From positions 1-64,000 of the forward strand of contig NZ_FNQZ01000008.1 in assembly GCF_900107545.1 (NCBI RefSeq): a stretch of DNA of 64,000 nucleotides. The letters run 5' to 3'. Shown piece by piece: positions 1-64,000 of the stretch. Each line of letters begins with the position of its first letter. Positions within the stretch are counted from its first letter, which is position 1. Made by a program: the position numbers and the translations under genes. Origin of the DNA: Pseudobutyrivibrio sp. ACV-2 (GTDB lineage: Bacteria > Bacillota > Clostridia > Lachnospirales > Lachnospiraceae). The notes beneath the pieces are model-generated. The model had not been told where the DNA came from and searched no databases. It worked only from the letters and a program-made list of their open reading frames with translations.

Positions 1-240
1 CTGGTCTGTTGGGATAGAGAAAATTCGTTGAATTATAAGTGCCCAAAGTAAGGCTTGTAAAGGGTATTTACGGGTTCGCCCCGTTGATGCATAGAAATGA
101 TTTCTAAATGAAATCGGAATAATTTCATCAATGTCGATATAGGTCTCTAATAGAGAAAGAAAAGCAGGTTTGTCATTTTCAAATTTATCTTGGCAATCTT
201 GAAAAATATCAGCCAAAGAAAGCTGTTTGTATGGTATCAT
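1..240 (-). CDS. Transposase, N-terminal part (cut by window edge)
   Basis: The reverse strand reads an 80-residue open N-terminus beginning MIPYKQLSLADIFQDC and continuing through NHFYASTGRTRKYPLQALLW to the window edge. This pattern (short N-terminus, then FYASTGRxxxYPL) is typical of the N-terminal DUF772 region of IS1182/ISNCY-type DDE transposases. The start ATG (238-240) has a good ribosome site, AAGGAGTT at 253-260. The catalytic domain lies outside the window, so intactness cannot be judged. Family assignment is from motif memory; presence of a real coding start is directly seen. Confidence 0.7.
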   Translation of the reverse strand, partial: MIPYKQLSLADIFQDCQDKFENDKPAFLSLLETYIDIDEIIPISFRNHFYASTGRTRKYPLQALLWALIIQRIFSIPTDQ

Positions 241-411
241 AGATGTCAGAATAACTCCTTTCTTGGGTGTGTATGATAGTTTCTTTGAACAACTCTATTA
301 TACCATATCCAATGAGGGGTTATTCTTTTTTAGTTAAGTGAAAATGCCGTATATATGCGGCTTCTGGCGTTTCGCAAACGCCTATTCGATAAAGTATTTT
401 GGGAGGATAAA

Positions 412-2454
412 ATGGAAATAATGGATATTCAGCAACAAAAAAGCGAATGGAAAAGAAAAAGATGGTCTATTCCCGAATTAAGGGGGAGCAAGCAGGAGTG
501 GTATGAAATTGTTCGTGAACTAGTTGAAAGAATAGCAAATAATGCTGTGGATATGAATACTACACCAGATTTGAAAGTAACAAGTAGTGTATATCCTTGG
601 AGAAATTATGCTCCATTTTTAAAGGGGATTGGAGTGGCAGCAAATAAAGCTGGTCTTTTAACCATAACTGATGCTGGGGTAAAATTTATTGAGTCTCCTA
701 ACAAAAGGTATATTGCAGATTTACTACATGACAAGTATCGCATCTTTGGTGAAATATTATATTTGCTTCAAAGTGAACCTAAAACGATTGAAGATATAGA
801 TGAGCTTCTGTGCAGAGAATATAGTCTAGATTGGGCAAATTTAAGCAATACTAGAAGACGAACTGATTGGCTGGAAGTACTAGGAATGATTGAGGCTGTT
901 GGAAACCGTAAATGGGGGCTGACAGATGAAGGGAAAAAGGCTATTCAAGATTGGCCCCTTGTATCATCGGATGTCGTAGATCATACCGAGGAAAATAATC
1001 AGGATATACAGATTACACCTGCACCAACTGAAATTGAAGAGTTACTAAAAAAACTGGTAGATAATCCAGCGCTTCATAAGAAAAGAAATACTTACAATAT
1101 TTGGATTCCTAGCCCTAATCGCATAGAGAATTTGAGAACGATTGTTCAGTATGCATCAGAAAAAGTAACAAGAAGTGATCTCTTTGAATTTATTGAAAAT
1201 GAGTTTCAGTTAAAAACGAGTAGCGTTGAGTCGATGATGCCGTTTTTGAAGGCAGATGGCTTGATAGAAGAGGTTGGCAAAAGTATTTACGTCTCGACTT
1301 CAGCTGCAAAGGCGTGGTGTGAAACAGGAAATGATTTGGATTTGTTACGTATCATGCATGCAAATAAACGTTTTGTTGGTGAAATGATTCTAGCAGCAAA
1401 AGATGATACTACAAGAAATGAAGTCTATGCTGAGGGATCAAAGTATGGGATGAACACAGAGAAGTCTAGATGGGTAATGGGATTACTGATTGAGGCTGGC
1501 ATTTTGGAGGAAACTCAGTACCTTCACGTAAAGGCAACAGGATTAGGAAAAGCTTTTGCCGCTTCATTGCCGATGATGTCAGCGGATAATGTGTTACCTG
1601 AAAACCCTACTACAGAAATTGAAAACAATGTAGATAATACGCCTAGTAAAAATGATGAAAAGATTCAATTGTTTGATGCATTAAGTAATTCTGCAAGGGA
1701 TCCGATGGCCGAAGGGAAGGCATCGGGTGTGGCCTTTGAAGAAAATATTGCGGCGATGTTTAGACTAATGGGATTTGACGCTATACGTATTGGCGGTGCT
1801 GGAAATACAGATGTTGTAGTTAAGTGGAAAGATAATACGGGGAAGACTGTCACTGCAGTAGTCGATGGAAAATCAAAATCTGGTGGAACGGTTACACATA
1901 CTGACATTAGTGATGTCGCGATTGAAACGCATAAAGAGAAAAATGGAGCTGATTATGTAGCTATAGTTGGGCCAGGTTTTGGTGGTGATACAATAAAAAA
2001 TTTTGCGAGGAAAAAGGGCTTTTCGCTTGTTACTGATAAGGAATTGATTGATATTGCATTAAGTGCTAAAGAATTGGGTTTATCTTTAGATGAGATAGCG
2101 TTGTTATTCAAGGTTCCAAACGGAATTCCAGCCCTTGAAGAATTGATAAACGCTCAAAAGCGTCAATTAGAAATTATATCGCTTGTAGTTAAGACGTTTA
2201 AGCAAGAACAAGAGGCGATGGACAGTTTATCGGCAAGAGATTTGTATTTTTTATTAAGAGGAACAGAAATATCCCCTTCTCTTGAGGAGTTGATTAATGC
2301 TTTTGAGTTGTTAGCAACTGATGAAATAGGGGTATTAAACTTAATAAAGAAAGCTTCGCCTACAGAGAATACAACTTATGCAATGCAAAATGAAGTTCAG
2401 CGTGTAAATAAATTGAGAGCGATAGCCTCCGCAATTGAATGTGGGATAGAGTAA
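412..2454 (+). CDS. Restriction endonuclease-like protein, PD-(D/E)XK (Mrr-like)
   Basis: 680-residue protein. The ATG at 412 is preferred over an upstream in-frame ATG at 355 because GGGAGG sits at 401-406, six bases before it. The first ~400 residues look like several winged-helix modules (wHTH-like repeats with LTDEGKKAI- and GLGKAF-type ends), probably for DNA recognition. Residues ~430-560 form a nuclease domain: E443/E444 (FEENIAAMF), D467 (NTDVVV) and D485-G-K487 (VDGKSK), a PD-(D/E)XK order with Asp in place of the usual Glu. A short helical tail follows. No methyltransferase is visible in the window, so it may be a type IV (modification-dependent) enzyme or the partner gene may lie outside or be lost. 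Cleavage specificity cannot be read from the sequence. Confidence 0.65.
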   Translation: MEIMDIQQQKSEWKRKRWSIPELRGSKQEWYEIVRELVERIANNAVDMNTTPDLKVTSSVYPWRNYAPFLKGIGVAANKAGLLTITDAGVKFIESPNKRYIADLLHDKYRIFGEILYLLQSEPKTIEDIDELLCREYSLDWANLSNTRRRTDWLEVLGMIEAVGNRKWGLTDEGKKAIQDWPLVSSDVVDHTEENNQDIQITPAPTEIEELLKKLVDNPALHKKRNTYNIWIPSPNRIENLRTIVQYASEKVTRSDLFEFIENEFQLKTSSVESMMPFLKADGLIEEVGKSIYVSTSAAKAWCETGNDLDLLRIMHANKRFVGEMILAAKDDTTRNEVYAEGSKYGMNTEKSRWVMGLLIEAGILEETQYLHVKATGLGKAFAASLPMMSADNVLPENPTTEIENNVDNTPSKNDEKIQLFDALSNSARDPMAEGKASGVAFEENIAAMFRLMGFDAIRIGGAGNTDVVVKWKDNTGKTVTAVVDGKSKSGGTVTHTDISDVAIETHKEKNGADYVAIVGPGFGGDTIKNFARKKGFSLVTDKELIDIALSAKELGLSLDEIALLFKVPNGIPALEELINAQKRQLEIISLVVKTFKQEQEAMDSLSARDLYFLLRGTEISPSLEELINAFELLATDEIGVLNLIKKASPTENTTYAMQNEVQRVNKLRAIASAIECGIE

Positions 2455-2544
2455 AATAAAGCATTTATATCTATATGCATATAATAAAATTTACTCACAC
2501 AAGTGGCTATTATTTTATGTGGTATTTTTTAGAGGAAATAATGA

Positions 2545-2721
2545 GTGGGTAAGAAACACAGGAATAGAATTCAAAAAAATAAGATTAGGCAAAACTATTT
2601 GTCGTCACCAGTTCAAGTATTCTCCACGAATGAAAATGAAGATGAAATCAAGGAAGTTCAATTTGAATATATCCTTGATCTTGCCCAAGAGAAATATGAT
2701 TATGAAAATCAACGTGAGTAA
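2545..2721 (+). CDS. Small hypothetical protein (58 aa)
   Basis: GTG start with AGAGG at 2531-2535, ten bases upstream. The product starts VGKKHRNRIQKNKIRQNY, a very basic N-terminus, then turns acidic (NENEDEIKEVQFEYILDL) and ends YENQRE. A basic head followed by an acidic, probably helical tail suggests a nucleic-acid-associated or antitoxin-like small protein, but I recognise no family. It follows the restriction-like gene by 90 bp on the same strand. It was chosen over the overlapping ATG frame at 2519 because that frame has no ribosome site and low-complexity Met/Lys runs. Confidence 0.4.
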   Translation: MGKKHRNRIQKNKIRQNYLSSPVQVFSTNENEDEIKEVQFEYILDLAQEKYDYENQRE

Positions 2722-2779
2722 TATGTTATAAACAAGTTAGAGGTGGATAAAATAAACTATTATTTTTCCATATCATACT

Positions 2780-2896
2780 ATGGACCCTGCTCAGGCAATT
2801 GAAAGAATATTAGAAGCAAAAAATATGATTGTTGATGAAGAGGAGGAATTGAAACGTCAGTATGAAATATTTAAGCGAATACGTAAAGAATCATAA
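2780..2896 (+). CDS. Very small hypothetical ORF (38 aa)
   Basis: ATG at 2780 opens MDPAQAIERILEAKNMIVDE and continues through an acidic then basic helical stretch ending KRIRKES. It has coiled-coil-like character, but no ribosome site lies at the usual distance (AGGTGG at 2741-2746 is too far away). It may start at ATT 2759, be translationally coupled, or be a remnant. It sits between the 58-aa gene and the first ptp stub. Confidence 0.3.
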   Translation: MDPAQAIERILEAKNMIVDEEEELKRQYEIFKRIRKES

Positions 2897-2931
2897 ATTG
2901 TAAATACAGCATTTATAAGGAATTTAAGACT

Positions 2932-2979
2932 ATGATAAAAATTTTATTCGTCTGCCACGGCAGGGTACTAACAAAGTAG
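2932..2979 (+). pseudogene. ptp 5' stub 1 (probable original chromosomal start)
   Basis: ATG ATA AAA ATT ... reads MIKILFVCHG, the start of a low-molecular-weight protein tyrosine phosphatase, then runs into foreign sequence (RVLTK, stop). The break falls inside the Cys-x5-Arg active-site loop, right after TCTGCCACGGCAG (2951-2963). The same 13 bases occur at 10999-11011 inside the intact ptp gene. Joining this stub to the gene body at that identity restores MIKILFVCHGSICRSPMA. An AAGGAA ribosome site lies at 2917-2922. I infer this is the original gene start, displaced by integration. Confidence 0.75.
2951..2975 (+). other. Attachment-site junction 1 (attL-like)
   Basis: The core TCTGCCACGGCAG (2951-2963) is followed by GGTACTAAC (2964-2972). 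The same GGTACTAAC follows the second stub at 3133-3141, so the switch from ptp to GGTACTAAC marks the left end of an integrated element in both cases. Confidence 0.65.
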
Positions 2980-3025
2980 TCGAGAACCTTGATTTTACAG
3001 CATTTCTCTAATAGATAGTGTTGGA

Positions 3026-3047
3026 TTTACAACTCATTTACAACTTT
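3026..3047 (+). repeat. Integrase arm-type direct repeats, left-end copy 1
   Basis: Two near-direct copies of TTTACAACT (3026-3047) end in TTTT. The same doublet recurs at 3196-3217, and related copies lie near the right end of the element. Spacing and proximity to the ends are as expected for integrase N-terminal-domain (arm) sites of Tn916-type integrases. Confidence 0.5.
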
Positions 3048-3101
3048 TGCAGAGGCGGTTTTTGAGGCCTCAAAGAAAGTGAGAAAGGATTTCAAAATAA
3101 C

Positions 3102-3188
3102 ATGATAAAAGTACTGTTTGTCTGCTGGGGCATGGTACTAACCGTTATATTGAAATGCTTGATTTTTAAGGATTTTTGGATGAAATAA
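3102..3188 (+). pseudogene. ptp 5' stub 2
   Basis: A second copy of the phosphatase start (MIKVLFVCWG) breaks at the same position of the active-site loop and runs into MVLTVILK and a stop at 3186-3188. The codons differ from stub 1 at several third positions, so it is not a simple duplication. It looks like the replacement 5' end delivered by an earlier element. The Cys-His-Gly has become Cys-Trp-Gly. An AAAGGA site lies at 3084-3089. Confidence 0.7.
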
Positions 3189-3195
3189 TAGTGAA

Positions 3196-3217
3196 TTTAC
3201 AACTTATTTACAACTTT
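3196..3217 (+). repeat. Integrase arm-type direct repeats, left-end copy 2
   Basis: TTTACAACT-TAT-TTACAACTTTT lies the same distance (~65 bp) inside the element end as the copy at 3026-3047, although the flanking bases differ. Conservation of this doublet alone argues that it is a protein-binding site. Confidence 0.55.
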
Positions 3218-3257
3218 TGAAAAAGTCACGATGCAAGAACAACAGTACGAAGAATAA

Positions 3258-3286
3258 TTGAGATATTTCCACTGAGATGATATAAT
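3258..3286 (+). promoter_or_regulatory. Sigma-70-type promoter near element left end
   Basis: TTGAGA (3258-3263), 17-bp spacer, TATAAT (3281-3286). A short stem GCGTGG-GAAA-CCACGT (3293-3308) begins a few bases after the expected start, and CCTG-TTT-CAGG plus seven Ts follows at 3372-3389. Between here and the acetyltransferase (3616) I find no convincing ORF, so the promoter may make a short RNA or a long leader for the cargo gene. Confidence 0.45.
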
Positions 3287-3615
3287 ATTTTTGCGTGGGA
3301 AACCACGTGGAAGAGTACCCATGAAACGGTAGTATTGATGTCAAGGGATAAGGAATGATGGCTGAAAAGTGCCTGTTTCAGGTTTTTTTCGCATATCTGC
3401 TGACATTCAAATCGCTCACTCGGAGTGCTGACAGCGTGCGAGAGAACATATCTTTGCATGAAAAATCCGGCTGGAAAAATTGAGTTAGTGATTTAGATGT
3501 TTTTGTAAAAAGCAGTTCAGCGCACCCAACCGTTGAGAGTATGGTGGTGTGCGGTTTAGATGTCAGGGAAAAATCCGGTAATGAAGAACGAATTAGGGAT
3601 TAATAGTGAGATAGG

Positions 3616-4182
3616 ATGGAACACAAAGGGACGAAAACAATAGAAACCGATCGATTAATATTGAGAAAATTCTGTGCTGAAGATATAAATGCCGCCTATG
3701 CGAATTGGACATCGGATGAAAAGGTAACGGAATTTTTGAGATGGCGCACACATACTTCCGTGGAAATAACAGAAACGGTTATCCGGGATTGGATCAAGGA
3801 AAGTGAGAAACCGGATTTCTATCAATGGGCAATTGTTCTGAAAAGTATAAATGAACCGATAGGAACCATCAGTGTTGTTGATAAAAACGATGATCTGAAT
3901 ATTCTGCATATTGGTTATTGCATTGGCAGTAAATGGTGGCACAAAGGAATTACATCAGAGGCATTTTCTGCAATTATTCCCTATCTGTTTAATGAAGTAG
4001 GCGCAAACCGAATTGAGTCACAGCATGACCCGCACAATCCACATTCTGGAAATGTAATGAAGAAATGTGGTTTAATTTATGAGGGGACATTACGACAGGC
4101 AGATTTCAGCAACAAAGGGATCGTGGATGCCTGTATGTATAGCCTCTTAAAATCGGAATGGACTATGGCCGGGAATGTATAA
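3616..4182 (+). CDS. GNAT-family N-acetyltransferase (RimJ/RimL type), cargo gene
   Basis: 188 residues with the normal RimJ/RimL layout. It opens with the ETDRLILRKFCAEDINAAY N-terminus, has a central strand IGTISVVDKND, then the acetyl-CoA-binding region IGSKWWHKGITSEAF, where a G-x-x-W-x-x-x-G-I/L-x-x-E-A pattern is visible, and the late NVMKKCGLIYEGTLR helix-strand. Such enzymes transfer acetyl from acetyl-CoA to an amino group of a protein N-terminus, an antibiotic or another small molecule. The substrate is not predictable. The ribosome site is weak (ATAGG abutting the ATG). It lies alone at the left end of the mobile element, the usual place for cargo, and is followed by a DUF3788 fragment and a terminator. 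Confidence 0.8.
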   Translation: MEHKGTKTIETDRLILRKFCAEDINAAYANWTSDEKVTEFLRWRTHTSVEITETVIRDWIKESEKPDFYQWAIVLKSINEPIGTISVVDKNDDLNILHIGYCIGSKWWHKGITSEAFSAIIPYLFNEVGANRIESQHDPHNPHSGNVMKKCGLIYEGTLRQADFSNKGIVDACMYSLLKSEWTMAGNV

Positions 4183-4223
4183 ATCCCATATTGCATTGTG
4201 GGCTGAAAACGGAGAGAAAACAT

Positions 4224-4340
4224 ATGTTTGAGAGAATGCTTGATAAATCAATAAACCCGCAGTATTCCGATCTCGTCGGATTCTGCGGAACGCAGGGAGA
4301 AATGTTTGATCGTTTTAATGATTGGGTGAGAGAGTACTGA
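4224..4340 (+). pseudogene. Truncated DUF3788-like N-terminus (38 aa)
   Basis: ATG at 4224 after GGAGAG (4211-4216) encodes MFERMLDKSINPQYSDLVGF and 18 more residues ending DWVREY. The opening resembles the start of DUF3788 proteins (ERMLDK, then a Gly-rich turn), which are normally ~140 residues. Here a stop comes after 38 and the terminator follows, so it is most likely a broken gene left from cargo turnover. Family call is from memory. Confidence 0.45.
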
Positions 4341-4356
4341 TGATTTCTCGCTGTAA

Positions 4357-4397
4357 ACAGGCTTGTCGCGGATATACCGCTTCAGGTCTGTTTTTTT
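4357..4397 (+). terminator. Terminator after the cargo gene
   Basis: Imperfect stem: ACAG (4357) pairs with CTGT (4388) and GCGG-atata-CCGC (4368-4380) forms the top, followed by seven Ts (4391-4397). It separates the rightward cargo gene from the leftward XRE gene. Confidence 0.5.
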
Positions 4398-4483
4398 GTA
4401 TTTATCTAAGTTCCTACACGGTGTCTATGTTTTATGAGCTTTCACATTTCGAACATGATTTCCGATAGGAACTTTTAGTTTTC

Positions 4484-5296
4484 CTATTTTTTCCCGCGCC
4501 CTTTCTTAGGAAGCATGCTTCTGTAAACGGAAGAGTACTTTTCTACCAAAGTAGTAAAGAACTGAACTTCAGCCGGATCCATTTTATTGAAGTTCATTCC
4601 AAGCTGTTTGCTCAATGTTGTCAGAGTAGCTTTCATGGGAGAAGTGGCATTAGAATACTCCTGTACTATATCGATAACTTCATTAAGAGGATTAATCGTA
4701 TCACCGGTTTCCTTGTCTTTGCTATGCTTATCTTTTATATCTTTTGCAATATTAGTAATGTCAAATCCTATTAAGCGGCTGAAATAGTCGTTTTCATTAA
4801 CTTCAGAAGCTTTGAGAGTTTGGATGTAATGATCCGAGTCGGGAATCTCATTTTTTAACTGTATCTTTGTACGCATAATGGCAACAAAGGAGTTGAGGTT
4901 ATCAATCTGCATTGATGCCATGCTGTCTATATAAATCTCCATATCGCTCATGAATTTCCAAAAGTCAGGATGCTTTATTATCTCACACAGAAGTCGGTTG
5001 TTAATGCTTCCGCTTTTTAAAATATCTATGGTAGCATCATCAAGATGAAGTTCAGAAAGAACAGCATCGGAATTCGTAACATTATCGGAAAGCCCAAGCA
5101 AATAATCGGTTGATATGTTGTAATACTGTGCCAACTTAATGATGTTCGGGTGTGGTATTTCTTTATAATCATTAGATTCATAGCTGCCAAGAGCTGATTT
5201 GGAAATACCCGTTTCCTGTTCCAATTGTTCAAGGTTAAGCCCTTTGGCATTTCGTAAATCTTTCAGTTTTTCAGCAATAGTCAATTTACATTTCAT
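4484..5296 (-). CDS. XRE-family transcriptional regulator of the element
   Basis: 270 residues. Residues ~5-65 are a lambda-repressor-type helix-turn-helix (AEKLKDLRNAKGLNLEQLEQ, TGISKSALGSYES, IPHPNIIKLAQYYNISTDYLLG). The ~200-residue C-terminal part is mostly helical and not recognised. It lacks the Ser-Lys pair of LexA/CI-type peptidases, so induction is probably not by RecA-type cleavage. It is transcribed away from the mobilization genes and ends with a basic tail (PKKGRGKK). Ribosome site AAGGAG on the reverse strand. As the only regulator in the element it is the likely switch for transfer and excision genes. An 8+8 palindrome lies upstream of it. Confidence 0.8.
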   Translation of the reverse strand: MKCKLTIAEKLKDLRNAKGLNLEQLEQETGISKSALGSYESNDYKEIPHPNIIKLAQYYNISTDYLLGLSDNVTNSDAVLSELHLDDATIDILKSGSINNRLLCEIIKHPDFWKFMSDMEIYIDSMASMQIDNLNSFVAIMRTKIQLKNEIPDSDHYIQTLKASEVNENDYFSRLIGFDITNIAKDIKDKHSKDKETGDTINPLNEVIDIVQEYSNATSPMKATLTTLSKQLGMNFNKMDPAEVQFFTTLVEKYSSVYRSMLPKKGRGKK

Positions 5297-5363
5297 TACA
5301 AAATCACTCCTTAAATGTATTCAAATCATATCTTATCACATCATTCTTTCTTTCAATATAAGG

Positions 5364-5383
5364 ATTTCCAAGAAGTTGGAAAT
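5364..5383. promoter_or_regulatory. Perfect palindrome, candidate XRE operator
   Basis: ATTTCCAA-GAAG-TTGGAAAT, eight perfect bases each side, 68-87 bp upstream of the XRE start codon. Size and place fit an autoregulatory operator for a dimeric helix-turn-helix repressor. Binding is inferred. Confidence 0.5.
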
Positions 5384-5447
5384 TCTTTCTTTTTGTAAAA
5401 AAATCCTACCTTTCGGATATACGGGATGAGCCCCTTAAAAATGGAAG

Positions 5448-5479
5448 AATTGTTCTTGTCGGAAGACAAAGGAACAATT
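5448..5479. repeat. Hairpin in oriT zone
   Basis: AATTGTTC...TTGTC (5448-5460), loop GGAA, GACAA...GAACAATT (5465-5479): 13 pairs with a small bulge. Too far from any stop codon and without a T-run on either strand, so not an obvious terminator. Confidence 0.5.
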
Positions 5480-5609
5480 GAATGACCGTACAAGAGGTAA
5501 CCATTTCGGGGAAGTCGGGCAATGATATGAGCCGGCCAAGATATGAGAAAACGACACAGCGCTTAAAAGAGTTGCCTGTCGGATCTTCTTGATAAAGCGG
5601 CGAATATCA

Positions 5610-5668
5610 CACCGAACACAAACAATACTTTGCTCCCTTTGATAGCGAAGTATTTGTTGTGTTTGGTG
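5610..5668. repeat. 24-bp inverted repeat, candidate oriT hairpin
   Basis: The arm CACCGAACACAAACAATACT plus TTGC (5610-5633) pairs with 5645-5668 across an 11-base loop. 20 of 24 positions are Watson-Crick, two are G-T wobbles and two adjacent positions mismatch. It lies ~290 bp upstream of the relaxase. Mobilizable elements commonly have such a repeat next to the relaxase nick site, but I cannot identify the nick itself. Confidence 0.55.
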
Positions 5669-5674
5669 CAGTGT

Positions 5675-5844
5675 CCAGAGGCACAGCCTTTGGTCAGGAA
5701 TCGAAAGGGTGAAACCCTTCGGCAGGTTAAGGGCGGCAGTCCTTATCGGGTCACGGATGAAATGCCGTGTCTGGTCAAGGACGAAGTGCCTTGTCAGGTC
5801 CAGGGCAGATGCCCGGCCCAGTTAAGTGTAGCTTGCGACACTTA
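5675..5844. repeat. Array of seven hairpins, 24-bp period
   Basis: Stems start at 5675, 5702, 5728, 5752, 5776, 5800 and 5823. The stems differ but each pairs with itself: TAAGG/CCTTA, CACGG/CCGTG, CAAGG/CCTTG, then GGGC/GCCC with outer CC/GG, and TAAGTGT/ACACTTA. Most loops are eight bases (GCGGCAGT, ATGAAATG, ACGAAGTG, AGCTTGCG) and the linkers keep TCNGGT. Different stem sequences that preserve pairing indicate selection on the folded form, as RNA or as transferred single-stranded DNA. No protein reading frame explains it. Confidence 0.75.
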
Positions 5845-5961
5845 GTACTGGGTACTATCTGTAACAGAATTCCTTAAGCGGAGCCTTTGGCGGGCCGGAA
5901 AAGAAGAAACTCTTTTACAGATAAAAGAAAAAATCATTTAGAAGAAAGGAAGAATTAGAGC

Positions 5962-7263
5962 ATGAAATTAACAAAACATAATGGTCGTTCAGGGAAAAAC
6001 GGGGCATATAATCCCAAACATAACGACCGAGAATTTGACCTTGATAATAGTGAACATATAGATAATGAAAGAGCGCTGAATAATATTTATTGGGATCGAT
6101 TTCAAGGTTACAGAGTCGGAAGCGGGGAACAACTTGAATCCCGACTGGAAGGAACGGAAGTAAAAAGTTTTGAAGAAATAGAGAAGATATTTTATCAATA
6201 TTTCTACGGGCCATATCTTGAAGCACAGAATGAAAGACATGAAAAGGCAAGACATTATGACAGGATTCGTACGATGGATGATATCCTTACTAATCCTAAA
6301 ACATGCCCTGAAGAAACAATTCTTCAGATTGGAAAATTGGAAGAAACAGTGTCGCCTGAGGTTTTGTTTACGATTGCAACGGAATATTTTGAAGAGTTTG
6401 AGAAACGATACGGAAGTCATGTTCATATCATAGACTGGGCACTTCATGTTGATGAAGGAACACCTCATATTCATGAGAGGCATGTGTTTGATGCACCGGA
6501 TGAATACGGGCTTCTGTGTCCGAGACAGGAGAAAGCTTTAGAGGAATTGGGTTTTCAATTGCCGGAACCGGACAAGAAAAGGAGCAAAGTAAATAACCGT
6601 AAAGCTGTGTTTGACAAGGAATGTCGTGAACTTCTTTTTGCAATAACGGATAAACATAAATTGGAACTTGATAAAGATCCGGTTTATGGGGGAAGGAAAT
6701 ATCTTGAAAAGCAGGATTATATTATCCAAAAGCAGAATGAAATGATTGCAAGCGGCGAGGACACACTTTCTGACATCTTAAGCAAGATTGGTGATGCGCA
6801 AACTTCCCTTGATGAAAAGACAGAAAAGCTTGAAGAAATGAATCTGAAGATTTCGGATGTTGACTCATTAATTGAAGAAGTTACTGATATAGCATATGAG
6901 AAAGCTGCGGAAATCATAACTGAAGAGGTGATAGCAGATACGAGGAAGAAGGATCTTAAGTTTATAGATGAGATGCGTAATGATTATGCTAAATCTTCTA
7001 AAATTTCGGAGAGCACCAAGTCATTTGCAAAGAAACTTCTTGATTCGCTTGAGACAAGGATGAAGAAAGCCTTCGGAATGGTTGTTGATTCTGTTAAGAA
7101 GGTAATTACAGCACCGGAAACGAAGCAACGCGTAAAGCAAGCGGTTAAGGAGGAAACGCGTACCAGCATTATGGCTCGAATGGCCGAAGCCCAGAGGCGT
7201 GTTCAGGCAGATGATGAAAAACGAAGAGGCAACAGAATAATAAACAGAGGAGTCGAAAGATAA
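5962..7263 (+). CDS. HUH relaxase (MobV/Pre-like mobilization protein)
   Basis: 433 residues. The N-terminal ~220 residues form the relaxase part. The N-terminus MKLTKHNGRSGKNGAYNPKH matches mobilization proteins of Firmicute elements, and HVHIIDWALHVDEGTPHIHE (~residues 153-172) carries the HUH metal site (PHIHxxH), with DE just before it as in MobV/Pre proteins. From ~250 to the end the protein is a long charged, coiled-coil-rich tail (DEKTEKLEEMNLKISD). It should nick the element at oriT and pilot the strand to a recipient using another element's secretion system. Start supported by GAAAGGAAG (5944-5952). It leads the operon relaxase-primase-VapE-Xis. Confidence 0.8.
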   Translation: MKLTKHNGRSGKNGAYNPKHNDREFDLDNSEHIDNERALNNIYWDRFQGYRVGSGEQLESRLEGTEVKSFEEIEKIFYQYFYGPYLEAQNERHEKARHYDRIRTMDDILTNPKTCPEETILQIGKLEETVSPEVLFTIATEYFEEFEKRYGSHVHIIDWALHVDEGTPHIHERHVFDAPDEYGLLCPRQEKALEELGFQLPEPDKKRSKVNNRKAVFDKECRELLFAITDKHKLELDKDPVYGGRKYLEKQDYIIQKQNEMIASGEDTLSDILSKIGDAQTSLDEKTEKLEEMNLKISDVDSLIEEVTDIAYEKAAEIITEEVIADTRKKDLKFIDEMRNDYAKSSKISESTKSFAKKLLDSLETRMKKAFGMVVDSVKKVITAPETKQRVKQAVKEETRTSIMARMAEAQRRVQADDEKRRGNRIINRGVER

Positions 7264-7277
7264 GGAGGAATTGAATA

Positions 7278-7901
7278 TTGGTAGATTTTAGAGCAATTAA
7301 GGAAGCTGTCACCACTAAGGAGGCGGCTTCTTTTTATGGAATTAAGGTGGGCAGAAACGGAATGTGTCGATGCCCGTTTCATGATGATCATACACCAAGC
7401 ATGAAGGTGGATAAGCGTTTTATTTGCTTTGGATGTCAGGAAAAAGGTGACGTTATTGATTTTGTGGCAAAATTATTTGGCTTGGATGCAAAAGAAGCAG
7501 CTGAAAAGATAGCAGTGGATTTTGGCATAGCGGCGGATATTTCCGATATGGAGAAATACCGACAATCGCAGTATGCAATGCAACAAAAGAAATCCGAACA
7601 GCAGATTTTTTATGAGAGAAAACGTGAACTGATAAAGGTAATCGGAAATCTAATGAATGATATCCGGGAGATCAAATCGGAGTATGCACCGGAAACACCG
7701 ATGTTGGATATGTGTGATCAATTGTTTGTCATGGCTTGTCATGATTTTGAATATGTCTGTTATCTGTACGATTACATCGTGTTTGATGTAACGGATGATG
7801 TACTTAAGACAGAAATTGAATTTTTGGAGAAGGAGGTTAATAAGATAAATGCAAGATACAGAAGTGAAAGAAATCAGAAAAACAATAAAAGAGTCTCTTA
7901 G
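7278..7901 (+). CDS. CHC2 zinc-finger primase-like protein
   Basis: 207 residues, TTG start eight bases after AAGGAGGAA (7262-7270). Residues ~20-75 are a DnaG-type zinc ribbon: NGMCRCPFHDDHTPSMKV and RFICFGCQEKGDVIDFV, with the C-x-C-x2-H and C-x2-C ligand pattern, then a helix KEAAEKIAVDFGI. The toprim catalytic domain is absent; the remainder is helical and acidic. It overlaps the next gene by 53 bp in another frame, so the two are translationally coupled. Together with the VapE-type ATPase it is probably a replication module for maintenance after excision or complementary-strand synthesis after transfer. Confidence 0.8.
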   Translation: MVDFRAIKEAVTTKEAASFYGIKVGRNGMCRCPFHDDHTPSMKVDKRFICFGCQEKGDVIDFVAKLFGLDAKEAAEKIAVDFGIAADISDMEKYRQSQYAMQQKKSEQQIFYERKRELIKVIGNLMNDIREIKSEYAPETPMLDMCDQLFVMACHDFEYVCYLYDYIVFDVTDDVLKTEIEFLEKEVNKINARYRSERNQKNNKRVS

Positions 7902-9180
7902 TAAAAATGAGAGAAACTTACCGTGCACTACCATTAATAATGCTCTTATTATTCTTAAAAATGATCCTCTGTTTGCTGATAATATTCGAGAAAATACTTT
8001 TAGAAATCGAATAGAACTTTTGGGTGAAATGCCATGGAGCAGAAAAAGTATAGATATCACTGACAAGGACGACATTCATATCATTTATCATTTTGAAAAG
8101 AATTATGCTTACAGAAGTGATAAGGCATTGAAACAGGCTATGGTAATTGTAGCCGCAGAGAGCGAATATCATCCGGTTCGTGAATATCTTGATTCACTCG
8201 TATGGGATAAAGTTCCGAGGATAAGAGGTGCCCTTCATCATTTTCTTGGAGCCGATGAGAGTGATTACACATATGAGTGCTTAAAGTTGTTTATGCTCGG
8301 AGCAATCAGCAGAATATTTGACCCGGGATGTAAGTTTGAGTATATGCTTTGCCTCGTGGGTGGTCAGGGAGCCGGTAAATCAACGTTTGTAAGATTTATG
8401 GCTACATTTGATCAATGGTTTACGGATGATATAAAGAAGCTTGATGATGATAAGGTTTATGAGCACCTTGAAGGCCATTGGATATGTGAAATAGCAGAAA
8501 TGTATGCCGTTATAAATACGCGTTATAACGAAGCAACAAAGGCGTTTTTGAGCAAACAGTATGATAACTATAGAATACCGTATGCCTTAAGAGCCGAAGA
8601 TATACCAAGGCAGTGCGTGTTTGTCGGAACTTCCAATACAACGAATTTCTTGCCGCTTGATAGGTCAGGCAATAGAAGATTTCTTCCTGTTATGTGTCAT
8701 GCAGATGAGGCACAAACCCATATTTTGGAAGATGAGGATGCATCTCGTGCGTATATTGAGCAGATGTGGGCTGAAGCTATGGAGATTTATAAAGCCGGAA
8801 ATATTAAGCTTAAGCTTCCGAAGGAAATAGAAAAGAATCTTGTGGAATATCAAAGTCCGTTTATGCAGGAAGATACATGGATGGGACTTATTACGGAATG
8901 GCTTGAAAACTATACCGGCAATCTTGTATGTTCCAGAATGCTTTATAACGAAGCACTTGAGATGCTTGGAAATCCGAAGAACTCGGAATCGCGTCAGATT
9001 GGTGAAATCATGAATATGCTACCGGGCTGGAGAGCATTTCAGAATCCCAGACGAATATCGGCTGCTTATGGAAAACAGCGTGGTTGGGAACGTCTGGAAA
9101 CAAACTCCGGCAACAAAGGGACAGAAAGTGATTTTGTGGAAGCGGTTCAAGAGGAGATACCTCCGGAATGGCTTAAATAA
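7849..9180 (+). CDS. VapE/VirE-family ATPase (replicative helicase-like)
   Basis: 443 residues. The Walker A motif GGQGAGKST lies at residues 171-179 and a Walker B-like HWICEIAEMYAV at ~205-216. The sensor/arginine region FVGTSNTTNFLPLDRSGNRR is the signature of virulence-associated protein E (DUF5906-like) ATPases, and YLDSLVWDKVPRI before the P-loop is also typical. Members act as SF3-like helicases with primases of phages and mobile elements. Starts inside the primase gene, after AAGGAGG (7831-7837). The C-terminus (EIPPEWLK) is complete. Confidence 0.85.
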   Translation: MQDTEVKEIRKTIKESLSKNERNLPCTTINNALIILKNDPLFADNIRENTFRNRIELLGEMPWSRKSIDITDKDDIHIIYHFEKNYAYRSDKALKQAMVIVAAESEYHPVREYLDSLVWDKVPRIRGALHHFLGADESDYTYECLKLFMLGAISRIFDPGCKFEYMLCLVGGQGAGKSTFVRFMATFDQWFTDDIKKLDDDKVYEHLEGHWICEIAEMYAVINTRYNEATKAFLSKQYDNYRIPYALRAEDIPRQCVFVGTSNTTNFLPLDRSGNRRFLPVMCHADEAQTHILEDEDASRAYIEQMWAEAMEIYKAGNIKLKLPKEIEKNLVEYQSPFMQEDTWMGLITEWLENYTGNLVCSRMLYNEALEMLGNPKNSESRQIGEIMNMLPGWRAFQNPRRISAAYGKQRGWERLETNSGNKGTESDFVEAVQEEIPPEWLK

Positions 9181-9206
9181 GGGATTCTATAAGGAGAATA
9201 GTAATT

Positions 9207-9506
9207 ATGAATGATGAAATAAAAGTTTTAAGACGTTTGTTGCCATACTTTGTTGCCGGCAAACGAAAAACTGGAAGGAAGGAAGTGAAGCGGGTGGTAA
9301 ACGAAAAGAAATATAAGATTCCGTTATGGAAGAAGTACTCGCTTAGTGTATATGAAGCTGCAGAGTATTTTGGCATTGGTGAAAGAAAACTCAGACAAAT
9401 AGCCGAGGACAATGCCGGAGCAGAATTTCTTCTTGAGATAGGAAGTCATATACGCTTCAAAAGAGAACTGTTTTCGAGATATCTTGATGAGGTATCCGTA
9501 ATATAA
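9207..9506 (+). CDS. xis: Excisionase, Tn916 Xis family
   Basis: 99 residues as called from ATG 9207 (AAGGAG at 9190-9195). The conserved part is IPLWKKYSLSVYEAAEYFGI, then GERKLRQIAEDN and a basic-aromatic end KRELFSRYLDE, the winged-helix layout of Tn916 Xis (usually 65-70 residues). The extra N-terminal ~29 residues are basic. An internal GTG at 9294 after GGAAGGAAG would give the standard length, so both starts are possible. Xis bends DNA and directs the integrase toward excision. It directly precedes int. Confidence 0.85.
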   Translation: MNDEIKVLRRLLPYFVAGKRKTGRKEVKRVVNEKKYKIPLWKKYSLSVYEAAEYFGIGERKLRQIAEDNAGAEFLLEIGSHIRFKRELFSRYLDEVSVI

Positions 9507-9520
9507 CAAATTGACCTAAA

Positions 9521-9587
9521 ACTTATGGTAGAAAAGGCCGCGATTATGATATTATTTGAATATCGTATCGTGGCTTTTTTCATAAGT
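9521..9587 (+). terminator. Long hairpin between xis and int
   Basis: ACTTATG (9521) pairs with CATAAGT (9581-9587). Inside, GGCC-CGAT...TGATATT (9536-9552) pairs with AATATC..ATCG.GGC (9559-9574), followed by six Ts (9575-9580). It can act as an intrinsic terminator limiting read-through from the transfer operon into int. Confidence 0.65.
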
Positions 9588-9612
9588 TGATTATGAAAGG
9601 AGACATTTTAAG

Positions 9613-10812
9613 ATGAGTGAGAAACGTAGAGATAATAAGAATCGTATTCTTCACAATGGAGAAAGCCAGCGAAAAGATGGACGATATATGTTCAAATATG
9701 TTGATGAGAACGGAAAAGCAAAGTATTTTTACAGCTGGAGATTGGATAAAAATGATGTAATGCCAAGAGGTAAAAAAAGTGAACCGTCATTAAGGGAAAA
9801 GGAAAAAGAATTGGAACAGAATCTATTTAACGGATTGGTTTCCGATGGAGCAAATATGACGGTGCTTGAACTTGTAGAAAAGTATCTTTCCTTGAAAACC
9901 GGAGTAAGGCATAATACTGAAGCTAATTACAAATTTGTTGTCAACATTATAAAAAAAGAAGCATTTGGCAAAAAGAGAATTGATAAGGTTAAGGAATCGG
10001 ATGCAAAGGGATGGCTTATTAAGCTTCAGGACGATGGAAGAGGATATAGCACCATCCATACGGTGAGAGGTGTTGTAAGACCTGCATTTCAAATGGCAGT
10101 TAAAGATGATTTGATTCGCAAAAATCCTTTTGAGTTTCAACTTGCAACTGTCGTAGTTAATGATTCTGTTACCAGAGAAGCTGTATCAAGAGCAGATGAG
10201 CGCAGATTCCTCAATTTTGTTAAGGAAGATCCGCACTATTGCAGATATTATGAAGGAATGTTCATTCTGTTTAATACAGGGCTTCGTATTTCTGAATTTG
10301 TTGGACTTACTATGTCAGATATAGATTTCGAAAACATGAAAATCAATGTTACGCATCAGTTACAGAGAAAGCGTGATATGGAATATATCATTGAAGATAC
10401 AAAGACTGCATGCGGAACCAGACAGGTACCTATGACAGAGGAAGTTGCAGAATGCTTTAGAAGAATAATTGCTAATCGTCCACATTATAAAGTTGAGCCT
10501 ATTATAGACGGATATGCAGGTTTCTTATACCTGGATAAAGATAATAATCCTATGGTAGCTCTTCATTGGGAAAAGTATTTTCAGCATGCTTTAGAGAAGT
10601 TTAACAGTATATATAAGGATGAACTTCCTAAAATAACGCCCCATGTATGCAGGCATACATTTTGTTCTAATATGGCAAAAGCCGGAATGAATCCGAAGAC
10701 TTTGCAGTATATTATGGGTCATGCTGATATAGGTGTTACGCTTAACACTTATACACATCTTTCCTTTGATGATGCCAAGGAAGAAATGGATAGGCTTGTC
10801 GTAAATGAGTAA
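9613..10812 (+). CDS. int: Tyrosine recombinase/integrase, Tn916 type
   Basis: 399 residues, the usual size. An N-terminal arm-binding domain (HNGESQRKDGRYMFKYVDENG) is followed by a SAM-like core-binding domain (~80-180) and the catalytic domain. Active-site residues are visible: R225 (GLRISE), H344-x2-R347-H348 (HVCRHTFCS), H370 (GHADI) and the nucleophile Y380 (LNTYTH). AGGAG lies ten bases before the ATG. It catalyses integration into and excision from ptp. Arm-type repeats TTTACAACT lie at both element ends. No frameshift or missing residue, so it appears functional. Confidence 0.95.
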   Translation: MSEKRRDNKNRILHNGESQRKDGRYMFKYVDENGKAKYFYSWRLDKNDVMPRGKKSEPSLREKEKELEQNLFNGLVSDGANMTVLELVEKYLSLKTGVRHNTEANYKFVVNIIKKEAFGKKRIDKVKESDAKGWLIKLQDDGRGYSTIHTVRGVVRPAFQMAVKDDLIRKNPFEFQLATVVVNDSVTREAVSRADERRFLNFVKEDPHYCRYYEGMFILFNTGLRISEFVGLTMSDIDFENMKINVTHQLQRKRDMEYIIEDTKTACGTRQVPMTEEVAECFRRIIANRPHYKVEPIIDGYAGFLYLDKDNNPMVALHWEKYFQHALEKFNSIYKDELPKITPHVCRHTFCSNMAKAGMNPKTLQYIMGHADIGVTLNTYTHLSFDDAKEEMDRLVVNE

Positions 10813-10839
10813 ATAAAAATAGTGAGTTGTACGGGATTC

Positions 10840-10944
10840 AAATTTACAACTTTTTTTACAACTTTTGCTGATACTTTTATGCAAGATTATGACAGAATAC
10901 GCCATTTTATGTATTTATTCATCTGTTGTAAAGGAGTTGTAAAT
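10840..10944. repeat. Right-end integrase arm sites, direct and inverted
   Basis: AATTTACAACTTTTTTTACA plus ACTTTT (10841-10866) matches the left-end doublets. GTTGTAAAGGAGTTGTAAAT (10924-10943) carries the same motif inverted. Together they bracket 60 bp just inside the right end, as expected for recombinase arm binding. Confidence 0.55.
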
Positions 10945-10979
10945 TCCCGAAAAACAAGGAAATAGAGGATGTTTTTACG

Positions 10980-11432
10980 ATGATTCGAGTGCTTTTCATC
11001 TGCCACGGCAGCATATGTCGCTCGCCTATGGCTAAATATGTTTTACAGGATATGGTGGAAAAAAGAGGAATAGCACAGGAGTTTTACATTGACTGTGCAG
11101 CCATGACCTACGAGGAAATAGGCAATCCTGTGTATCCACCAGTGCGTCAGTTGTTAAATGAAAAAGGCATTGATTGCAGTGGCTATGGTGCTCGTCATGT
11201 CAGAAGAGATGAGTATAGAGATTTTGATTATATCATTGGCATGGATGCAGAAAATATGCATGACTTATCCCATGAATTTGGGCCAGACCCTGATAATAAA
11301 ATCTTTAGACTTTTAGATTTTACAGACAGACCTCGTGATATAGATGATCCTTGGTATACTCGTAAGTTTGATATTTGCTATAATGATGTCCTAAGGGGCT
11401 GCGAAGGATTATTGAAGCACTTAGGATACTAA
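10980..11432 (+). CDS. Low-molecular-weight protein tyrosine phosphatase (integration target)
   Basis: 150 residues. The active-site loop C8-HGSIC-R14-S gives the Cys-x5-Arg-Ser motif, and the general-acid Asp lies in DIDDPWYTRKF (~residue 122-123). It hydrolyses phosphotyrosine (or acts as an arsenate-reductase-like enzyme) in the cytoplasm. The first ~11 codons and the ribosome site (AGAGGA, 10965) come from the mobile element; the gene body is chromosomal. The gene is therefore kept intact but re-promoted by the element, while two older 5' stubs remain at 2932 and 3102. Confidence 0.9.
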   Translation: MIRVLFICHGSICRSPMAKYVLQDMVEKRGIAQEFYIDCAAMTYEEIGNPVYPPVRQLLNEKGIDCSGYGARHVRRDEYRDFDYIIGMDAENMHDLSHEFGPDPDNKIFRLLDFTDRPRDIDDPWYTRKFDICYNDVLRGCEGLLKHLGY

Positions 11433-11460
11433 AAGATTTAAAGAGAAGGAGAGAACCACT

Positions 11461-12417
11461 ATGAAATTGGGAATGGTTGGAAATGGTATGATAGTTCAGG
11501 AAATTCTGGGCTTTATTGATGAAGTAGGCTTTGAAGAAATTCGTATATGCGGTAGAAAATCAAGCGAAGAAAAACTTAATAGCTTGGCAGAAAAATATCA
11601 TTTAAGTAACGTATATACGGATTATGATGAGTTGCTGAAATCGGATGTAGATGTGGTTTACATCGGCATTCTAAATGATTTGCATTTTGAATATGCCAAG
11701 GCTGCCATTGAGGCTAAAAAGCATGTTATCTGCGAAAAGCCTATTACTATTAATATCACACAGCTTGAAGACTTAAATGAACTTGCTTCAAAGAATAATG
11801 TGTTCTTATTTGAAGCCATGAGCATCTACCACATGCCAGCATATAAGCAGCTTCAAAAGGATGTAAAGTTGGTAGGCGATATCAAAATCTGCAATTTCAA
11901 CTATAGCCAGATGTCCAGCCGTTACAAAAACTTCAAGGAAGGAAAAACACTTCCGGGAGTTTTTGATCCAAAGCACTACGGTGGCGCTCTTAGAGACTTG
12001 AATATCTACAACATCTCAGCCATGGTTGGCCTGTTTGGAATGCCGAAAAAGGTTAGCTACAATGCTAATATGGAAAAAGATATTGATACCAGCGGTATTT
12101 TAATTGCTGATTACGGTAGCTTTAAATGTATCTGCACAGGAGCCAAGGATTGCTCTACACCAGGTCCTAGCACCATTCAGGGTGTGGATGGTACAGTGTG
12201 CATCTATCCACATGTCAATGGCATGACAGAATACGACGTGTTGTTTAATGACAAGGAAACTGACACTAAAGAGGTAGATTTGTCAGATGGAAGCCATCGA
12301 CTTTACTTTGAATTTGTGGAGTTTAAACGCATCATTGAAGAGCATGACACGGAGGCTGCAAAGCAGCTAATGCAATACAGCACATGGGCAATTCAGGTAA
12401 TTGATGAAGCAATATAA
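11461..12417 (+). CDS. Gfo/Idh/MocA-family NAD(P)-dependent oxidoreductase
   Basis: 318 residues. N-terminal Rossmann fold MKLGMVGNGMIVQEIL (Gly-x-Gly-x2-x3 dinucleotide site), then the family signature VICEKPITINITQLEDL (~92-110, the catalytic EKP lysine) and FEAMSIYHMPAYKQL. The C-terminal alpha/beta domain holds DLNIYNISAMVGLFG. Family members oxidise or reduce sugars, sugar alcohols or trans-dihydrodiols; the substrate is not predictable. Start after GAAGGAGAG, 28 bp from ptp, so the two are probably co-transcribed from the element-borne ptp promoter. Confidence 0.85.
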   Translation: MKLGMVGNGMIVQEILGFIDEVGFEEIRICGRKSSEEKLNSLAEKYHLSNVYTDYDELLKSDVDVVYIGILNDLHFEYAKAAIEAKKHVICEKPITINITQLEDLNELASKNNVFLFEAMSIYHMPAYKQLQKDVKLVGDIKICNFNYSQMSSRYKNFKEGKTLPGVFDPKHYGGALRDLNIYNISAMVGLFGMPKKVSYNANMEKDIDTSGILIADYGSFKCICTGAKDCSTPGPSTIQGVDGTVCIYPHVNGMTEYDVLFNDKETDTKEVDLSDGSHRLYFEFVEFKRIIEEHDTEAAKQLMQYSTWAIQVIDEAI

Positions 12418-12428
12418 TAATGTTATTC

Positions 12429-12463
12429 AAAGGACGGATTCAAAATGATATTCGTCCTTTTTT
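12429..12463 (+). terminator. Terminator after oxidoreductase
   Basis: AAAGGACG (12429-12436) pairs with CGTCCTTT (12453-12460), followed directly by a T-run. Confidence 0.8.
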
Positions 12464-12610
12464 AGTTGTTTTGGACTAAACCCAGAAAACTTTTTTGGCA
12501 ATATTAACAGTGAAATACAATTCCAAGACACCCGATATAATAAACGAAGACTATATACAGGGAAGTAGAAAGTCTTGTTTTGGCCATGGAGTTACAAGGA
12601 GGTATAGGCT

Positions 12611-13333
12611 ATGGTAGGTATAAATGGATTTAGCAGCTTGTACAATCAGTATGATGCTGGAAAGCTGAAAAAAGATAAAACAGCTGAAAGAACAGAGGCT
12701 GTTCAGGTAAAAAAAACAGAGACAAAAAAACCGGAAAGTACAGAAAATAAATTAACGGATAAGGGTAAGGATTATCTCAAATCCTTGCGTGAGAAATATG
12801 GAAACTACGATTTTATCATTGCAGATACAAAAGAGGATCAGGATGCACTTGCAGCAGCCAGTGACAAAGAAGTCTCAGTAATGATTTCCAGTGCAGAGCT
12901 AGAAAAGATGGCCGAGGACGAAGAGTATGGTAACAATAGACTTAAACAGATGGAAGAAGCCATCGAAATGAGCAAAAAGGTTACGGAAGAGCTGGCAAAT
13001 GACCCTGATAGAGCCGATGATGTGGGGCTTAATAAAATAACAATAGAGCTTGCCGATGATGGTTCAGTAAAACTGTTTGCAGAGCTTGAAAAATCTTCTG
13101 CAAAGCAGAGAGAGCGTATCGAAGCAAATAAAGAAAAGGCAAAAGAAGAAAAGAAGGTTGAAGACAAGAAAGAAAAGATTGATAAATATGGAAAGAATGA
13201 GGAGCAAAGACAACGTACCACAGTAGAGGCATCTTCGGCAGAAGAGCTCCTTGAAAAGATTCGTGGTATAGACTGGTCTAGTGTTCCATATGACGAAATA
13301 AAAACAGGTGAGCGTATCGATTTTGCGGTATAA
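12611..13333 (+). CDS. Hypothetical charged protein (DUF6033-like)
   Basis: 240 residues, no signal peptide or membrane segment. N-terminus MVGINGFSSLYNQYDAGKLK, then a very Lys/Glu-rich chain, a middle segment YGNYDFIIADTKEDQDALAA (~60-80) and ISSAELEKMAEDEEY, and a Lys/Glu coiled-coil-like stretch near 165-200. It resembles Lachnospiraceae proteins labelled DUF6033, some of which sit near flagellar or cell-surface genes; this is memory, not a search. CCCGATATAA at 12531-12540 with TGAAA 20 bp upstream could be a flagellar-sigma-type promoter, but this is weak. RBS AAGGAGG (12596-12602). Confidence 0.55.
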   Translation: MVGINGFSSLYNQYDAGKLKKDKTAERTEAVQVKKTETKKPESTENKLTDKGKDYLKSLREKYGNYDFIIADTKEDQDALAAASDKEVSVMISSAELEKMAEDEEYGNNRLKQMEEAIEMSKKVTEELANDPDRADDVGLNKITIELADDGSVKLFAELEKSSAKQRERIEANKEKAKEEKKVEDKKEKIDKYGKNEEQRQRTTVEASSAEELLEKIRGIDWSSVPYDEIKTGERIDFAV

Positions 13334-13386
13334 AGCTTCAGCGCAAAACTGAATATGGTTCACTGAAAATTCATTGGAAATGAAAT

Positions 13387-13432
13387 ATCCCCTGCCTTAT
13401 CATAAAGTTGATGATAGGTAGGGGATTGTTTT
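13387..13432 (+). terminator. Hairpin terminator before the kinase operon
   Basis: ATCCCCTGCCTTATCAT (13387) pairs with ATGATAGG.AGGGGAT (13411-13426), then TGTTTTA. It ends less than 15 bases before the kinase ribosome site, so it could also act as an attenuator. Confidence 0.65.
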
Positions 13433-13447
13433 ATGGGAGGTGAAAGC

Positions 13448-16270
13448 GTGAAGAAAACGCTGGTCATTGTTATCGACCTTGTGATAATGGGATTGATACT
13501 CTTCTTCATAATTCAGTATGCCAATACCAAAATGCGCGAAAGCAATGAGAGCGTTATTGAGGCTTTCGAGAAAATGACTGTCTCTGCAGAGCAGATTATC
13601 ACCAACTATCTTGAGGACGAGCAGCATCTTTGTGATATATGGTCAAACTACATAAACCGTTCTGCTGAGGCGGGTACACCGATGACTGCAGAGGAAGCTA
13701 TATCCTTTATAAGAAAGGCTAAAATATCGCCTATTATCTATGGCCATTTAATTTTATTGGATGAATCGTCAAAAAGTGGTATTTCTACACACCCAAGCTT
13801 GTCAAATCCAGACGATTATTCGGTCTCATATCGAAAGGTTCAGCTGTTTGACAGTCTTGATGAAATCAGTAAAAAAGATGGTGTGGTAAACCTTACCAGA
13901 GCATATACCAACCCTCAAAACGGAATACAGTCCATTGCATTTATGAATATCGTAAATATTCTGGACGAGAATACTGGAGAGCTTAAAGAGGCATTGCTGA
14001 TGCGAGTTGAACCAGTAAGTGCTCTTGAGGACAAACTTGTTTTTTTGAATGGTGAATATGAAAGTGTAGAGATTTCACTTATTAACAAGGATGGTGATTA
14101 TCTGGTTCATGGCAAGTCCATGAAGAATTCCAATTTTTTTGAATACTATAAGTCCTATAACAAAGTAAATATTGATGATTACAATAGAATGACAAGTCAG
14201 CTTACATCAGAATCCGGTACCATGAGGATGTCTAACTCAAAAGGTGAAGAATGCGTTATTTCCTACACTCCTTTAAAATCCATGGATACCTGGTTCCTTT
14301 TGGCTTATATTCCTGCATGGGAGCTTGCCAACAATACAGTAGTGGACTGGTTGCTACTTGGAATGGTTACTATAGGCTTGTTGTCCCTTCTCGTATTTAA
14401 TTATCTTGTTCTTATGCTTTACAACAGGAAGCTGGCAGAAGCTGCACAAATGGCTACCCAGGCGAATGAAGCCAAGTCCCATTTTTTGTCTACTATGTCC
14501 CATGATATTCGTACACCTATGAATGCGATATTAGGGCTTAACGAAATGGTACTTAGAGATAGCCACGAAGAGGAAATTGTTGCTTATTCAGAAAGTATAA
14601 GAACTGCAGGGAAAACCTTGCTTGGAATCATTAATGATATCCTTGATTTTTCAAAAATTGAGGCAGGTAAAATGGATATCATTAATGTAGATTATAGCTT
14701 TATATCAATGCTTAATGACCTTGTGAATATGGTTCAGGGAAAGGCCGAGGATAAGGGTCTTGCATTTAATCTGGATGTGGATAGAAATATTCCAACTATA
14801 TTGCATGGTGATGAAATCCGCATCAAGCAGATTATCATAAATATTCTTTCGAATGCTGTGAAATACACTAAAAAAGGTTCCATAACCTTTAAAGCTTATT
14901 TTGCAAAGGAAACAGCTGATTCCATCAGGCTAATTATAAGTGTCACTGACACAGGGATTGGTATTAAACCTGAAGATATGGATCGTCTCTTTACGGCCTT
15001 TGAGCGCATTGACGAAAACAAAAACAGAAATATCGAAGGAACTGGCCTTGGAATGAGCATTGCTCAGAGCTTTCTAAATATGATGGGTAGTCATATAGAG
15101 GTGGAAAGCAAGTATGGTGAGGGCTCCACATTTTCCTTTGAACTTGTTCAGAGGGTAAAAGACTGGATGCCGATAGGAGATTATGAAGAACGTTTCAAAC
15201 GCTCCGTATTAGAAAGAGTACGATATCGGGAAAGCTTTTGTGCGCCAAATGCAAGGCTGCTTGTTGTTGACGATTCAACAGTTAATCTTTCTGTATTTAA
15301 GAGCCTGCTTAAGCGCACCAGGGTGCAGATAGATGCTGCAACCAGTGGAGATGAAGGTATTTCGCTTTTTAAGAAAAATCATTATGACGTGATTTTTCTT
15401 GATCATATGATGCCAGATAAGGATGGTATCGAGACATTAAAGGAAATGAAGGGGCTTACAGATACTTTAAATGACAACACGCCTATAGTATGTCTTACAG
15501 CCAATGCCATTTCAGGTATGCGTGAAATGTATATAAATGCAGGATTTGATGATTATGTGACAAAGCCTATAGATCCGGAGCGTCTTGAGATGCTGTTGCT
15601 TCATTATCTTCCTAAAGAAAAACTTGTGGCTATATCTGAAGGCGACGATGCTGATGATAGCACCATTCCGGACTTTATCTGTAAAATAGAGGACATCGAT
15701 GTGAACGCAGGCTTAATTCATTGCGGTAGCAACGAAGCTTATATAGACACTCTAATGAACTATCTGGATTCAGCCGAAACTAATGCAGATGAAATAGAAA
15801 AATACTGGCAAGCACGAGATTTAAAAAATACAGCCATAAAAATCCATGCTCTAAAAAGCACATCCCGTGTAATAGGTGCAGAAAAATTAGGGGATTTTGC
15901 CGCAAAGCTGGAGAAAGCATCAGAAGCTGGTGATTTAAACACTCTTGAAAGCCAGATAGAGCAGCTTTTGGCAGATTATAGGACATTAGCGGGAGCGCTT
16001 TCACCGCTTAAGGAAACAAAAGATGACTATGATGATAATAGCCTTCCGCTTATTTCTGAACAGGATATGAAGGCTGCATATGCTTCACTTGCTGAATGCT
16101 GTGAATCCTTTGACTATGATAGTTTGGCAATCATCATAGAAAGTTTTGAAAAATACAGCTTTCCGGAAAATGAGAAATCACGAGTCAAGGCTTTAAAAAA
16201 GGCTATTGATAATTTTGATTACGATTTAATACCGCAAATTCTAACGGGGGGACAGGATTATGAGGTTTAA
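13448..16270 (+). CDS. Hybrid sensor histidine kinase (Cache-HisKA-HATPase-REC-Hpt)
   Basis: 940 residues. The GTG at 13448 is favoured: GGGAGGTGA (13436-13444) lies just before it and the protein then opens cleanly with a membrane anchor (KKTLVIVIDLVIMGLILFFI). The extracellular ~260 residues look Cache-like, with TM2 around 300-322 (LLLGMVTIGLLSLLVFNYL). HisKA follows with H352 (HFLSTMSHDIRTPMNAILG), then HATPase (NILSNAVKY, DTGIGI, GTGLGMSI), a receiver with phospho-acceptor D652 (VIFLDHMMP), and an Hpt domain with H800 (IKIHALKSTSR). A full phosphorelay in one chain. Its gene overlaps the following binding-protein gene by 11 bp, and an HD-GYP response regulator completes the operon. Confidence 0.92.
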   Translation: MKKTLVIVIDLVIMGLILFFIIQYANTKMRESNESVIEAFEKMTVSAEQIITNYLEDEQHLCDIWSNYINRSAEAGTPMTAEEAISFIRKAKISPIIYGHLILLDESSKSGISTHPSLSNPDDYSVSYRKVQLFDSLDEISKKDGVVNLTRAYTNPQNGIQSIAFMNIVNILDENTGELKEALLMRVEPVSALEDKLVFLNGEYESVEISLINKDGDYLVHGKSMKNSNFFEYYKSYNKVNIDDYNRMTSQLTSESGTMRMSNSKGEECVISYTPLKSMDTWFLLAYIPAWELANNTVVDWLLLGMVTIGLLSLLVFNYLVLMLYNRKLAEAAQMATQANEAKSHFLSTMSHDIRTPMNAILGLNEMVLRDSHEEEIVAYSESIRTAGKTLLGIINDILDFSKIEAGKMDIINVDYSFISMLNDLVNMVQGKAEDKGLAFNLDVDRNIPTILHGDEIRIKQIIINILSNAVKYTKKGSITFKAYFAKETADSIRLIISVTDTGIGIKPEDMDRLFTAFERIDENKNRNIEGTGLGMSIAQSFLNMMGSHIEVESKYGEGSTFSFELVQRVKDWMPIGDYEERFKRSVLERVRYRESFCAPNARLLVVDDSTVNLSVFKSLLKRTRVQIDAATSGDEGISLFKKNHYDVIFLDHMMPDKDGIETLKEMKGLTDTLNDNTPIVCLTANAISGMREMYINAGFDDYVTKPIDPERLEMLLLHYLPKEKLVAISEGDDADDSTIPDFICKIEDIDVNAGLIHCGSNEAYIDTLMNYLDSAETNADEIEKYWQARDLKNTAIKIHALKSTSRVIGAEKLGDFAAKLEKASEAGDLNTLESQIEQLLADYRTLAGALSPLKETKDDYDDNSLPLISEQDMKAAYASLAECCESFDYDSLAIIIESFEKYSFPENEKSRVKALKKAIDNFDYDLIPQILTGGQDYEV

Positions 16271-17591
16271 ATTAGAGAGAACAGTAACAGGGGAATTATT
16301 AAAAAAGTTTTGTGTGGCAATAGCTGCTACCACAATGGTACTTACTATGACCTCATGTGGACAAGATGAGAATAATAATGCTGAATTCAAGCCCGCTTTA
16401 TCCTTTGAAACTGAGTGTCAGCTCAAAGTGGCAGGTAGCTACTCAAATTTTGAATCACTTGAAAGTGAATTTGAGCGTTTTTATGAATACTATCCAAATG
16501 TAAATCTCAACTATGTTTGCCTGGATGATTATGACAACACAATCGCCAGCGCTTTGATTAGTGATGAGGCTCCAGATATTTACGTCACGGCATCATGGAT
16601 GTTGGACGAGGATAGAATGGCTCCTGTACTTGAACATGCAGAAGTGCTTTCAAACCCTGATTTGAATATAAACCTGGATTGCATACGAAAGGGCGCCAGA
16701 TGGAGCCTGGATAATGGAGATGTTATCATGCTTCCAATATTTACAAGGTCCTATGGAATGCTTGTGAATATGGATATTTTTGAAAAAAATGAACTTGAGG
16801 TTCCTGAAAATTATTCAGAACTAATAGATGTTTGTGAAAAGCTTGAGGCAGCAGGTTATGAAGCACCTATCATGGGAGCAAATGGCACTACAGTTGCAGG
16901 AATGTATTATGCTTTGGCCTTTCCATTTTTCTGTGATGATGTTATCAAAAATCCTGACTCTGTGGCAGCACTTAATTCCATGGATAAATCAGCAGGAGAA
17001 ATAATGCGACCTACTCTTGAAAGACTTGGGGATTTTGTGGATAGCGGACATTTGAATCCAAATCTTTGTGGAGAAGAGATTGCAGATGACTACGATGCTG
17101 TCATCATGCGATTTTTTGAGGGTGATGTTCCGATGATGCTGGGAAGTGGAGATATGGTTTCCGGCACTCTGAAGCGAGAAAGCAAATCGGAAGCTTTTAT
17201 AGCTAATCCATTTAAATATCAATTTTATGTAGTTCCTTTTGGGGATGAGGGCGGCTATTTCTTAGATGCGGTAAATCTGTTTTTCAGTGTAAATAAAAAT
17301 AGTGCAAATTTGGATATGACCAATGAATTCATCCGATTTTTAATGAGAGAAAAAGAACTTGGCAACATGGCTGCAATCAAGAGATTGATTACTCCTACCA
17401 ATGATTTTTCCGTGGATGAGGTTTATTCCTCACTTGAAGGTTTTCCAGATGAACGAGCCTTCAGTTATCAGGAAACAGGACTTAATGATGCGGTAAATAA
17501 AGAATTTCGTGCAGCAGCCTACAAGGTTGCAAATGGCATCATGACTGTTGATGAAGCGGTGAATGCATACGGAAGCTTGTGGGATGAATAA
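16260..17591 (+). CDS. Family 1 extracellular solute-binding lipoprotein (sensor partner)
   Basis: 443 residues. A basic start and hydrophobic stretch end in the lipobox TMTSC33, so the mature protein is a membrane-anchored lipoprotein. The mature part has the type-1 binding-protein layout: QLKVAGSYSNFESLESEFER, APDIYVTASWML, then DNGDVIMLPIFTRSYGMLVN. The ATG is inside the kinase gene (overlap 16260-16270), indicating translational coupling. No ABC permease or ATPase is nearby, so it probably presents a ligand, likely a carbohydrate, to the kinase's extracellular domain rather than feeding an importer. Confidence 0.85.
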   Translation: MRFKLERTVTGELLKKFCVAIAATTMVLTMTSCGQDENNNAEFKPALSFETECQLKVAGSYSNFESLESEFERFYEYYPNVNLNYVCLDDYDNTIASALISDEAPDIYVTASWMLDEDRMAPVLEHAEVLSNPDLNINLDCIRKGARWSLDNGDVIMLPIFTRSYGMLVNMDIFEKNELEVPENYSELIDVCEKLEAAGYEAPIMGANGTTVAGMYYALAFPFFCDDVIKNPDSVAALNSMDKSAGEIMRPTLERLGDFVDSGHLNPNLCGEEIADDYDAVIMRFFEGDVPMMLGSGDMVSGTLKRESKSEAFIANPFKYQFYVVPFGDEGGYFLDAVNLFFSVNKNSANLDMTNEFIRFLMREKELGNMAAIKRLITPTNDFSVDEVYSSLEGFPDERAFSYQETGLNDAVNKEFRAAAYKVANGIMTVDEAVNAYGSLWDE

Positions 17592-17613
17592 TCTCCCATA
17601 GAAAGGATAGTTA

Positions 17614-18627
17614 ATGGAAGAGCGTGTAGTGGTTGTAGATGATGACGCAATCATATTGAAAAATGCTAACAGGGTTCTTTCTGAGGCCGGCTTTAAGGTT
17701 ACATGCCTTAAAAGCGGTCGGCTTTTGTTGGATTACGTGGTGAAAAATACGATTGATATGCTACTTTTAGATATCAAAATGCCAGAGCTTGACGGCTTTG
17801 AGACCATGAAGCTTTTAAGAAAGTGGGAAAATGAAAATGGCAAGAAGCAAACACCAGTCATTTTCTTTACTGCTAATGATGATTGCGAATCGGAAACTGC
17901 CGGGCTGTCTTTGGGAGCCATGGATTTTATCAGAAAGCCATTTATAGCAGAGGTTTTGACACTTCGAGTCAGCCATTTGCTTGAACTTATCAGGCTGCAG
18001 AATGATTTACATGCGGAGGTCGAGCGCAAGACCAAAGAGGTAGAGGGGCTGTCTCTTCATGTAGTGCATACATTGGCAGATGCTATCGATGCAAAAGACG
18101 CCTACACAAAAGGCCATTCAGGAAGGGTGGCGGAGTATTCCAAAGAAATAGCAAGAAGAGCAGGTTTTCCAATAGCATATCAGGAAGAAATATACATGAT
18201 GGGACTGCTTCACGATGTAGGAAAAATCGGTGTTCCGGATGCTGTGATTAATAAGCCGGGAAAGCTTACAGATGAAGAGTTCGAAAAAATAAAAACACAT
18301 CCCGGAAGGGGTGCAAAAATCCTTGAAAATATCGAGGAAATGCCACAACTTGCCATCGGCGCCAGATGGCACCACGAGCGTTTTGATGGCAGGGGATATC
18401 CTGATGGATTAGCAGGATTGGACATTCCGGAAGAGGCAAGAATTATTGCAGTCGCCGATGCCTACGATGCCATGACAAGCAACCGAAGCTACCGAGGACT
18501 TATTCCACAAGACGTGGTGAAGCAGGAGTTAGAAAAAGGATCAGGAACTCAGTTTGACCCAAGGTTTGCAGCAATAATGCTGGAAATAATAAAGGAAGAT
18601 GTAGATTATAAGCTCCATGAACATTGA
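17614..18627 (+). CDS. Response regulator with HD-GYP c-di-GMP phosphodiesterase domain
   Basis: 337 residues. The N-terminal receiver has acidic D9-D11, D53 (LLLDIKMPELDG) and a late Lys in FIRKPF. A coiled linker leads to the HD-GYP domain, with HSGRVAEYS, the HD pair in LLHDVGKIGVPD, HPGRG, HHERFDGRGYPDGLAG and the ADAYDAMTS segment all intact. It should hydrolyse c-di-GMP when phosphorylated. Starts 23 bp after the binding-protein gene with AAAGGATAG. As the only obvious output of the operon, it links the sensed ligand to c-di-GMP level. Confidence 0.92.
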   Translation: MEERVVVVDDDAIILKNANRVLSEAGFKVTCLKSGRLLLDYVVKNTIDMLLLDIKMPELDGFETMKLLRKWENENGKKQTPVIFFTANDDCESETAGLSLGAMDFIRKPFIAEVLTLRVSHLLELIRLQNDLHAEVERKTKEVEGLSLHVVHTLADAIDAKDAYTKGHSGRVAEYSKEIARRAGFPIAYQEEIYMMGLLHDVGKIGVPDAVINKPGKLTDEEFEKIKTHPGRGAKILENIEEMPQLAIGARWHHERFDGRGYPDGLAGLDIPEEARIIAVADAYDAMTSNRSYRGLIPQDVVKQELEKGSGTQFDPRFAAIMLEIIKEDVDYKLHEH

Positions 18628-18674
18628 ACGATAACTTTAGATTGTCAATCTAATTTAATATTGAACATTACATA

Positions 18675-18707
18675 GAGTAGTTATCGAAAGATAGCTGCTC
18701 TTTTTTT
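18675..18707 (+). terminator. Terminator of the signalling operon
   Basis: GAGTAGTTATC-GAAA-GATAGCTGCTC followed by seven Ts (18701-18707). Confidence 0.85.
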
Positions 18708-18728
18708 GTGAAGAGTTTTGTGGGTTCA

Positions 18729-18788
18729 GGCAGTGCTAGAAGCAAAAATGAATGTAGCACTGCCCAAAAGAAGAGAAGCGGGCAGTGC
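18729..18788. repeat. Inverted GGCAGTGCTA repeats upstream of ychF
   Basis: GGCAGTGCTA (18729-18738) pairs perfectly with TAGCACTGCC (18755-18764), and GGCAGTGC recurs at 18781-18788. The repeats lie in the 240-bp gap before ychF with no T-run, so they may be an operator or a relic of a small repeat element. The rest of the gap is AT-rich and featureless. Confidence 0.45.
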
Positions 18789-18946
18789 AAAAGAAAAAAA
18801 TGCTGCCAGCACAGCCCGAAACTAAAAAACACCCAGGGTAGAGAAATAAATAGAAATGTGGTAATATACAAAAGGCTATGACCAAAAGTGTCATAAATAT
18901 TGAAAACACAGTAAAATCAATACTTTTAGAAGGAGATAAATAAAAT

Positions 18947-20047
18947 ATGAAGTTAGGAATCGTAGGTTTACCAAACGTTGGCAAATCAACTTTATTTAAT
19001 TCACTTACAAAGGCAGGAGCACTCGCTGCCAATTATCCATTTGCAACAATCGACCCTAACGTAGGTGTCGTATCTGTACCAGATAAGCGTCTTGATGCAC
19101 TTACAAAGATGTACAACTCTAAGAAAACTGTTCCTGCAACTATCGAGTTCGTTGATATCGCAGGTCTTGTAAAGGGTGCTTCAAAGGGTGAGGGACTTGG
19201 AAACCAGTTCCTTGCAAACATCCGTGAGGTAGATGCTATCGTACACGTTGTACGTTGCTTCGAGGATGCAAACGTAGTTCACGTTGATGGTAGCATAGAT
19301 TCTTTAAGAGATATCGAGACAATCAACCTTGAGCTTCTTTTCTCTGATATGGAAGTTATGGAGCGTCGTTACTCTAAGACAGAGCGCAGCGCTCGTATGG
19401 ACAAGACACTTCAGAAGGAAGCTGCTATGCAGAAGCGCCTTCTTGAGCATATGGAAGCTGGCAACATGGCCAAGACTTTTGAGCTTAACGATGAGGACGA
19501 GGAAGCTTACTTCAAGGAGTACAATCTTCTTACTGCAAAGCCAGTTATCTACGCTGCAAATGTAGAGGATGAAGACCTTGCAGATGATGGTGCAAACAAT
19601 AAAAACGTTCAGGCTGTTCGTGAGTACGCTGCTAAGGAAGGCTCAGAGGTATTCGTTATTTCAGCCCAGATTGAGCAGGAGATTTCTGAGCTTGAGTCAG
19701 ATGAGGAAAAGCAGGAGTTCTTAGAGGCTATGGGTCTTGAGGAATCAGGTCTTGATAAGCTCATCACTGCATCATATAGATTACTTGGTCTTATTTCATA
19801 TCTTACATCTGGTGAGGATGAGACCCGTGCATGGACAATCAAGAAGGGGACAAAGGCTCCACAGGCTGCTGGAAAGATTCATACTGATTTCGAGCGTGGA
19901 TTTATCAAGGCAGAGGTTGTAAGCTATGATGACCTTATGGCAAATGGCTCTATGACAGCTGCAAAGGAAAAGGGCCTTGTACGTATGGAAGGTAAGGAAT
20001 ACGTCGTTGCTGATGGCGACGTTATTACATTCAGATTTAATGTTTAA
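18947..20047 (+). CDS. ychF: YchF/OLA1-family ribosome-associated ATPase
   Basis: 366 residues, the full family length. G1 GLPNVGKST is at the N-terminus, with [34 protein letters not shown] (G3, with the switch-II region) and the NxxE-type specificity region [13 protein letters not shown] of this ATP-preferring Obg subfamily. The C-terminal TGS-like domain runs [19 protein letters not shown] to the end [12 protein letters not shown]. Codon use is biased toward a few codons (many CTT, CGT, GTA), as expected for a well-expressed housekeeping gene. RBS AGAAGGAGA. Confidence 0.97.
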
Positions 20048-20147
20048 TTAAAAGCGTTAATTATTAATAATTCACACTTTTTCTTTGGAAATGTATTATT
20101 ATATCCTTATAAGCAGATATATTTTTTGTCCGTTGAAGGAGGTATAT

Positions 20148-20387
20148 ATGAAAATCACTAACATTAAAGACACAGATGCTTTTTTTAAGGTAATTGATAG
20201 TTGTGAAGGCACAGTTGAGTTAATCACAAGCGAAGGTGACAGATTAAATCTTAAGTCAAAGCTTTCACAGTTTGTTTCACTTGCTAGTATTTTCCAGGCA
20301 GATTCAAGCATCATTCCCGAGCTTGAAATCATCGCCTATGAGCCGGAAGACTCAAAGAAGTTATTAGATTTTATGATTAATCAATAA
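20148..20387 (+). CDS. Conserved small hypothetical protein (79 aa)
   Basis: ATG 20148 with AAGGAGG (20137-20143) is clearly better than the upstream in-frame ATG at 20085. The product MKITNIKDTDAFFKVIDSCE ... ELIT.EGDRLNLKSKLSQFV ... PEDSKKLLDFMINQ is an alpha/beta mini-protein without membrane segments or cysteine clusters. Similar short proteins in Lachnospiraceae are sometimes mislabelled as polyA polymerase; I know of no function. It lies between ychF and the structured leader of pepT. Confidence 0.7.
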   Translation: MKITNIKDTDAFFKVIDSCEGTVELITSEGDRLNLKSKLSQFVSLASIFQADSSIIPELEIIAYEPEDSKKLLDFMINQ

Positions 20388-20547
20388 GAGAAGACGGGAG
20401 GACCCCGCTTGCGGGAGTTGCCCGGCTTCCACAACCCAGTCCATTGGGCAAAGCCCAATCATAAATGGCTGGGTTTTCCCGAAAAGAAGACCGGGAGGGC
20501 ATATGGCCTATAATTAAAAGATTTTCAATATTGAAAAGTATTATACA
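20388..20547 (+). ncRNA. Structured intergenic region upstream of pepT (candidate leader RNA)
   Basis: Contains CCCGC-TT-GCGGG (20403-20414), GCCCGG (20420) that can pair with CCGGGAGGGC (20491-20500), and a nested stem in which ACCCAG..CCAT (20434) pairs with ATGG.CTGGGT (20465) around GGGC-AAA-GCCC (20446-20456). The segment folds into a multi-arm structure closed by the GCCCGG pairing and is followed by a terminator just before pepT. I match it to no riboswitch consensus I know. Confidence 0.45.
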
Positions 20548-20573
20548 GGGCTCTCCTAGAGCCCTATTTTTAT
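20548..20573 (+). terminator. Terminator/attenuator immediately before pepT
   Basis: GGGCTCT-CCT-AGAGCCC (20548-20564) then TATTTTTA. It ends at the pepT ribosome site (GGAG at 20574-20577), so it either terminates the upstream small gene or attenuates pepT. Confidence 0.65.
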
Positions 20574-20585
20574 GGAGAACTAAAG

Positions 20586-21803
20586 ATGCGTGCATACGAA
20601 AGATTATTAAATTATGTAAAAGTATTTACAACAAGTGATGAGGACAGCACAACAGTTCCATCTACAGCCCGTCAGTTTGACTTGGCTCACAAGCTTGTTG
20701 AGGAAATGAAAGAAATCGGAATAGCTGATGCTCATGTAAATGATATGTGCTATGTTTACGGTACTATTCCAGCTACACCAGGCTATGAAGATAAAAAATC
20801 AGTTGGCTTTATTGCTCACATGGATACCGCTCCAGATTTCTGCGGTGAAAACGTAAATCCGATAATTGAGGAAAACTATAACGGTGAAGATGTAGTCCTT
20901 GGCACAAGTGGCCGTACAATCAAAGTTGCAGATTTCCCACATTTAAAGACGCTAAAGGGTCGTACATTGATTCATACAGATGGCACAACACTTCTTGGTG
21001 CAGACGACAAATCTGGTATTGCAGAGATTATGACATTTGCTGAAGAAATCATCGGAAGCGACGAGCCTCACGGCAAGATTTGTATAGCCTTCACACCTGA
21101 TGAGGAAATCGGTGCAGGTGCAGATCATTTTGATGTGGAGCATTTTGGAGCTCAATTCGCATATACGGTAGACGGTGGCGAAGAAAACGCTGTAGAATAC
21201 GAAAACTTCAATGCAGCAGGTGCTGAAGTAAAGTTTAATGGTGTAAATATCCACCCAGGTGATGCCAAGGATATTATGGTAAATGCAGCGCTTGTGGCTA
21301 TGGAATTCAATGCTATGCTTCCACCAACACAGACACCTAGCCAGACCAGTGGATATGAGGGCTTTTTCCATCTTACAGATATGAAGGGTGATGTTGCATC
21401 AGCAGAGCTTTCATATATCATTCGTGACCATGATGCTGATAAATTTGCAGACAAGAAAAAAGTTATGGAGCATGCTGCAAATATCATTAATCGGAAGTAC
21501 GGCGAGGGTACCTGCGAGCTTACTATCAAGGATCAATATCAGAACATGCTTGAGATGATCAAGCCACACATGTTCCTTATAGATTTTGCATTCAAGGCGT
21601 TAGAGGATGCTGGTGAAAATCCAAAGGCTGTTGCTATCAGAGGCGGCACAGATGGCGCCAGACTTTCATTTATGGGATTGCCATGTCCAAACCTTGGAAC
21701 AGGTGGATACAATTTCCACGGTCCAATGGAGCACATCACAGCAGAGGGTATGGATACTGTAGTGCGCGTGCTACACGGTATAACAAAACGTTTTGCAGAA
21801 TAG
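20586..21803 (+). CDS. pepT: Peptidase T (tripeptide aminopeptidase)
   Basis: 405 residues, normal PepT size. M20 metal-site motifs are all present: GFIAHMDTAPDF (first His and Asp, ~residue 79), TTLLGADDKSGIAEIM (bridging Asp), FTPDEEIGAGADHF (catalytic Glu and metal Glu), YTVDGGE, and the late AIRGGTDGARLSFMGLPCPNLGTGG with the final metal His in NFHGPMEH. Cytoplasmic zinc exopeptidase releasing N-terminal residues from tripeptides. Starts 12 bp after the leader terminator. Confidence 0.96.
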   Translation: MRAYERLLNYVKVFTTSDEDSTTVPSTARQFDLAHKLVEEMKEIGIADAHVNDMCYVYGTIPATPGYEDKKSVGFIAHMDTAPDFCGENVNPIIEENYNGEDVVLGTSGRTIKVADFPHLKTLKGRTLIHTDGTTLLGADDKSGIAEIMTFAEEIIGSDEPHGKICIAFTPDEEIGAGADHFDVEHFGAQFAYTVDGGEENAVEYENFNAAGAEVKFNGVNIHPGDAKDIMVNAALVAMEFNAMLPPTQTPSQTSGYEGFFHLTDMKGDVASAELSYIIRDHDADKFADKKKVMEHAANIINRKYGEGTCELTIKDQYQNMLEMIKPHMFLIDFAFKALEDAGENPKAVAIRGGTDGARLSFMGLPCPNLGTGGYNFHGPMEHITAEGMDTVVRVLHGITKRFAE

Positions 21804-21827
21804 TTAGATGAGCAAACAGGGGAAATT

Positions 21828-22694
21828 ATGTCAGCTGAAAAAAGAAAAGATTTACTAATCGATATTTTAATGGATGCATTGTCGGGCTTGTGTATTGGTA
21901 TTGCTCTTTATAATTTTGCGGCAGATGCCAAGTTCCCTTTGACAGGCCTTACCGGTATTGCTATGATTTTTTATCAGTACTGGGGATGGAAAATCGGTCT
22001 TGTGACAATCATCATGAACATTCCGCTTATTGTCTGGGCTTACAAGGTTCTTGGAAGAAAATTTTTGTTGCGTTCCTTTAAGACTATGGCAATTGGCACT
22101 GTGATGATGGATTTTGTGGCACCTTTTGTTCCACGAATCGACATAGGAAATACACTTTTAAATGCTATAGTTGTAGGTGTGTTTACAGGACTAGGCTACG
22201 CCCTAGTATATATGCGCAATTCATCCACAGGCGGTGCAGATTTTATAATGATGATTATAAAAGCAAAGCACCCACATATGTCTCTTGGAAGAATATTTTT
22301 CATTGTGGATGTTGTGATTATAGTCATCGACACTATTGCCTATGCGCATTCATTTGAAGCGCTTTGCTATGGTTTTGTAATCAGCTATATAGGTTCACTT
22401 GTAGTTGACAAGGTTATGATTTCTGCTGATTCAGGTATGATGTGCATGATCGTAACCAACAAAGCCGAAGCCATTGCAGATGCTATCGACAAAGCAGTAG
22501 AGCGAGGCACTACCATTTTTACAGCAAAGGGCGGCTACAAGGGCGATGAAAGACAGGTCCTTATGTGCGCCTGCTCAGACAAGCAGATGTATCAGGTCAA
22601 TCGTGTTGCAAAAAAGATTGACGTTGATGCGTTTATAGTCATCATGGAATCAAAGGCAGTGTATGGCGAGGGGTTCAAACGTTTTAAGGGTTAA
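21828..22694 (+). CDS. YitT-family membrane protein
   Basis: 288 residues. Five to six hydrophobic segments occupy the first ~200 residues (LSGLCIGIALYNFAADAKFPLTG, GLVTIIMNIPLIVWAY, IVVGVFTGLGYALVYMRNSS, IFFIVDVVIIVIDTIAY). The GGADF motif after TGLGYALVYMRNSSTGG is typical of the family. The C-terminal ~80 residues form the soluble DUF2179 domain (RGTTIFTAKGGYKGDERQVL). Transport substrate unknown. Start after GGGGAAATT, 24 bp downstream of pepT, so probably the same transcript. Confidence 0.9.
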   Translation: MSAEKRKDLLIDILMDALSGLCIGIALYNFAADAKFPLTGLTGIAMIFYQYWGWKIGLVTIIMNIPLIVWAYKVLGRKFLLRSFKTMAIGTVMMDFVAPFVPRIDIGNTLLNAIVVGVFTGLGYALVYMRNSSTGGADFIMMIIKAKHPHMSLGRIFFIVDVVIIVIDTIAYAHSFEALCYGFVISYIGSLVVDKVMISADSGMMCMIVTNKAEAIADAIDKAVERGTTIFTAKGGYKGDERQVLMCACSDKQMYQVNRVAKKIDVDAFIVIMESKAVYGEGFKRFKG

Positions 22695-22747
22695 CAGGTA
22701 GTAGGGGCATTTGGGTTGACCTTAGAAAGATTTTAAGAGGTAAAGAT

Positions 22748-23374
22748 ATGTCAGAAAAAATTTGTGTACTTGGAGTTGCAGGCGGCTCTGCGTCAGGCAA
22801 AACTACAATTATCAATAAGCTACAGGATTATTTTGGTGCAGATATTGCGGTTATCAGCCATGATTCTTATTATAAGGCTCATCCGGAAATGAGCTTTGAG
22901 GAACGCAGCCAGTTGAACTACGACCATCCGGATTCATTTGAGTCTGACAGAATGGCAGAGGATGTTAGAAAGCTTATCAAAGGTCATCCAATTGATATGC
23001 CAGTCTATGATTATGTTATCCATAACCGTTCAGACGAGACTATTCGTATCGAGCCAAAGACTGTTATCGTCATGGAAGGAATCCTTATCCTTGAAAATAA
23101 AGAGCTTCGTGATTTGATGGATATCAAGATTTTTGTTGATACAGATGCAGATGAGCGTCTCATGCGCCGTATCAAACGTGACATGATTGAGCGTGGACGA
23201 AGCATTGAATCTATCATTGATCAGTATGCAAAGACAGTAAAGCCTATGCACGAAGAGTTCGTTGAGCCATCTAAAAAGCATGCAGATATTATCATCCCAC
23301 GTGGTGGTGAGAATGAAGCAGGCCTTGAAATGCTTATCACATACATGAACAAAAAGCTTCACGCAGAAGAATAA
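22748..23374 (+). CDS. udk: Uridine kinase
   Basis: 208 residues. P-loop GVAGGSASGKTT (~residues 9-20), HDSYYKAHPEMSFEERSQLNYDHPDSF (substrate-binding), VIVMEGILIL (Walker B-like), DTDADERLMRRIKRDMIERGRS (lid) and EPSKKHADIIIPRG near the end. Phosphorylates uridine and cytidine with NTP in pyrimidine salvage. RBS AAGAGGTAAAG before the ATG. Complete. Confidence 0.96.
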   Translation: MSEKICVLGVAGGSASGKTTIINKLQDYFGADIAVISHDSYYKAHPEMSFEERSQLNYDHPDSFESDRMAEDVRKLIKGHPIDMPVYDYVIHNRSDETIRIEPKTVIVMEGILILENKELRDLMDIKIFVDTDADERLMRRIKRDMIERGRSIESIIDQYAKTVKPMHEEFVEPSKKHADIIIPRGGENEAGLEMLITYMNKKLHAEE

Positions 23375-23439
23375 AACACCTCATTGAAAGTAAAGTGTGG
23401 CAATAATCTTCTGGCGTTTGTACAATACGCATTTTGAAT

Positions 23440-23488
23440 CACAACCTTTTTTAGCCACTATTACCAAAAAAGGTTGTGGTTATTTTTT
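23440..23488 (+). terminator. Terminator after udk
   Basis: A perfect 13-bp stem CACAACCTTTTTT (23440-23452) / AAAAAAGGTTGTG (23466-23478), then TTATTTTTTT. The rest of the 218-bp gap (23375-23592) is AT-rich with no gene seen. Confidence 0.8.
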
Positions 23489-23592
23489 TGCCTTTTTTAC
23501 CATATGTGTGGGTGTTATAATTAATATTGCTATTTGGATGGTAGTTGTCTTTATAGCAAAAGGGATATGTAATACAGGGAGAATTATTTGTA

Positions 23593-24357
23593 ATGGAAAA
23601 GAAACCTATAGTTTTGGCTGTTGCCGGAAAGGGTGGAGTTGGCAAAACTTCCCTTGCTGCGGTGATGGTTAAATTGTTAGTGGAAGCTTATCCTGATAAA
23701 AAAATCTTGGCAATTGATGCAGATCCGGCAGTTGGACTATCCACAGCACTTGGAGTGGAGCCTGAGCTTACTTTGGATGACATTCGCAAGGAAGCTGTAG
23801 AGGCTGCTGAAAGGGGCGATGCAGGCGCTACAGTTGAGGTGCTTGGCGAAGCCAGATATCGTATTTTTGATTGCATGATTGAGACAGGTGGCTTTTCTTT
23901 TATTGCAATTGGACGTCCAGAAGCGGCTGGCTGTTATTGCAAAATCAATACTTATCTCAAAGAAGTAATCGCTTCAATTTCCGACAATTTTGATTACATT
24001 GTTATAGACGGAGAGGCTGGCATTGAACAGATTAATCGTCGTGTCATGGAAAAGGTCACACATCTTGTCCTTGTTACAGATTCCAGCAAAAAGGGGTGTG
24101 ACGTAATAAAGACTATTAAAAAAGTTGCTGACGATTTGGTTATGTATGAGCAAATTGGAGTGGTAGTAAATCGTGTTCCATCTGAGGATGTTTTGTCATA
24201 TATGGATTTGGGAAGCATCCCATTTTTAGGCGCCATAGGAGTTGATGCCAATTTGACAGAATGTGACTTAAAGGGCAAATCAGTCCTTGAAATAGTCGAT
24301 GATACTGCCATCGTAACTGGAATGAAAAAAGCTCTCGCAAAATTAGAGATTATTTAA
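23593..24357 (+). CDS. cooC: CooC-like nickel-maturation ATPase
   Basis: 254 residues of the MinD/ParA (SIMIBI) class. The deviant Walker A AGKGGVGKTS is at residues 11-20, switch I in IDADPAVGLSTALGV, and Walker B in FDYIVIDGEAGIEQINRR. The segment GCYCKI holds C114-Y-C116, the CXC metal-binding pair seen in CooC, which inserts nickel into carbon monoxide dehydrogenase or acetyl-CoA synthase. The usual client (CODH) is not in the window. The neighbours are an HgdC-like activase, an acetyl-CoA-synthase-like protein and HypA, so the most likely client is the ACS-like protein. A generic MinD-type role cannot be excluded. Confidence 0.75.
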   Translation: MEKKPIVLAVAGKGGVGKTSLAAVMVKLLVEAYPDKKILAIDADPAVGLSTALGVEPELTLDDIRKEAVEAAERGDAGATVEVLGEARYRIFDCMIETGGFSFIAIGRPEAAGCYCKINTYLKEVIASISDNFDYIVIDGEAGIEQINRRVMEKVTHLVLVTDSSKKGCDVIKTIKKVADDLVMYEQIGVVVNRVPSEDVLSYMDLGSIPFLGAIGVDANLTECDLKGKSVLEIVDDTAIVTGMKKALAKLEII

Positions 24358-24391
24358 TAAATGACCTTGAGTCATACGAGGAGAATATAAA

Positions 24392-25192
24392 ATGAAATAT
24401 TTTGGTGGATGTGATTCAGGCTCCACATATACAAAGTGCGTGATTATTGATGAAACTGGTAAGATGGTTGCAAATGTCACTTTGAAGAGTCGTATAAATG
24501 CTGTGCTATCCTGCCAGGATGCTCTTGATCAGGCAGTAGCCCAGGTGACAGATTTAAATAGCGCAGAAGATTTAACATATCTTGTAGGTACAGGTTATGG
24601 ACGTAACAAGGTTCCTTTTGCAGATGAAAATATTTCTGAAATTAGCTGTCACGCCATGGGGGTACACGTTGCTGACCCTACCGTAAAGGCGATAATAGAT
24701 ATTGGTGGACAGGATGTAAAGGGAATCGCAGTTGATAGTGATGGCACAGTTTTAAATTTTGCCATGAACGATAAATGTGCTGCCGGCACAGGCCGATTTT
24801 TTGAAGCCATGGCCAGAGCTTTTGAGATGGATTTAGATGAATTTTCAGACCTGTCTCTCAAAGCCAAAAATGTCATTCCAATCACTGCACAGTGTACCGT
24901 ATTTGCGGAATCAGAAGTTATATCACTTGTGGGAGAAGGCAAGCCGATGGATGAAATTGCGGCGGGAATCCAGCTTTCGGTTGCCAAGCGCTGTTTCGTA
25001 ATGTCTAAAAAAGCCGGCGCCACTGACAAAATCACGCTCACAGGCGGCTGCGCTAAAAATGCAGGTCTAAAGGCCGCCATCGAAAAAGTTCTAAAGCTAA
25101 AAGTAATCGATTTACCAATCGATCCTCAGCTAATGGGTGCACTAGGCGCCGCCGAATTCGCCCGTAAAAAGTGTAATGTTCAGGTTGTTTAG
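24392..25192 (+). CDS. HgdC/BadF-type activase (ASKHA ATPase with [4Fe-4S])
   Basis: 266 residues. N-terminal phosphate-binding GGCDSGSTYTKCVIID, DIGGQDVKGIAVDSDG, and LTGGCAKNAGL complete the actin-fold ATPase. Cys129 (KCAAGTGRF) and Cys168 (AQCTVFAESE) are 39 residues apart, matching the two cysteines that bridge a [4Fe-4S] cluster between subunits of the Acidaminococcus HgdC activator. Such proteins drive an electron uphill with ATP into a 2-hydroxyacyl-CoA dehydratase or a corrinoid protein. No dehydratase subunits are near; partners here are CooC-like and ACS-like proteins. RBS GAGGAGAAT (24379). Confidence 0.88.
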   Translation: MKYFGGCDSGSTYTKCVIIDETGKMVANVTLKSRINAVLSCQDALDQAVAQVTDLNSAEDLTYLVGTGYGRNKVPFADENISEISCHAMGVHVADPTVKAIIDIGGQDVKGIAVDSDGTVLNFAMNDKCAAGTGRFFEAMARAFEMDLDEFSDLSLKAKNVIPITAQCTVFAESEVISLVGEGKPMDEIAAGIQLSVAKRCFVMSKKAGATDKITLTGGCAKNAGLKAAIEKVLKLKVIDLPIDPQLMGALGAAEFARKKCNVQVV

Positions 25193-25261
25193 TGAGCGGC
25201 TCATAACCTTGGCCTGCGGGAGCACGAAACACTTGGAGCCGCTTAGTAGGGAGATGTATTT
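25193..25261. repeat. Dispersed structured repeat, short copy C
   Basis: AGCGGCTC (25195-25202) pairs with GAGCCGCT (25236-25243) around GGCCTGCGGGAGCACGAAAC (25211-25230). The inner sequence matches the 3' part of the longer copies at 26169-26262 and 60350-60444. It has a closed stem of its own but lacks the 5' half of the core. Confidence 0.6.
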
Positions 25262-25420
25262 ATGATAAAGATTTTATTAATTATCGCCATAGTGCTTGTG
25301 AGCTTATTTATACTTTCACTGATTGTATATTTCTTCAACCTGGATATGAAGCTCACCAGCGCAATCCAGCCACTTTTGGCAAAGCACTACGATAAGATTA
25401 AGCGAGACAGAAAAATCTAA
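25262..25420 (+). CDS. Small single-pass membrane protein (52 aa)
   Basis: MIKILLIIAIVLVSLFILSL IVYFF is one strong transmembrane helix, followed by a short basic, amphipathic tail (KHYDKIKRDRKI) that would face the cytoplasm. RBS GGGAG (25249). The stop codon overlaps the ATG of the next gene (TAATG at 25418-25422), so it is translationally coupled to the ACS-like gene and is likely part of the same machinery, for example as a membrane anchor. No family recognised. Confidence 0.7.
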   Translation: MIKILLIIAIVLVSLFILSLIVYFFNLDMKLTSAIQPLLAKHYDKIKRDRKI

Positions 25421-26130
25421 TGAAGCTGTATGACGAAAGCATCAAGGAGTTGCTTGGTACCATAGATCTTTCAAAAGCCTGCAGGCTTGATACCGTAAAT
25501 GCGAATTGGGAGGATGTGGGAGACCACAATCTTATCCTAAGGGCAGATATGGCATTTGAGCTTGGTGGTGGAACTATGCCTGCTGTAAGTATCATGGGAG
25601 TCACTGCAAGCAAAGTGTTAGTTCCTTCAGATGAAGTATATTTGATTGGTCCTGACTTAAAGGATATTAAAGAAGACCAGCCCTATGCCAGAATAGCACT
25701 TGTGCGTGTGGCGGAAGATAGCCTTGGAGATGGTAATGCACTCTATAATGCTATTAGAAAAATAGAATATGTCAGGTATCATATTAATCCAAAGGGGTAC
25801 ATGACTCGTATCTCAGCAAGAAACAACAGAGAGCCGGTTCGAGTCGCAGCCCAGGCCATAGAGGAGGGCCTAGGATTTGCCCAGGTAGGAAGGCTGTTTT
25901 TAGATACCTACCATGAAAATAAAAATATTGAAGCTGTAAAGCTCATATTTATAACTGCAAAAGACATTAATTATAAGGGGATGTCTGAGCATGCAAAGCA
26001 TTTTGAAGATATCACTGGTGCAATAGACCATATCTTCAAAAATGTGATGATGGATTGTAAAAGCTGCTCACTACAAAAGGTCTGCGACGAAGTCGAAGGC
26101 CTGCGGGAGCTGCATTTTTCAGTTCATTAA
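25420..26130 (+). CDS. Acetyl-CoA synthase/CODH beta-subunit-like domain protein
   Basis: 236 residues. The pattern KVLVPSDEVYLIGPDL, YNAIRKIEYVRYHINPKGYM with RISARNNREPVRVA, FAQVGRLFLDTYHENKNIEAVKLIFIT resembles the middle domains of the acetyl-CoA synthase/CdhC subunit. The C-terminus has C-x2-C-x5-C (DCKSCSLQKVCDEVEGLREL). The A-cluster domain of true synthases, with its Cys-Gly-Cys nickel site, is absent: the family is usually 450-730 residues, so this is a stand-alone partial domain. Proteins like this are annotated as carbon monoxide dehydrogenase in Lachnospiraceae. Catalysis is doubtful; a metal- or electron-handling role is possible. Overlaps the small membrane gene by one base. Confidence 0.6.
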   Translation: MKLYDESIKELLGTIDLSKACRLDTVNANWEDVGDHNLILRADMAFELGGGTMPAVSIMGVTASKVLVPSDEVYLIGPDLKDIKEDQPYARIALVRVAEDSLGDGNALYNAIRKIEYVRYHINPKGYMTRISARNNREPVRVAAQAIEEGLGFAQVGRLFLDTYHENKNIEAVKLIFITAKDINYKGMSEHAKHFEDITGAIDHIFKNVMMDCKSCSLQKVCDEVEGLRELHFSVH

Positions 26131-26148
26131 GTGGGTAAAAGTCTTTTT

Positions 26149-26276
26149 ATTAAAGTAGAAGAAAGTTTTGGCAAGCGCGAGGAGGAAGGCCCTATACCGA
26201 ATGAGGGGCTACCGCACCGCAATGAGAGTATGGGAGGTGGCCTCCGGGAGCATGAAAACCTAAGAGCTACTTTGAT
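26149..26276. repeat. Dispersed structured repeat, copy A
   Basis: Outer arms ATTAAAGTAG (26149-26158) and CTACTTTGAT (26267-26276) enclose a core from GGCAAGCGCGAG (26170) through GAGAGTATGGGAGGTGGCCT to GGGAGCATG (26254). About four fifths of the core bases match copy B at 60350-60444. Lies between the ACS-like gene and hypA. Confidence 0.7.
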
Positions 26277-26320
26277 TAAATGCGGCCTAAAGGCTATTTA
26301 AAAGAAAAGGAGTATAAGTA

Positions 26321-26665
26321 ATGCATGAATTAGGTATTGTGTTTCATGTAGCAAAACAAGTAGAGGAAGTGGCTGACAAAAATAAAGCAGACCACATTTT
26401 AGAGGTGGTATTGTCGATAGGTGAGGTATCTACAGTTATCCCTGACTATCTCATTGATTGCTGGGCCTGGAATGCCAAAAAGTTTCCACGTCTTGAAGGT
26501 AGTAAACTAACTTGTGAAACTATCAAGGCTGTGACCTTCTGTGAGGACTGCAAACAGGAATATGAGACAGTTGCCCATGGTAAAACCTGCCCACATTGTG
26601 GTAGTGAAAATACCTATCTTGTGACTGGAAATGAAGTCATTTTAAAAGAAGTTATAGCAGATTAA
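26321..26665 (+). CDS. hypA: Nickel metallochaperone HypA
   Basis: 114 residues, the usual length. The N-terminal MHELGI supplies the nickel ligands (Met1, His2, with Glu3). The zinc domain shows FCEDC and CPHCGS (two CxxC pairs), then YLVTGNEVILKEV. HypA delivers Ni2+ to hydrogenase or other nickel enzymes with HypB, which is absent here. Its position after CooC-like and ACS-like genes, downstream of a structured repeat, suggests shared nickel delivery. RBS AAAAGGAG (26304). Confidence 0.9.
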   Translation: MHELGIVFHVAKQVEEVADKNKADHILEVVLSIGEVSTVIPDYLIDCWAWNAKKFPRLEGSKLTCETIKAVTFCEDCKQEYETVAHGKTCPHCGSENTYLVTGNEVILKEVIAD

Positions 26666-26668
26666 TCT

Positions 26669-26702
26669 AAATCCCACGGCTTAAATGCCTGTGGGATTTT
26701 TG
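26669..26702 (+). terminator. Terminator after hypA
   Basis: AAATCCCAC (26669) pairs with GTGGGATTTT (26691-26700); a GGC/GCC pair extends the loop side and a T-run follows. Confidence 0.85.
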
Positions 26703-26849
26703 CATTATAATTCACATTCTGGGACAAATATCTACATAGAAAAGTCACTATTGTTGTTGGTATCCGTGATAAAATCAAGTTTAGGGCATTGTAATTTAAT
26801 CTGGGGAGAAATTACACTGTTAACAGTTTGATTTTGAATGGAGGTTAAT

Positions 26850-28832
26850 ATGCGAAGAAAAGGGGTATTTTCTAGTGTGAAGGCAAAACTCATCCTGACA
26901 ATGGTGGTGTTGGCTGCATTGCCACTTATAGCAGCTACAGCAATTAACTATTATAGAACCACCACAACTTCAAAGGCAGAAGCAAAGATTACTCTTGCAT
27001 GGTCTGCATGGTTTTTAGAGTCAGAGATTAATAAGATTTTTGCAGATACAGAGATTTCGCTTCAAACAATGGCTGCGTCGCCAAATACGATAGAGTTTAT
27101 TAAAACTGGTGACAGCGGTCCTCAGACGCTGAAGCAGATGCAGGTTATCAATGATTACTTTAATGACGGTAATTCAATTGTTCTCTCCAATGCTGCGGGA
27201 AGGATGATTCTTAGAAGTGATGACGGTAACCTTTCAGATGTGTCAGAAAGAGATTATTGGAAAGGCGCTATGACGGGAAAGACAACAGCATCGAAAGTTA
27301 CAGTGAGTGCCTCCACCAATTCTCGTATTTTATGTTTAGCAGTGCCTGTTTATGATTATGATGGACAAACTATCATTGGTGTTATACACAGAAGCTATGA
27401 CTTAAGTCAGTTTAGAGCAATCTTGGGTGAAGATGGAGAGGAAGCATTCCTTGTTGATTATGAGGGTACGCTGGCTTGCCATGCATTTTATGATATTGCA
27501 CCGAATGATGAGCCTGTAAGCTTCGCATCATCACCATATATCACCGACAATTTGGAAAGCGATACCTATAGCAGTAATGCAAGCGGTACTCCAACATATC
27601 TTTCATATGTACGAGAGCCTATTACAGGATATATCATCTGTGATGCCATTGCTATTTCTGCAGTTACAAGAAGCGCTCGATTATCAGCTTTGACAACTTT
27701 AGTTGTGGGATTAGTTCTTCTTGTTATCGCAGGCATTCTTGCTTACCTTCAGGCAGTAAGCTTTACACTTCCTATTTTGGCAGTTAATAAAACTATTGCA
27801 GAACTAGCTGATGGATATTTTACCAAGGTTGATAAATATACTAATCGAAACGATGAATTTGGAGAGATGGTCAATAATACCAACAAATTGATTGATAAGC
27901 TTTCTACCATCGTTGGCCATATTAAAAATTCATCAAACACAGTTGCAATTTCATCAGATGAATTGTCGGATATGGCGAGTCAAATTGCAGACACTACAGA
28001 AACGGTCGCTACTTCTGTTCAACATATTGCGAGTGGGGCAGTACAGCAGTCTGAAGATATTCAATCTGCAGCTGAAGGAACCACTAGAATCACAGATGCT
28101 GTAGGTGGTGTCAAGGATTCTACTATTGAGATGGCAGAATTGGCAAAGAGAATGAAGCAGGCTTCAGAAACATCTACATCTTCACTTGATATCCTCCAGA
28201 ATTCAAGTAGTGACATGACGACCAAAATTGAAGAGATTTCATCGAGAATTTCTTCTACACAGAATGCAGTTTCAAATATTAATGAACGCGTTGAAGGTAT
28301 TTCAGGAATTGCATCACAGACTAATTTACTTTCCTTGAATGCTTCTATTGAGGCAGCAAGAGCTGGTGAAATGGGTAAAGGTTTTGCTGTTGTTGCGGAG
28401 GAAATTAGAAAGCTTGCAGACGATTCAGATACACTTGCATCGGAAATCAGATCAGAGATGGATGCACTTCTTCAGGAAGCTGAACTGGCTGTAAGTGCTG
28501 CATCTCAGGTAATGGAAGGAAATGCTCAACAACAAAAAGCAATTTCTTCTACCTTTGAATCTGTTCAGGGAATGCTTCAGGATATTGATGATACAGTTAA
28601 AGGTGTTACAAGGATTTCTTCAGAAGCGGAGACCTGCGTAAATTCAAATTATGCTGTATCAAATGCCATGCATTCACTATCAGCAATTTCTGAAGAGAAT
28701 GCTGCAGCTTCAGAAACTACCGGGGCATCAGTAGAAGAGCTTTCAGCTACTGTAAGCACATTGGCGGATGCAGCAGCAAATCTAAAGGATATTGCTCTTA
28801 AACTAAACGAGGAAATGCAGTTCTTTAAATAA
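26850..28832 (+). CDS. Methyl-accepting chemotaxis protein (dCache)
   Basis: 660 residues. The ATG at 26850 is chosen because TGGAGG (26839-26844) precedes it; the upstream in-frame ATG overlaps that site. TM1 is at ~13-33 ([19 protein letters not shown]), the extracellular dCache region ~35-270 includes [20 protein letters not shown], and TM2 is ~280-302. HAMP follows, then a long coiled coil with the strictly conserved signalling tip [20 protein letters not shown]. Ligand unknown, likely amino acid or carboxylate by family. It transmits to CheA/CheW, which are not in the window. Confidence 0.95.
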
Positions 28833-28847
28833 AATATTGACTACTAT

Positions 28848-28884
28848 AAGGCGCCCTTAAATCATCTAAGGGTGCCTTATTTTG
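28848..28884 (+). terminator. Terminator after chemoreceptor
   Basis: AAGGCGCCCTTA (28848-28859) pairs with TAAGGGTGCCTT (28867-28878), then ATTTT. Confidence 0.8.
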
Positions 28885-28966
28885 CCCAAGATTATAAAGA
28901 AATTTCTATTATTCATTAGAACTATAAATCAAATCTTAAACTTTTCTTAAATACAAATCCAAACTG

Positions 28967-28995
28967 TTGACGGTGGCGCTTTTAAAGTATATTCT
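28967..28995 (+). promoter_or_regulatory. Promoter upstream of the zinc-ribbon/DUF5685/DnaJ operon
   Basis: TTGACG (28967-28972), 17-bp spacer, TATTCT (28990-28995), 31 bp before the first start codon. Confidence 0.45.
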
Positions 28996-29026
28996 CTCTC
29001 TATCAAAAGCAATTTGGAGGGGAGCC

Positions 29027-29464
29027 ATGAACAATTTCAGATATAAAATGGCACAGTTTTTTTCAGGTCGAACAGGAATAGATGCCCTTGGACGTACAGT
29101 CACTTGGGTAGCATTAATACTTATGCTTCTCACCATGTTCACCCATTCAAACGCCATATATCTTTTAGCAATGGCTTGCCTGGCATACAGCATTTGGAGA
29201 ATGCTTTCTAAAAACTATCAGAAGCGATATAACGAGAATCAGTTATTCCTTCAAAAGACAGTTAAGATACGAGCTTTTTTTTCAAAGCTTGTTCCAAATG
29301 TCAAAACCAAATTTGCCAAGATACAATATGATTTTAATCAAAGAAAAACCTACGCGATATTTAAATGTCCTTCCTGCAAGCAGAAACTTAGAGCACCAAG
29401 AGGTAGAGGAAAGATAGAGGTTACCTGCAGTAAATGTCACACAGTGTTTGTGAAGAGGGTGTAG
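29027..29464 (+). CDS. Membrane protein with C-terminal zinc ribbon
   Basis: 145 residues, start set by GGAGGGG (29015-29022). Two close hydrophobic segments (GRTVTWVALILMLLTMF, NAIYLLAMACLAYSIW, ~22-63) form a hairpin. A basic linker then leads to a zinc ribbon CPSCKQKLRAPRGRGKIEVT with a second CSKC pair. The ribbon would be cytoplasmic. It heads an operon with a DUF5685 protein (start 4 bp after this stop) and a DnaJ-domain protein. No function known; possibly assembly of a membrane complex. Confidence 0.75.
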   Translation: MNNFRYKMAQFFSGRTGIDALGRTVTWVALILMLLTMFTHSNAIYLLAMACLAYSIWRMLSKNYQKRYNENQLFLQKTVKIRAFFSKLVPNVKTKFAKIQYDFNQRKTYAIFKCPSCKQKLRAPRGRGKIEVTCSKCHTVFVKRV

Positions 29465-29467
29465 CAT

Positions 29468-30331
29468 TTGTTTGGATACATTAATGTAAATCGGGAGCAA
29501 CTCTCCGAAGAAGACAAAACAAAATATCAGAGCTTTTATTGTGGCCTTTGCAGACAGCTTGGTAAAAATGCCGGTCTCAAGGCGCAGATGCTTTTAAATT
29601 TTGACCTTTGCTTTTTAGGCATACTTCTCCAAAGCTTGTATGAACCCGACATTAATTCCGAAGATTTCAGATGTGTGATACATCCTATCAAAACAAAACA
29701 TGGTTATTCCAGTGAGGCCATCTCTTACGCAGCCGATATGGATATTATTCTTTCATATCACAGCTTGATGGATCACTATACAGATGAAAATTCAAAGCTT
29801 TCAGGCATGGCGGCCAACTCCATTAAAAAGGACTATGACCGAATCGCACAAAAGTATCCAAGACAGGCAAAGGCTGTTGAGGAATACATTAAAAAGCTTT
29901 CATATGCAGAAGCATCAAAAGAGACAAATATCGAAAAGGTATCCTGCTACACTGGCGAAATGCTAGGTGAAATATTTAACTGGAAGCAGGATGCATGGGG
30001 ACAGACCCTTCATTGTATGGGTTATTACATGGGCAAATTCATCTACCTGATGGATGCCTATGATGACATAAAAAAAGACGAAAAAAGAGGTAATTACAAT
30101 CCTCTTCTTTATTTGAAAAAGGAATCACCAAAGGAGTTCGAGTGTTTTGTGAAGATAAATCTCACATCGCTCATGGCAGAATGTGCCAAATCCTTCGAGA
30201 GATTACCTATAGTTGAAAATGCAGATATTCTTAGAAATATTATTTACTCAGGTGTTTGGACCAGATACGAGTATCTGCAGCTTAAAAACAAAAAGGATTT
30301 AAAGGAAAAGTGTAATGACAGATCCCTATAG
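29468..30331 (+). CDS. DUF5685-family protein
   Basis: 287 residues, TTG start four bases after the previous stop, with GAGGGTG just upstream. [12 protein letters not shown] plus [20 protein letters not shown] (Y-x-C-x-L-C motif near residue 25-30) is the DUF5685 opening. It is all-helical, with two acidic stretches that recall isoprenoid-synthase-like folds ([38 protein letters not shown]). Function not known. Ends inside the DnaJ gene (17-bp overlap), a strong sign of a functional unit. Confidence 0.75.
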
Positions 30332-30959
30332 GGTACTTGGTATTTCAAGAGATGCCTCAGAGGACGATATAAAAAAGGCCTACAGAGCACTCAGCAGGAA
30401 ATACCATCCTGATGCCAATATAAACAATCCAAATAAAGATGCCGCCGAGGAGAAATTCAAAGAAATCCAGGCAGCGTATAATCGAATTATGGATGAACGC
30501 CAAAATGGAGGCCCATCCTTCGGCAGTTATGGTAATAGCTATGGAAATAGTTCCTACAGCTATTCAGGTGGATATCAGGATTACTCAAATTCCCAGGCCT
30601 CTATGGAAATGCAGGCAGCTGCAAATTACATAAATGCCAGACAGTTTGCTCAGGCAATGAATGTACTTCATTCTATTGATGAGTCACTTAGAAACGGCCA
30701 GTGGTATTTTTTCGCCGCTGTAGCTTCGCAGGGAATGGGACACATTAACGATGCCAGAGAATACATCAGAAGAGCAATAGCTCTAGAGCCTGGCAACTTT
30801 AGATACAGACAGTTTCAACAGAGCATCGACTGGAGTAACAACTGGTATGAATACAGAGGTCGCTCATATGGCTACACAAGGCCATACACGGGAGTTGTTC
30901 GTTGGTGTGCAAGCATGATTTTACTTAATTTGCTGTGCAATATATGCTGTTTCATTTAA
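30315..30959 (+). CDS. J-domain protein with TPR-like region
   Basis: 214 residues. Residues ~3-65 are a canonical J domain ([23 protein letters not shown] in [10 protein letters not shown]), followed by a Gly/Ser/Tyr-rich low-complexity segment (~75-100). A TPR-like helical part comes next ([36 protein letters not shown]), then a hydrophobic end ([20 protein letters not shown]). It should recruit and stimulate DnaK at a dedicated client, probably the two preceding proteins at the membrane. Confidence 0.9.
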
Positions 30960-31038
30960 TTAGTTTATATCTGGGTCATTCGGACCATTCATATATTTTC
31001 TCCCTATATCTGCATGTTCTCGCGAATATGCAAAAAGA

Positions 31039-31072
31039 ATCCTCGGGCTTCAGCCACCCGAGGATATTTTTT
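31039..31072 (+). terminator. Terminator of the DnaJ operon
   Basis: ATCCTCGGG (31039-31047) pairs with CCCGAGGAT (31057-31065), then ATTTTTT. Confidence 0.9.
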
Positions 31073-31110
31073 GAGAAAGGCTGAAGTAAAGCTATTGATT
31101 ATTATGTATA

Positions 31111-31126
31111 GTTAGAGTAAACTAAC
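31111..31126. promoter_or_regulatory. Candidate DtxR-type operator
   Basis: GTTAG-AGTAAA-CTAAC, an imperfect palindrome inside a longer TTAG/CTAA-rich stretch (31108-31137), upstream of the DtxR-like gene. It resembles the TTAGG-x-CTAA class of iron/manganese repressor boxes and fits autoregulation. Confidence 0.45.
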
Positions 31127-31227
31127 CATAGTTAATTCGGTTGCACAGAAGTTGGAAATGTGATACCCTTTAATAGGTGAGTTGCGTGCAACCAATCTCA
31201 CCGGTTCCAAATGTAGGAGGTTGTATT

Positions 31228-31608
31228 TTGAGAACATTTGTAAACGAATCTTCAGAAAATTATCTAGAGACAATATTATTACTTAGTAAGAAATTACCAG
31301 TTGTTCGTTCCGTAGATATTGCCAACGAACTAAACTTTAAAAAATCATCAGTCAGCATAGCTATGAAGAATCTTCGTGAGAAGAACCACATCACAGTTAC
31401 GGATGCTGGATATATCTATCTTACAGACGAAGGCAAGGAAATCGCTGAAATGATTTACGAGCGCCACGAGCTCATCACTGAAATTCTCGTGAAACTTGGC
31501 GTAGATGAGGAAATTGCTTCAGAGGATGCATGCCGCATCGAGCACGTCATCAGCAAGGAAAGCTTCAAGGCAGTTCGCGACTATGCAAAAGACAAAATTT
31601 TAAAATAG
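31228..31608 (+). CDS. DtxR/MntR-family metal-dependent repressor
   Basis: 126 residues from the TTG at 31228, chosen because TAGGAGG (31214-31220) sits eight bases upstream; the upstream in-frame ATG has no such site. N-terminal winged helix NESSENYLETILLLSKKLPV, VRSVDIANELNFKKSSVSIA, then YIYLTDEGKEIAEMIYERHE and the metal-binding/dimer helix LGVDEEIASEDACRIEHVIS. The E-x2-C/H-x-I-E-H metal site is recognisable (DACRIEHVIS). No C-terminal SH3 domain, as in MntR. Represses metal uptake genes when Fe/Mn-loaded; a Fur-like gene lies 180 bp downstream. Confidence 0.85.
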   Translation: MRTFVNESSENYLETILLLSKKLPVVRSVDIANELNFKKSSVSIAMKNLREKNHITVTDAGYIYLTDEGKEIAEMIYERHELITEILVKLGVDEEIASEDACRIEHVISKESFKAVRDYAKDKILK

Positions 31609-31663
31609 AAATTAAAAAGATTATTCATCCCAGCCCAGACCTATGGGCTGGATTTTATGTTAT

Positions 31664-31758
31664 GCCTTCCCCTTGAGGGAAGAGATGATGCTTTAGCATT
31701 ATCTGCCACCCCGGCGAGGGGGAAGGTGCCCGAAGGGCGGATGAGGTGTTAAACCTAG
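31664..31758. repeat. Interspersed GC-rich repeat (copy 1)
   Basis: GCCTTCCCCTTGAGGGAAGA (31664-31683), an inner stem GATAATGC/GCATTATC-like (GATGCTTTAGCATTATC), GCCACCCCGGCGAGGGGGAA, and the tail GGTGCCCGAAGGGCGGATGA (31726-31745). A second copy begins at 63974 and runs off the window. This 'CCTTCCCC..TTGAGGG..GGTGCCCGAAGGGCGGATGAGG' pattern recurs between genes in many gut Firmicute genomes. Confidence 0.7.
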
Positions 31759-31788
31759 AAAATTGAGGTAGTATTAGGAGATACAATT

Positions 31789-32256
31789 ATGGATTTAGCA
31801 GTTAACAACCTAGAGCAAAGAGATATGATAGTACAGCAGCTTCGCGAGGCAGGCTGTCGTATCACAAAGCAGCGTTTAACAGTTTTAGATATCATACTTA
31901 ATTCCGACCCATCATGCGTAAAAGAAATCTACCGCGAGGCAGTAAAAGTAGACAAAAACATCGGTAGTGCGACAGTATATCGTATGGTAAACACCCTAGA
32001 GGAAATCGGGGTCATAAACCGTAAAAATATGTATCAGGTAGATTGCTCAATCTGTGAGAACCACTGTCCAGACGAAGACTGTGACACCTCATGTCCGGGA
32101 GGCAGCTGCCTAGCCTGCGAGACCAACGTAGTAGTCACCCTCGACGACGACTCCAAAATCGTCCTCAACCGCGACGAACTCAAAAACCTTCTTTACGAAG
32201 GCCTAAAGGCTACCGGCCGCATCGGCGACCACTCCATAAAGCGTTTGGCGATGTAG
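31789..32256 (+). CDS. Fur-family regulator with unusual cysteine cluster
   Basis: 155 residues. The DNA-binding half is ordinary Fur (QLREAGCRITKQRLTVLDII, IGSATVYRMVNTLEEIGVI). Where Fur proteins carry the His-rich metal site, this one has a Cys-rich stretch (residues ~86-108, CSICENHCPDEDCDTSCPGG then SCLACE): seven Cys with spacing 2, 3, 4, 3, 4, 2. A short dimerization remnant follows (VTLDDDSKIVLNRDELKNLL). It may sense a thiophilic metal, Fe-S status or oxidants rather than Fe2+. The last third switches to C-ending codons (GACGACGACTCC), unlike the neighbours. Confidence 0.85.
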   Translation: MDLAVNNLEQRDMIVQQLREAGCRITKQRLTVLDIILNSDPSCVKEIYREAVKVDKNIGSATVYRMVNTLEEIGVINRKNMYQVDCSICENHCPDEDCDTSCPGGSCLACETNVVVTLDDDSKIVLNRDELKNLLYEGLKATGRIGDHSIKRLAM

Positions 32257-32604
32257 CCCCGCGTTGTCATCGTAGAGTTTATGACACACATTTTTTGATA
32301 AGTACCACAGGCCAATGAGCCAAGCCGAACTGTAATGTAGCACTAGTTTTCATGAGTATAGCGAAAGCGATATGAAAACTAGTGCTACATTATGGTTTGG
32401 CTTGGCGGACCTGGAAAAATGATGCTTTTCATGAGTATAGCGAAAGCAATATGAAAAATGGTGATTCTATACGGTTAGTCTCGGCGGACTAGGGTGTATG
32501 ACATATTTGGGATATTGATAATTTAAAGGTCTTGATGTATTATTAAAGGGCTGTTTAGCATTAGCTAAACAGCCCTATGTTGTTTTAGAAAAGAGGAGAT
32601 AAAC
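32257..32604. other. Intergenic region with three long hairpins before aspS
   Basis: No gene seen. IR1: AATGTAGCACTAGTTTTCAT (32334-32353) is perfectly complementary to 32372-32391. IR2: around 32427-32458 a TTTCAT/ATGAAA stem encloses nearly the same loop (GAGTATAGCGAAAGCRAT). IR3: AGGGCTGTTTAGC-ATTA-GCTAAACAGCCCT (32546-32575) lies 20 bp before the aspS ribosome site. IR3 may be a terminator without a strong T-run or an aspS attenuator. Confidence 0.7.
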
Positions 32605-34371
32605 ATGACTCAGTCACGTACACACAACTGTAACGAGCTCCGTCTTTCAGACGCAGGCAAGCAGGTTACATTAGTTGGTTGGTTCGAAAACATTAGAAAG
32701 GTGTCAAAGAATCTCGGATTCGTTATCCTTCGTGATTTCTATGGCACTACCCAGATAGTAGTGGAGACAGAAGAGATGATGGCTGTTATCGATTCTGTTA
32801 ATAAGGAGTCTACAATCTCTGTAACTGGTGAGGTTCGTGAGCGTTCTTCTAAGAACACTGAGCTTCCAACAGGCGAAATCGAGGTTGTTCCTACATCAAT
32901 TGAAGTTCTTGGTAAGTGTACTCACAACGAGCTCCCATTTGAGATTAATCGTTCAAAGGAAGCTGATGAGAACACTCGTCTCAAATATCGTTATCTTGAC
33001 CTTCGTAATCCAGAGGTTAAGAGCAAAATTATCCTTCGTAGCAAAATCGTTGCAGAGCTTCGTAGCGCAATGATTGCTCACGATTTCATGGAGATTACCA
33101 CTCCAATCCTTACATGCTCATCACCTGAGGGAGCACGTGATTACCTTGTTCCAGCACGTAATCACCCAGGCAAATTCTATGCCCTTCCACAGGCACCACA
33201 GCAGTTCAAGCAGATTCTTATGGCATCTGGTTTTGATAGATATTTCCAGATTGCACCATGTTTCCGTGATGAGGATGCCAGAGCTGACCGTTCTCCAGGA
33301 GAGTTCTACCAGCTTGATATGGAGATGGCATTTGCTTCACAGGAAGATATCTTTGCAGTAGTTGAAGATGTACTTCCACCTATCTTTGCAAAATACGGCG
33401 TTTATAATACAGCTTCTACAGCTCCATTTGTACGCATCCCATATCTTGAGGCTATGGACAAATACGGTTCTGACAAGCCAGACCTTCGTATTGATTTAGT
33501 TCTTCAGGATGCTACAGAAGTTATGGCTGATTGCGGCTTTGGCCCATTCGAGGGCAATGTAGTTAAGGCTATCGTTGTTGATAATCTTACAGCTACACGT
33601 AAGCAGATTGATGCTATGATTGCTGAAGTAGAGGTTGCTACAGCTCAAAAGACATACTGGTTCAAGCTCGATGAGAACGGCGAAATCGTTGGTGGTATCG
33701 CTAAGTTCCTTCAGGAGAGAAAGCAGGCTGTTATTGATGCACTTTCACTTAAGCCAGGTGATTTTGTAGGTCTTGCTGCAGGTCCACTTCTTGTTGCTCA
33801 GAAGACTGCTGGTGTATTCAGAAAGCTTCTTGGTGCAGCAGCTGAGGGGCACATGAGAAAGGATACATATGAGTTCTGCTGGATTGTAGATTTCCCTATG
33901 TACGAAATCGGCGAGGAGTCAGGCGAGCTTGAGTTCTGCCACAACCCATTCTCTATGCCACAGGGTGGAATGGACGCTCTTAAGAAACAGGAGCCTCTTG
34001 ATATCTTAGCTTACCAGTACGACTTAGTATGTAACGGTGTTGAGCTTTCATCAGGTGCTATCCGTAACCACGACCCTGAAATCATGATTGAGGCATTCAA
34101 GCTTGTAGGTCTTGGTGAGGACGATGTTAAGGCTAAATTCCCAGCTATGTACAACGCATTCACATATGGTGCACCACCACACGGCGGTATCGCTCCTGGT
34201 GTTGATAGAATGATCATGCTTATCGCTGGTGAGGAATCAATCCGTGAGATTATTCCATTCCCAATGAATAAGAACGCTCAGGATATCATGATGGATGCTC
34301 CAGCTACAGTAGATCAGAAGCAGCTTGACGATGTTCATATCGCAATCGTTATGCCAAAAGAAGAAAACTAA
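32605..34371 (+). CDS. aspS: Aspartyl-tRNA synthetase
   Basis: 588 residues, bacterial type. OB-fold anticodon-binding domain first (GKQVTLVGWFENIRK), then the class II core: motif 2 FRDEDARADRSPGEFYQLDM, the bacterial GAD insertion (~300-420), GGMDALKKQ and motif 3 APGVDRMIMLIAGEESIREI ending FPMNKNAQDIMMDAP. Charges tRNA-Asp (and tRNA-Asn if GatCAB is used; discriminating versus non-discriminating cannot be read reliably). Strong RBS AAGAGGAG. Codon use as in ychF, highly expressed. Confidence 0.97.
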   Translation: MTQSRTHNCNELRLSDAGKQVTLVGWFENIRKVSKNLGFVILRDFYGTTQIVVETEEMMAVIDSVNKESTISVTGEVRERSSKNTELPTGEIEVVPTSIEVLGKCTHNELPFEINRSKEADENTRLKYRYLDLRNPEVKSKIILRSKIVAELRSAMIAHDFMEITTPILTCSSPEGARDYLVPARNHPGKFYALPQAPQQFKQILMASGFDRYFQIAPCFRDEDARADRSPGEFYQLDMEMAFASQEDIFAVVEDVLPPIFAKYGVYNTASTAPFVRIPYLEAMDKYGSDKPDLRIDLVLQDATEVMADCGFGPFEGNVVKAIVVDNLTATRKQIDAMIAEVEVATAQKTYWFKLDENGEIVGGIAKFLQERKQAVIDALSLKPGDFVGLAAGPLLVAQKTAGVFRKLLGAAAEGHMRKDTYEFCWIVDFPMYEIGEESGELEFCHNPFSMPQGGMDALKKQEPLDILAYQYDLVCNGVELSSGAIRNHDPEIMIEAFKLVGLGEDDVKAKFPAMYNAFTYGAPPHGGIAPGVDRMIMLIAGEESIREIIPFPMNKNAQDIMMDAPATVDQKQLDDVHIAIVMPKEEN

Positions 34372-34384
34372 TATAATTTTTCTT

Positions 34385-34416
34385 GCCCCTTGTGTTAAAA
34401 GCAAGGGGCTTTTGTT
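34385..34416 (+). terminator. Terminator after aspS
   Basis: GCCCCTTG (34385-34392) / CAAGGGGC (34402-34409) then TTTTGTT. Confidence 0.9.
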
Positions 34417-34459
34417 ATTATAGAGGTAGAAACTGTTGGTATGCACCCAGGAGAAGTCT

Positions 34460-35326
34460 ATGGATGTTAAAGATATACACTCCTTTATGGAGTGCTACGA
34501 AACACGAAGCATAAACAAAGCGGCAAAATCCCTATACATCAGCCCACAAGGCTTAGGAAAGCTATTAGACAGGCTTGAGCATGAGCTTAGAGCACCGCTG
34601 TTTGATCGTACAAAGCAAGGCCTAATTCCCACAGAGGCGGGAGTATTCTTATATGACAAAAGCCAAAAGCTTCTTACAGATATGCAGGAAATTGAGCAGG
34701 GATTAGAGCTTATCCGAAACAAGAAAAAGACTTTTCATATAGGGTATTCCTGTGGCTTGATACGCATGCTGCCCATGAAAAAAATGGAAGCCTTCCAGGC
34801 CGCCTTCACAGGAAATGACATCATTTGGGATGAAGGCTCCAATCAGGATGTAAAGGACAGGCTGGTAAAAGGACAGCTTGATATAGCGCTTGTAATCGGA
34901 CGAGTCGCAGCCACGGACTTTGTGGAAAAAGAGGTCTCTAGCAAGCAGATGTGCGCAGTCGTCCCAAGTAACCATCCTCTTTATGACAAAGATTCTATTC
35001 AAATTAGGGATTTAAAGGATGAGCAGCTCATCACCTTAAACGAAAAATACCAATCCTACACCAACCTCTTAAATACCTGTGAAAGAGAGGGCTTTTATCC
35101 AAATATCAGGGCAAAAACAATGGAAGCGGCCATGATTTATGAATTTGTGAGTGAAGGGCTTGGAATAGGAATAGATGTAGATATTCATAGTAAAGACAGC
35201 TTGTCGGACAGATTTAAGCTTATCCCTATAGCAGATGGAATACCATGGTCTGTATATGTGGCCTATAATAATAACAATCAAAATAATCCATTAATTAAGT
35301 GTTTTTTGGATATGTTTATAGAGTAA
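34460..35326 (+). CDS. LysR-family transcriptional regulator
   Basis: 288 residues from ATG 34460 (AGGAGAAG at 34449-34456). Winged helix-turn-helix MDVKDIHSFMECYETRSINK, AAKSLYISPQGLGKLLDRLE, then LRAPLFDRTKQGLIPTEAG. A linker helix leads to a two-lobed effector domain (FHIGYSCGLIRMLPMK, VAATDFVEKEVSSKQMCAVV). It lies directly upstream and co-directional with an old-yellow-enzyme reductase and an OFA transporter, its likely targets. A terminator separates them, so regulation would be in trans at 35,370-35,460. Confidence 0.9.
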   Translation: MDVKDIHSFMECYETRSINKAAKSLYISPQGLGKLLDRLEHELRAPLFDRTKQGLIPTEAGVFLYDKSQKLLTDMQEIEQGLELIRNKKKTFHIGYSCGLIRMLPMKKMEAFQAAFTGNDIIWDEGSNQDVKDRLVKGQLDIALVIGRVAATDFVEKEVSSKQMCAVVPSNHPLYDKDSIQIRDLKDEQLITLNEKYQSYTNLLNTCEREGFYPNIRAKTMEAAMIYEFVSEGLGIGIDVDIHSKDSLSDRFKLIPIADGIPWSVYVAYNNNNQNNPLIKCFLDMFIE

Positions 35327-35330
35327 TTCT

Positions 35331-35370
35331 AGAAGGTGCAAACTATTGGTTTGCACCTTCTATTTTTTTG
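35331..35370 (+). terminator. Terminator after lysR
   Basis: AGAAGGTGCAAA (35331-35342) pairs perfectly with TTTGCACCTTCT (35350-35361), then ATTTTTTT. Confidence 0.92.
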
Positions 35371-35462
35371 TTGATAGAAGGGTGACTTCATAGGGTGTTA
35401 AAATATTCACAAGTAAAAACGTTATATTTTTAACAATGTACGGGTAAAAGGAGGAAGTTTAA

Positions 35463-37406
35463 ATGGTTAGAAAGTATCCACATCTTACCAGCCCAATCAC
35501 TATTGCAGGCGTTACATTTAGAAACAGAATGTTCTCAGCACCTATGGGTGGAACAGATATCACAAATGATGGCTGTATCGGCCCTAAGTCTACAGCATTT
35601 TATGAGCTTCGCTCAAAGGGTGGCGCAGCAGCAGTTACAGTATCAGAGTGCATGGTTCATGAATCTGATGGAAGTCATGCTTATAGACTTAACCCAGCTA
35701 TCTTAAATTCACTTGCATGTGCAACATACACAGCAGACGCAATCAGACGTCATGGCGGAATGCCTTCACTTGAGCTTTCACATTCAGGAATGTTTGCCGG
35801 TACATACATGACTGACAAGTCAAAGCAGAAGAGCCTAAAGCAGTGGGGTCCGATGGACACAGTTAGACCTGACGGCGTAGAAGTTCAGGGCATGACAAAA
35901 GAAATGATTGATGAAATCGTAAAGTCATATGGTGATGTGGCTGCCATGGCAAAACGTGCTGGCTTTGAGATGATTATGATTCATGGTGGACACGGTTGGT
36001 TAATCAATCAGTTCCTTTCACCACTTTTCAACCAGAGAACTGATGAGTACGGCGGAAGTCTTGAAAATCGTTGTAGACTTGCAAAAGAAATTCTTGCATC
36101 CGTACGTGAAGCAGTTGGCCCACGTTTCCCAATCGAGTTTAGAATGTCAGGCTCTGAATTCTGCGAAGGTGGCTATGGACTTGAAGAGGGTATCGAAATT
36201 GCAAAGCAGCTTGAGTCTTATGTAGATATTCTTCATGTATCAGCTGGAACCTATCAGAAGACATTTGGCATTACACATCCATCTATGTTTGAGGAACACG
36301 GACGAAATGTTTTCCTTGCAGCAGAGATTAAAAAGCATGTGTCAGTTCCAGTAGCAACACTTGGTGGTCTAAATGACCCGGCACAGATGGAAGAAATCAT
36401 TGCAACTGGCAAGGCTGATATCGTATACATGGGACGTGCCCTTCTTGCAGATCCATATCTTCCACAGAAGGTTACAGAAAATCGTGATGATGAAATTGTT
36501 CGCTGCCTGAGATGCTTTACATGTATGGCAGAAAGAGCTGCTACATCAACTAGACGTTGTACTGTAAATCCTCTTATCGGACGTGAGATTGAAGGTGATG
36601 AGGTTGCATTAGCTCCTGTTAAAAAGAAAGTGATTGTAGCAGGTGGTGGTCCAGGTGGACTTTACGCTGCATATACAGCTGCTCGTCGCGGTCATCAGGT
36701 TATCCTTTGTGAAAAGGAAGCAGAGCTTGGCGGAATCCTTAAGAGTGAGCAGGCTATTTCTTTTAAATATGAGATGTACCAGCTTACAGCCACATATGAG
36801 AAGCTTGCCAGAAAGGCAGGGGTTGAGATTCGTCTTAACACAGAGGTAACAAAGGAATATGTTGAGAAAGAAAATGCAGATGCTCTTATAATCGCAGTTG
36901 GTTCTACTCCACTTGTTCCACCAATTCCAGGTCTTGATGGAGACAATGTAGTTGTTGTAAATAATTACTACAAGGAAAAAGAAAAGGTTGGCGATAATGT
37001 AGTTGTTATGGGTGGCGGCCTTGCAGGTTGTGAGTGTGCTGTTCACCTTGGACAGGAAGGCAAGAAGGTTTCTATCATCGAAATGAGAGATGCTCTTGCT
37101 CCAGATGCAAATGTAAGACATCGTCCACTTCTCCTTAAGGAAATTGATAAGTATGTAGATGTTCACACAGGACTTAAGGCTGTAAAGGTTACAGCTGATG
37201 GTGTTCTTTGCGAGGATAAAGACGGAAATGAAGTTATGGTTGAAGGCGCAAGCGTAATCTGTGCATTAGGACAGCGTTCACGCACTGATGTTGTGGAAAA
37301 GCTTTTAGATGCAGCTCCATTTGTTCGTGTAATCGGAGATGCTGCAAAGGTTTCTACAATCACCAATGCAGTTTACTGGGGATATCACGCTGCGTTGGAT
37401 ATCTAG
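35463..37406 (+). CDS. FMN/FAD/[4Fe-4S] enoate-type reductase (OYE + FAD domain)
   Basis: 647 residues, the multidomain layout of 2-enoate reductase / 2,4-dienoyl-CoA reductase / BaiCD-BaiH. An N-terminal TIM barrel binds FMN (TSPITIAGVTFRNRMFSAPM, MIMIHGGHGWLINQFLSPLF with NQRTDEYGGSLENR). An Fe-S segment (CLRCFTCM ... RRCTVNP, ~344-365) follows, then FAD/NAD Rossmann folds VIVAGGGPGGLYAA and VVVMGGGLAGCECAVHLG. It reduces an activated C=C bond with NAD(P)H. LysR upstream and an organic-anion transporter downstream point to uptake and reduction of an unsaturated acid (aromatic enoate or bile-acid-like); the substrate is inferred only. Confidence 0.9.
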   Translation: MVRKYPHLTSPITIAGVTFRNRMFSAPMGGTDITNDGCIGPKSTAFYELRSKGGAAAVTVSECMVHESDGSHAYRLNPAILNSLACATYTADAIRRHGGMPSLELSHSGMFAGTYMTDKSKQKSLKQWGPMDTVRPDGVEVQGMTKEMIDEIVKSYGDVAAMAKRAGFEMIMIHGGHGWLINQFLSPLFNQRTDEYGGSLENRCRLAKEILASVREAVGPRFPIEFRMSGSEFCEGGYGLEEGIEIAKQLESYVDILHVSAGTYQKTFGITHPSMFEEHGRNVFLAAEIKKHVSVPVATLGGLNDPAQMEEIIATGKADIVYMGRALLADPYLPQKVTENRDDEIVRCLRCFTCMAERAATSTRRCTVNPLIGREIEGDEVALAPVKKKVIVAGGGPGGLYAAYTAARRGHQVILCEKEAELGGILKSEQAISFKYEMYQLTATYEKLARKAGVEIRLNTEVTKEYVEKENADALIIAVGSTPLVPPIPGLDGDNVVVVNNYYKEKEKVGDNVVVMGGGLAGCECAVHLGQEGKKVSIIEMRDALAPDANVRHRPLLLKEIDKYVDVHTGLKAVKVTADGVLCEDKDGNEVMVEGASVICALGQRSRTDVVEKLLDAAPFVRVIGDAAKVSTITNAVYWGYHAALDI

Positions 37407-37659
37407 ATAATATAGGCTGTGTTCATCTTGTTACGGTAACAATCTTGATATTGCTACAGTCGGCTAGGGATGCCTCCTTTAAGCAATATCAAGATTGATA
37501 CCTATGTTTGCAATATTCGACAAGTATTGCGCAACGTAAAAAAATGAAATTTTCGCTTACGTGGATAAAATGATATCTATATACTTTAAGTGAGCGGCGG
37601 TAGTACGCTATTGATAGCGCACGTAAGCACCGCGGACTATATTATTCAAAGGAGAAAAT
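37407..37659. other. Hairpin-rich intergenic region between reductase and OFA transporter
   Basis: No gene seen. AATCTTGATATTGCT (37441-37455) pairs perfectly with 37482-37496, with GGTA/TACC outside. GCAATA/TATTGC lies at 37510-37530, ACGTAA/TTACGT around 37534-37562, and a CGGCGGT...ACCGCGG stem with GCTAT-TG-ATAGC inside at 37595-37635. Four consecutive inverted repeats; the transporter RBS (AAGGAG, 37649) follows. Confidence 0.7.
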
Positions 37660-38883
37660 ATGAATTTAGACAAGAAAAGATGGATTATTCTATGTGCCGG
37701 ATGTTTTATTAATCTGTGCCTCGGCTCTATCTATGCATGGAGCGTTTTCTCTGCTGCTATGGCTGAGTACTTCAACACTTCACTTGGAATGAATGTAACT
37801 CCAGGTGATCTTGCCATCGTATATACGATAGCAAATTCAGTTGGTCCTATCACCATGATTTCTGGTGGCTGGTTCAACGACAAAATTGGTCCAAAGAAGG
37901 TTATCCTTGTGGGGGGTATCATGTGGGGACTTGGAATGTTCCTTTCAGGTTTTGCCATAAGCGTAGGCTTCCTTATTTTCACATACGGTATTATTGGTGG
38001 TCTTGGACTTGGTATGGCTTACGGTAGCACAATTTCAACCTGCGTTAAGTTCTTCCCAGATAAGAGAGGTCTTATCGGTGGTGTAACAACAGCTGTTTAT
38101 GGTATGAGTTCTGTAATTCTTCCTCCTATCGTAACAAAGGTTGTAGCAGCAACAGATGCCACATTCGCATTCAAGGCTGTAGGTATCGTATTCCTTGTAC
38201 TTATTGCAGTCTCATGCTTATTCCTTGAGCAGTGTCCAGAGGGCTACAAGCCAGCTGGATGGCAGCCAGCAGTAGTTGCAGGCGGCGCAGCACCAAAGAA
38301 CATGGATTGGAAGGAAATGCTTAAGACTCCAGTGTTCTATGTAATGCTGCTTCTTCTTACATGTGGTGCATTCTCAGGAATGATGGTTATTTCTCAGGCT
38401 AAGTCAGTAGCTTCATTTATGATTGGCGAAGCTACAGCAGCACTTGCTGTTTCAGTCCTTGCACTTTTCAATGCACTTGGTCGTATTGCAGCAGGTACTC
38501 TTTCAGATAAAATAGGTCGAATCAATACACTTGCACTTGCTTGTGTACTTGGAGCTGTTGGACTTATCTTACTTTACTTCACAGGCGAAGGCGCAGTAGC
38601 ACAGTTCTACGTAGGACTTTCAGTAGTAGGTATCAGCTTTGGTTCCTTCATGGGTGTTTACCCAGGCTTCACAGCTGACCAGTTTGGACCAAAGAACAAC
38701 TCAGTAAACTACGGTATCATGTTCATCGGCTTTGCCCTTGCAGGATACTTTGGACCACAAATCATGAGAAACACATTTGCATCAACAGGTGCTTATGCAA
38801 ATGCATTCCTTATTGCATGTGCATTCTCTGTAGTTGGTGTTGTATTCACATTTATTTATAGAGCATTAGCAAAGAAAAACTAA
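37660..38883 (+). CDS. MFS transporter, oxalate/formate antiporter (OFA) family
   Basis: 407 residues, twelve hydrophobic segments. The OFA opening RWIILCAGCFINLCLGSIYA with WSVFS, the MFS loop GGWFNDKIGPKKVILVGGIM between TM2 and TM3, and a second copy RIAAGTLSDKIGRINTLALA between TM8 and TM9 are visible. A 30-residue cytoplasmic loop separates the halves (PEGYKPAGWQPAVVAGG). The family exchanges organic anions. Placed after the enoate-type reductase, it is probably the substrate/product exchanger of that pathway. Confidence 0.9.
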   Translation: MNLDKKRWIILCAGCFINLCLGSIYAWSVFSAAMAEYFNTSLGMNVTPGDLAIVYTIANSVGPITMISGGWFNDKIGPKKVILVGGIMWGLGMFLSGFAISVGFLIFTYGIIGGLGLGMAYGSTISTCVKFFPDKRGLIGGVTTAVYGMSSVILPPIVTKVVAATDATFAFKAVGIVFLVLIAVSCLFLEQCPEGYKPAGWQPAVVAGGAAPKNMDWKEMLKTPVFYVMLLLLTCGAFSGMMVISQAKSVASFMIGEATAALAVSVLALFNALGRIAAGTLSDKIGRINTLALACVLGAVGLILLYFTGEGAVAQFYVGLSVVGISFGSFMGVYPGFTADQFGPKNNSVNYGIMFIGFALAGYFGPQIMRNTFASTGAYANAFLIACAFSVVGVVFTFIYRALAKKN

Positions 38884-38898
38884 TATAATTAAACAAAT

Positions 38899-38929
38899 GG
38901 CTGGTCGATTTTGACCAGCCTATTTTTTT
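38899..38929 (+). terminator. Terminator after OFA transporter
   Basis: GGCTGGTC-GATTTT-GACCAGCC, then TATTTTTTT. Confidence 0.92.
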
Positions 38930-39041
38930 GCTCAAAACAGAGAATTTATTAAGTTTAGGTTTACATTTATGATTTAGTATGATAAAGTGATAAAGAAATA
39001 AAGTATAGCAAATTATCAAAGAAAATAGAGGAGAGTTGAAT

Positions 39042-39890
39042 ATGAAGAAAAGAATATTAGCAGGATTATTAACAGCTGTTATGTCTATGTCACTTGTTGC
39101 TTGTGGTTCATCAGCTAGCAACACAGCAGCATCTGATAGCGCATCTAGCGATACTGCAGCCTCTGCAGCAGAGGAGTCGGCAGACAGCGATGTGGCATAC
39201 ATTCAGGACAAGGGCACACTTATCGTTGGTATTACAGATTTTGCTCCAATGGATTACAAAGACGACAATGGGGAGTGGATCGGATTTGATGCTGATGTTG
39301 CGCGTAAAGTGGCAGAGTCTTTGGATGTAGATGTAGAGTTTGTTGAGATTGACTGGGACAATAAAATCCTTGAGCTTGAAAACAAATCAATCGATGTAGT
39401 ATGGAACGGTATGACACTTACACCTGAGGTTACAAGTGCAATGGAAACTACAAATGCTTATTGCAACAACGCACAGGTTGTAGTAGTAAATGCAGATGTT
39501 GCTGACGACTATCAGGATGTTGACTCATTAGCAGACCTTAGTGTTGCAGTAGAGTCTGGTTCGGCAGGTGAGGCAGCAGCAAATGAGAACGGATTAAATG
39601 CTATTGCTGTAAAGTCTCAGTCTGATGCAGTTATGGAAGTGGCAGCAGGTACATCTGATGCATGTATCATCGACCTTCTCATGGCAGGCGCTATGGTTGG
39701 CGAGGGCACAAGCTATCCAGATCTTACACACACAGTTGAGCTTACTACAGAGGAATACGGCATTGGTTGCCGCAAGGGCTCTGATTTAGCAGCTTATATC
39801 AATGAACAGCTTAAGGCTTTATATGATGATGGCACTTTGGAAGAAATCGGTACAGAATACGGCGTACAGGATGCCATAGTAGCACAGTAG
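39042..39890 (+). CDS. Amino-acid ABC transporter substrate-binding lipoprotein (family 3)
   Basis: 282 residues from ATG 39042 (GAGGAGAG at 39029-39036). Signal peptide with lipobox SLVAC21. After a Ser/Ala/Thr linker, the binding domain starts at KGTLIVGITDFAPMDYKDDN and includes GFDADVARKVAESLDVDVEF, WNGMTLTPE and YGIGCRKGSDLAAYINEQLK. Type II binding-protein (PF00497) fold, for polar amino acids. Operon with permease and ATPase genes downstream. Confidence 0.93.
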   Translation: MKKRILAGLLTAVMSMSLVACGSSASNTAASDSASSDTAASAAEESADSDVAYIQDKGTLIVGITDFAPMDYKDDNGEWIGFDADVARKVAESLDVDVEFVEIDWDNKILELENKSIDVVWNGMTLTPEVTSAMETTNAYCNNAQVVVVNADVADDYQDVDSLADLSVAVESGSAGEAAANENGLNAIAVKSQSDAVMEVAAGTSDACIIDLLMAGAMVGEGTSYPDLTHTVELTTEEYGIGCRKGSDLAAYINEQLKALYDDGTLEEIGTEYGVQDAIVAQ

Positions 39891-39902
39891 GATGGTATAA
39901 AA

Positions 39903-40559
39903 ATGTTTTCAACAGTAACGATGTCACTATTTGAGGGTTTCTTAGGAACCCTCAAATTGTTTTCTCTAACCTTGCTTTTTGCACTTCCACTTGGTCTTGT
40001 AATCAGCTTTGGTTCAATGAACAAAAATATTATTCTGAGAGGCCCTATCAGGTTTTTAATATGGATTGTCCGTGGCACACCTTTGATGCTGCAGCTTCTT
40101 ATTATATTTTACGGGCCTGGTATTTTCCTTGGTGTAAATGTATGGGGCTCAGGAGATGCGGGCAGATTCACAGCAGCTCTAGTTGCATTTGTGATTAACT
40201 ACGCCTGCTATTTCAGTGAGATTTTCCGAGGCGGCATTCAGTCTATTCCAAAGGGACAGTACGATGCAGCAGCGGTCCTTGGTCTCACTAAAAGCCAGAC
40301 CTTCTTTAAGATAGTGCTTTTACAGGTGATAAAGCGTATCGTTCCACCTATCTCAAATGAAATCATCACTCTTGTAAAGGATACTTCCCTTGCCAGAGTT
40401 ATAGCTTTCTATGAGATTATCTGGGAAGGTGAGCGCTTCATAAAGAGTGCAGGTATCATTTGGCCATTATTCTATACAGGTGTTTTCTACCTGATATTCA
40501 GCGGTCTTTTGACACTATTATTTGGCTACATCGAAAAGAAACTAGATTATTTTAAATAA
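39903..40559 (+). CDS. Amino-acid ABC transporter permease
   Basis: 218 residues, HisM/GlnP type. Opens FEGFLGTLKLFSLTLLFALP, then FLIWIVRGTPLMLQLLIIFY and the ATPase-contact (EAA-like) loop FRGGIQSIPKGQYDAAAVLG and a C-terminal ...KDTSLARVIAFYEI. Five membrane segments. 13 bp after the binding-protein gene. Confidence 0.94.
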   Translation: MFSTVTMSLFEGFLGTLKLFSLTLLFALPLGLVISFGSMNKNIILRGPIRFLIWIVRGTPLMLQLLIIFYGPGIFLGVNVWGSGDAGRFTAALVAFVINYACYFSEIFRGGIQSIPKGQYDAAAVLGLTKSQTFFKIVLLQVIKRIVPPISNEIITLVKDTSLARVIAFYEIIWEGERFIKSAGIIWPLFYTGVFYLIFSGLLTLLFGYIEKKLDYFK

Positions 40560-40620
40560 ACCAAGCCATCCGTATTTACGAATCAGGATGGAGGCCTAAT
40601 TAGGCCGGATGAGGATCCAC

Positions 40621-41373
40621 ATGGCAATTTTAGAAGTTAATAACATTAAAAAGAAATTTGATAATACAGAAATCCTAAAGGGAATTTCCTTTTCCATGGA
40701 AAAAGGCCAGACACTTTCCATTTTAGGAAGCTCAGGCTCGGGCAAGACAACACTACTTCGTTGTCTGAACTTCCTTGAGACTCCAGATGAAGGCACCATT
40801 ACAGTAAATGGAAATCTTTTATACGATGGGAAAGAAGGCCTAAAAAGGGGAGAGGATTTAAGAGAAAAACGACTTCACTTTGGAATGGTTTTTCAGCAGT
40901 TTAATCTGTTTCCTCAGTACACAGCCTTAGAAAATGTTATCCTTGCACCAAAGCTTGAGGCAAATGGGAAAAGCACTGAGGAAATAATAGAAAACGGTAA
41001 AATGCTACTTGAAAAAATGGGACTTGCTGACAGGATGAACAATTATCCACATCAGCTGTCAGGCGGACAGCAGCAGCGAGTTGCCATAGCAAGAGCTTTG
41101 GCATTGCATCCAGATATTCTTTGCTTTGATGAGCCTACCTCAGCCCTTGATCCAGAGCTGACAGGGGAAGTTCTAAAGGTCATCAAGGAACTTGCAAGCC
41201 AACACACCACCATGATTATTGTTACCCATGAAATAGGCTTTGCAAAGGATGTTTCCGATGAAATAATATTTATGGATGGGGGAGTAATAGCAGAGCAGGG
41301 TACTCCGGCTCAGGTTATTGACAACCCAACAAACGAACGCACGCGACAATTTTTATCAAACTATAACAAATAA
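40621..41373 (+). CDS. Amino-acid ABC transporter ATP-binding protein
   Basis: 250 residues from ATG 40621 (GAGGATC upstream). Walker A GSSGSGKTT (~35-43), Q-loop FQQFNLFPQYTALENV, signature LSGGQQQRVAIARAL, Walker B DILCFDEPTSALDPELTG, switch His VTHEIGFAKDVSD. GlnQ/HisP class. The upstream perfect palindrome GCCTAATTAGGC (40593-40604) is just before the start. Confidence 0.96.
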   Translation: MAILEVNNIKKKFDNTEILKGISFSMEKGQTLSILGSSGSGKTTLLRCLNFLETPDEGTITVNGNLLYDGKEGLKRGEDLREKRLHFGMVFQQFNLFPQYTALENVILAPKLEANGKSTEEIIENGKMLLEKMGLADRMNNYPHQLSGGQQQRVAIARALALHPDILCFDEPTSALDPELTGEVLKVIKELASQHTTMIIVTHEIGFAKDVSDEIIFMDGGVIAEQGTPAQVIDNPTNERTRQFLSNYNK

Positions 41374-41396
41374 TTTATCAACAGAAGGGAGAGATA

Positions 41397-42908
41397 ATGA
41401 ACACAGTTTGTATTGTAATTGCAATTCTGGTTTACCTGGCAGCCCTCCTAATCATGGGAGTCAGCTTTGCAAAGGAAAACAACACCGTAGATGATTATTA
41501 TCTGGGTGGCAGAAAGCTGGGACCTTTTGTAACAGCCATGAGTGCCGAGGCATCTGATATGTCATCATGGCTTCTTATGGGACTTCCTGGTATTGCCTAT
41601 GCGGCAGGAATATGTGACGTATTCTGGACAGCACTTGGACTTGGAATAGGCACATATTTGAACTGGCTTTTAGTAGCCAAGAGACTTCGTAAGTACTCAG
41701 AAAAAAATAATTCTGTTACAGTGCCGGATTTCTTCGAACATCGATTCAGAGACAAGAGCCATGCTCTTATGGTGATTTCATCAGTAATCATCGTAGTATT
41801 TTTCATTCCATATGTAGGTTCAGGCTTTGCAGCTTGCGGAAAGCTTTTCTCATCATTGTTTGGACTTGATTACACTGTAGCAATGCTTGCATCTGCAGCT
41901 GTCATCGTAGGCTATACTGCCACAGGTGGTTTCCTTGCAGCATCTACCACAGACTTTGTACAGTCCATCATTATGACCATCGCACTTGTAGCAGTAGTTG
42001 GCTTTGGACTTCACACAGTAGGCGGTATTGAAACTGTTAGCATCTATAGTATGTCATTAGATGGCTATATTGATCTTCTTGGTTTCCATGATTTCGCCAC
42101 AGGTAGCCGCGTTTCTTACGGTGGAATTATCACTATTATTTCTACAATGGCTTGGGGACTTGGATATTTTGGAATGCCACATATCCTTCTTAGATTTATG
42201 GCTATTGAGGACCCTGAGAAAATTAAGCTTAGCCGTAGAGTTTCTACAATCTGGGTATTCATCGCAATGGGAGTTGCAATCTTCATTGGTGTTATGACAC
42301 GTACAATGGTACATGCTGGTGTCATTGGAGAACTTGCAGATTCAGAGAGAGCTATTATTTCAATAGCACAGACACTTTCAGAGACAGGTATTCCACAGGC
42401 ACTTTTAGCTGGTGTCATCCTAGCAGGAATTTTGGCCTGCACCATGTCTACATGTGACTCTCAGATGCTTGCAGCTTCATCATCAGTATCTGAAAATATC
42501 ATCCATGAAACGCTTGGAGTTCAGCTTTCTGAGCACATGCAGATGGTTCTTGCCAGAGTGGTACTTATCGTGATTTCAGCAATTGGAATCTTTATTGCAA
42601 GAGACCCAAACAGCTCTGTATTCATGATTGTTTCATTCGCTTGGGCTGGTTTCGGTGCAGCTTTCGGTCCTGTTATGCTTTTAGCATTATTCTGGAAGAG
42701 AGCAAACCGCTTTGGAGCAATCGCAGGAATGCTTGGCGGCGGTGCCATGGTATTCCTTTGGAAATTTGTAATCAAGCCAATGGGCGGTATATTTGGAATC
42801 TACGAGCTTCTTCCAGGATTTATCGTTGGACTAGTCCTTTGTGTGGTAGTAAGCTTGCTTACAGAAGCACCATCAAAGGAAATTGTTGAGGAATTTGAAT
42901 CAATATAA
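41397..42908 (+). CDS. putP: Sodium/proline symporter PutP
   Basis: 503 residues, SSS family, ~13 hydrophobic segments. NTVDDYYLGGRKLGPFVTAM and SAEASDMSSWLLMGLPGIAY include the Na+/proline site signature, with VTVPDFFEHRF, GGFLAASTTDFVQSIIM and MSTCDSQMLAASSSVSENII further on. Catalyses Na+-coupled proline uptake. It follows the amino-acid ABC operon by 23 bp and ends overlapping the convergent UbiA-like gene by nine bases. Confidence 0.94.
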   Translation: MNTVCIVIAILVYLAALLIMGVSFAKENNTVDDYYLGGRKLGPFVTAMSAEASDMSSWLLMGLPGIAYAAGICDVFWTALGLGIGTYLNWLLVAKRLRKYSEKNNSVTVPDFFEHRFRDKSHALMVISSVIIVVFFIPYVGSGFAACGKLFSSLFGLDYTVAMLASAAVIVGYTATGGFLAASTTDFVQSIIMTIALVAVVGFGLHTVGGIETVSIYSMSLDGYIDLLGFHDFATGSRVSYGGIITIISTMAWGLGYFGMPHILLRFMAIEDPEKIKLSRRVSTIWVFIAMGVAIFIGVMTRTMVHAGVIGELADSERAIISIAQTLSETGIPQALLAGVILAGILACTMSTCDSQMLAASSSVSENIIHETLGVQLSEHMQMVLARVVLIVISAIGIFIARDPNSSVFMIVSFAWAGFGAAFGPVMLLALFWKRANRFGAIAGMLGGGAMVFLWKFVIKPMGGIFGIYELLPGFIVGLVLCVVVSLLTEAPSKEIVEEFESI

Positions 42909-43799
42909 TAGTCCAATCAAAATTGATACAAAGTATGCAGAATTAATAATTACATAGTTTTTTATTGAGCAGATAAAGGTTTTCTCTTTTATCTGCTCTT
43001 TTTTAAATGTGTTTATATTTTTTTGAACAGGGATAAGAGACAGTAAAAATACCAGGCTAAGTGGGCTCAACATTCTAAAAATAACCATGAGTACTACAGA
43101 AATGTAGCAACCATAATAGAGACCTGCGAAAAGCTTTACTGCAGCTTTTTGTCCGATGTAGTGTACAAGAGTAAGCCTGTGGACTGCCTCGTCCTTTTTT
43201 AAATCACAGGTATTGTTGGCAAGCATTATGTTTGCTGTGGTAAATGTCATGACCAGTGAAAACAGGAAAAAGCTTATTAGAGGTACCACCTGAAGTGAAA
43301 GACTGATGGTCTTTAAAGACAGGGTGAGTGTCAGATAGTAATCAGGATTATTGATGTAAAGCATCAAAAATGGAATAAACATTCCATATGCAATCCCCGA
43401 GAAAAGCTCTCCAAGAGGAATCCTAGAAATAGGGATAGGTCCAAAGGTATAAAATATTCCAAGCATAAAGCAGAAAGCTCCAAGTAGCAGCACCACGATG
43501 CCAGTTTTGTAAGCAAGGTACAGCCCCAGTATGGTGCTGATGCAAAGCATACTGATGATAGCCACAAATGCTTTGGACCTTGGAATAGGCAGCATTTCAG
43601 GATAGTCCTTGCTATCTATGTAGTTGTTTATGCCTGTTGTGGTCAGGTCAAAAATAAACATAGACAGGAAGAAAACTATCATAAGAGGGGCATTTATAGG
43701 CTGTCGGGTAAAGATAATAAATGCCAGTGTGTTACAAAATGCATATAAACTTGTTATTTTTGTCTGAATTTCTACAAATTTTAAGAATCGTCCAACCAT
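42900..43799 (-). CDS. UbiA-family prenyltransferase (DmkA-like, FLEET quinone branch)
   Basis: 299 residues from the ATG at 43797-43799, with AAGGAGATT (reverse, 43805-43813). Eight to nine membrane segments. Asp-rich motifs TTTGINNYIDSKDYPEMLPI and ANIMLANNTCDLKKDEAVHR sit where UbiA enzymes bind prenyl diphosphate-Mg. The family attaches a polyprenyl chain to an aromatic acceptor such as dihydroxynaphthoate. Divergent from NDH-2 and near a polyprenyl synthase, it matches the DmkA role of making the dedicated demethylmenaquinone for extracellular electron transfer. Acceptor specificity is inferred from context. Confidence 0.8.
   Translation of the reverse strand: MVGRFLKFVEIQTKITSLYAFCNTLAFIIFTRQPINAPLMIVFFLSMFIFDLTTTGINNYIDSKDYPEMLPIPRSKAFVAIISMLCISTILGLYLAYKTGIVVLLLGAFCFMLGIFYTFGPIPISRIPLGELFSGIAYGMFIPFLMLYINNPDYYLTLTLSLKTISLSLQVVPLISFFLFSLVMTFTTANIMLANNTCDLKKDEAVHRLTLVHYIGQKAAVKLFAGLYYGCYISVVLMVIFRMLSPLSLVFLLSLIPVQKNINTFKKEQIKEKTFICSIKNYVIINSAYFVSILIGLLY
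42967..43004 (+). terminator. Terminator of putP placed inside the convergent UbiA gene
   Basis: GAGCAGATAAA (42967-42977) pairs perfectly with TTTATCTGCTC (42988-42998), then six Ts. On the reverse strand the same bases encode part of the UbiA C-terminus (KEKTFICSIK), so the signal is embedded in coding sequence. Confidence 0.55.
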
Positions 43800-43907
43800 A
43801 GTCAATCTCCTTGATTAATTCTAATCCCAAAAACTGAAAAAAGTGTGAAAAACTGTTAATATTCATTGAAAAAAACCTAATTGATGATAAATTAATAACA
43901 TAAAATG

Positions 43908-43936
43908 TTGTGAAGTGCAACCAATCGTGCTATAAT
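43908..43936 (+). promoter_or_regulatory. Promoter of the NDH-2 (FLEET) operon
   Basis: TTGTGA (43908-43913), exactly 17 bp, TATAAT (43931-43936), 93 bp upstream of the ndh2 start. The rest of the 229-bp divergent gap is AT-rich; no clear operator palindrome seen. Confidence 0.65.
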
Positions 43937-44028
43937 ACAGACTCCAATTCTGGTTGTATAAAATACACTTTAACACAATGAATTGATAAACAATTTAAAG
44001 AAAGAAATTTAGAAGGAAAGGGATTACA

Positions 44029-46035
44029 ATGACAAAGATTGTCGTAATTGGAGCAGGTTACGCAGGCGTACTTGCTACCAAGAAGTTGGAAAAGAAGCTT
44101 CGTAAAAAGAAGCTCGCTGACTCTACTCAGATTACCATTATTGATAAGCATCCTTATCACACAATGCTTACTGAGTTACATGAGGTTGCAGCCTGCCGTG
44201 TGGGCGAAGAAAGCGTAAAGATGAATTTGAACCAGATATTTGCTGGTAGAAAGGTCAATGTAGTACTTGATACAGTTACAAAAGTTGATTTTTCAAGCAA
44301 TAAGGTTCAGGGAAAGAATGGTCAGTATGATTATGATTATCTTGTAGTTGCTGCAGGATCTAAGCCAACCTATTTTGGAGTTGAGGGGGCAGAGGAAAAC
44401 AGCTACACTCTTTGGTCATATGATGATGCTGTAAAGCTCAGAGATAGAATTCACGATTGCTTCAGATTGGCTGCTGACGAGACAGATCCTAGAAAGAAAA
44501 AGGAACTGCTTAGCTTCTACGTAGTAGGTGCAGGTTTTACTGGTGTAGAAATGGTCGGCGAATTGGCAGAGTACACTCCAATTCTTTGCAAGCGATTCGG
44601 TATTAAAAGAGAGGATGTCACCATCGTTGATGTAGATGGTCTTTCACGTCCAGTGCCTATTTTGCCAGAGAAGCTTTCTAACAAGGTAGACAAGCGTCTT
44701 AAGAAGATGGGCGTTGATGTAGTAATGAACGCCAGCGTTGTTGGTGTAGGCAAGAACTTCATCAAGCTTAAGAAAAACGATAAGGTTACAGAGCACGTTG
44801 CCGGAACCGTTATTTGGACAGCAGGTATTGAAAGCTCAGAAATCACATCTGAGATTGCAAAGGAAGTAACAAGCGGTGGAAGAGGACGTATTCAGGTAGA
44901 TGAGAATCTTCGCTCAGTAGAACACGATAACGTATATGTAATCGGCGATAATATGCTCTACACTGCACCAGGTGAGGAGCGTCCAGTTCCACAGATGGTT
45001 GAAAATGCAGAGCATTCTGCTGCTACAGTTGCAAAAAATATTGTGGCAACCATTACAAGATCAGGTGAGATGGAAGCCTACAATCCTAAGTTCCACGGTG
45101 TCATGGTTTGCGTTGGTGGACGATATGGTGTTGCAAGAGGTGGTCTTGCAAAGCATCAGATTAACTTTGCTTCATTCTTTGCTATGTTTGCAAAGCACTT
45201 TATCAATATTATTTACTTCATCCAGGTTATGGGATGGGCAAAGGTATTCTCATACTTAAAGCATGAGTTCTTCACTATCAGAAATAGAAGAAGCTTCCTC
45301 GGTGGTCATTTTTCAAATAGAACTCCAAGTTTTATGCTTGTGCCACTTCGCCTGTGGTTAGGCGCAGTATGGGTATACGAAGGTGTAATGAAGATTGTTG
45401 AGGGCTGGCTCACAAAGCCTATGCTTTCAGGTTTCTTCGGTGGTGCTAATTCATGGTTTGATTCTCTTCTTGGAAGAGTCGATCCTGCAGCAGCAGACGC
45501 AGTTGCATCAGCATCAACAGAGGTTGCAGAAGCAGCAGATGCAGTAGCTTCAGCTTCCACAGCAGTAGCAGATGCAGCCGTACAGACAGGTACAGTTATT
45601 TTTGATTGGAACTTTAAGCTTTTCGAAACAATCCTTGTTTCAGGTAAGGCACTTGCAGAGTCTACAATTTCAGACATTGCATTCAAGATTCAGGTTCCAT
45701 TTGTAGATTGGTTTGTAGAGAACGTTGTTCTTGGCACAGATACTATGACAATGTTCATGCAGATTTTCATTGTAGTGCTTCAGATTCTCATTGGTCTTGG
45801 ACTTATGGGTGGTTGCTTCACTTTCCTTTCAGCAATCGTATCTCTAGTACTTCAGGTAATGTTCGTAACAACAACAGGTTTGTATTTGAATACGTTCTGG
45901 ATGATTTTTGCCGGACTAGCTTTAGTGTTTGGTGGCGGATATACACTTGGAATCGATTACTACTTAATGCCATTCCTAAAGAAACAGTGGCAAAAGGTCA
46001 AGTGGGCGAGAAAGTGGTATTTATACAATGACTAA
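44029..46035 (+). CDS. ndh2: Type II NADH dehydrogenase with membrane C-terminus (FLEET Ndh2)
   Basis: 668 residues. FAD site IVVIGAGYAGVLATKKL, HPYHTMLTELHEVA, second Rossmann YVVGAGFTGVEMVGELAEY, and the FAD-binding end DNVYVIGDN with QMVENAEHSAA. Ordinary NDH-2 enzymes stop near 400-430. Here a further ~240 residues contain several transmembrane helices and a conspicuous Ala-rich linker (~485-521, DAVASASTEVAEAADAVASA), as in the extended Ndh2 of the Listeria extracellular electron transfer locus. Oxidises NADH and reduces a dedicated membrane quinone. Overlaps the polyprenyl synthase gene by eight bases. RBS AGAAGGAAAGG. Confidence 0.9.
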   Translation: MTKIVVIGAGYAGVLATKKLEKKLRKKKLADSTQITIIDKHPYHTMLTELHEVAACRVGEESVKMNLNQIFAGRKVNVVLDTVTKVDFSSNKVQGKNGQYDYDYLVVAAGSKPTYFGVEGAEENSYTLWSYDDAVKLRDRIHDCFRLAADETDPRKKKELLSFYVVGAGFTGVEMVGELAEYTPILCKRFGIKREDVTIVDVDGLSRPVPILPEKLSNKVDKRLKKMGVDVVMNASVVGVGKNFIKLKKNDKVTEHVAGTVIWTAGIESSEITSEIAKEVTSGGRGRIQVDENLRSVEHDNVYVIGDNMLYTAPGEERPVPQMVENAEHSAATVAKNIVATITRSGEMEAYNPKFHGVMVCVGGRYGVARGGLAKHQINFASFFAMFAKHFINIIYFIQVMGWAKVFSYLKHEFFTIRNRRSFLGGHFSNRTPSFMLVPLRLWLGAVWVYEGVMKIVEGWLTKPMLSGFFGGANSWFDSLLGRVDPAAADAVASASTEVAEAADAVASASTAVADAAVQTGTVIFDWNFKLFETILVSGKALAESTISDIAFKIQVPFVDWFVENVVLGTDTMTMFMQIFIVVLQILIGLGLMGGCFTFLSAIVSLVLQVMFVTTTGLYLNTFWMIFAGLALVFGGGYTLGIDYYLMPFLKKQWQKVKWARKWYLYND

Positions 46036-46987
46036 AAACAAAATGGATTTTGAGACTGCGTCCCTAGAGGTTCAAAAAGAGGCGTCCCGTATAATTACAT
46101 CTGGCCCTAGTCTTATAAATTCATATGTTTCCTACCTCACTGATGCTACGGGCAAGATGATGCGTGCCAAAGCTGTTCTGGCTTGTGCCATGGATAGCGA
46201 AGGCATGGTGGATCCTGATGCGGTCAAATTTGCCGCAGCTATTGAGGTGCTTCATCTGGCGACACTTGTGCATGATGATATCATGGACGATGCAGACACC
46301 AGGCGAGGCCAGATTACCTTGCAGAAAAAATCCGGCAAGAGAAATGCCGTTATCTGCGGTGATTTCCTTCTTGCCGCTGCAATTAGGGAGCTACTTGATG
46401 TGGCCGAAAAAGATACCTACAAAAACTTTGATTTTTCAAAATACGTTCAGGATATCGCCCTTGGTGAGCTTAGACAAAATCTTCATAACAAAGATTTTAG
46501 ACTTAAGACCTTTAGGTATTTATCCATTATCGATGGAAAAACAGCTGCCCTTTTCGAGGCATCCTATCATGCAGGTTCTCTCGTTTTGGATTGTGATAAA
46601 AAGACACAAAAACTTTACAGGAGACTTGGCAGATATACAGGCATTATTTTCCAGCTGACAGATGATTGTATTGACTATGAAAATACAAAGGACAGTGCCC
46701 TTAAGCCTGTCCAGTCAGATTTTGAAAATGGTGTAGTGACCATGCCTTTAATACATGCTTTTGAGTGCGAACCAGCTTTGATTGAAAAAGCAGAAAGTGG
46801 AACACTATTAAAGGAAGAGGTATTTGAGGCAGTAAAAAAATATGATGGTGTGGGATACACCCATAGCGTTGCAGAAAGCTATTATGAGCGGGCTTTAGCC
46901 ATAATAGAAGAGCTTCAGATGGGAAAAGCCAAAAAGCTAATCCTCACCAAGCTATTAAACAGGGCCTATAATGGCCTCTCGAAATGA
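46028..46987 (+). CDS. Polyprenyl diphosphate synthase (DmkB-like)
   Basis: 319 residues, trans-isoprenyl synthase fold. The first Asp-rich motif HDDIMDDADTRRG is at ~80-92, KRNAVICGDFLLAAA, GKTAALFEASYHAGS, and the second motif QLTDDCIDYEN at ~209-219 with its usual third Asp kept (DDxxD) but a Gly/Lys change downstream. Makes the quinone side chain. Overlap with ndh2 shows a common transcript. By position it supplies the UbiA-like enzyme on the other strand. Confidence 0.9.
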   Translation: MTKNKMDFETASLEVQKEASRIITSGPSLINSYVSYLTDATGKMMRAKAVLACAMDSEGMVDPDAVKFAAAIEVLHLATLVHDDIMDDADTRRGQITLQKKSGKRNAVICGDFLLAAAIRELLDVAEKDTYKNFDFSKYVQDIALGELRQNLHNKDFRLKTFRYLSIIDGKTAALFEASYHAGSLVLDCDKKTQKLYRRLGRYTGIIFQLTDDCIDYENTKDSALKPVQSDFENGVVTMPLIHAFECEPALIEKAESGTLLKEEVFEAVKKYDGVGYTHSVAESYYERALAIIEELQMGKAKKLILTKLLNRAYNGLSK

Positions 46988-47052
46988 TATTGATAGTGAA
47001 TAAGCACTATTGATATATAAAAATTAATTCAACTAAAGAAAGGAATTAAAGT

Positions 47053-48147
47053 ATGAAAAAGAATTTAGTTGCTCTTATGTGTGTTGCAGCATTATCTGCA
47101 ACAGCATTCGTAGGCTGTGGTTCAGAGGAAACTGTTGAAACAACACCAGCTCCAGCACCAGCTACTACAGAGTCTACACCAGCACCAGCTCCTGAGAGCT
47201 CATCAAATGCAGTAGCTGCAGAAGGTGAGCTTCTTACAGGTATCGGTACATCAGTATCAATCGCTGACTCAGCAGATGCTTCTTCAGAAGGAGATGGAAC
47301 AGCTCAGTGTGATGCTACAATCGCAGCTGTAACTGTAGATTCTAATGGAGCAATCGTTGAGTGTGTAATCGATATTGCACAGACAAAGATTGGTGTTAGC
47401 TCAAGTGGAAAGATTACATCAGACCTTAATGCTGAGTATCCTTCAAAGAGAGAACTTGGCGATAGCTACGGCATGAAGAAGGCTTCTGTTATCGGCAAGG
47501 AATGGTACGAGCAGGCTGATGGCTTTGCAGAGTGGGCAGTAGGTAAGACAAAGTCTGATATCAGTGGTATGGCTATTTCAGAAGGTCTTGCAGGCGATGC
47601 TGATCTTGCAGCTTCAGTTTCTATCCACGTAACTGGTTTCCAGGCAGCAGTTCTTGAGGCTATGGATAATGCAGTTGCCGGTGGTGCACAGGCTGGCGAC
47701 AAGCTTGGTCTTGGTGTATCTACAAACATCGCAAAGTCTGTTGATGCTACAGCAGATGAAGATGGTACAGCAGAAGCTTACACAACAATCTCTGTTCTTA
47801 CAGTAAACGGTGATGGAGTTATAACAAGCTCAATCCTCGATGCAGTTCAGGCAAAGATTACATTTGATGCAAATGGTGTAATCACAGCTGACAAGAATGC
47901 AGAAGTTTTAAGTAAGGATGAGCTCGGCGATGCTTATGGTATGAAGGTTGCTTCAGCTATTGGCAAGGAGTGGAATGAGCAGGCTGCTTCATATGCTGAG
48001 TACACAGTTGGAAAGACTGTTGATGAAGTTCAGGGAACAGCTGTTGAAGAAGGTCGTGCAGCAGATGCTGATCTTGCAGCTTCAGTTTCAGTTCACATCA
48101 CAGACTTTAACGCAGTAATTGCAAAGGCAGTTGCAAACGCTAAGTAA
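47053..48147 (+). CDS. pplA: FMN-binding-domain lipoprotein, two repeats (PplA-like)
   Basis: 364 residues. Signal peptide and lipobox AFVGC22, then a Pro/Ala/Thr/Ser-rich spacer (~30-52), then two tandem FMN-binding domains of ~140 residues, aligned by DGTAQCDATIAAVTV / DGTAEAYTTISVLTV, RELGDSYGMKKASVIGKEW / DELGDAYGMKVASAIGKEW and DADLAASVSIHVTGF / DADLAASVSVHITDF. The flavin acceptor is probably a Ser in the DADLAASVS segments, rather than the Thr of classical motifs. As in Listeria PplA, it should be flavinylated by the ApbE protein encoded next and pass electrons to extracellular acceptors. RBS AAAGGAAT. Confidence 0.88.
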   Translation: MKKNLVALMCVAALSATAFVGCGSEETVETTPAPAPATTESTPAPAPESSSNAVAAEGELLTGIGTSVSIADSADASSEGDGTAQCDATIAAVTVDSNGAIVECVIDIAQTKIGVSSSGKITSDLNAEYPSKRELGDSYGMKKASVIGKEWYEQADGFAEWAVGKTKSDISGMAISEGLAGDADLAASVSIHVTGFQAAVLEAMDNAVAGGAQAGDKLGLGVSTNIAKSVDATADEDGTAEAYTTISVLTVNGDGVITSSILDAVQAKITFDANGVITADKNAEVLSKDELGDAYGMKVASAIGKEWNEQAASYAEYTVGKTVDEVQGTAVEEGRAADADLAASVSVHITDFNAVIAKAVANAK

Positions 48148-48225
48148 TTAGTTTAAACTAACATGGTGATAAAGGGAGTGTGCCTTTTGCGCGCTCCCTA
48201 AATTTTTTGAAGGGGATTAGTTCCT

Positions 48226-49308
48226 ATGAAATATTTGAAGGCAGCATCGGTTTTACTGATTATTTTATTGATTTTTTTTATTGTGGCAGTACAGGGAGGA
48301 TTTTTAGGAAAAGATGAGCCGGCTGTCACTACCGAAAAGACGAAATATACAGCTACATTTTTGGATATATTTGATACCCGTACCGAGATTTTAGGTTACG
48401 GAACCACTGAAGAGGAATTTACTGAACAAGCGGAGTTGATGAAGGAACGCTTAGTTTTTTATAATAATTTATACGATATTTATAACGATTACGAAGGCAT
48501 CAACAATATCAAAACTATCAATGATAACGCAGGTGTTAAACCAGTAGAGGTTGACCCTGAAATAATAGAGCTACTGAAATTCAGCAAGGATATGTATGAC
48601 TACACCGATGGTCGTGTAAATGTTGCCATGGGTGCAGTACTTTCCATCTGGCACGAATATCGTGAATACGGTAGCAACAATCCTGAGAGAGCTAAATTGC
48701 CAGAGCTTTCAGAGCTTCAGGCTGCAAGTGAGCACACAGATATCAATGATATGATTATTGATGAGAAAAATAATACTGTGTACCTGTCAGATCCTGAAAT
48801 GTCACTTGATGTGGGTAGCACTGCAAAGGGCTTTGCCTGTCAGCGAGTAATGGATTATTGCAGGGAAAATGGCATGGACCATATCCTGCTTTCCCTTGGG
48901 GGAAACATTTCAGGACTTGGCACCAGAATAGATGGGACCAGCTTTAGAATTGCTATTCAGAATCCTGATTTGGACAGTCCTGAAGAGTTTATAGAAAAGG
49001 TGGATATTACAGACGGACAGTGTGTGGTATCATCCGGTGACTATCAGAGATTTTATGTGGTAGATGGCAAGGTGTACTGTCATATCATTAATCCTGATAC
49101 ATTGTTCCCGGCAGAGACTTTTGCCGCGGTTTCAGTTTTGACAGATGACTCTGGAAAGGCAGATGCGTTGTCTACAGCTCTATACAACATGTCTTTGGAA
49201 GAGGGCATGGAGTTTGTAGATAGCCATGACAATCTTGAGGCCATGTGGGTATACCACGATGGTACAAAGATTTATTCAAAGCATTTTGAAGAAAGTATTC
49301 CTAAATAA
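48226..49308 (+). CDS. apbE: FAD:protein FMN transferase (ApbE/FmnB)
   Basis: 360 residues. The N-terminal anchor YLKAASVLLIILLIFFIVAV has no clear lipobox Cys, so it is probably a membrane-tethered extracellular enzyme. Family motifs: NNLYDIYNDYEGINNIKTIN, DYTDGRVNVAMGAV, LDVGSTAKGFACQRVMDY, HILLSLGGNISGLG, VVSSGDYQRFY, then HIINPDTLFPA and the metal/catalytic TDDSGKADALSTALYN. Transfers FMN from FAD to Ser/Thr of the FMN-binding lipoprotein encoded just upstream. RBS AAGGGGATT. Followed after 3 bp by the NusG-II gene. Confidence 0.94.
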   Translation: MKYLKAASVLLIILLIFFIVAVQGGFLGKDEPAVTTEKTKYTATFLDIFDTRTEILGYGTTEEEFTEQAELMKERLVFYNNLYDIYNDYEGINNIKTINDNAGVKPVEVDPEIIELLKFSKDMYDYTDGRVNVAMGAVLSIWHEYREYGSNNPERAKLPELSELQAASEHTDINDMIIDEKNNTVYLSDPEMSLDVGSTAKGFACQRVMDYCRENGMDHILLSLGGNISGLGTRIDGTSFRIAIQNPDLDSPEEFIEKVDITDGQCVVSSGDYQRFYVVDGKVYCHIINPDTLFPAETFAAVSVLTDDSGKADALSTALYNMSLEEGMEFVDSHDNLEAMWVYHDGTKIYSKHFEESIPK

Positions 49309-49311
49309 ATC

Positions 49312-49689
49312 ATGAAGAAAAATGACATTATATTAATTATTTCAATATTGGTGATAACTTTGGTTGCAGTACTTGGGCTAAACATATGGCAGCGCCAAAA
49401 TACCAATGACAGTGCTATGGCAGTGGTCATTATAGATGGAGAAGAATATGCTTCATATTCCCTAAGTGTAAATCGTACAGAGACCATAGAGCTTCCAGAT
49501 GGCTCCTACAATGTGTTAAAGATTTCTGATGGCTACGCAGAGGTTACAGAGGCCAGTTGTCGTGACCAGATTTGTGTAAATCATTTTCACATCCATTATT
49601 CCGGTGAGACCATTGTCTGCCTTCCAAACAAGGTGGTAGTGGAGATTGTTGGGGGCGAGGAAGACGATGTTGATGGTTTCACTAACTAG
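49312..49689 (+). CDS. NusG domain II membrane protein (EetA-like)
   Basis: 125 residues. One N-terminal transmembrane helix (IILIISILVITLVAVLGLNI) is followed by an extracytoplasmic NusG-domain-II fold: YASYSLSVNRTETIELPDG, then C-x4-C in EASCRDQICVNHFHIH and the conserved GETIVCLPNKVVVEIVGG. In FLEET loci a protein of this type (named EetA or EetB; name assignment from memory) is needed to pass electrons from quinone to PplA. Starts 3 bp after apbE. Confidence 0.85.
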   Translation: MKKNDIILIISILVITLVAVLGLNIWQRQNTNDSAMAVVIIDGEEYASYSLSVNRTETIELPDGSYNVLKISDGYAEVTEASCRDQICVNHFHIHYSGETIVCLPNKVVVEIVGGEEDDVDGFTN

Positions 49690-49704
49690 CAAAGGGGAGA
49701 CTTT

Positions 49705-50205
49705 ATGAAATCAAGAAAAATAGCATTCCTGGGATTGTTGATAGCTTTGGCTTTTGTGCTTTCCTATGTGGAAATGTTGCTTCCAATAAATATAGGCATA
49801 CCTGGCGCTAAGGTGGGCCTGGCCAATCTGGTAATCATGGTTGCGCTTTATGCAATTGGTGAAAAAAATGCTTTTATTTTATCCGTGGTTAGAGTAGTGC
49901 TTGTGGGTCTTACCTTTGGTAATTTGGCAATGATGATATATTCTTTGGCAGGGGCTATGCTTTCTTTTGCTGCCATGTTTATAGCAAAAAGGATAAAGCT
50001 GTTTTCGGTAACAGGAGTCAGTGTGATTGGTGGTGTATTCCACAATCTTGGACAGATAATAGTGGCCATCATAGTGCTGGATACTGCAAGTCTCATCTAT
50101 TACTTCCCATTTTTAGTGGTGGTTGGTACTGTTTCAGGAATTGTGATAGGTATTATTTCTGGAATGATAATAGAACGATTTAAGAAAAATAATTTTGGAT
50201 TTTGA
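49705..50205 (+). CDS. Gx transporter-family membrane protein (EetB-like)
   Basis: 166 residues with five to six hydrophobic segments: KIAFLGLLIALAFVLSYVEM, INIGIPGAKVGLANLVIMVA, VRVVLVGLTFGNLAMMIYSL, GGVFHNLGQIIVAIIVL. This fold, like an ECF S-component, is often mislabelled heptaprenyl diphosphate synthase component I. The HNLGQ motif is typical. In FLEET loci it is adjacent to the NusG-II gene. Last gene of the operon, followed by a terminator. Confidence 0.88.
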   Translation: MKSRKIAFLGLLIALAFVLSYVEMLLPINIGIPGAKVGLANLVIMVALYAIGEKNAFILSVVRVVLVGLTFGNLAMMIYSLAGAMLSFAAMFIAKRIKLFSVTGVSVIGGVFHNLGQIIVAIIVLDTASLIYYFPFLVVVGTVSGIVIGIISGMIIERFKKNNFGF

Positions 50206-50209
50206 TTGA

Positions 50210-50248
50210 AAAGCCCCATGGCAGTGATGCTGTGGGGCTTTGACTTTT
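50210..50248 (+). terminator. Terminator of the FLEET operon
   Basis: AAAGCCCC (50210-50217) / GGGGCTTT (50234-50241), then GACTTTT. CATGGCAG/CTGTG extends the stem. Confidence 0.75.
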
Positions 50249-50270
50249 GTTAGTGTAAGGATTTATAATA

Positions 50271-50320
50271 AAACAGTAATAAACAGTAATAAGAAAATTT
50301 AAACAGTAATAAATAGTAAT
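50271..50320. repeat. 10-bp tandem repeats upstream of AAA ATPase
   Basis: AAACAGTAAT at 50271-50280, 50281-50290 and 50301-50310, and AAATAGTAAT at 50311-50320. The 10-base slot between copies 2 and 3 is degenerate (AAGAAAATTT). One repeat per helical turn places every copy on the same DNA face, immediately upstream of the ATPase ribosome site. Confidence 0.7.
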
Positions 50321-50333
50321 AGAGGTGACTGTG

Positions 50334-51371
50334 ATGACAAATCCATTTAGATTAGACTTTGGAGCAAAACCTAAATTGTATATACCCAGAAAATCAGAGG
50401 AAGAAACAATTCTTGAAACATTTTTATCCGAAGAGCCATCAACCCATTTATACATGATAATTGGCGCTAGAGGAATGGGAAAGACTGTTCTTATGACTTC
50501 AATTTCTCAGAAGATAGAAGAACATAATGGCTGGTTACATATAGATTTATCATCTGATAATGCAATGGTTGATTTTATATCAGAATTGGAAGATAAATGT
50601 AAAAACAAGTTGCCAAAACTCAGTGTTTCTATTGATGCAAAAGTGTTTGAAATAGGATTATCTGGTCAAGATGCACAGTATAGTACTATTAAAGTCGAGT
50701 TAAATAAAATGCTTGAAAAAATAAAAAGGAATGGCACTAAAGTTCTCATTACCATTGATGAAGCCATTAATTCAAAAGCAATGAGAGAATTTGCAGTATA
50801 TTACCAGCAATGCTTGCGAAAAGAATATCCTGTATATGTTATTATGACAGGTCTGTATAAAAACATTAGAGCACTGGAAAATAACAAATCCTTAACTTTT
50901 TTAAGAAGAGCGGAAAGGGTAAATCTAGAGCCTCTGGATTCTTACATAATAGCATCTGAGTATAAAGATGTTTTAGGAATGAAGTTTGATGACGCGGTGA
51001 AGGCATCAGATTTGATTGAAGGATATTCATATGCATTCCAAATGCTTGGATATTTACTTTATAAAAACAAGAAAATACAGTTGGATGAAGATATCATTAG
51101 TGAGCTAAAATATGCGCTAAATGAGAAATCATATGAAAAAATATGGGAGGAACTGTCTGTAAATGAACAAAAAATTTGTTTAGAAATTGGGAAGGCAAAT
51201 GGGGATGCTTTAGCCAGCAAAATAAAAGCCGCCTTGGAAATGGATGATAATAACTTCTCCACCTATCGCATGACTTTGATCAAGAGTGGAATAATATCAA
51301 GTAATACCACAAGAGGTAAGTTAAGCTTTGTTCTTCCATTTTTTAAGGATTTTGTTATAAGTCTGGGATAA
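50334..51371 (+). CDS. Orphan AAA ATPase (archaeal-type/STAND-like)
   Basis: 345 residues from ATG 50334 (GAGGTG at 50322-50327). Opens TNPFRLDFGAKPKLYIPRKS, Walker A IIGARGMGKTV (~42-52), Walker B KVLITIDEAI (~140), YVIMTGLYKNIRALENNKSL (sensor region), SYAFQMLGYLLYKN, and a C-terminal winged helix (NGDALASKIKAALEMDDNNF, RMTLIKSGIISS). It resembles stand-alone AAA/ORC-like ATPases frequent in mobile and defence contexts. No partner gene is adjacent. More AT-rich than neighbours (many AAA, ATA codons), suggesting acquisition. Function not known. Confidence 0.75.
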   Translation: MTNPFRLDFGAKPKLYIPRKSEEETILETFLSEEPSTHLYMIIGARGMGKTVLMTSISQKIEEHNGWLHIDLSSDNAMVDFISELEDKCKNKLPKLSVSIDAKVFEIGLSGQDAQYSTIKVELNKMLEKIKRNGTKVLITIDEAINSKAMREFAVYYQQCLRKEYPVYVIMTGLYKNIRALENNKSLTFLRRAERVNLEPLDSYIIASEYKDVLGMKFDDAVKASDLIEGYSYAFQMLGYLLYKNKKIQLDEDIISELKYALNEKSYEKIWEELSVNEQKICLEIGKANGDALASKIKAALEMDDNNFSTYRMTLIKSGIISSNTTRGKLSFVLPFFKDFVISLG

Positions 51372-51429
51372 TTAAAACAATGGTAATACAAAAAAGATTT
51401 ACTATTATACTAGAAGCTTTAAAACTATA

Positions 51430-51460
51430 AGCCCCATGGCCAAAAACCATGGGGCTAAAA
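51430..51460. terminator. Bidirectional terminator
   Basis: AGCCCCATGG-CCAAAAA-CCATGGGGCT (51430-51456) with AAAATTTT after and TATAA before. Serves the convergent ATPase and phosphoribosyltransferase genes. Confidence 0.85.
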
Positions 51461-51462
51461 TT

Positions 51463-52107
51463 TTATCTCAATTCAGAGTATCCAAAGGAATTTACGATGG
51501 CATCAATTGGAATACCTTGCTTGCAAAGTGGGCAATCATGAAGAGGGTATGATTGATAATTTGGAATATCTTCATCGTGGAATACAGCTGTGATATCAAT
51601 ATCTCCGACCTTTCTTACAGCGGAGAAAATAGCGCAGGCGGCACTTATCTTTGCACCGTAATATTTAACGCATTCAGCCAGGCTTTCCACAGTACGACCA
51701 GTACTTAGTGAACCAAACAGAAGCAATACATGCTTATCGCGAACAGCCATCTGCATATTATCGCGGAAAATATTCTGGCCTGTAGATGTAAGCTCTGGTG
51801 ATGTAACATAAATCGTTTTGTGCTGATTGTAGTTTGCAACACCAGCTTTTGTAAGCTCCTGCGCCAAAAATGTTCCAATAACCTCCATATCATCTGCACA
51901 TACGATTGTATCTACAGGAGTCTGGACTGAGTAGTGCATAGCAAGTAGCTGTGCAACACCCTGAGCCTCATTACAACGAGTCTTCATAGTTCCGATTTCC
52001 ATGTAGTTTGTAATATGCGAATGATTTGTAGCGAAGTGGCCTGGAATAATTTTCAGTGCCACCTCAGAATTAAGTGGTGCAGGAATTTTTGTATAATCTT
52101 TTAGCAT
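51463..52107 (-). CDS. Orotate-type phosphoribosyltransferase
   Basis: 214 residues; the ATG at 52105-52107 is used because AAGGGGG (reverse, 52112-52118) lies five bases upstream. Type I PRTase fold: DTIVCADDMEVIGTFLAQEL, then KHVLLLFGSLSTGRTVESLA, where G-S-L-S-T-G-R-T stands for the usual PRPP loop (DDxxxTGxT) with the acidic pair missing, and CPLCKQGIPIDAIVNSFGYS at the end. It may act in pyrimidine salvage or be a regulatory PRTase; the altered PRPP loop makes plain OPRT activity uncertain. Confidence 0.75.
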   Translation of the reverse strand: MLKDYTKIPAPLNSEVALKIIPGHFATNHSHITNYMEIGTMKTRCNEAQGVAQLLAMHYSVQTPVDTIVCADDMEVIGTFLAQELTKAGVANYNQHKTIYVTSPELTSTGQNIFRDNMQMAVRDKHVLLLFGSLSTGRTVESLAECVKYYGAKISAACAIFSAVRKVGDIDITAVFHDEDIPNYQSYPLHDCPLCKQGIPIDAIVNSFGYSELR

Positions 52108-52258
52108 AGTAACCCCCTTGGAATTAATCCCCAAAATTAAATTTCAGTTCAACTACAAACAGTATAACATATATTTACAGAATATGTGCCATTATATATT
52201 TAAACTGCGTGATAATATAACAAAATGTCTGAATATGATGGTTTGCTGAATCTCTTCC

Positions 52259-52565
52259 GGTTGCAACACACATATACACAAAATACATTTGGAAATACGT
52301 CTTGCTCCCCATAGCTTGATAGCCCGGTCGATTTTGGAATGAGCTTAGTGAAATGGAAAATCAGCTTTGAGAATTTGGGCAGACCGAGCCATGGACGGCG
52401 AGGTCAAGGAGATGCTGAGCATGGATGCGAATATCGACTGGTGCCCAAATTCACAAAGGTTATTTTCCAATTTCACTTAGCGAATGGAGTATGAGACTGG
52501 GTTATCAAGCTATGGGGCGCAAGAAGTATTCACAGCCTAAAATCGTGTATATGTGTGTTGCAACC
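52259..52565. repeat. ~307-bp nested palindrome
   Basis: Outer arms of 21 bp (52259-52279 and 52545-52565) are perfectly complementary. A second arm pair of 29 bp (52301 with 52495-52523, including CCCCATAGCTTGATA) has three non-identical positions, and a third of ~40 bp (52342-52382 with 52442-52482, including TTAGTGAAAT and AATTTGGGCA) has few mismatches. The ~60-base apex contains GACC..GGTC. The whole region can fold into one long interrupted hairpin. No gene, no T-run, no target-site duplication obvious. Confidence 0.85.
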
Positions 52566-52701
52566 TAGTGCTCTGCCTGTTTGAAATATAATTGGACACT
52601 TTTATCGAGAGTGTTTGTTAAGTCCCGAGAAGTATAGATTGCGGAAAAGATATGTGATATTTTGTGTGAAGTTAAAAATGAAAACACACAAGGGAGGATT
52701 T

Positions 52702-54087
52702 ATGAAGAAATTTTATCCACTTACGGCTGCTCAGAAGATGCATGACACCTGGATCAAGGAATATGGCACTGAGCAGGTTGCAGGACTTAGCATTGTTGCA
52801 TCGTTAAAGGCGGACATTGATTTTGCACTTTTGAAGAAGGCTATTCTTCTTGAGTTTGAAAGATATGGTTGTATGAGAGTTCAGTTTACAGCCAGAGATA
52901 AGGATGGTGAGGTCAAGCAGTACATCACCAAGGATGAGTTAAGGGAGATTGAAATAAGAGATCTGACAGATATGACCCTTGAGGAAGCAGATAATACCAT
53001 GCAGCAATGGGCCTACGAAACATTTGTAGGCGATGATATCCCGATGTGCATCGTATATATGGTAAAGCTTCCAGAGGGCTATAATGGCTACTTCCTTCAC
53101 ATGGATCACAGACTTATTGATTCCTGCGGAGTGGTTGTTATGACAAATGACATTATGTCTCTTTACACACATTATCGTTTTGGCTCAGCTTACCCGGCAG
53201 ACCTTGCTGATTTTGAAGAAGTTCTTCAAAAGGATTTAAGTAAGGCCAGCAACGAAAAACGATTTGCCAAGGATAAAAAATTCTGGGATGACCAGTTGGA
53301 TGAATTGGGAGAACCATTTTATTCTGATATTCAGGGACCAAGGGTCCTAGATAGAGCAAGACAAAAGCATGGCAATCCAAATCTTAGAGCGGCAGATATT
53401 GAGCGAAAAGAGCTTTTTGTTACAGTAAAGGATTACAAGCTTGACCCATATTCTACAAAAGATTTATTAGATTTTTGCATGAATCACAATTTGTCAGTGA
53501 CTAATCTGCTGTTGCTTGGTCTACGTACCTATCTGTCAAAACAGAATAATGGACAGAAGGATATTACAATAGAAAACTTTATATCTAGACGTTCCACCAA
53601 AGATGAATGGACTTCAGGTGGCAGCCGAACCATCATGTTCCCTTGCAGGACAGTGATTGAGCCGGATACAGATTTTATTTCAGCAGCTTACGAGATTCAA
53701 AATATCCAAAACAAGATTTACATGCATAGCAACTACGACCCGGCATTGATTTACGATGAGATTCGTACCAGATACAAAACACCTGCGGATACCACTTACG
53801 TTAGCTGCTATCTGACCTATCAGCCTATGCCTGTGAAAATGGAAAATCCATTTCTCAAGGATATCCCGATGCATTCTAAATGGTTTGCAAATGGCGCGGC
53901 TACTAAAAAGATGTATCTTACAGTTTCCCACACCGAGGATGGGGGCATGAATTTCTCATATCACTATCAGACGGTGGAGCTCAATGAAAAGGATATAGAG
54001 CTATTAAATTATTATTTGATGCGAATCATTTTCAAGGGTATTGAAAACCCAGAATTGACAGTTGGAAAAATTATTCAGGATGTTTAA
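52702..54087 (+). CDS. Stand-alone condensation-domain protein (NRPS-like)
   Basis: 461 residues from ATG 52702 (GGGAGG at 52692-52697). Opens KKFYPLTAAQKMHDTWIKEY (C-domain core C1), with the catalytic region HMDHRLIDSCG at residues 133-143. This is D135-H136-xxx-D140-S where canonical C domains have HHxxxDG: the second His (general base) is kept, the first His and the Gly are changed. NLLLLGLRTYLSKQ (C4-like) and RTIMFPCRTVIEP follow. Condensation-type enzymes form amide or ester bonds using carrier-bound acyl groups. It is followed 14 bp later by a carrier protein and then an AMP-ligase, forming a compact three-gene biosynthetic unit. Confidence 0.85.
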   Translation: MKKFYPLTAAQKMHDTWIKEYGTEQVAGLSIVASLKADIDFALLKKAILLEFERYGCMRVQFTARDKDGEVKQYITKDELREIEIRDLTDMTLEEADNTMQQWAYETFVGDDIPMCIVYMVKLPEGYNGYFLHMDHRLIDSCGVVVMTNDIMSLYTHYRFGSAYPADLADFEEVLQKDLSKASNEKRFAKDKKFWDDQLDELGEPFYSDIQGPRVLDRARQKHGNPNLRAADIERKELFVTVKDYKLDPYSTKDLLDFCMNHNLSVTNLLLLGLRTYLSKQNNGQKDITIENFISRRSTKDEWTSGGSRTIMFPCRTVIEPDTDFISAAYEIQNIQNKIYMHSNYDPALIYDEIRTRYKTPADTTYVSCYLTYQPMPVKMENPFLKDIPMHSKWFANGAATKKMYLTVSHTEDGGMNFSYHYQTVELNEKDIELLNYYLMRIIFKGIENPELTVGKIIQDV

Positions 54088-54101
54088 AAGGAGGACGAGT
54101 T

Positions 54102-54338
54102 ATGACTAACAGAGAAAAATTTAAATTAATAGTTTCACAGTATTGCGACAGAAAGCCTGCAGAAATCGCTGGAAGCGATAGATTTAGAGAGGACTTGGGC
54201 TTTAGCTCACTTGATTTCATGTCATTTTTAGGTGAGCTTGAGGATGAGTTTGATACAGAGCTTGATACAGATAAAATAGTTTCAATCAAGACCATTGAGG
54301 AGGCCTTTTCACTTCTTGACGAGCAGGCCTTGGCATAG
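54102..54338 (+). CDS. Acyl/peptidyl carrier protein
   Basis: 78 residues. The phosphopantetheine site is DLGFSSLDFM with S36 as the modified serine; S35 replaces the usual Asp. The helical acidic surface (ELEDEFDTELDTDKIVS) is normal for carriers. RBS AAAGGAGGA (54089). It would carry the acyl group activated by the downstream ligase to the condensation-domain protein. Confidence 0.92.
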   Translation: MTNREKFKLIVSQYCDRKPAEIAGSDRFREDLGFSSLDFMSFLGELEDEFDTELDTDKIVSIKTIEEAFSLLDEQALA

Positions 54339-54351
54339 GAAAAAGGAGAAT

Positions 54352-55905
54352 ATGGTTATGAAAACATTAAAAGGTATCTGGAATACAACTATAGACAAAT
54401 ATGGCGATTTGACAGCTGTTAAATGGCTTGAAAAAAAGGAGATAAAGGAAATCACCTATGCTGGAGTAAATGAACTGGTGAAGGCCACAAGAAATGGTCT
54501 AGCAAATGATGGTTTCCATCATGTCCACATTGCACTTATCGGTACCAGCTCAGTATGGTGGATATCTAGCTTTCTTGGAATAGTCACAGGGGATAACACC
54601 GCTGTGCCACTCGATGCAGGGCTCCCTACAGAGGAGCTTATAGATTTGCTGAACAGGTCAGACTCTGAGGCAGTATTTTTGGATGAAAAGCATCAGTCCA
54701 TGACAGACACTATCAAAAAGGAATGTCCTTTGATTAGAAAAATATATATTCTGGGAGAGCGAAAATTCAATATAACTATTCCAGTTGAAATCAAATCTCC
54801 GCAGCCTACTGATATTGCAACCATCATCTACACATCAGGCACCACTGGAAAAAGCAAGGGCGTCATGTTGACTCAGGAAAACATGGCTGAAAACGTAAAT
54901 GCGGTAGAGTATGAAGCCACTCCTGGCTGTCAGGTCATGAGTGTCCTTCCTATTCATCATGCATATTGCCTTGTAATGGATTGGCTGAAAACTATGTCCT
55001 TGGGATGCACTATATCTATCAATGATTCCTTCATGCATATGGTAAGAAATATGGGGATTTTTAAACCAGAGGTTATGCTGATGGTTCCTCTTATGATTGA
55101 GACAATTTACAAAAAGGTAAGGGTGGCAGAAGAGACAGCATTATTAGACAAATTCGGTACCACAGATGTTTCCGAGATGGTAAAGGATGCTGTTAGAAAA
55201 TCACTTCATGAAAAAGTATTTGGTGGAAAATTAAGAACAATATTTACTGGTGGAGCTCACCTTGAACCATATTATATTGATAAATTTGCAGAGTATGGAG
55301 TAGGCATCTACGAAGGCTATGGAATGAGCGAATGCTCTCCGGTAATTTCAAATAACACGCTTGATGATAACAAGCCAGGCTCTATTGGAAAGCCTCTGAA
55401 AAATATTGAAATCAAATTTGAAGATGGAGAAATTCTGGTTCGAGGTAGTAGTGTAATGCAGGGCTACTATAAGATGCCAGAGGAAACTGCAAAGGTATTG
55501 ACGGATGGCTGGCTTCACACTGGGGACAAGGGTTATATCGATGAGGACGGATACCTGTTCATCAACGGACGAGTTAAAAATCTCATCATCATGTCAAATG
55601 GTGAAAATGTATCTCCGGAGGAAATTGAAAATAAACTTGCTCTTAATACACTGATTCAGGAAATTATCATAACCGGTGAAAACAATGGACTTGTAGCAAG
55701 AATTTTCCCTGACGAGGATGCCACCAAGGATATGTCAAAAGTGGAAATTGAAAGCAAACTTCAGCAGGTAATTGATGATTACAACAGTAATCAGCCTAGC
55801 TATAAGCATATTACAGGCCTTGTAATCAGAAGTACTCCATTCATCAGAAATGCCACTGGCAAAATCAAAAGACAGGAAGCGACCTTAGAAAACGAAGCTG
55901 TTTAG
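54352..55905 (+). CDS. AMP-dependent acyl ligase / adenylation enzyme
   Basis: 517 residues from ATG 54352 (AAGGAGAA at 54344-54351); an in-frame ATG at 54358 is equally plausible. ANL-superfamily motifs: YTSGTTGKSKGVMLTQENMA (A3, ~160-180), GIYEGYGMSECSPVI (A5), GWLHTGDKGYIDEDGYLFI (A7), GRVKNLIIMSNGENVSPEEI (A8) and the C-terminal lysine RNATGKIKRQ (A10). It activates a carboxylic acid as acyl-adenylate and loads the carrier protein. More like fatty-acyl-ACP ligases than amino-acid A domains; substrate unknown. Its end overlaps the convergent TetR gene by four bases. Confidence 0.92.
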   Translation: MVMKTLKGIWNTTIDKYGDLTAVKWLEKKEIKEITYAGVNELVKATRNGLANDGFHHVHIALIGTSSVWWISSFLGIVTGDNTAVPLDAGLPTEELIDLLNRSDSEAVFLDEKHQSMTDTIKKECPLIRKIYILGERKFNITIPVEIKSPQPTDIATIIYTSGTTGKSKGVMLTQENMAENVNAVEYEATPGCQVMSVLPIHHAYCLVMDWLKTMSLGCTISINDSFMHMVRNMGIFKPEVMLMVPLMIETIYKKVRVAEETALLDKFGTTDVSEMVKDAVRKSLHEKVFGGKLRTIFTGGAHLEPYYIDKFAEYGVGIYEGYGMSECSPVISNNTLDDNKPGSIGKPLKNIEIKFEDGEILVRGSSVMQGYYKMPEETAKVLTDGWLHTGDKGYIDEDGYLFINGRVKNLIIMSNGENVSPEEIENKLALNTLIQEIIITGENNGLVARIFPDEDATKDMSKVEIESKLQQVIDDYNSNQPSYKHITGLVIRSTPFIRNATGKIKRQEATLENEAV

Positions 55906-56474
55906 CATAGATATGGCATGATTCCAGACAAAAACAGATTTGTCAAAATGTCAGCCACTTCATCTGCAGAGGATATAAAATCCTCTGCAATCCATTTGTG
56001 TAAAATACCGATGGTGGCTCCGATAGAGCCTGCAATAAGAAATGATGCAGATTTTTTGTTGTCATCATTTGCCGGCAATACATCCAGAGTTTTTGAAACA
56101 TATTCATGAAACATCATAATGGCTTTCTCAAAAAAGCTGTCCCCTCTGGCGCTTTCCAAAAGGTCAGTAAGAAATGGGTTGCTTCTGGTATAGTTACATA
56201 TTGCAATAAAAAAGGATTTACAGATATCCTTATCATTGTGGGGATGGAAGCTTTCCATCATGGTGAAAATATCATTTATAGTTTTTGCCTCAGCGGCTAC
56301 AATCAAAGCAGGAATGTTTTCGTAGTGATTATAAAATGTACTACGGACAACACCTGCTTTTTTTGTCACATCAGCAACAGTTACTTTATCTAAGCCTTTT
56401 TCCTTTACCAAAATAAAGAAGGCATCAAAAATTGCTTCATCAGCAACACTATATCTTTCATCTAATTCGTTCAT
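55902..56474 (-). CDS. TetR/AcrR-family regulator
   Basis: 190 residues. N-terminal helix-turn-helix ADEAIFDAFFILVKEKGLDK with VTVADVTKKAGVVRSTFYNH (recognition helix ending YNHYEN), then a helical ligand domain (TetR_C_8-like, NPFLTDLLESARGDSFFEKA). Convergent with the ligase gene and divergent from the GH94 gene. It may control the C-ACP-ligase cluster in response to its product, but no operator was recognised. Confidence 0.88.
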   Translation of the reverse strand: MNELDERYSVADEAIFDAFFILVKEKGLDKVTVADVTKKAGVVRSTFYNHYENIPALIVAAEAKTINDIFTMMESFHPHNDKDICKSFFIAICNYTRSNPFLTDLLESARGDSFFEKAIMMFHEYVSKTLDVLPANDDNKKSASFLIAGSIGATIGILHKWIAEDFISSADEVADILTNLFLSGIMPYLC

Positions 56475-56658
56475 AACTTGATCCCCTATGTCAACTTAAA
56501 AATATTGCTCAAATTATACCACAAGCAAAAAATATTGTGTATGTCATTAACATGGTTCACCAATATGATTTTTTTGAAACAGATTTGATAACCTGATTTT
56601 TTAATTATTACTATAATAAATCCATAACATAGAAAAAATCATAGTTAAGGGGACAGAT

Positions 56659-59373
56659 ATGTATAAGAATATTAATCCTGGAAAATACGAATTTTTAGAT
56701 GATAAGGGTAGCTTTGTCATTGGTAGACCTGAGGATACTAGCTATCTTTATTTTCCTATAGCAGGTGAAAAGGGCCTTAAAAGCTCGGTGACACCTAATC
56801 TTGCTGGAGATTCCATGGTGAATCAGGAGACCTTTGTGCTAGAGCCTGTCAGCGTGGAAAATCTTCATAATAATAAAAATGGCCGCAACTTCTGGCTGTA
56901 CATGGACAATGGTTCCGTATGGTCAGCTGTTGGTTCTTCTGCAGAGCAGGAGAGTAAGAAATTTACAATGGAGCAGGATGAAAGCTACGTTTCTGCAGGC
57001 TTTATGTGGCACAAGGTTACGAGAGTAAGTTCTACCTATGGAGTGATGGCAGAAATCACATCTTTTGTGCCTGTAGATGCAAATGTTGAGGTTATGTCAG
57101 TGACACTCAAAAATACCTCAAAGGAAACTAAGGTAATAACCCCTATCGCAGCCATCCCTATTTTTGGAAGGTCTGCTGATAACCTTAGAGACCACAGAAA
57201 CGTAACATCCATGCTCCATCGTATTTCTACTATAGATGAAGGAGTGCTTGTAAAGCCAACCATGTCCTTTGATGAAAAGGGACACAGATTAAATCATAAG
57301 ACCTATTTTGTGGTAGGCTTTGATGAAAAGGGCGGATGTCCTGAAAGCTTTTTCCCAACTGTTGAATCCTTCATCGGTGAAGGCGGCAGCTTCTTCAAAC
57401 CAAGAAGTGTATATCGACAGGAGTCAGGTGTAGGTGCAGGAGAGCATTTCGATGGCATGGAGGCTGTAGGTGGTCTCAAATTTGCCAAAGTTGATTTGGC
57501 ACCTGGTCAGGAAGTGACTTATAATGTGCTGATTGGTGTTGCAGAGGAAGAATCTGAAATCTCTTCAGTAATTGCCAGATTAAATACGCCTGAATCTATT
57601 TCTAAAGCTCTTGAGGAAACTAAAAACTACTGGAATGACAAAGTGAATGTAGCATTCCATACAGGAAATAAAGCCTTTGACGAGTTCATGGCATGGGTTG
57701 CATTCCAGCCATTTTTACGTAGAGTGTACGGTTGTTCATTCCTTCCATATCATGACTATGGCAGAGGCGGCAGAGGCTGGAGAGATTTGTGGCAGGATTG
57801 CCTTTCACTTCTTTTCATGGAACCAGATGATGTAAGAAAAATGATAGTAGCAAACTTTGGTGGCGTTCGAATGGATGGAACCAATGCCACCATCATCGGA
57901 GATGGCCTTGGAAACTTCATCGCTGATAGAAACGGCATCGCTCGTGTTTGGATGGATCATGCATACTGGCCACTGAAGACACTTCTTTTATACATCCATC
58001 AATCAGGGGATTATGAGATTTTAAAGGAAAAGGTTTCTTATTTTAAGGATTCCATCGTACACAGAGGAAATCTCATTGATAAGAAATTCGAGACAGAGGG
58101 AAACTACCAGTACACAGACCGTGATGAGGTTTATAAGGGCTCAATCATCGAGCATCTTTTAGTTCAAAATCTTTGCGCATTTTATGAGGTGGGAGAGCAC
58201 AACGTATTAAAGCTTAGAGGCGCTGATTGGAACGACGCCCTTGATATGGGAAATAAAAATGGTGAATCAGTTGCGTTCTCATATGCATACGCAGGCAATC
58301 TTAAAGAGCTTGCAACGCTGGTTCAGGAATATTCAGCAAATGTTGGCATCGACACCATATTTATTGCAGAAGAGCTTAACATTCTATTAGATGCCACAAG
58401 TGAGATTTTTGAATCCGTAAATGCGAAGTCAGAAATCCTTGATAAATATATGAAGCTTGTGGAAAGAAATCTGTCTGGAAATCAAAAAGAGATTCCTGTT
58501 GCAAGCCTTGTAAGCAAGCTAAATGAAATGTCAGAATGGTTTACAAATCATCTGAACACACAGGAATGGATTACAGGCGAAAATGGCCAGGGATGGTTCA
58601 ATAGCTATTATGATGATAGCAAAAATCGAGTAGAGCGATATGACGCTGATGATGAAAAGACTCGCATGATGCTCACAGGTCAGGTATTTGCCATCATGGG
58701 AGACGTGGCTACAGATGAGCAGATAAAGCAAATCACCAGTGCAGCAGATAGATATTTATATAAAGAAGAAATCGGTGGCTATAGATTAAATACAGATTTC
58801 AAGGAAATCAAAATGGACCTTGGAAGAATGTTCGGTTTTGCATACGGCGAAAAGGAAAACGGCGCGGTATTTTCACACATGTCAGTCATGTACGCCAACG
58901 CCCTTTACCACAGAGGCTTTGCAAAAGAAGGCTATAAATCACTTCACGCTCTTTCCGAATCATCCATGAATTTCGTCCGCAGCCACATGTATCCTGGCAT
59001 CCCAGAATACTTCGACGCCAAAGGTCGTGGAAAATATCCATACCTGACAGGCGCAGCCAGCTGGTATCTACTCACCATGATCACAGAGGTGTTCGGTGTT
59101 CGCGGCGAATCAGGAAACCTGAAGTTTAGCCCAGCCCTCCTGGCCGAACAATTCGATAGCGAAGGCAAAGCGTCAATCACCATAAACTTTGCAGGCAAAC
59201 GCTTCCATATCGTATATACGAATCGTAGCGGTAAGCAGGTAGGCGAATACATAATAAAAGAAGCAATCATAAACGGAAAAGAATTGCCACATGAAGAATC
59301 GAAACTCGTAATCCGTCGCGAAGACTTCCCAAGTCTGACCGACGTAAACGAAATAAGTATAATATTAGAATAA
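56659..59373 (+). CDS. GH94 glycoside phosphorylase (cellobiose phosphorylase-like)
   Basis: 904 residues. N-terminal beta-sandwich (DDKGSFVIGRPEDTSYLYFP), linker helices, then the (alpha/alpha)6 catalytic barrel with YGCSFLPYHDYGRGGRGWRD (RDxxQ-type phosphate/sugar site follows in LWQDCLSL) and LKLRGADWNDALDMGNKNGE, where the DWND motif at ~523-526 holds the catalytic acid. C-terminal sandwich to the end. It cleaves a beta-glucosidic disaccharide or oligosaccharide with phosphate to glucose-1-phosphate inside the cell. Linkage (beta-1,4, 1,3 or 1,2) cannot be set from sequence alone. Next to an oligosaccharide importer. RBS AAGGGGAC. Confidence 0.9.
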   Translation: MYKNINPGKYEFLDDKGSFVIGRPEDTSYLYFPIAGEKGLKSSVTPNLAGDSMVNQETFVLEPVSVENLHNNKNGRNFWLYMDNGSVWSAVGSSAEQESKKFTMEQDESYVSAGFMWHKVTRVSSTYGVMAEITSFVPVDANVEVMSVTLKNTSKETKVITPIAAIPIFGRSADNLRDHRNVTSMLHRISTIDEGVLVKPTMSFDEKGHRLNHKTYFVVGFDEKGGCPESFFPTVESFIGEGGSFFKPRSVYRQESGVGAGEHFDGMEAVGGLKFAKVDLAPGQEVTYNVLIGVAEEESEISSVIARLNTPESISKALEETKNYWNDKVNVAFHTGNKAFDEFMAWVAFQPFLRRVYGCSFLPYHDYGRGGRGWRDLWQDCLSLLFMEPDDVRKMIVANFGGVRMDGTNATIIGDGLGNFIADRNGIARVWMDHAYWPLKTLLLYIHQSGDYEILKEKVSYFKDSIVHRGNLIDKKFETEGNYQYTDRDEVYKGSIIEHLLVQNLCAFYEVGEHNVLKLRGADWNDALDMGNKNGESVAFSYAYAGNLKELATLVQEYSANVGIDTIFIAEELNILLDATSEIFESVNAKSEILDKYMKLVERNLSGNQKEIPVASLVSKLNEMSEWFTNHLNTQEWITGENGQGWFNSYYDDSKNRVERYDADDEKTRMMLTGQVFAIMGDVATDEQIKQITSAADRYLYKEEIGGYRLNTDFKEIKMDLGRMFGFAYGEKENGAVFSHMSVMYANALYHRGFAKEGYKSLHALSESSMNFVRSHMYPGIPEYFDAKGRGKYPYLTGAASWYLLTMITEVFGVRGESGNLKFSPALLAEQFDSEGKASITINFAGKRFHIVYTNRSGKQVGEYIIKEAIINGKELPHEESKLVIRREDFPSLTDVNEISIILE

Positions 59374-59390
59374 CTATCACCTCTAGATGA

Positions 59391-59474
59391 GCCGGTAGTA
59401 TACAAAGAATGGGTATCTTAAGCGAGACATTCCTAGTCGAGCGTAGATACCCATTTTTTGTATACGTAACCGGC
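59391..59474. terminator. Long bidirectional hairpin after GH94
   Basis: GCCGGT.GTATACAAA.AATGGG plus TATCT (59391-59417) pairs almost perfectly with AGATACCCATTTTTTGTATA plus CGTAACCGGC (59445-59474), 26-base loop. Lies between the convergent GH94 and AraC genes, so it can serve both, although T-runs are inside the stem. Confidence 0.65.
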
Positions 59475-59491
59475 GGACCAGAGGCTAGCCA

Positions 59492-60265
59492 CTACCCTTC
59501 AAAATTCATTATATCCCCTTCAGTTCCTTTCCAGTGTGTTCCATAATATTTCTCACGATATTTCTTAGGTGTGAGTCCAGTCTCTTTTTGGAATAGCTGG
59601 CAAAAATGACTCTGAGAAGTAAAAGAGTAGTAGTTTGCAATATCCACAAGTGAATAATCGCTGTATCGTAAAAGATTTTTGGACGCCTCAAGCTTTGCCG
59701 ACCTGATATAGTCACTTGTGGAAACTCCAAGCTCTTCTTTAAAGAGTCTGGAAATGTAGCTGGCAGAGTTGCTGGTGTATTCCGCTAAATCTTTTACAGT
59801 GATGCGCTCCTTCAGATGAGAGTATATGTAATTCATACACTCAGTCATTGGGCGAGAAAGCCCTGCATTCTGACGAATAATCTTCATTTTGCCAGTGTAG
59901 TCAGTGACCATCCTGTCGTGAAGCTGCTCCATCACTTCTATAGAAGTAATATCATCAAGCTGCTGAATATAAAAATCTGAAAGCCTGTAGGATTTTTCCA
60001 TCTCCATTCCATTATCTACACAAAGACGTGAAATAATAGCCACCGAAACCACAAAATGATATTTCAAATTCTGAAGCGGATCCTTGGACAGTGTACCTAC
60101 ACCAGCCTGATTTAAAAACTCGTGATTCTCGCAATTCTTTCGAATCGCCTCCACATCCCCTTTAGCAACCTGCTGATAAAACAAAAGCTCAGCATTCTGA
60201 TGACGGTGTACAATCTCATCCTCGTCATCTGCGTGAAATATAAATTTACTAGCGTCCTTGGTCAT
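59492..60265 (-). CDS. AraC-family transcriptional regulator
   Basis: 257 residues. The N-terminal ~150 residues are a helical sensor-like region without cupin signature (NAELLFYQQVAKGDVEAIRK), as in AraC regulators next to sugar importers in Lachnospiraceae. The C-terminus has two helix-turn-helix motifs: ITVKDLAEYTSNSASYISRL with FKEELGVSTSDYIRSAKLEA, and LVDIANYYSFTSQSHFCQLF ending TGLTPKKYREKYY. Divergent from the sugar ABC operon, its likely target. A structured repeat and the importer promoter lie between them. Confidence 0.92.
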   Translation of the reverse strand: MTKDASKFIFHADDEDEIVHRHQNAELLFYQQVAKGDVEAIRKNCENHEFLNQAGVGTLSKDPLQNLKYHFVVSVAIISRLCVDNGMEMEKSYRLSDFYIQQLDDITSIEVMEQLHDRMVTDYTGKMKIIRQNAGLSRPMTECMNYIYSHLKERITVKDLAEYTSNSASYISRLFKEELGVSTSDYIRSAKLEASKNLLRYSDYSLVDIANYYSFTSQSHFCQLFQKETGLTPKKYREKYYGTHWKGTEGDIMNFEG

Positions 60266-60303
60266 TCTTGTATACCTCTTTTATAACCCTATAACGTATC
60301 GCC

Positions 60304-60481
60304 CGTTGGTAGGCTGCAATCTATATATATTAACAGTTACACAACCTGGGCAAGCGCGAGCAGGAAGGCTCCATGCCGAGTGAGGAGCTACTGCACCGCA
60401 GCGAGAGTATGGAAGGTGGCCTGCGGGAGCACGGAACACTTAGAAACTGTTGATAGATATAGATTGTAGCCGTAACCAGCG
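60304..60481. repeat. Dispersed structured repeat, copy B (long stem)
   Basis: Outer arms GGCTGCAATCTATATATATT with AACAGTT (60312-60338) and 60445-60471 pair at nearly all positions, and CGTTGGT/ACCAGCG extend the stem. The core GGCAAGCGCGAGCAGGAAGG through GCGAGAGTATGGAAGGTGGC and CTGCGGGAGCACGGAACACT (60349-60440) matches copies A (26149-26276) and C (25193-25245). Confidence 0.75.
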
Positions 60482-60547
60482 TACACAACCTATATACTTT
60501 TAAATCGTAGAAAAGAATAGCATGAATTTATTATTTCTGCAATGAAT

Positions 60548-60592
60548 TTGATATAGGAAAAAACCGCGAAATATTAATATAGTAAACGTTTA
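60548..60592 (+). promoter_or_regulatory. Promoter and LacI/CcpA-like operator of the sugar importer
   Basis: TTGATA (60548-60553) and TATTAA (60572-60577), 18-bp spacer. The perfect palindrome TAAACGTTTA (60583-60592) follows and would lie at the transcription start. AAACGTTT-type palindromes are typical LacI-family/CcpA boxes, suggesting repression by sugar status in addition to the AraC regulator. Confidence 0.45.
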
Positions 60593-60644
60593 AGGGAGAT
60601 ACAAAAAATCTCCGAAGTAAGATTTCTTAAAGGAGGAAAACATA

Positions 60645-62051
60645 ATGAAAAAGAGAGTAGTTAGTCTTATGCTGGCAGTTTCTATGGTAGCAGGACTTAC
60701 AGCTTGCGGGGGAGACGCAGCTAACTCATCTTCAGGTAGCGACGCTTCAGCGGAGAGCGCATACGTAGCAGAAGGCGAGGAAGGAAAGGTTATCAACATC
60801 TACAGCTGGAACGACGAGTTCAGAACAAGAGTTGAGGCTGTTTATGACAAGGTTGACCATACATCAGAGGATGGTACAATCACATATCTTACAGATGGAA
60901 CAGAAATTCACTGGACAGTAAATCCTAACCAGGATGGTGTATACCAGAGCAAGCTTGATGAGGCTCTTATGAATCAGGCAACTGCAGCAGCTGATGACAA
61001 GGTAGATATGTTCCTTTCAGAGACAGACTACGTTGTAAAGTATACAGATGCAGCAGCTGATGTAGCTATTCCACTTAAGGATTTGGGCATTGATCCAGAC
61101 AAGGATTTGGCAGATCAGTATGAATTCACAAAGACAGTAGCTTCTGATGCAAATGGTGTTCAGAGAGGTTCTACATGGCAGGCTTGCCCTTGTCTTTTCG
61201 TTTACCGTAGAGACATTGCAAAGGATGCATTTGGAACAGATGATCCTGATGAAATCCATGCAAAGGTAGCTGATTGGGCTACAATGAAGGCTTCAGGCGA
61301 GGAGCTTAAGTCAAAGGGCTATTACACACTTGCAAGCTATGCAGATACATTCAGAGCATATGGCAACAGCATCTCAGCTCCATGGGTTGAGGAAGGCTCA
61401 ACAGAAATCAACGTAGATCCACAGATTATCAACTGGGTTAAGGATTCAAAGGAATGGCTTGATGCAGGACTCCTTGATAAAAACGTAAAGGGTCAGTGGA
61501 CAGATGACTGGAACAAGTCAATGGGCTCAGCTTCAAAGGTATTTGGTTTCTTACTTCCAGCTTGGGGTATCGATTTCGTACTTAATCCAAACTGGGACGG
61601 CGAAGCAGGTGAGTGGGCTGTAACAGACGGACCACAGGCATTCAACTGGGGCGGTTCATTCATCCACGGTTGTGTTGGAACAGACAATGCTGAGCACGTA
61701 AAGGAAATCATGCTTGCTGTAACAGGAAACAAGGATAACCTTATGAAGATTACAAAGGATTACCTTGATTTCACAAATACTCAGTCAGGCATGAAGGAAA
61801 TTGCAGAGGATGAGAGCTTCGGCGCAGAATTCCTTGGTGGTGAGAACCCATTCAAGTACTTCCAGCCAGCAGCTGCATCTATCGAGATGACAACACTTTC
61901 ACCTTATGATCAGGGTTGCGTAGAGCTTATCCAGAGCTCATTCGGTGATTACTTCCAGGGTCAGGTAGATTACGACACAGCAAAGGCCAACTTCGAAAAG
62001 GCTATCATGGAAAGATATCCAGATATCACAGCTGTAAACTGGCCAGAGTAA
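60645..62051 (+). CDS. Sugar ABC transporter substrate-binding lipoprotein
   Basis: 468 residues. Signal peptide with lipobox GLTAC21, Ser/Ala linker, then a type-1 binding-protein fold: GKVINIYSWNDEFRTRVEAV, KVDMFLSETDYVVKY, QACPCLFVYRRDIAKDAF, GFLLPAWGIDFVLNPNWDGE, FNWGGSFIHGC. Aromatic-rich binding segments fit an oligosaccharide ligand. Excellent RBS AAAGGAGGA. First gene of the importer operon. Confidence 0.94.
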   Translation: MKKRVVSLMLAVSMVAGLTACGGDAANSSSGSDASAESAYVAEGEEGKVINIYSWNDEFRTRVEAVYDKVDHTSEDGTITYLTDGTEIHWTVNPNQDGVYQSKLDEALMNQATAAADDKVDMFLSETDYVVKYTDAAADVAIPLKDLGIDPDKDLADQYEFTKTVASDANGVQRGSTWQACPCLFVYRRDIAKDAFGTDDPDEIHAKVADWATMKASGEELKSKGYYTLASYADTFRAYGNSISAPWVEEGSTEINVDPQIINWVKDSKEWLDAGLLDKNVKGQWTDDWNKSMGSASKVFGFLLPAWGIDFVLNPNWDGEAGEWAVTDGPQAFNWGGSFIHGCVGTDNAEHVKEIMLAVTGNKDNLMKITKDYLDFTNTQSGMKEIAEDESFGAEFLGGENPFKYFQPAAASIEMTTLSPYDQGCVELIQSSFGDYFQGQVDYDTAKANFEKAIMERYPDITAVNWPE

Positions 62052-62157
62052 CAAAAAAATAATAGTACCAATAAATTTTCATTCTTCATTCATCCCAAAA
62101 CATTTTAAAAATATATAGGGGCAGGGTTTCCTGCCCCGGCTTTTAAGGAGACACATT

Positions 62158-63120
62158 ATGAAAAAATCAAAAAGCATAAGCCGAGGAAAGTATGGCTATT
62201 TGTTTATATTGCCATTCTTTGTGACTTATTTCATTTTTTCATTGATACCACTTTTGGACACGATCAGGTATAGTTTTTATGAATATTACCGCTCAGGTCT
62301 TCGTATTGTAGGACCTAGTTTCGTGGGATTTGATAACTATATCAACGTAATGGGCAAGGATTTCTTCACATACATGGGAAATACCTTTATCCTTTGGATT
62401 ATTGGATTTGTTCCACAGATTGTTATCGCACTCTTACTTGCCTCATGGTTTGTAGATGTGAGACTTAAAATCCGCTGCGAACAGTTCTTCAAGGTGGTGA
62501 TATATTTACCAAATCTTATTATGGCATCAGCTTTTGCAATGCTGTTCTTCACATTGTTTGCCACATCAGGTCCTGTAAACAATATCCTTATAAACATGGG
62601 ACTTGTAAAGGGACCAATCGATTTCATGGGAACTCCAACAGGAACAAGACTTCTCGTTGCACTGATGAACTTCCTTATGTGGTTTGGTAATACAACAATC
62701 ATGCTTATGGCGGCAATTATGGGTATCAGCCCTGATATTTTCGAGGCTGCATCAATCGATGGCTGCACACCTAGACAGTCATTCTTCCATATTACATTGC
62801 CACTCATCAGACCAATTTTGACATATTCACTTATTACATCACTTATCGGTGGTCTTCAGATGTTTGACGTACCACAGATCCTTACAAACGGTCAAGGTAA
62901 TCCAAACCGTACCAGCTATACACTTATCATGTGGCTGAACAATTTACTTCGCGCTCCAGATTACGGTAGAGCAGGTGCATTATCAGTTTACTTGTTCATT
63001 GTCAGCGGTATCCTTTGCCTTATTGTTTACAGAATGGTAAATGGTCAGGATAACGATGCCAAGGCAGAAAAAAAGGCTGCAAAGAAAAGAATGAAGGCAG
63101 CAAAGGGAGGTAAGAACTAA
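62158..63120 (+). CDS. Sugar ABC transporter permease (MalF type)
   Basis: 320 residues, six transmembrane segments (YGYLFILPFFVTYFIFSLIP at the start). The EAA loop reads EAASIDGCTPRQSFFHITLP, where the membrane protein contacts the ATPase. A Lys/Ala-rich cytoplasmic tail (KAEKKAAKKRMKAAKGGKN) is unusual in length of charge. Stop overlaps the next start (TAATGG at 63118-63123). RBS AAGGAGAC. Confidence 0.95.
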   Translation: MKKSKSISRGKYGYLFILPFFVTYFIFSLIPLLDTIRYSFYEYYRSGLRIVGPSFVGFDNYINVMGKDFFTYMGNTFILWIIGFVPQIVIALLLASWFVDVRLKIRCEQFFKVVIYLPNLIMASAFAMLFFTLFATSGPVNNILINMGLVKGPIDFMGTPTGTRLLVALMNFLMWFGNTTIMLMAAIMGISPDIFEAASIDGCTPRQSFFHITLPLIRPILTYSLITSLIGGLQMFDVPQILTNGQGNPNRTSYTLIMWLNNLLRAPDYGRAGALSVYLFIVSGILCLIVYRMVNGQDNDAKAEKKAAKKRMKAAKGGKN

Positions 63121-63968
63121 TGGCAGGAAAGAATTTTGCATCAGTTGTCAGAAGCTTTATTGCACATTTTGTATTAATCATTCTTGCATTTATGTGCTTA
63201 TTCTTCTTTTACATATTACTCATCAATTCAACAGCATCACATGCTGAATTGCAGAAGGGCTTTAGCGCATTACCAAAAAGCCACTTCATTGACAATTTCA
63301 AGGCTGTAGCAAACGACGGTACATTCCCTATGATGCGAGGCATTGGAAACAGTATTATTGTATCAACACTTTGTGCTGCTATCTGTACATATTTCTCAGC
63401 ACTTACTGCTTATGGTCTTTATGTATACGATTTCAAGCTTAAAAAAGTGGCATTTACATTCATCATGATTATCCTTGTAATGCCAACTCAGGTTACAGCT
63501 TTAGGTTTCCTTAGATTGATTACAAACTTGGGCTTCTATGACACTCTAATACCACTTATCCTTCCTTCCATAGCAAGCCCAGCTGTATTCTATTTCATGT
63601 ACAGCTACCTTCAGTCAAACCTTCAGCTTTCACTTGTTGAGGCTGCCAGAATTGACGGTTGCGGCGAACTTAAGATTTTCAACAAAATAATCTTCCCTAT
63701 CATGAAGCCAGCAGTAGCAGTACAGGCCATCTTCACATTCGTAGGTGCATGGAATAACTACTTCGTTCCAGCCCTTGTACTTCAGTCAAAGGAAAAATCA
63801 ACAGTACCTATCCTTATCGCTACACTTCGTGGCGCAGACTACATGAACTTTGATATGGGTAAGGTCTACATGATGATTACAGTAGCAATTGTGCCAATCA
63901 TCGTAGCATACCTCTTCCTTTCAAAATTCATCATCGCCGGCGTAGCCCTCGGTGGAGTAAAAGAATAA
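63120..63968 (+). CDS. Sugar ABC transporter permease (MalG type)
   Basis: 282 residues, six transmembrane segments. EAA loop EAARIDGCGELKIFNKIIFP. A GNS/GxG segment after the first periplasmic loop (IGNSIIVSTLCAAICTYFSA) is typical of MalG. Translationally coupled to the first permease. No ATPase gene in the window; these importers usually share a genome-encoded MsmK-type ATPase. Confidence 0.95.
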   Translation: MAGKNFASVVRSFIAHFVLIILAFMCLFFFYILLINSTASHAELQKGFSALPKSHFIDNFKAVANDGTFPMMRGIGNSIIVSTLCAAICTYFSALTAYGLYVYDFKLKKVAFTFIMIILVMPTQVTALGFLRLITNLGFYDTLIPLILPSIASPAVFYFMYSYLQSNLQLSLVEAARIDGCGELKIFNKIIFPIMKPAVAVQAIFTFVGAWNNYFVPALVLQSKEKSTVPILIATLRGADYMNFDMGKVYMMITVAIVPIIVAYLFLSKFIIAGVALGGVKE

Positions 63969-63973
63969 AGGAA

Positions 63974-64000
63974 GGCTTCCCCCTGAGGGGAAGAGATAAT
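63974..64000. repeat. Interspersed GC-rich repeat (copy 2, cut by window end)
   Basis: GGCTTCCCCCTGAGGGGAAG followed by AGATAAT matches the start of the copy at 31664-31690 at most positions, then runs off the window. Confidence 0.6.

Follow-up and report, generated by a model that had tools for sequence, protein, structure and literature searches.

A row of short hairpins lies just before the mob (relaxase) gene of a small mobile element in Pseudobutyrivibrio sp. ACV-2 and runs into the likely oriT of that element, which raises the question of what such a row does and whether it does so as DNA or as RNA. The window analysed here is the whole stretch of 64,000 nucleotides from which the locus was taken (contig NZ_FNQZ01000008.1, positions 1 to 64,000, forward strand). 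Our tentative reading, to which we give somewhat less than an even chance, is that the array belongs to an extended MOBV oriT, of which it makes up the upstream half, its single-stranded DNA hairpins standing on the trailing end of the transferred strand and most likely constituting a single-strand origin (sso). Repeats of TTTACAACTT occur at both ends of the element (3025-3050, 3194-3219 and 10841-10868) and resemble Tn916-type integrase arm sites. The element is inserted where a gene for a low-molecular-weight phosphatase begins, with TCTGCCACGGCA at 2951-2962 and 10999-11010. To the left of the element, two degenerate copies of the phosphatase gene start were seen by eye (~2930-2965 and ~3105-3140), which gives the impression of repeated insertion by different elements at this site. 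The genes of the element that surround the array are as follows:

4484-5296, minus strand: HTH regulator, divergent (profile match)
5962-7263, plus strand: divergent MOBV-like relaxase with HxxR, NxY and HxDExTPHxH motifs (motifs, profile searches)
7278-7901, plus strand: CHC2 zinc-finger (DnaG-type) protein (profile match)
7849-9180, plus strand: VapE-like protein (profile match)
9207-9506, plus strand: Tn916-type excisionase, Xis (profile match)
9613-10812, plus strand: Tn916-type integrase, Int (profile match)

The relaxase is termed MOBV-like, and is not filed as a member of the family, since it scored below the cut-offs of the curated profiles (19.8 bits against Mob_Pre, cut-off 25.5; 18.1 against NCBIfam MobV, cut-off 100). 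Compared with the MOBV motif list of PMC5090054, motif I (HxxR) is present as HNDR, invariant in 17 of 17 aligned relatives, while motif III reads HVDEGTPHIH in the window, with H, D, E, T, P and H invariant in all 17 and the last H conserved in at least 90%. The motif II region reads NxYWD, with N41-x-Y43 invariant in the 17 relatives, where the MOBV form is NY(D/E)L with the catalytic Tyr. The relaxase profile matched MobM (4lvi) at E 0.0081, a value equalled by a designed helix bundle (E 0.008), and the structure model (pLDDT 66.8) found its best PDB match at E 0.58, with relaxases among the weak matches from E 1.1. Additionally, PLSDB assigns the plasmid of one relative (L042) to MOBV. Blautia and a Lachnospiraceae MAG are among the relatives with a name. 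The CHC2/VapE pair was rejected as an obligatory partner: a CHC2 match was found in 34 of the 39 oriT-bearing loci (all except L003, L004, L019, L024 and L037), in a set where several loci end ~1.5 kb past mob, and a P4/D5-type protein was seen in L003 and a DinD-type protein in L061.

The structured elements between the regulator and the relaxase are listed below:

5610-5668, plus strand: leader hairpin with 25-nt arms and a 9-nt loop (inverted repeat, RNA and DNA folds)
5675-5693, plus strand: array hairpin 1, CCAGAGGC-ACA-GCCTTTGG (sequence, folds)
5702-5721, plus strand: array hairpin 2, GAA triloop and one bulged A (sequence, hairpin walk)
5728-5745, plus strand: array hairpin 3, GGCA loop (sequence, hairpin walk)
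5752-5769, plus strand: array hairpin 4, read as a GAA triloop with a bulged G (sequence, hairpin walk)
5776-5793, plus strand: array hairpin 5, read as a GAA triloop with a bulged G (sequence, hairpin walk)
5800-5816, plus strand: array hairpin 6, abutting the oriT hairpin (sequence, hairpin walk)
5817-5852, plus strand: oriT hairpin (covariation, model match, layout as in pMV158 IR3)
5852-5853, plus strand: predicted relaxase nick G/T (analogy with pMV158, PMC5863519)
5858-5868, plus strand: small post-nick hairpin TCTG-TAA-CAGA (sequence)

The hairpins were confirmed as real, and with either RNA energies (z -5.87) or DNA energies (z -5.61) the region 5590-5930 folds better than every one of its 100 dinucleotide-shuffled versions. 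The original prediction described seven stems starting at 5675, 5702, 5728, 5752, 5776, 5800 and 5823, which can be read off the sequence exactly so, and the relaxase does start 118 bases downstream, as claimed. Six of these hairpins (5675-5816) belong to the array, while the seventh (5823-5844) forms part of a separate hairpin at 5817-5852, as its inner stem; the array had been placed beside the relaxase and its ending in the oriT had been overlooked. Start-to-start distances are 27, 26, 24, 24, 24 and 23 bases, and the proposed 24-base period is therefore restricted to the middle of the array. Likewise, the TCNGGT linker holds between hairpins 3-4, 4-5 and 5-6, but the first two linkers read TCAGGA and GCAGGT. 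The 8-nt loops attributed to the units can, in hairpins 4 and 5, alternatively be drawn as two extra base pairs (A5757-T5763 and T5758-A5762; A5781-T5787 and C5782-G5786, respectively) closing a GAA triloop with one bulged G, pairs that the energy model itself keeps open. The identical 18 letters of hairpin 4 are also found in L020, L029 and L070, and those of hairpin 5 in L014, L015, L016 and L071. Furthermore, the array is led by an imperfect inverted repeat absent from the earlier description (arms 5610-5634 and 5644-5668, 84% complementary), and long inverted repeats lie 5' of the arrays in many, though not all, relatives. The prediction had also set aside CRISPR and coding functions: the former is ruled out by the absence of identical repeats, and a coding array is disfavoured because, in relatives, many distances between units are not divisible by three and an overlapping ORF of 71 aa matched nothing in Pfam.

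The hairpin in which the array ends is composed of an outer stem (5817-5821/5848-5852, CCCAG/CTGGG) and an inner stem (5823-5829/5838-5844), with a 3-nt bulge (GTA, 5845-5847) in its 3' arm. IR3 of the pMV158 oriT (MOBV1, relaxase MobM) is described as a 12-bp stem whose right arm carries a bulge of 3 nt and which ends 3' at the G/T nick, the mob-coding strand being the transferred strand (PMC5863519). The two are alike in lying 5' of mob, in their inner and outer stem, in the 3-nt bulge of the 3' arm, in the G/T at the 3' end and in lying on the coding strand, and because of this agreement in layout, strand and place the relaxase is predicted, by analogy, to nick at G5852/T5853. The MOBV-type layout, i.e. 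a hairpin 5' of mob on the coding strand with a putative G/T nick at its 3' end, was found in 39 of 43 loci. In contrast to the window, the pMV158-type sequence compared (E. faecium plasmid stretch L116) has different stem letters and by eye no array; nor was such an array seen by eye in S. suis L115 or P. megaterium L118, and the oriT model R1 matched none of L115-L118. The small hairpin that follows the nick is represented in relatives by CCTG/CAGG, CTTG/CAAG and CACT/AGTG stems (by eye). In many relatives the nick is also followed by a hairpin resembling GCGGCTTCGCCGC, the complement of which contains a C(GAA)G loop, on the strand opposite to the GAA loops of the array; that form is absent from the window near 5875-5900.

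Further counterparts were found in elements whose relaxases score above the Pfam Mob_Pre cut-off (L050, L109 and L110), in which R1 also marks the oriT, seen by eye as a CCCAC...ATA-GTGGG/TTA hairpin with one small hairpin just 5' of it. L117, beside a TnpW-family gene, similarly displays a CCCAC...GTGGG/TTA hairpin preceded by one small hairpin (by eye). All four differ from the window in having a single hairpin where the window has an array, and the Mob_Pre elements compared carry none or one such hairpin; the array may be an expansion of the single, unit-like hairpin seen in L050, L109 and L110. L117 itself (CP123681.1, 75661-78215) comprises a Mob_Pre-like gene and the adjacent TnpW-family gene in an IncHI2A Salmonella plasmid.

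The proposal that the variable stems undergo compensatory change was borne out both in the oriT hairpin and in the array. The loci examined numbered 43 (L001-L043, including the window's own L009; some near-identical), and the terminal hairpin was missing from L008, L010, L012 and L043. For the oriT alignment (A1), the remaining 39 loci were reduced to 33 distinct stretches by dropping six identical ones, and then to 29 by omitting L005, L006, L007 and L021, which carry long insertions. In these 29 relatives, 93.1% of stem cells were paired, compared to at most 47.4% in slid versions, and double changes affected 62 cells (14.6 in shuffles). Counted by pair, those with changes in both arms number 7 versus 5.3 shuffled, an unremarkable excess that 26 of 500 shuffles reached. 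The arms of the array were tested with an anchor on the AGG and CC runs, not on folding, and with 3' arms swapped as the shuffle. Watson-Crick cells accounted for 106 of 244, compared to 79.4 in shuffles (none of 2000 as high), with G.T and A.C both under their shuffled means. This anchor had been narrowed after a looser one gave z 7.7 for all pairs and just z 2.0 for distinct pairs; applied to the relaxase genes as a control, the looser anchor yielded no signal (z -0.3 and 0.3).

The oriT model is strongly associated with the relaxase. Among 397 genomes of the family, searched for the relaxase at E 1e-15 and for R1 at E 0.001, 47 contained the relaxase, 50 contained R1 and 41 contained both, where 5.9 would be expected if the two were independent, and in each of the 41 the R1 match lay within ~300 bases of the relaxase match. 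Outside the family, R1 was found in 7 of 391 genomes of the class and the relaxase in 4 of 398 genomes of the phylum (the window's genome being counted in both), and a search of viral_contigs for the relaxase returned no match. The relaxase is also present in two Kurthia plasmids (Bacilli; L040 and L041), in which its annotation reads serine/arginine repetitive matrix protein or hypothetical, both plasmids being typed non-mobilizable. R1 was unaccompanied by a relaxase match in nine of its 50 genomes. The sequence stops 73 bases beyond R1 in G042 and ~650 bases beyond it in G130, and no relaxase match occurs in the 7.2 kb downstream of R1 in G080, nor in G009 and G328, although a remnant start is legible by eye in G009; G380 carries R1 beside a 26-residue relaxase remnant, G289 and G119 carry it with a Mob_Pre relaxase, and the G390 match looks like a chance terminator-like palindrome. 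The six relaxase genomes (of 47) with no R1 match are G041, G114, G249, G292, G336 and G383; by eye, an oriT-like hairpin is nevertheless present in G383 (L063) and G041 (L068), but not in G336 (L065) or G114 (L066).

Hairpin number ranged from 1 to 11 per locus in an automatic walk from the oriT, which sometimes counted leader hairpins in. The original prediction expected homologues to retain pairing while their sequence varied, and this holds for the structure at large; conversely, a locus with a relaxase ~50% identical (L012/L113) has no array in the 480 bases read and no R1 match within 18 kb, and a relative from the same genus as the window (L049/L051) has one hairpin only (by eye). Since relatives keep hairpins while the number and letters of these change, single-stranded shape seems to matter more than exact sequence.

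With regard to the strand, folding favoured the coding strand over its complement in all 33 arrays with RNA energies and in 32 of 33 with DNA energies. This bias was greater with RNA than with DNA energies and exceeded the shuffled mean in 29 of 32 regions (RNA; mean z 1.53) and 26 of 32 (DNA; mean z 0.93), ~60% of it being expected from composition (DNA energies: 5.02 real, 3.06 shuffled). Wobble pairs in the inner oriT stem were 25 G.T against 3 A.C, compared to one of each in the outer stem and 11 G.T against 6 A.C in the last array hairpin. Loops were counted in 42 non-redundant regions (59 pattern matches minus five chance sites gave 54; the promoter scan used 40), taking hairpins with at least 4 Watson-Crick pairs up to 200 nt upstream of the oriT and comparing them with dinucleotide shuffles. 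Loops of 3 nt were seen 62 times (31.7 in shuffles), followed by 4 nt (30; 28.8), 5 nt (29; 20.6), 6 nt (16; 18.6), 7 nt (23; 16.7) and 8 nt (28; 15.3). GNA triloops on the mob-coding strand numbered 21 against 2.5 expected (maximum 7 in 60 shuffle sets), whereas neither the complement-strand equivalent TNC (2 versus 1.6) nor RNA-type GNRA loops (2 versus 1.4) were enriched in these regions. GNA loops form a stable class in DNA. In DNA triloops the first and third base are reported to dominate stability, and GAA-loop hairpins melt near 73 C (PMC5090098, which also cites work on d(cGNNAg) loops and triloops). The GNA enrichment supports, but does not prove, a DNA structure, because shared ancestry of the units inflates the counts and triloops exist in RNA as well; it lends indirect support to a structure acting at the level of single-stranded DNA.

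These data also bear on the possibility that a dimeric protein binds the array as a set of double-stranded sites (iterons). The almost regular spacing and the inverted repeats would suit such sites; however, pairing is kept while sequence varies, G.T far outnumbers A.C in the inner oriT stem and loop types differ between the strands, and we regard iterons as highly improbable. Equally remote in our estimation is that one ancestral hairpin beside the oriT simply multiplied without selection. Hairpin number does vary within the genus (one in L049 by eye, six in the window), as such neutral expansion would allow, yet the within-unit pairing and the loop enrichment suggest selection on structure.

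Three readings had been offered for the array, namely an RNA array, a translation regulator for the relaxase and a single-stranded DNA structure on the transferred strand. The last is favoured here because the array runs straight into a MOBV-type oriT and because the wobbles and DNA-type loops point to the mob-coding strand. The two RNA readings, in which the array would form a structured 5' UTR of the mob mRNA that controls translation or binds a regulator, fared less well and are considered quite unlikely. The array is on the mob strand, its RNA-energy z of -5.87 and its larger strand bias with RNA energies would fit a transcript, and the divergent HTH regulator upstream could control one. 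Moreover, SGI1 requires a small RNA, sgm-sRNA, encoded beside its oriT for mobilisation (PMC9299015), although this acts as RNA in enteric hosts and with tyrosine-recombinase-like mobilisation proteins. Against a leader stand the enrichment of GNA triloops but not of GNRA loops, the zero gap between array and oriT, and the promoter and family searches. Sigma-70 promoters were not enriched in the 300 nt upstream in 40 regions (plus strand 7.5 versus 7.56 shuffled, minus strand 7.67 versus 7.55, sd 0.13), in a scan that would miss a folded promoter distant from consensus, nor was a conserved one found between oriT and mob in 34 sequences (6.01 versus 6.27). A known RNA family was likewise rejected for the array, as no Rfam family reached its gathering score and the sub-threshold matches were unrelated.

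The preferred reading, an extended oriT with trailing single-stranded DNA hairpins, starts from conserved mob-coding-strand hairpins that end in a pMV158-like oriT hairpin. The relaxase would nick at G5852/T5853 and the strand would then leave with mob in front, led by the relaxase, and the leader hairpin, array and oriT hairpin would consequently come last, forming the final stretch of the transferred strand or of the strand displaced in rolling-circle replication. There they would fold as single-stranded DNA and, judging by position and form, the array may act as a single-strand origin, a fold that keeps the DNA accessible so that the complementary strand can be primed; synthesis begun at this site could cover almost all of the strand without interruption. 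Stem letters and number would be free to drift because recognition would target shape, loops and spacing. Most rolling-circle plasmids keep their sso on the last stretch of the transferred strand, although an ICE is argued to fare better with an sso downstream of the oriT (PMC4595007). IMESag-rpsI has a downstream ssoA (PMC5090054), an arrangement for which the window has no room since its CHC2 gene begins 14 bases past mob.

The sso elements pBAA1 sso, ICEBs1 sso1, ssoA and ssoU resemble the array in being folded, orientation-specific DNA, and pBAA1 sso and ICEBs1 sso1 contain three stem-loops each (PMC4595007). The likeness is one of form, and the window's array differs in that an RNA-polymerase promoter was not detected in it; such a promoter was rejected as a component of the array on either strand, and with no sigma-70 promoter enriched an RNA-polymerase-type sso is not supported. 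A promoter-like site on the minus strand of the window (5677-5649) overlaps the leader hairpin, its 9 of 12 matches being within chance. None of these four sso elements is known to be a tandem array of 24-nt units.

Alternatively, hairpins on the displaced strand could keep the oriT single-stranded, or hold the relaxase or its partners for nicking and end-joining, with no part in priming. The direct abutment of array and oriT hairpin, the strong association with this relaxase (41 genomes with both, 5.9 expected) and the one hairpin at the same place in L050, L109 and L110 are consistent with such an aid to the relaxosome or to termination. However, by eye the array hairpins are unlike the oriT inner stem, and their number varies from 1 to 11 by automatic count; we consider this explanation unlikely. 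The same dissimilarity of stems means that the array hairpins are not simple relaxase decoys, a candidate that was rejected.

If the single-strand origin reading is taken further, the array might prime or organise second-strand synthesis in mobilizable elements of Clostridia and constitute a so far undescribed class of single-stranded DNA element, expandable, sequence-plastic, fused to the oriT at the trailing end of the transferred strand, marked by DNA-type GNA triloops and recognised more by shape than by sequence, a proposal that is possible but doubtful. Titles and abstracts on MOBV oriT hairpins, sso, leading-region single-stranded DNA promoters, Lachnospiraceae MOBV IMEs and relaxase-linked RNA revealed no such array, which is weak evidence of novelty. 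As of 2015, virtually nothing was known for any ICE of how the transferred strand becomes duplex (PMC4595007). Strand-to-duplex conversion of integrating elements is little known, and a candidate structure at the oriT would be relevant to how these bacteria exchange genes, as about one in ten sampled genomes of the family (41 of 397) carries the relaxase and the oriT model side by side.

Two further structures were noted. In L022, L028, L032, L057 and L060, a T-tailed hairpin whose core resembles CAACCGTAAAAAGTTG recurs ~250-400 nt before the oriT, upstream of the array (by eye). Additionally, a TwoAYGGAY RNA (RF01731) was identified elsewhere in the window, at 52333-52492, with a score of 61.8 bits, over its gathering score.
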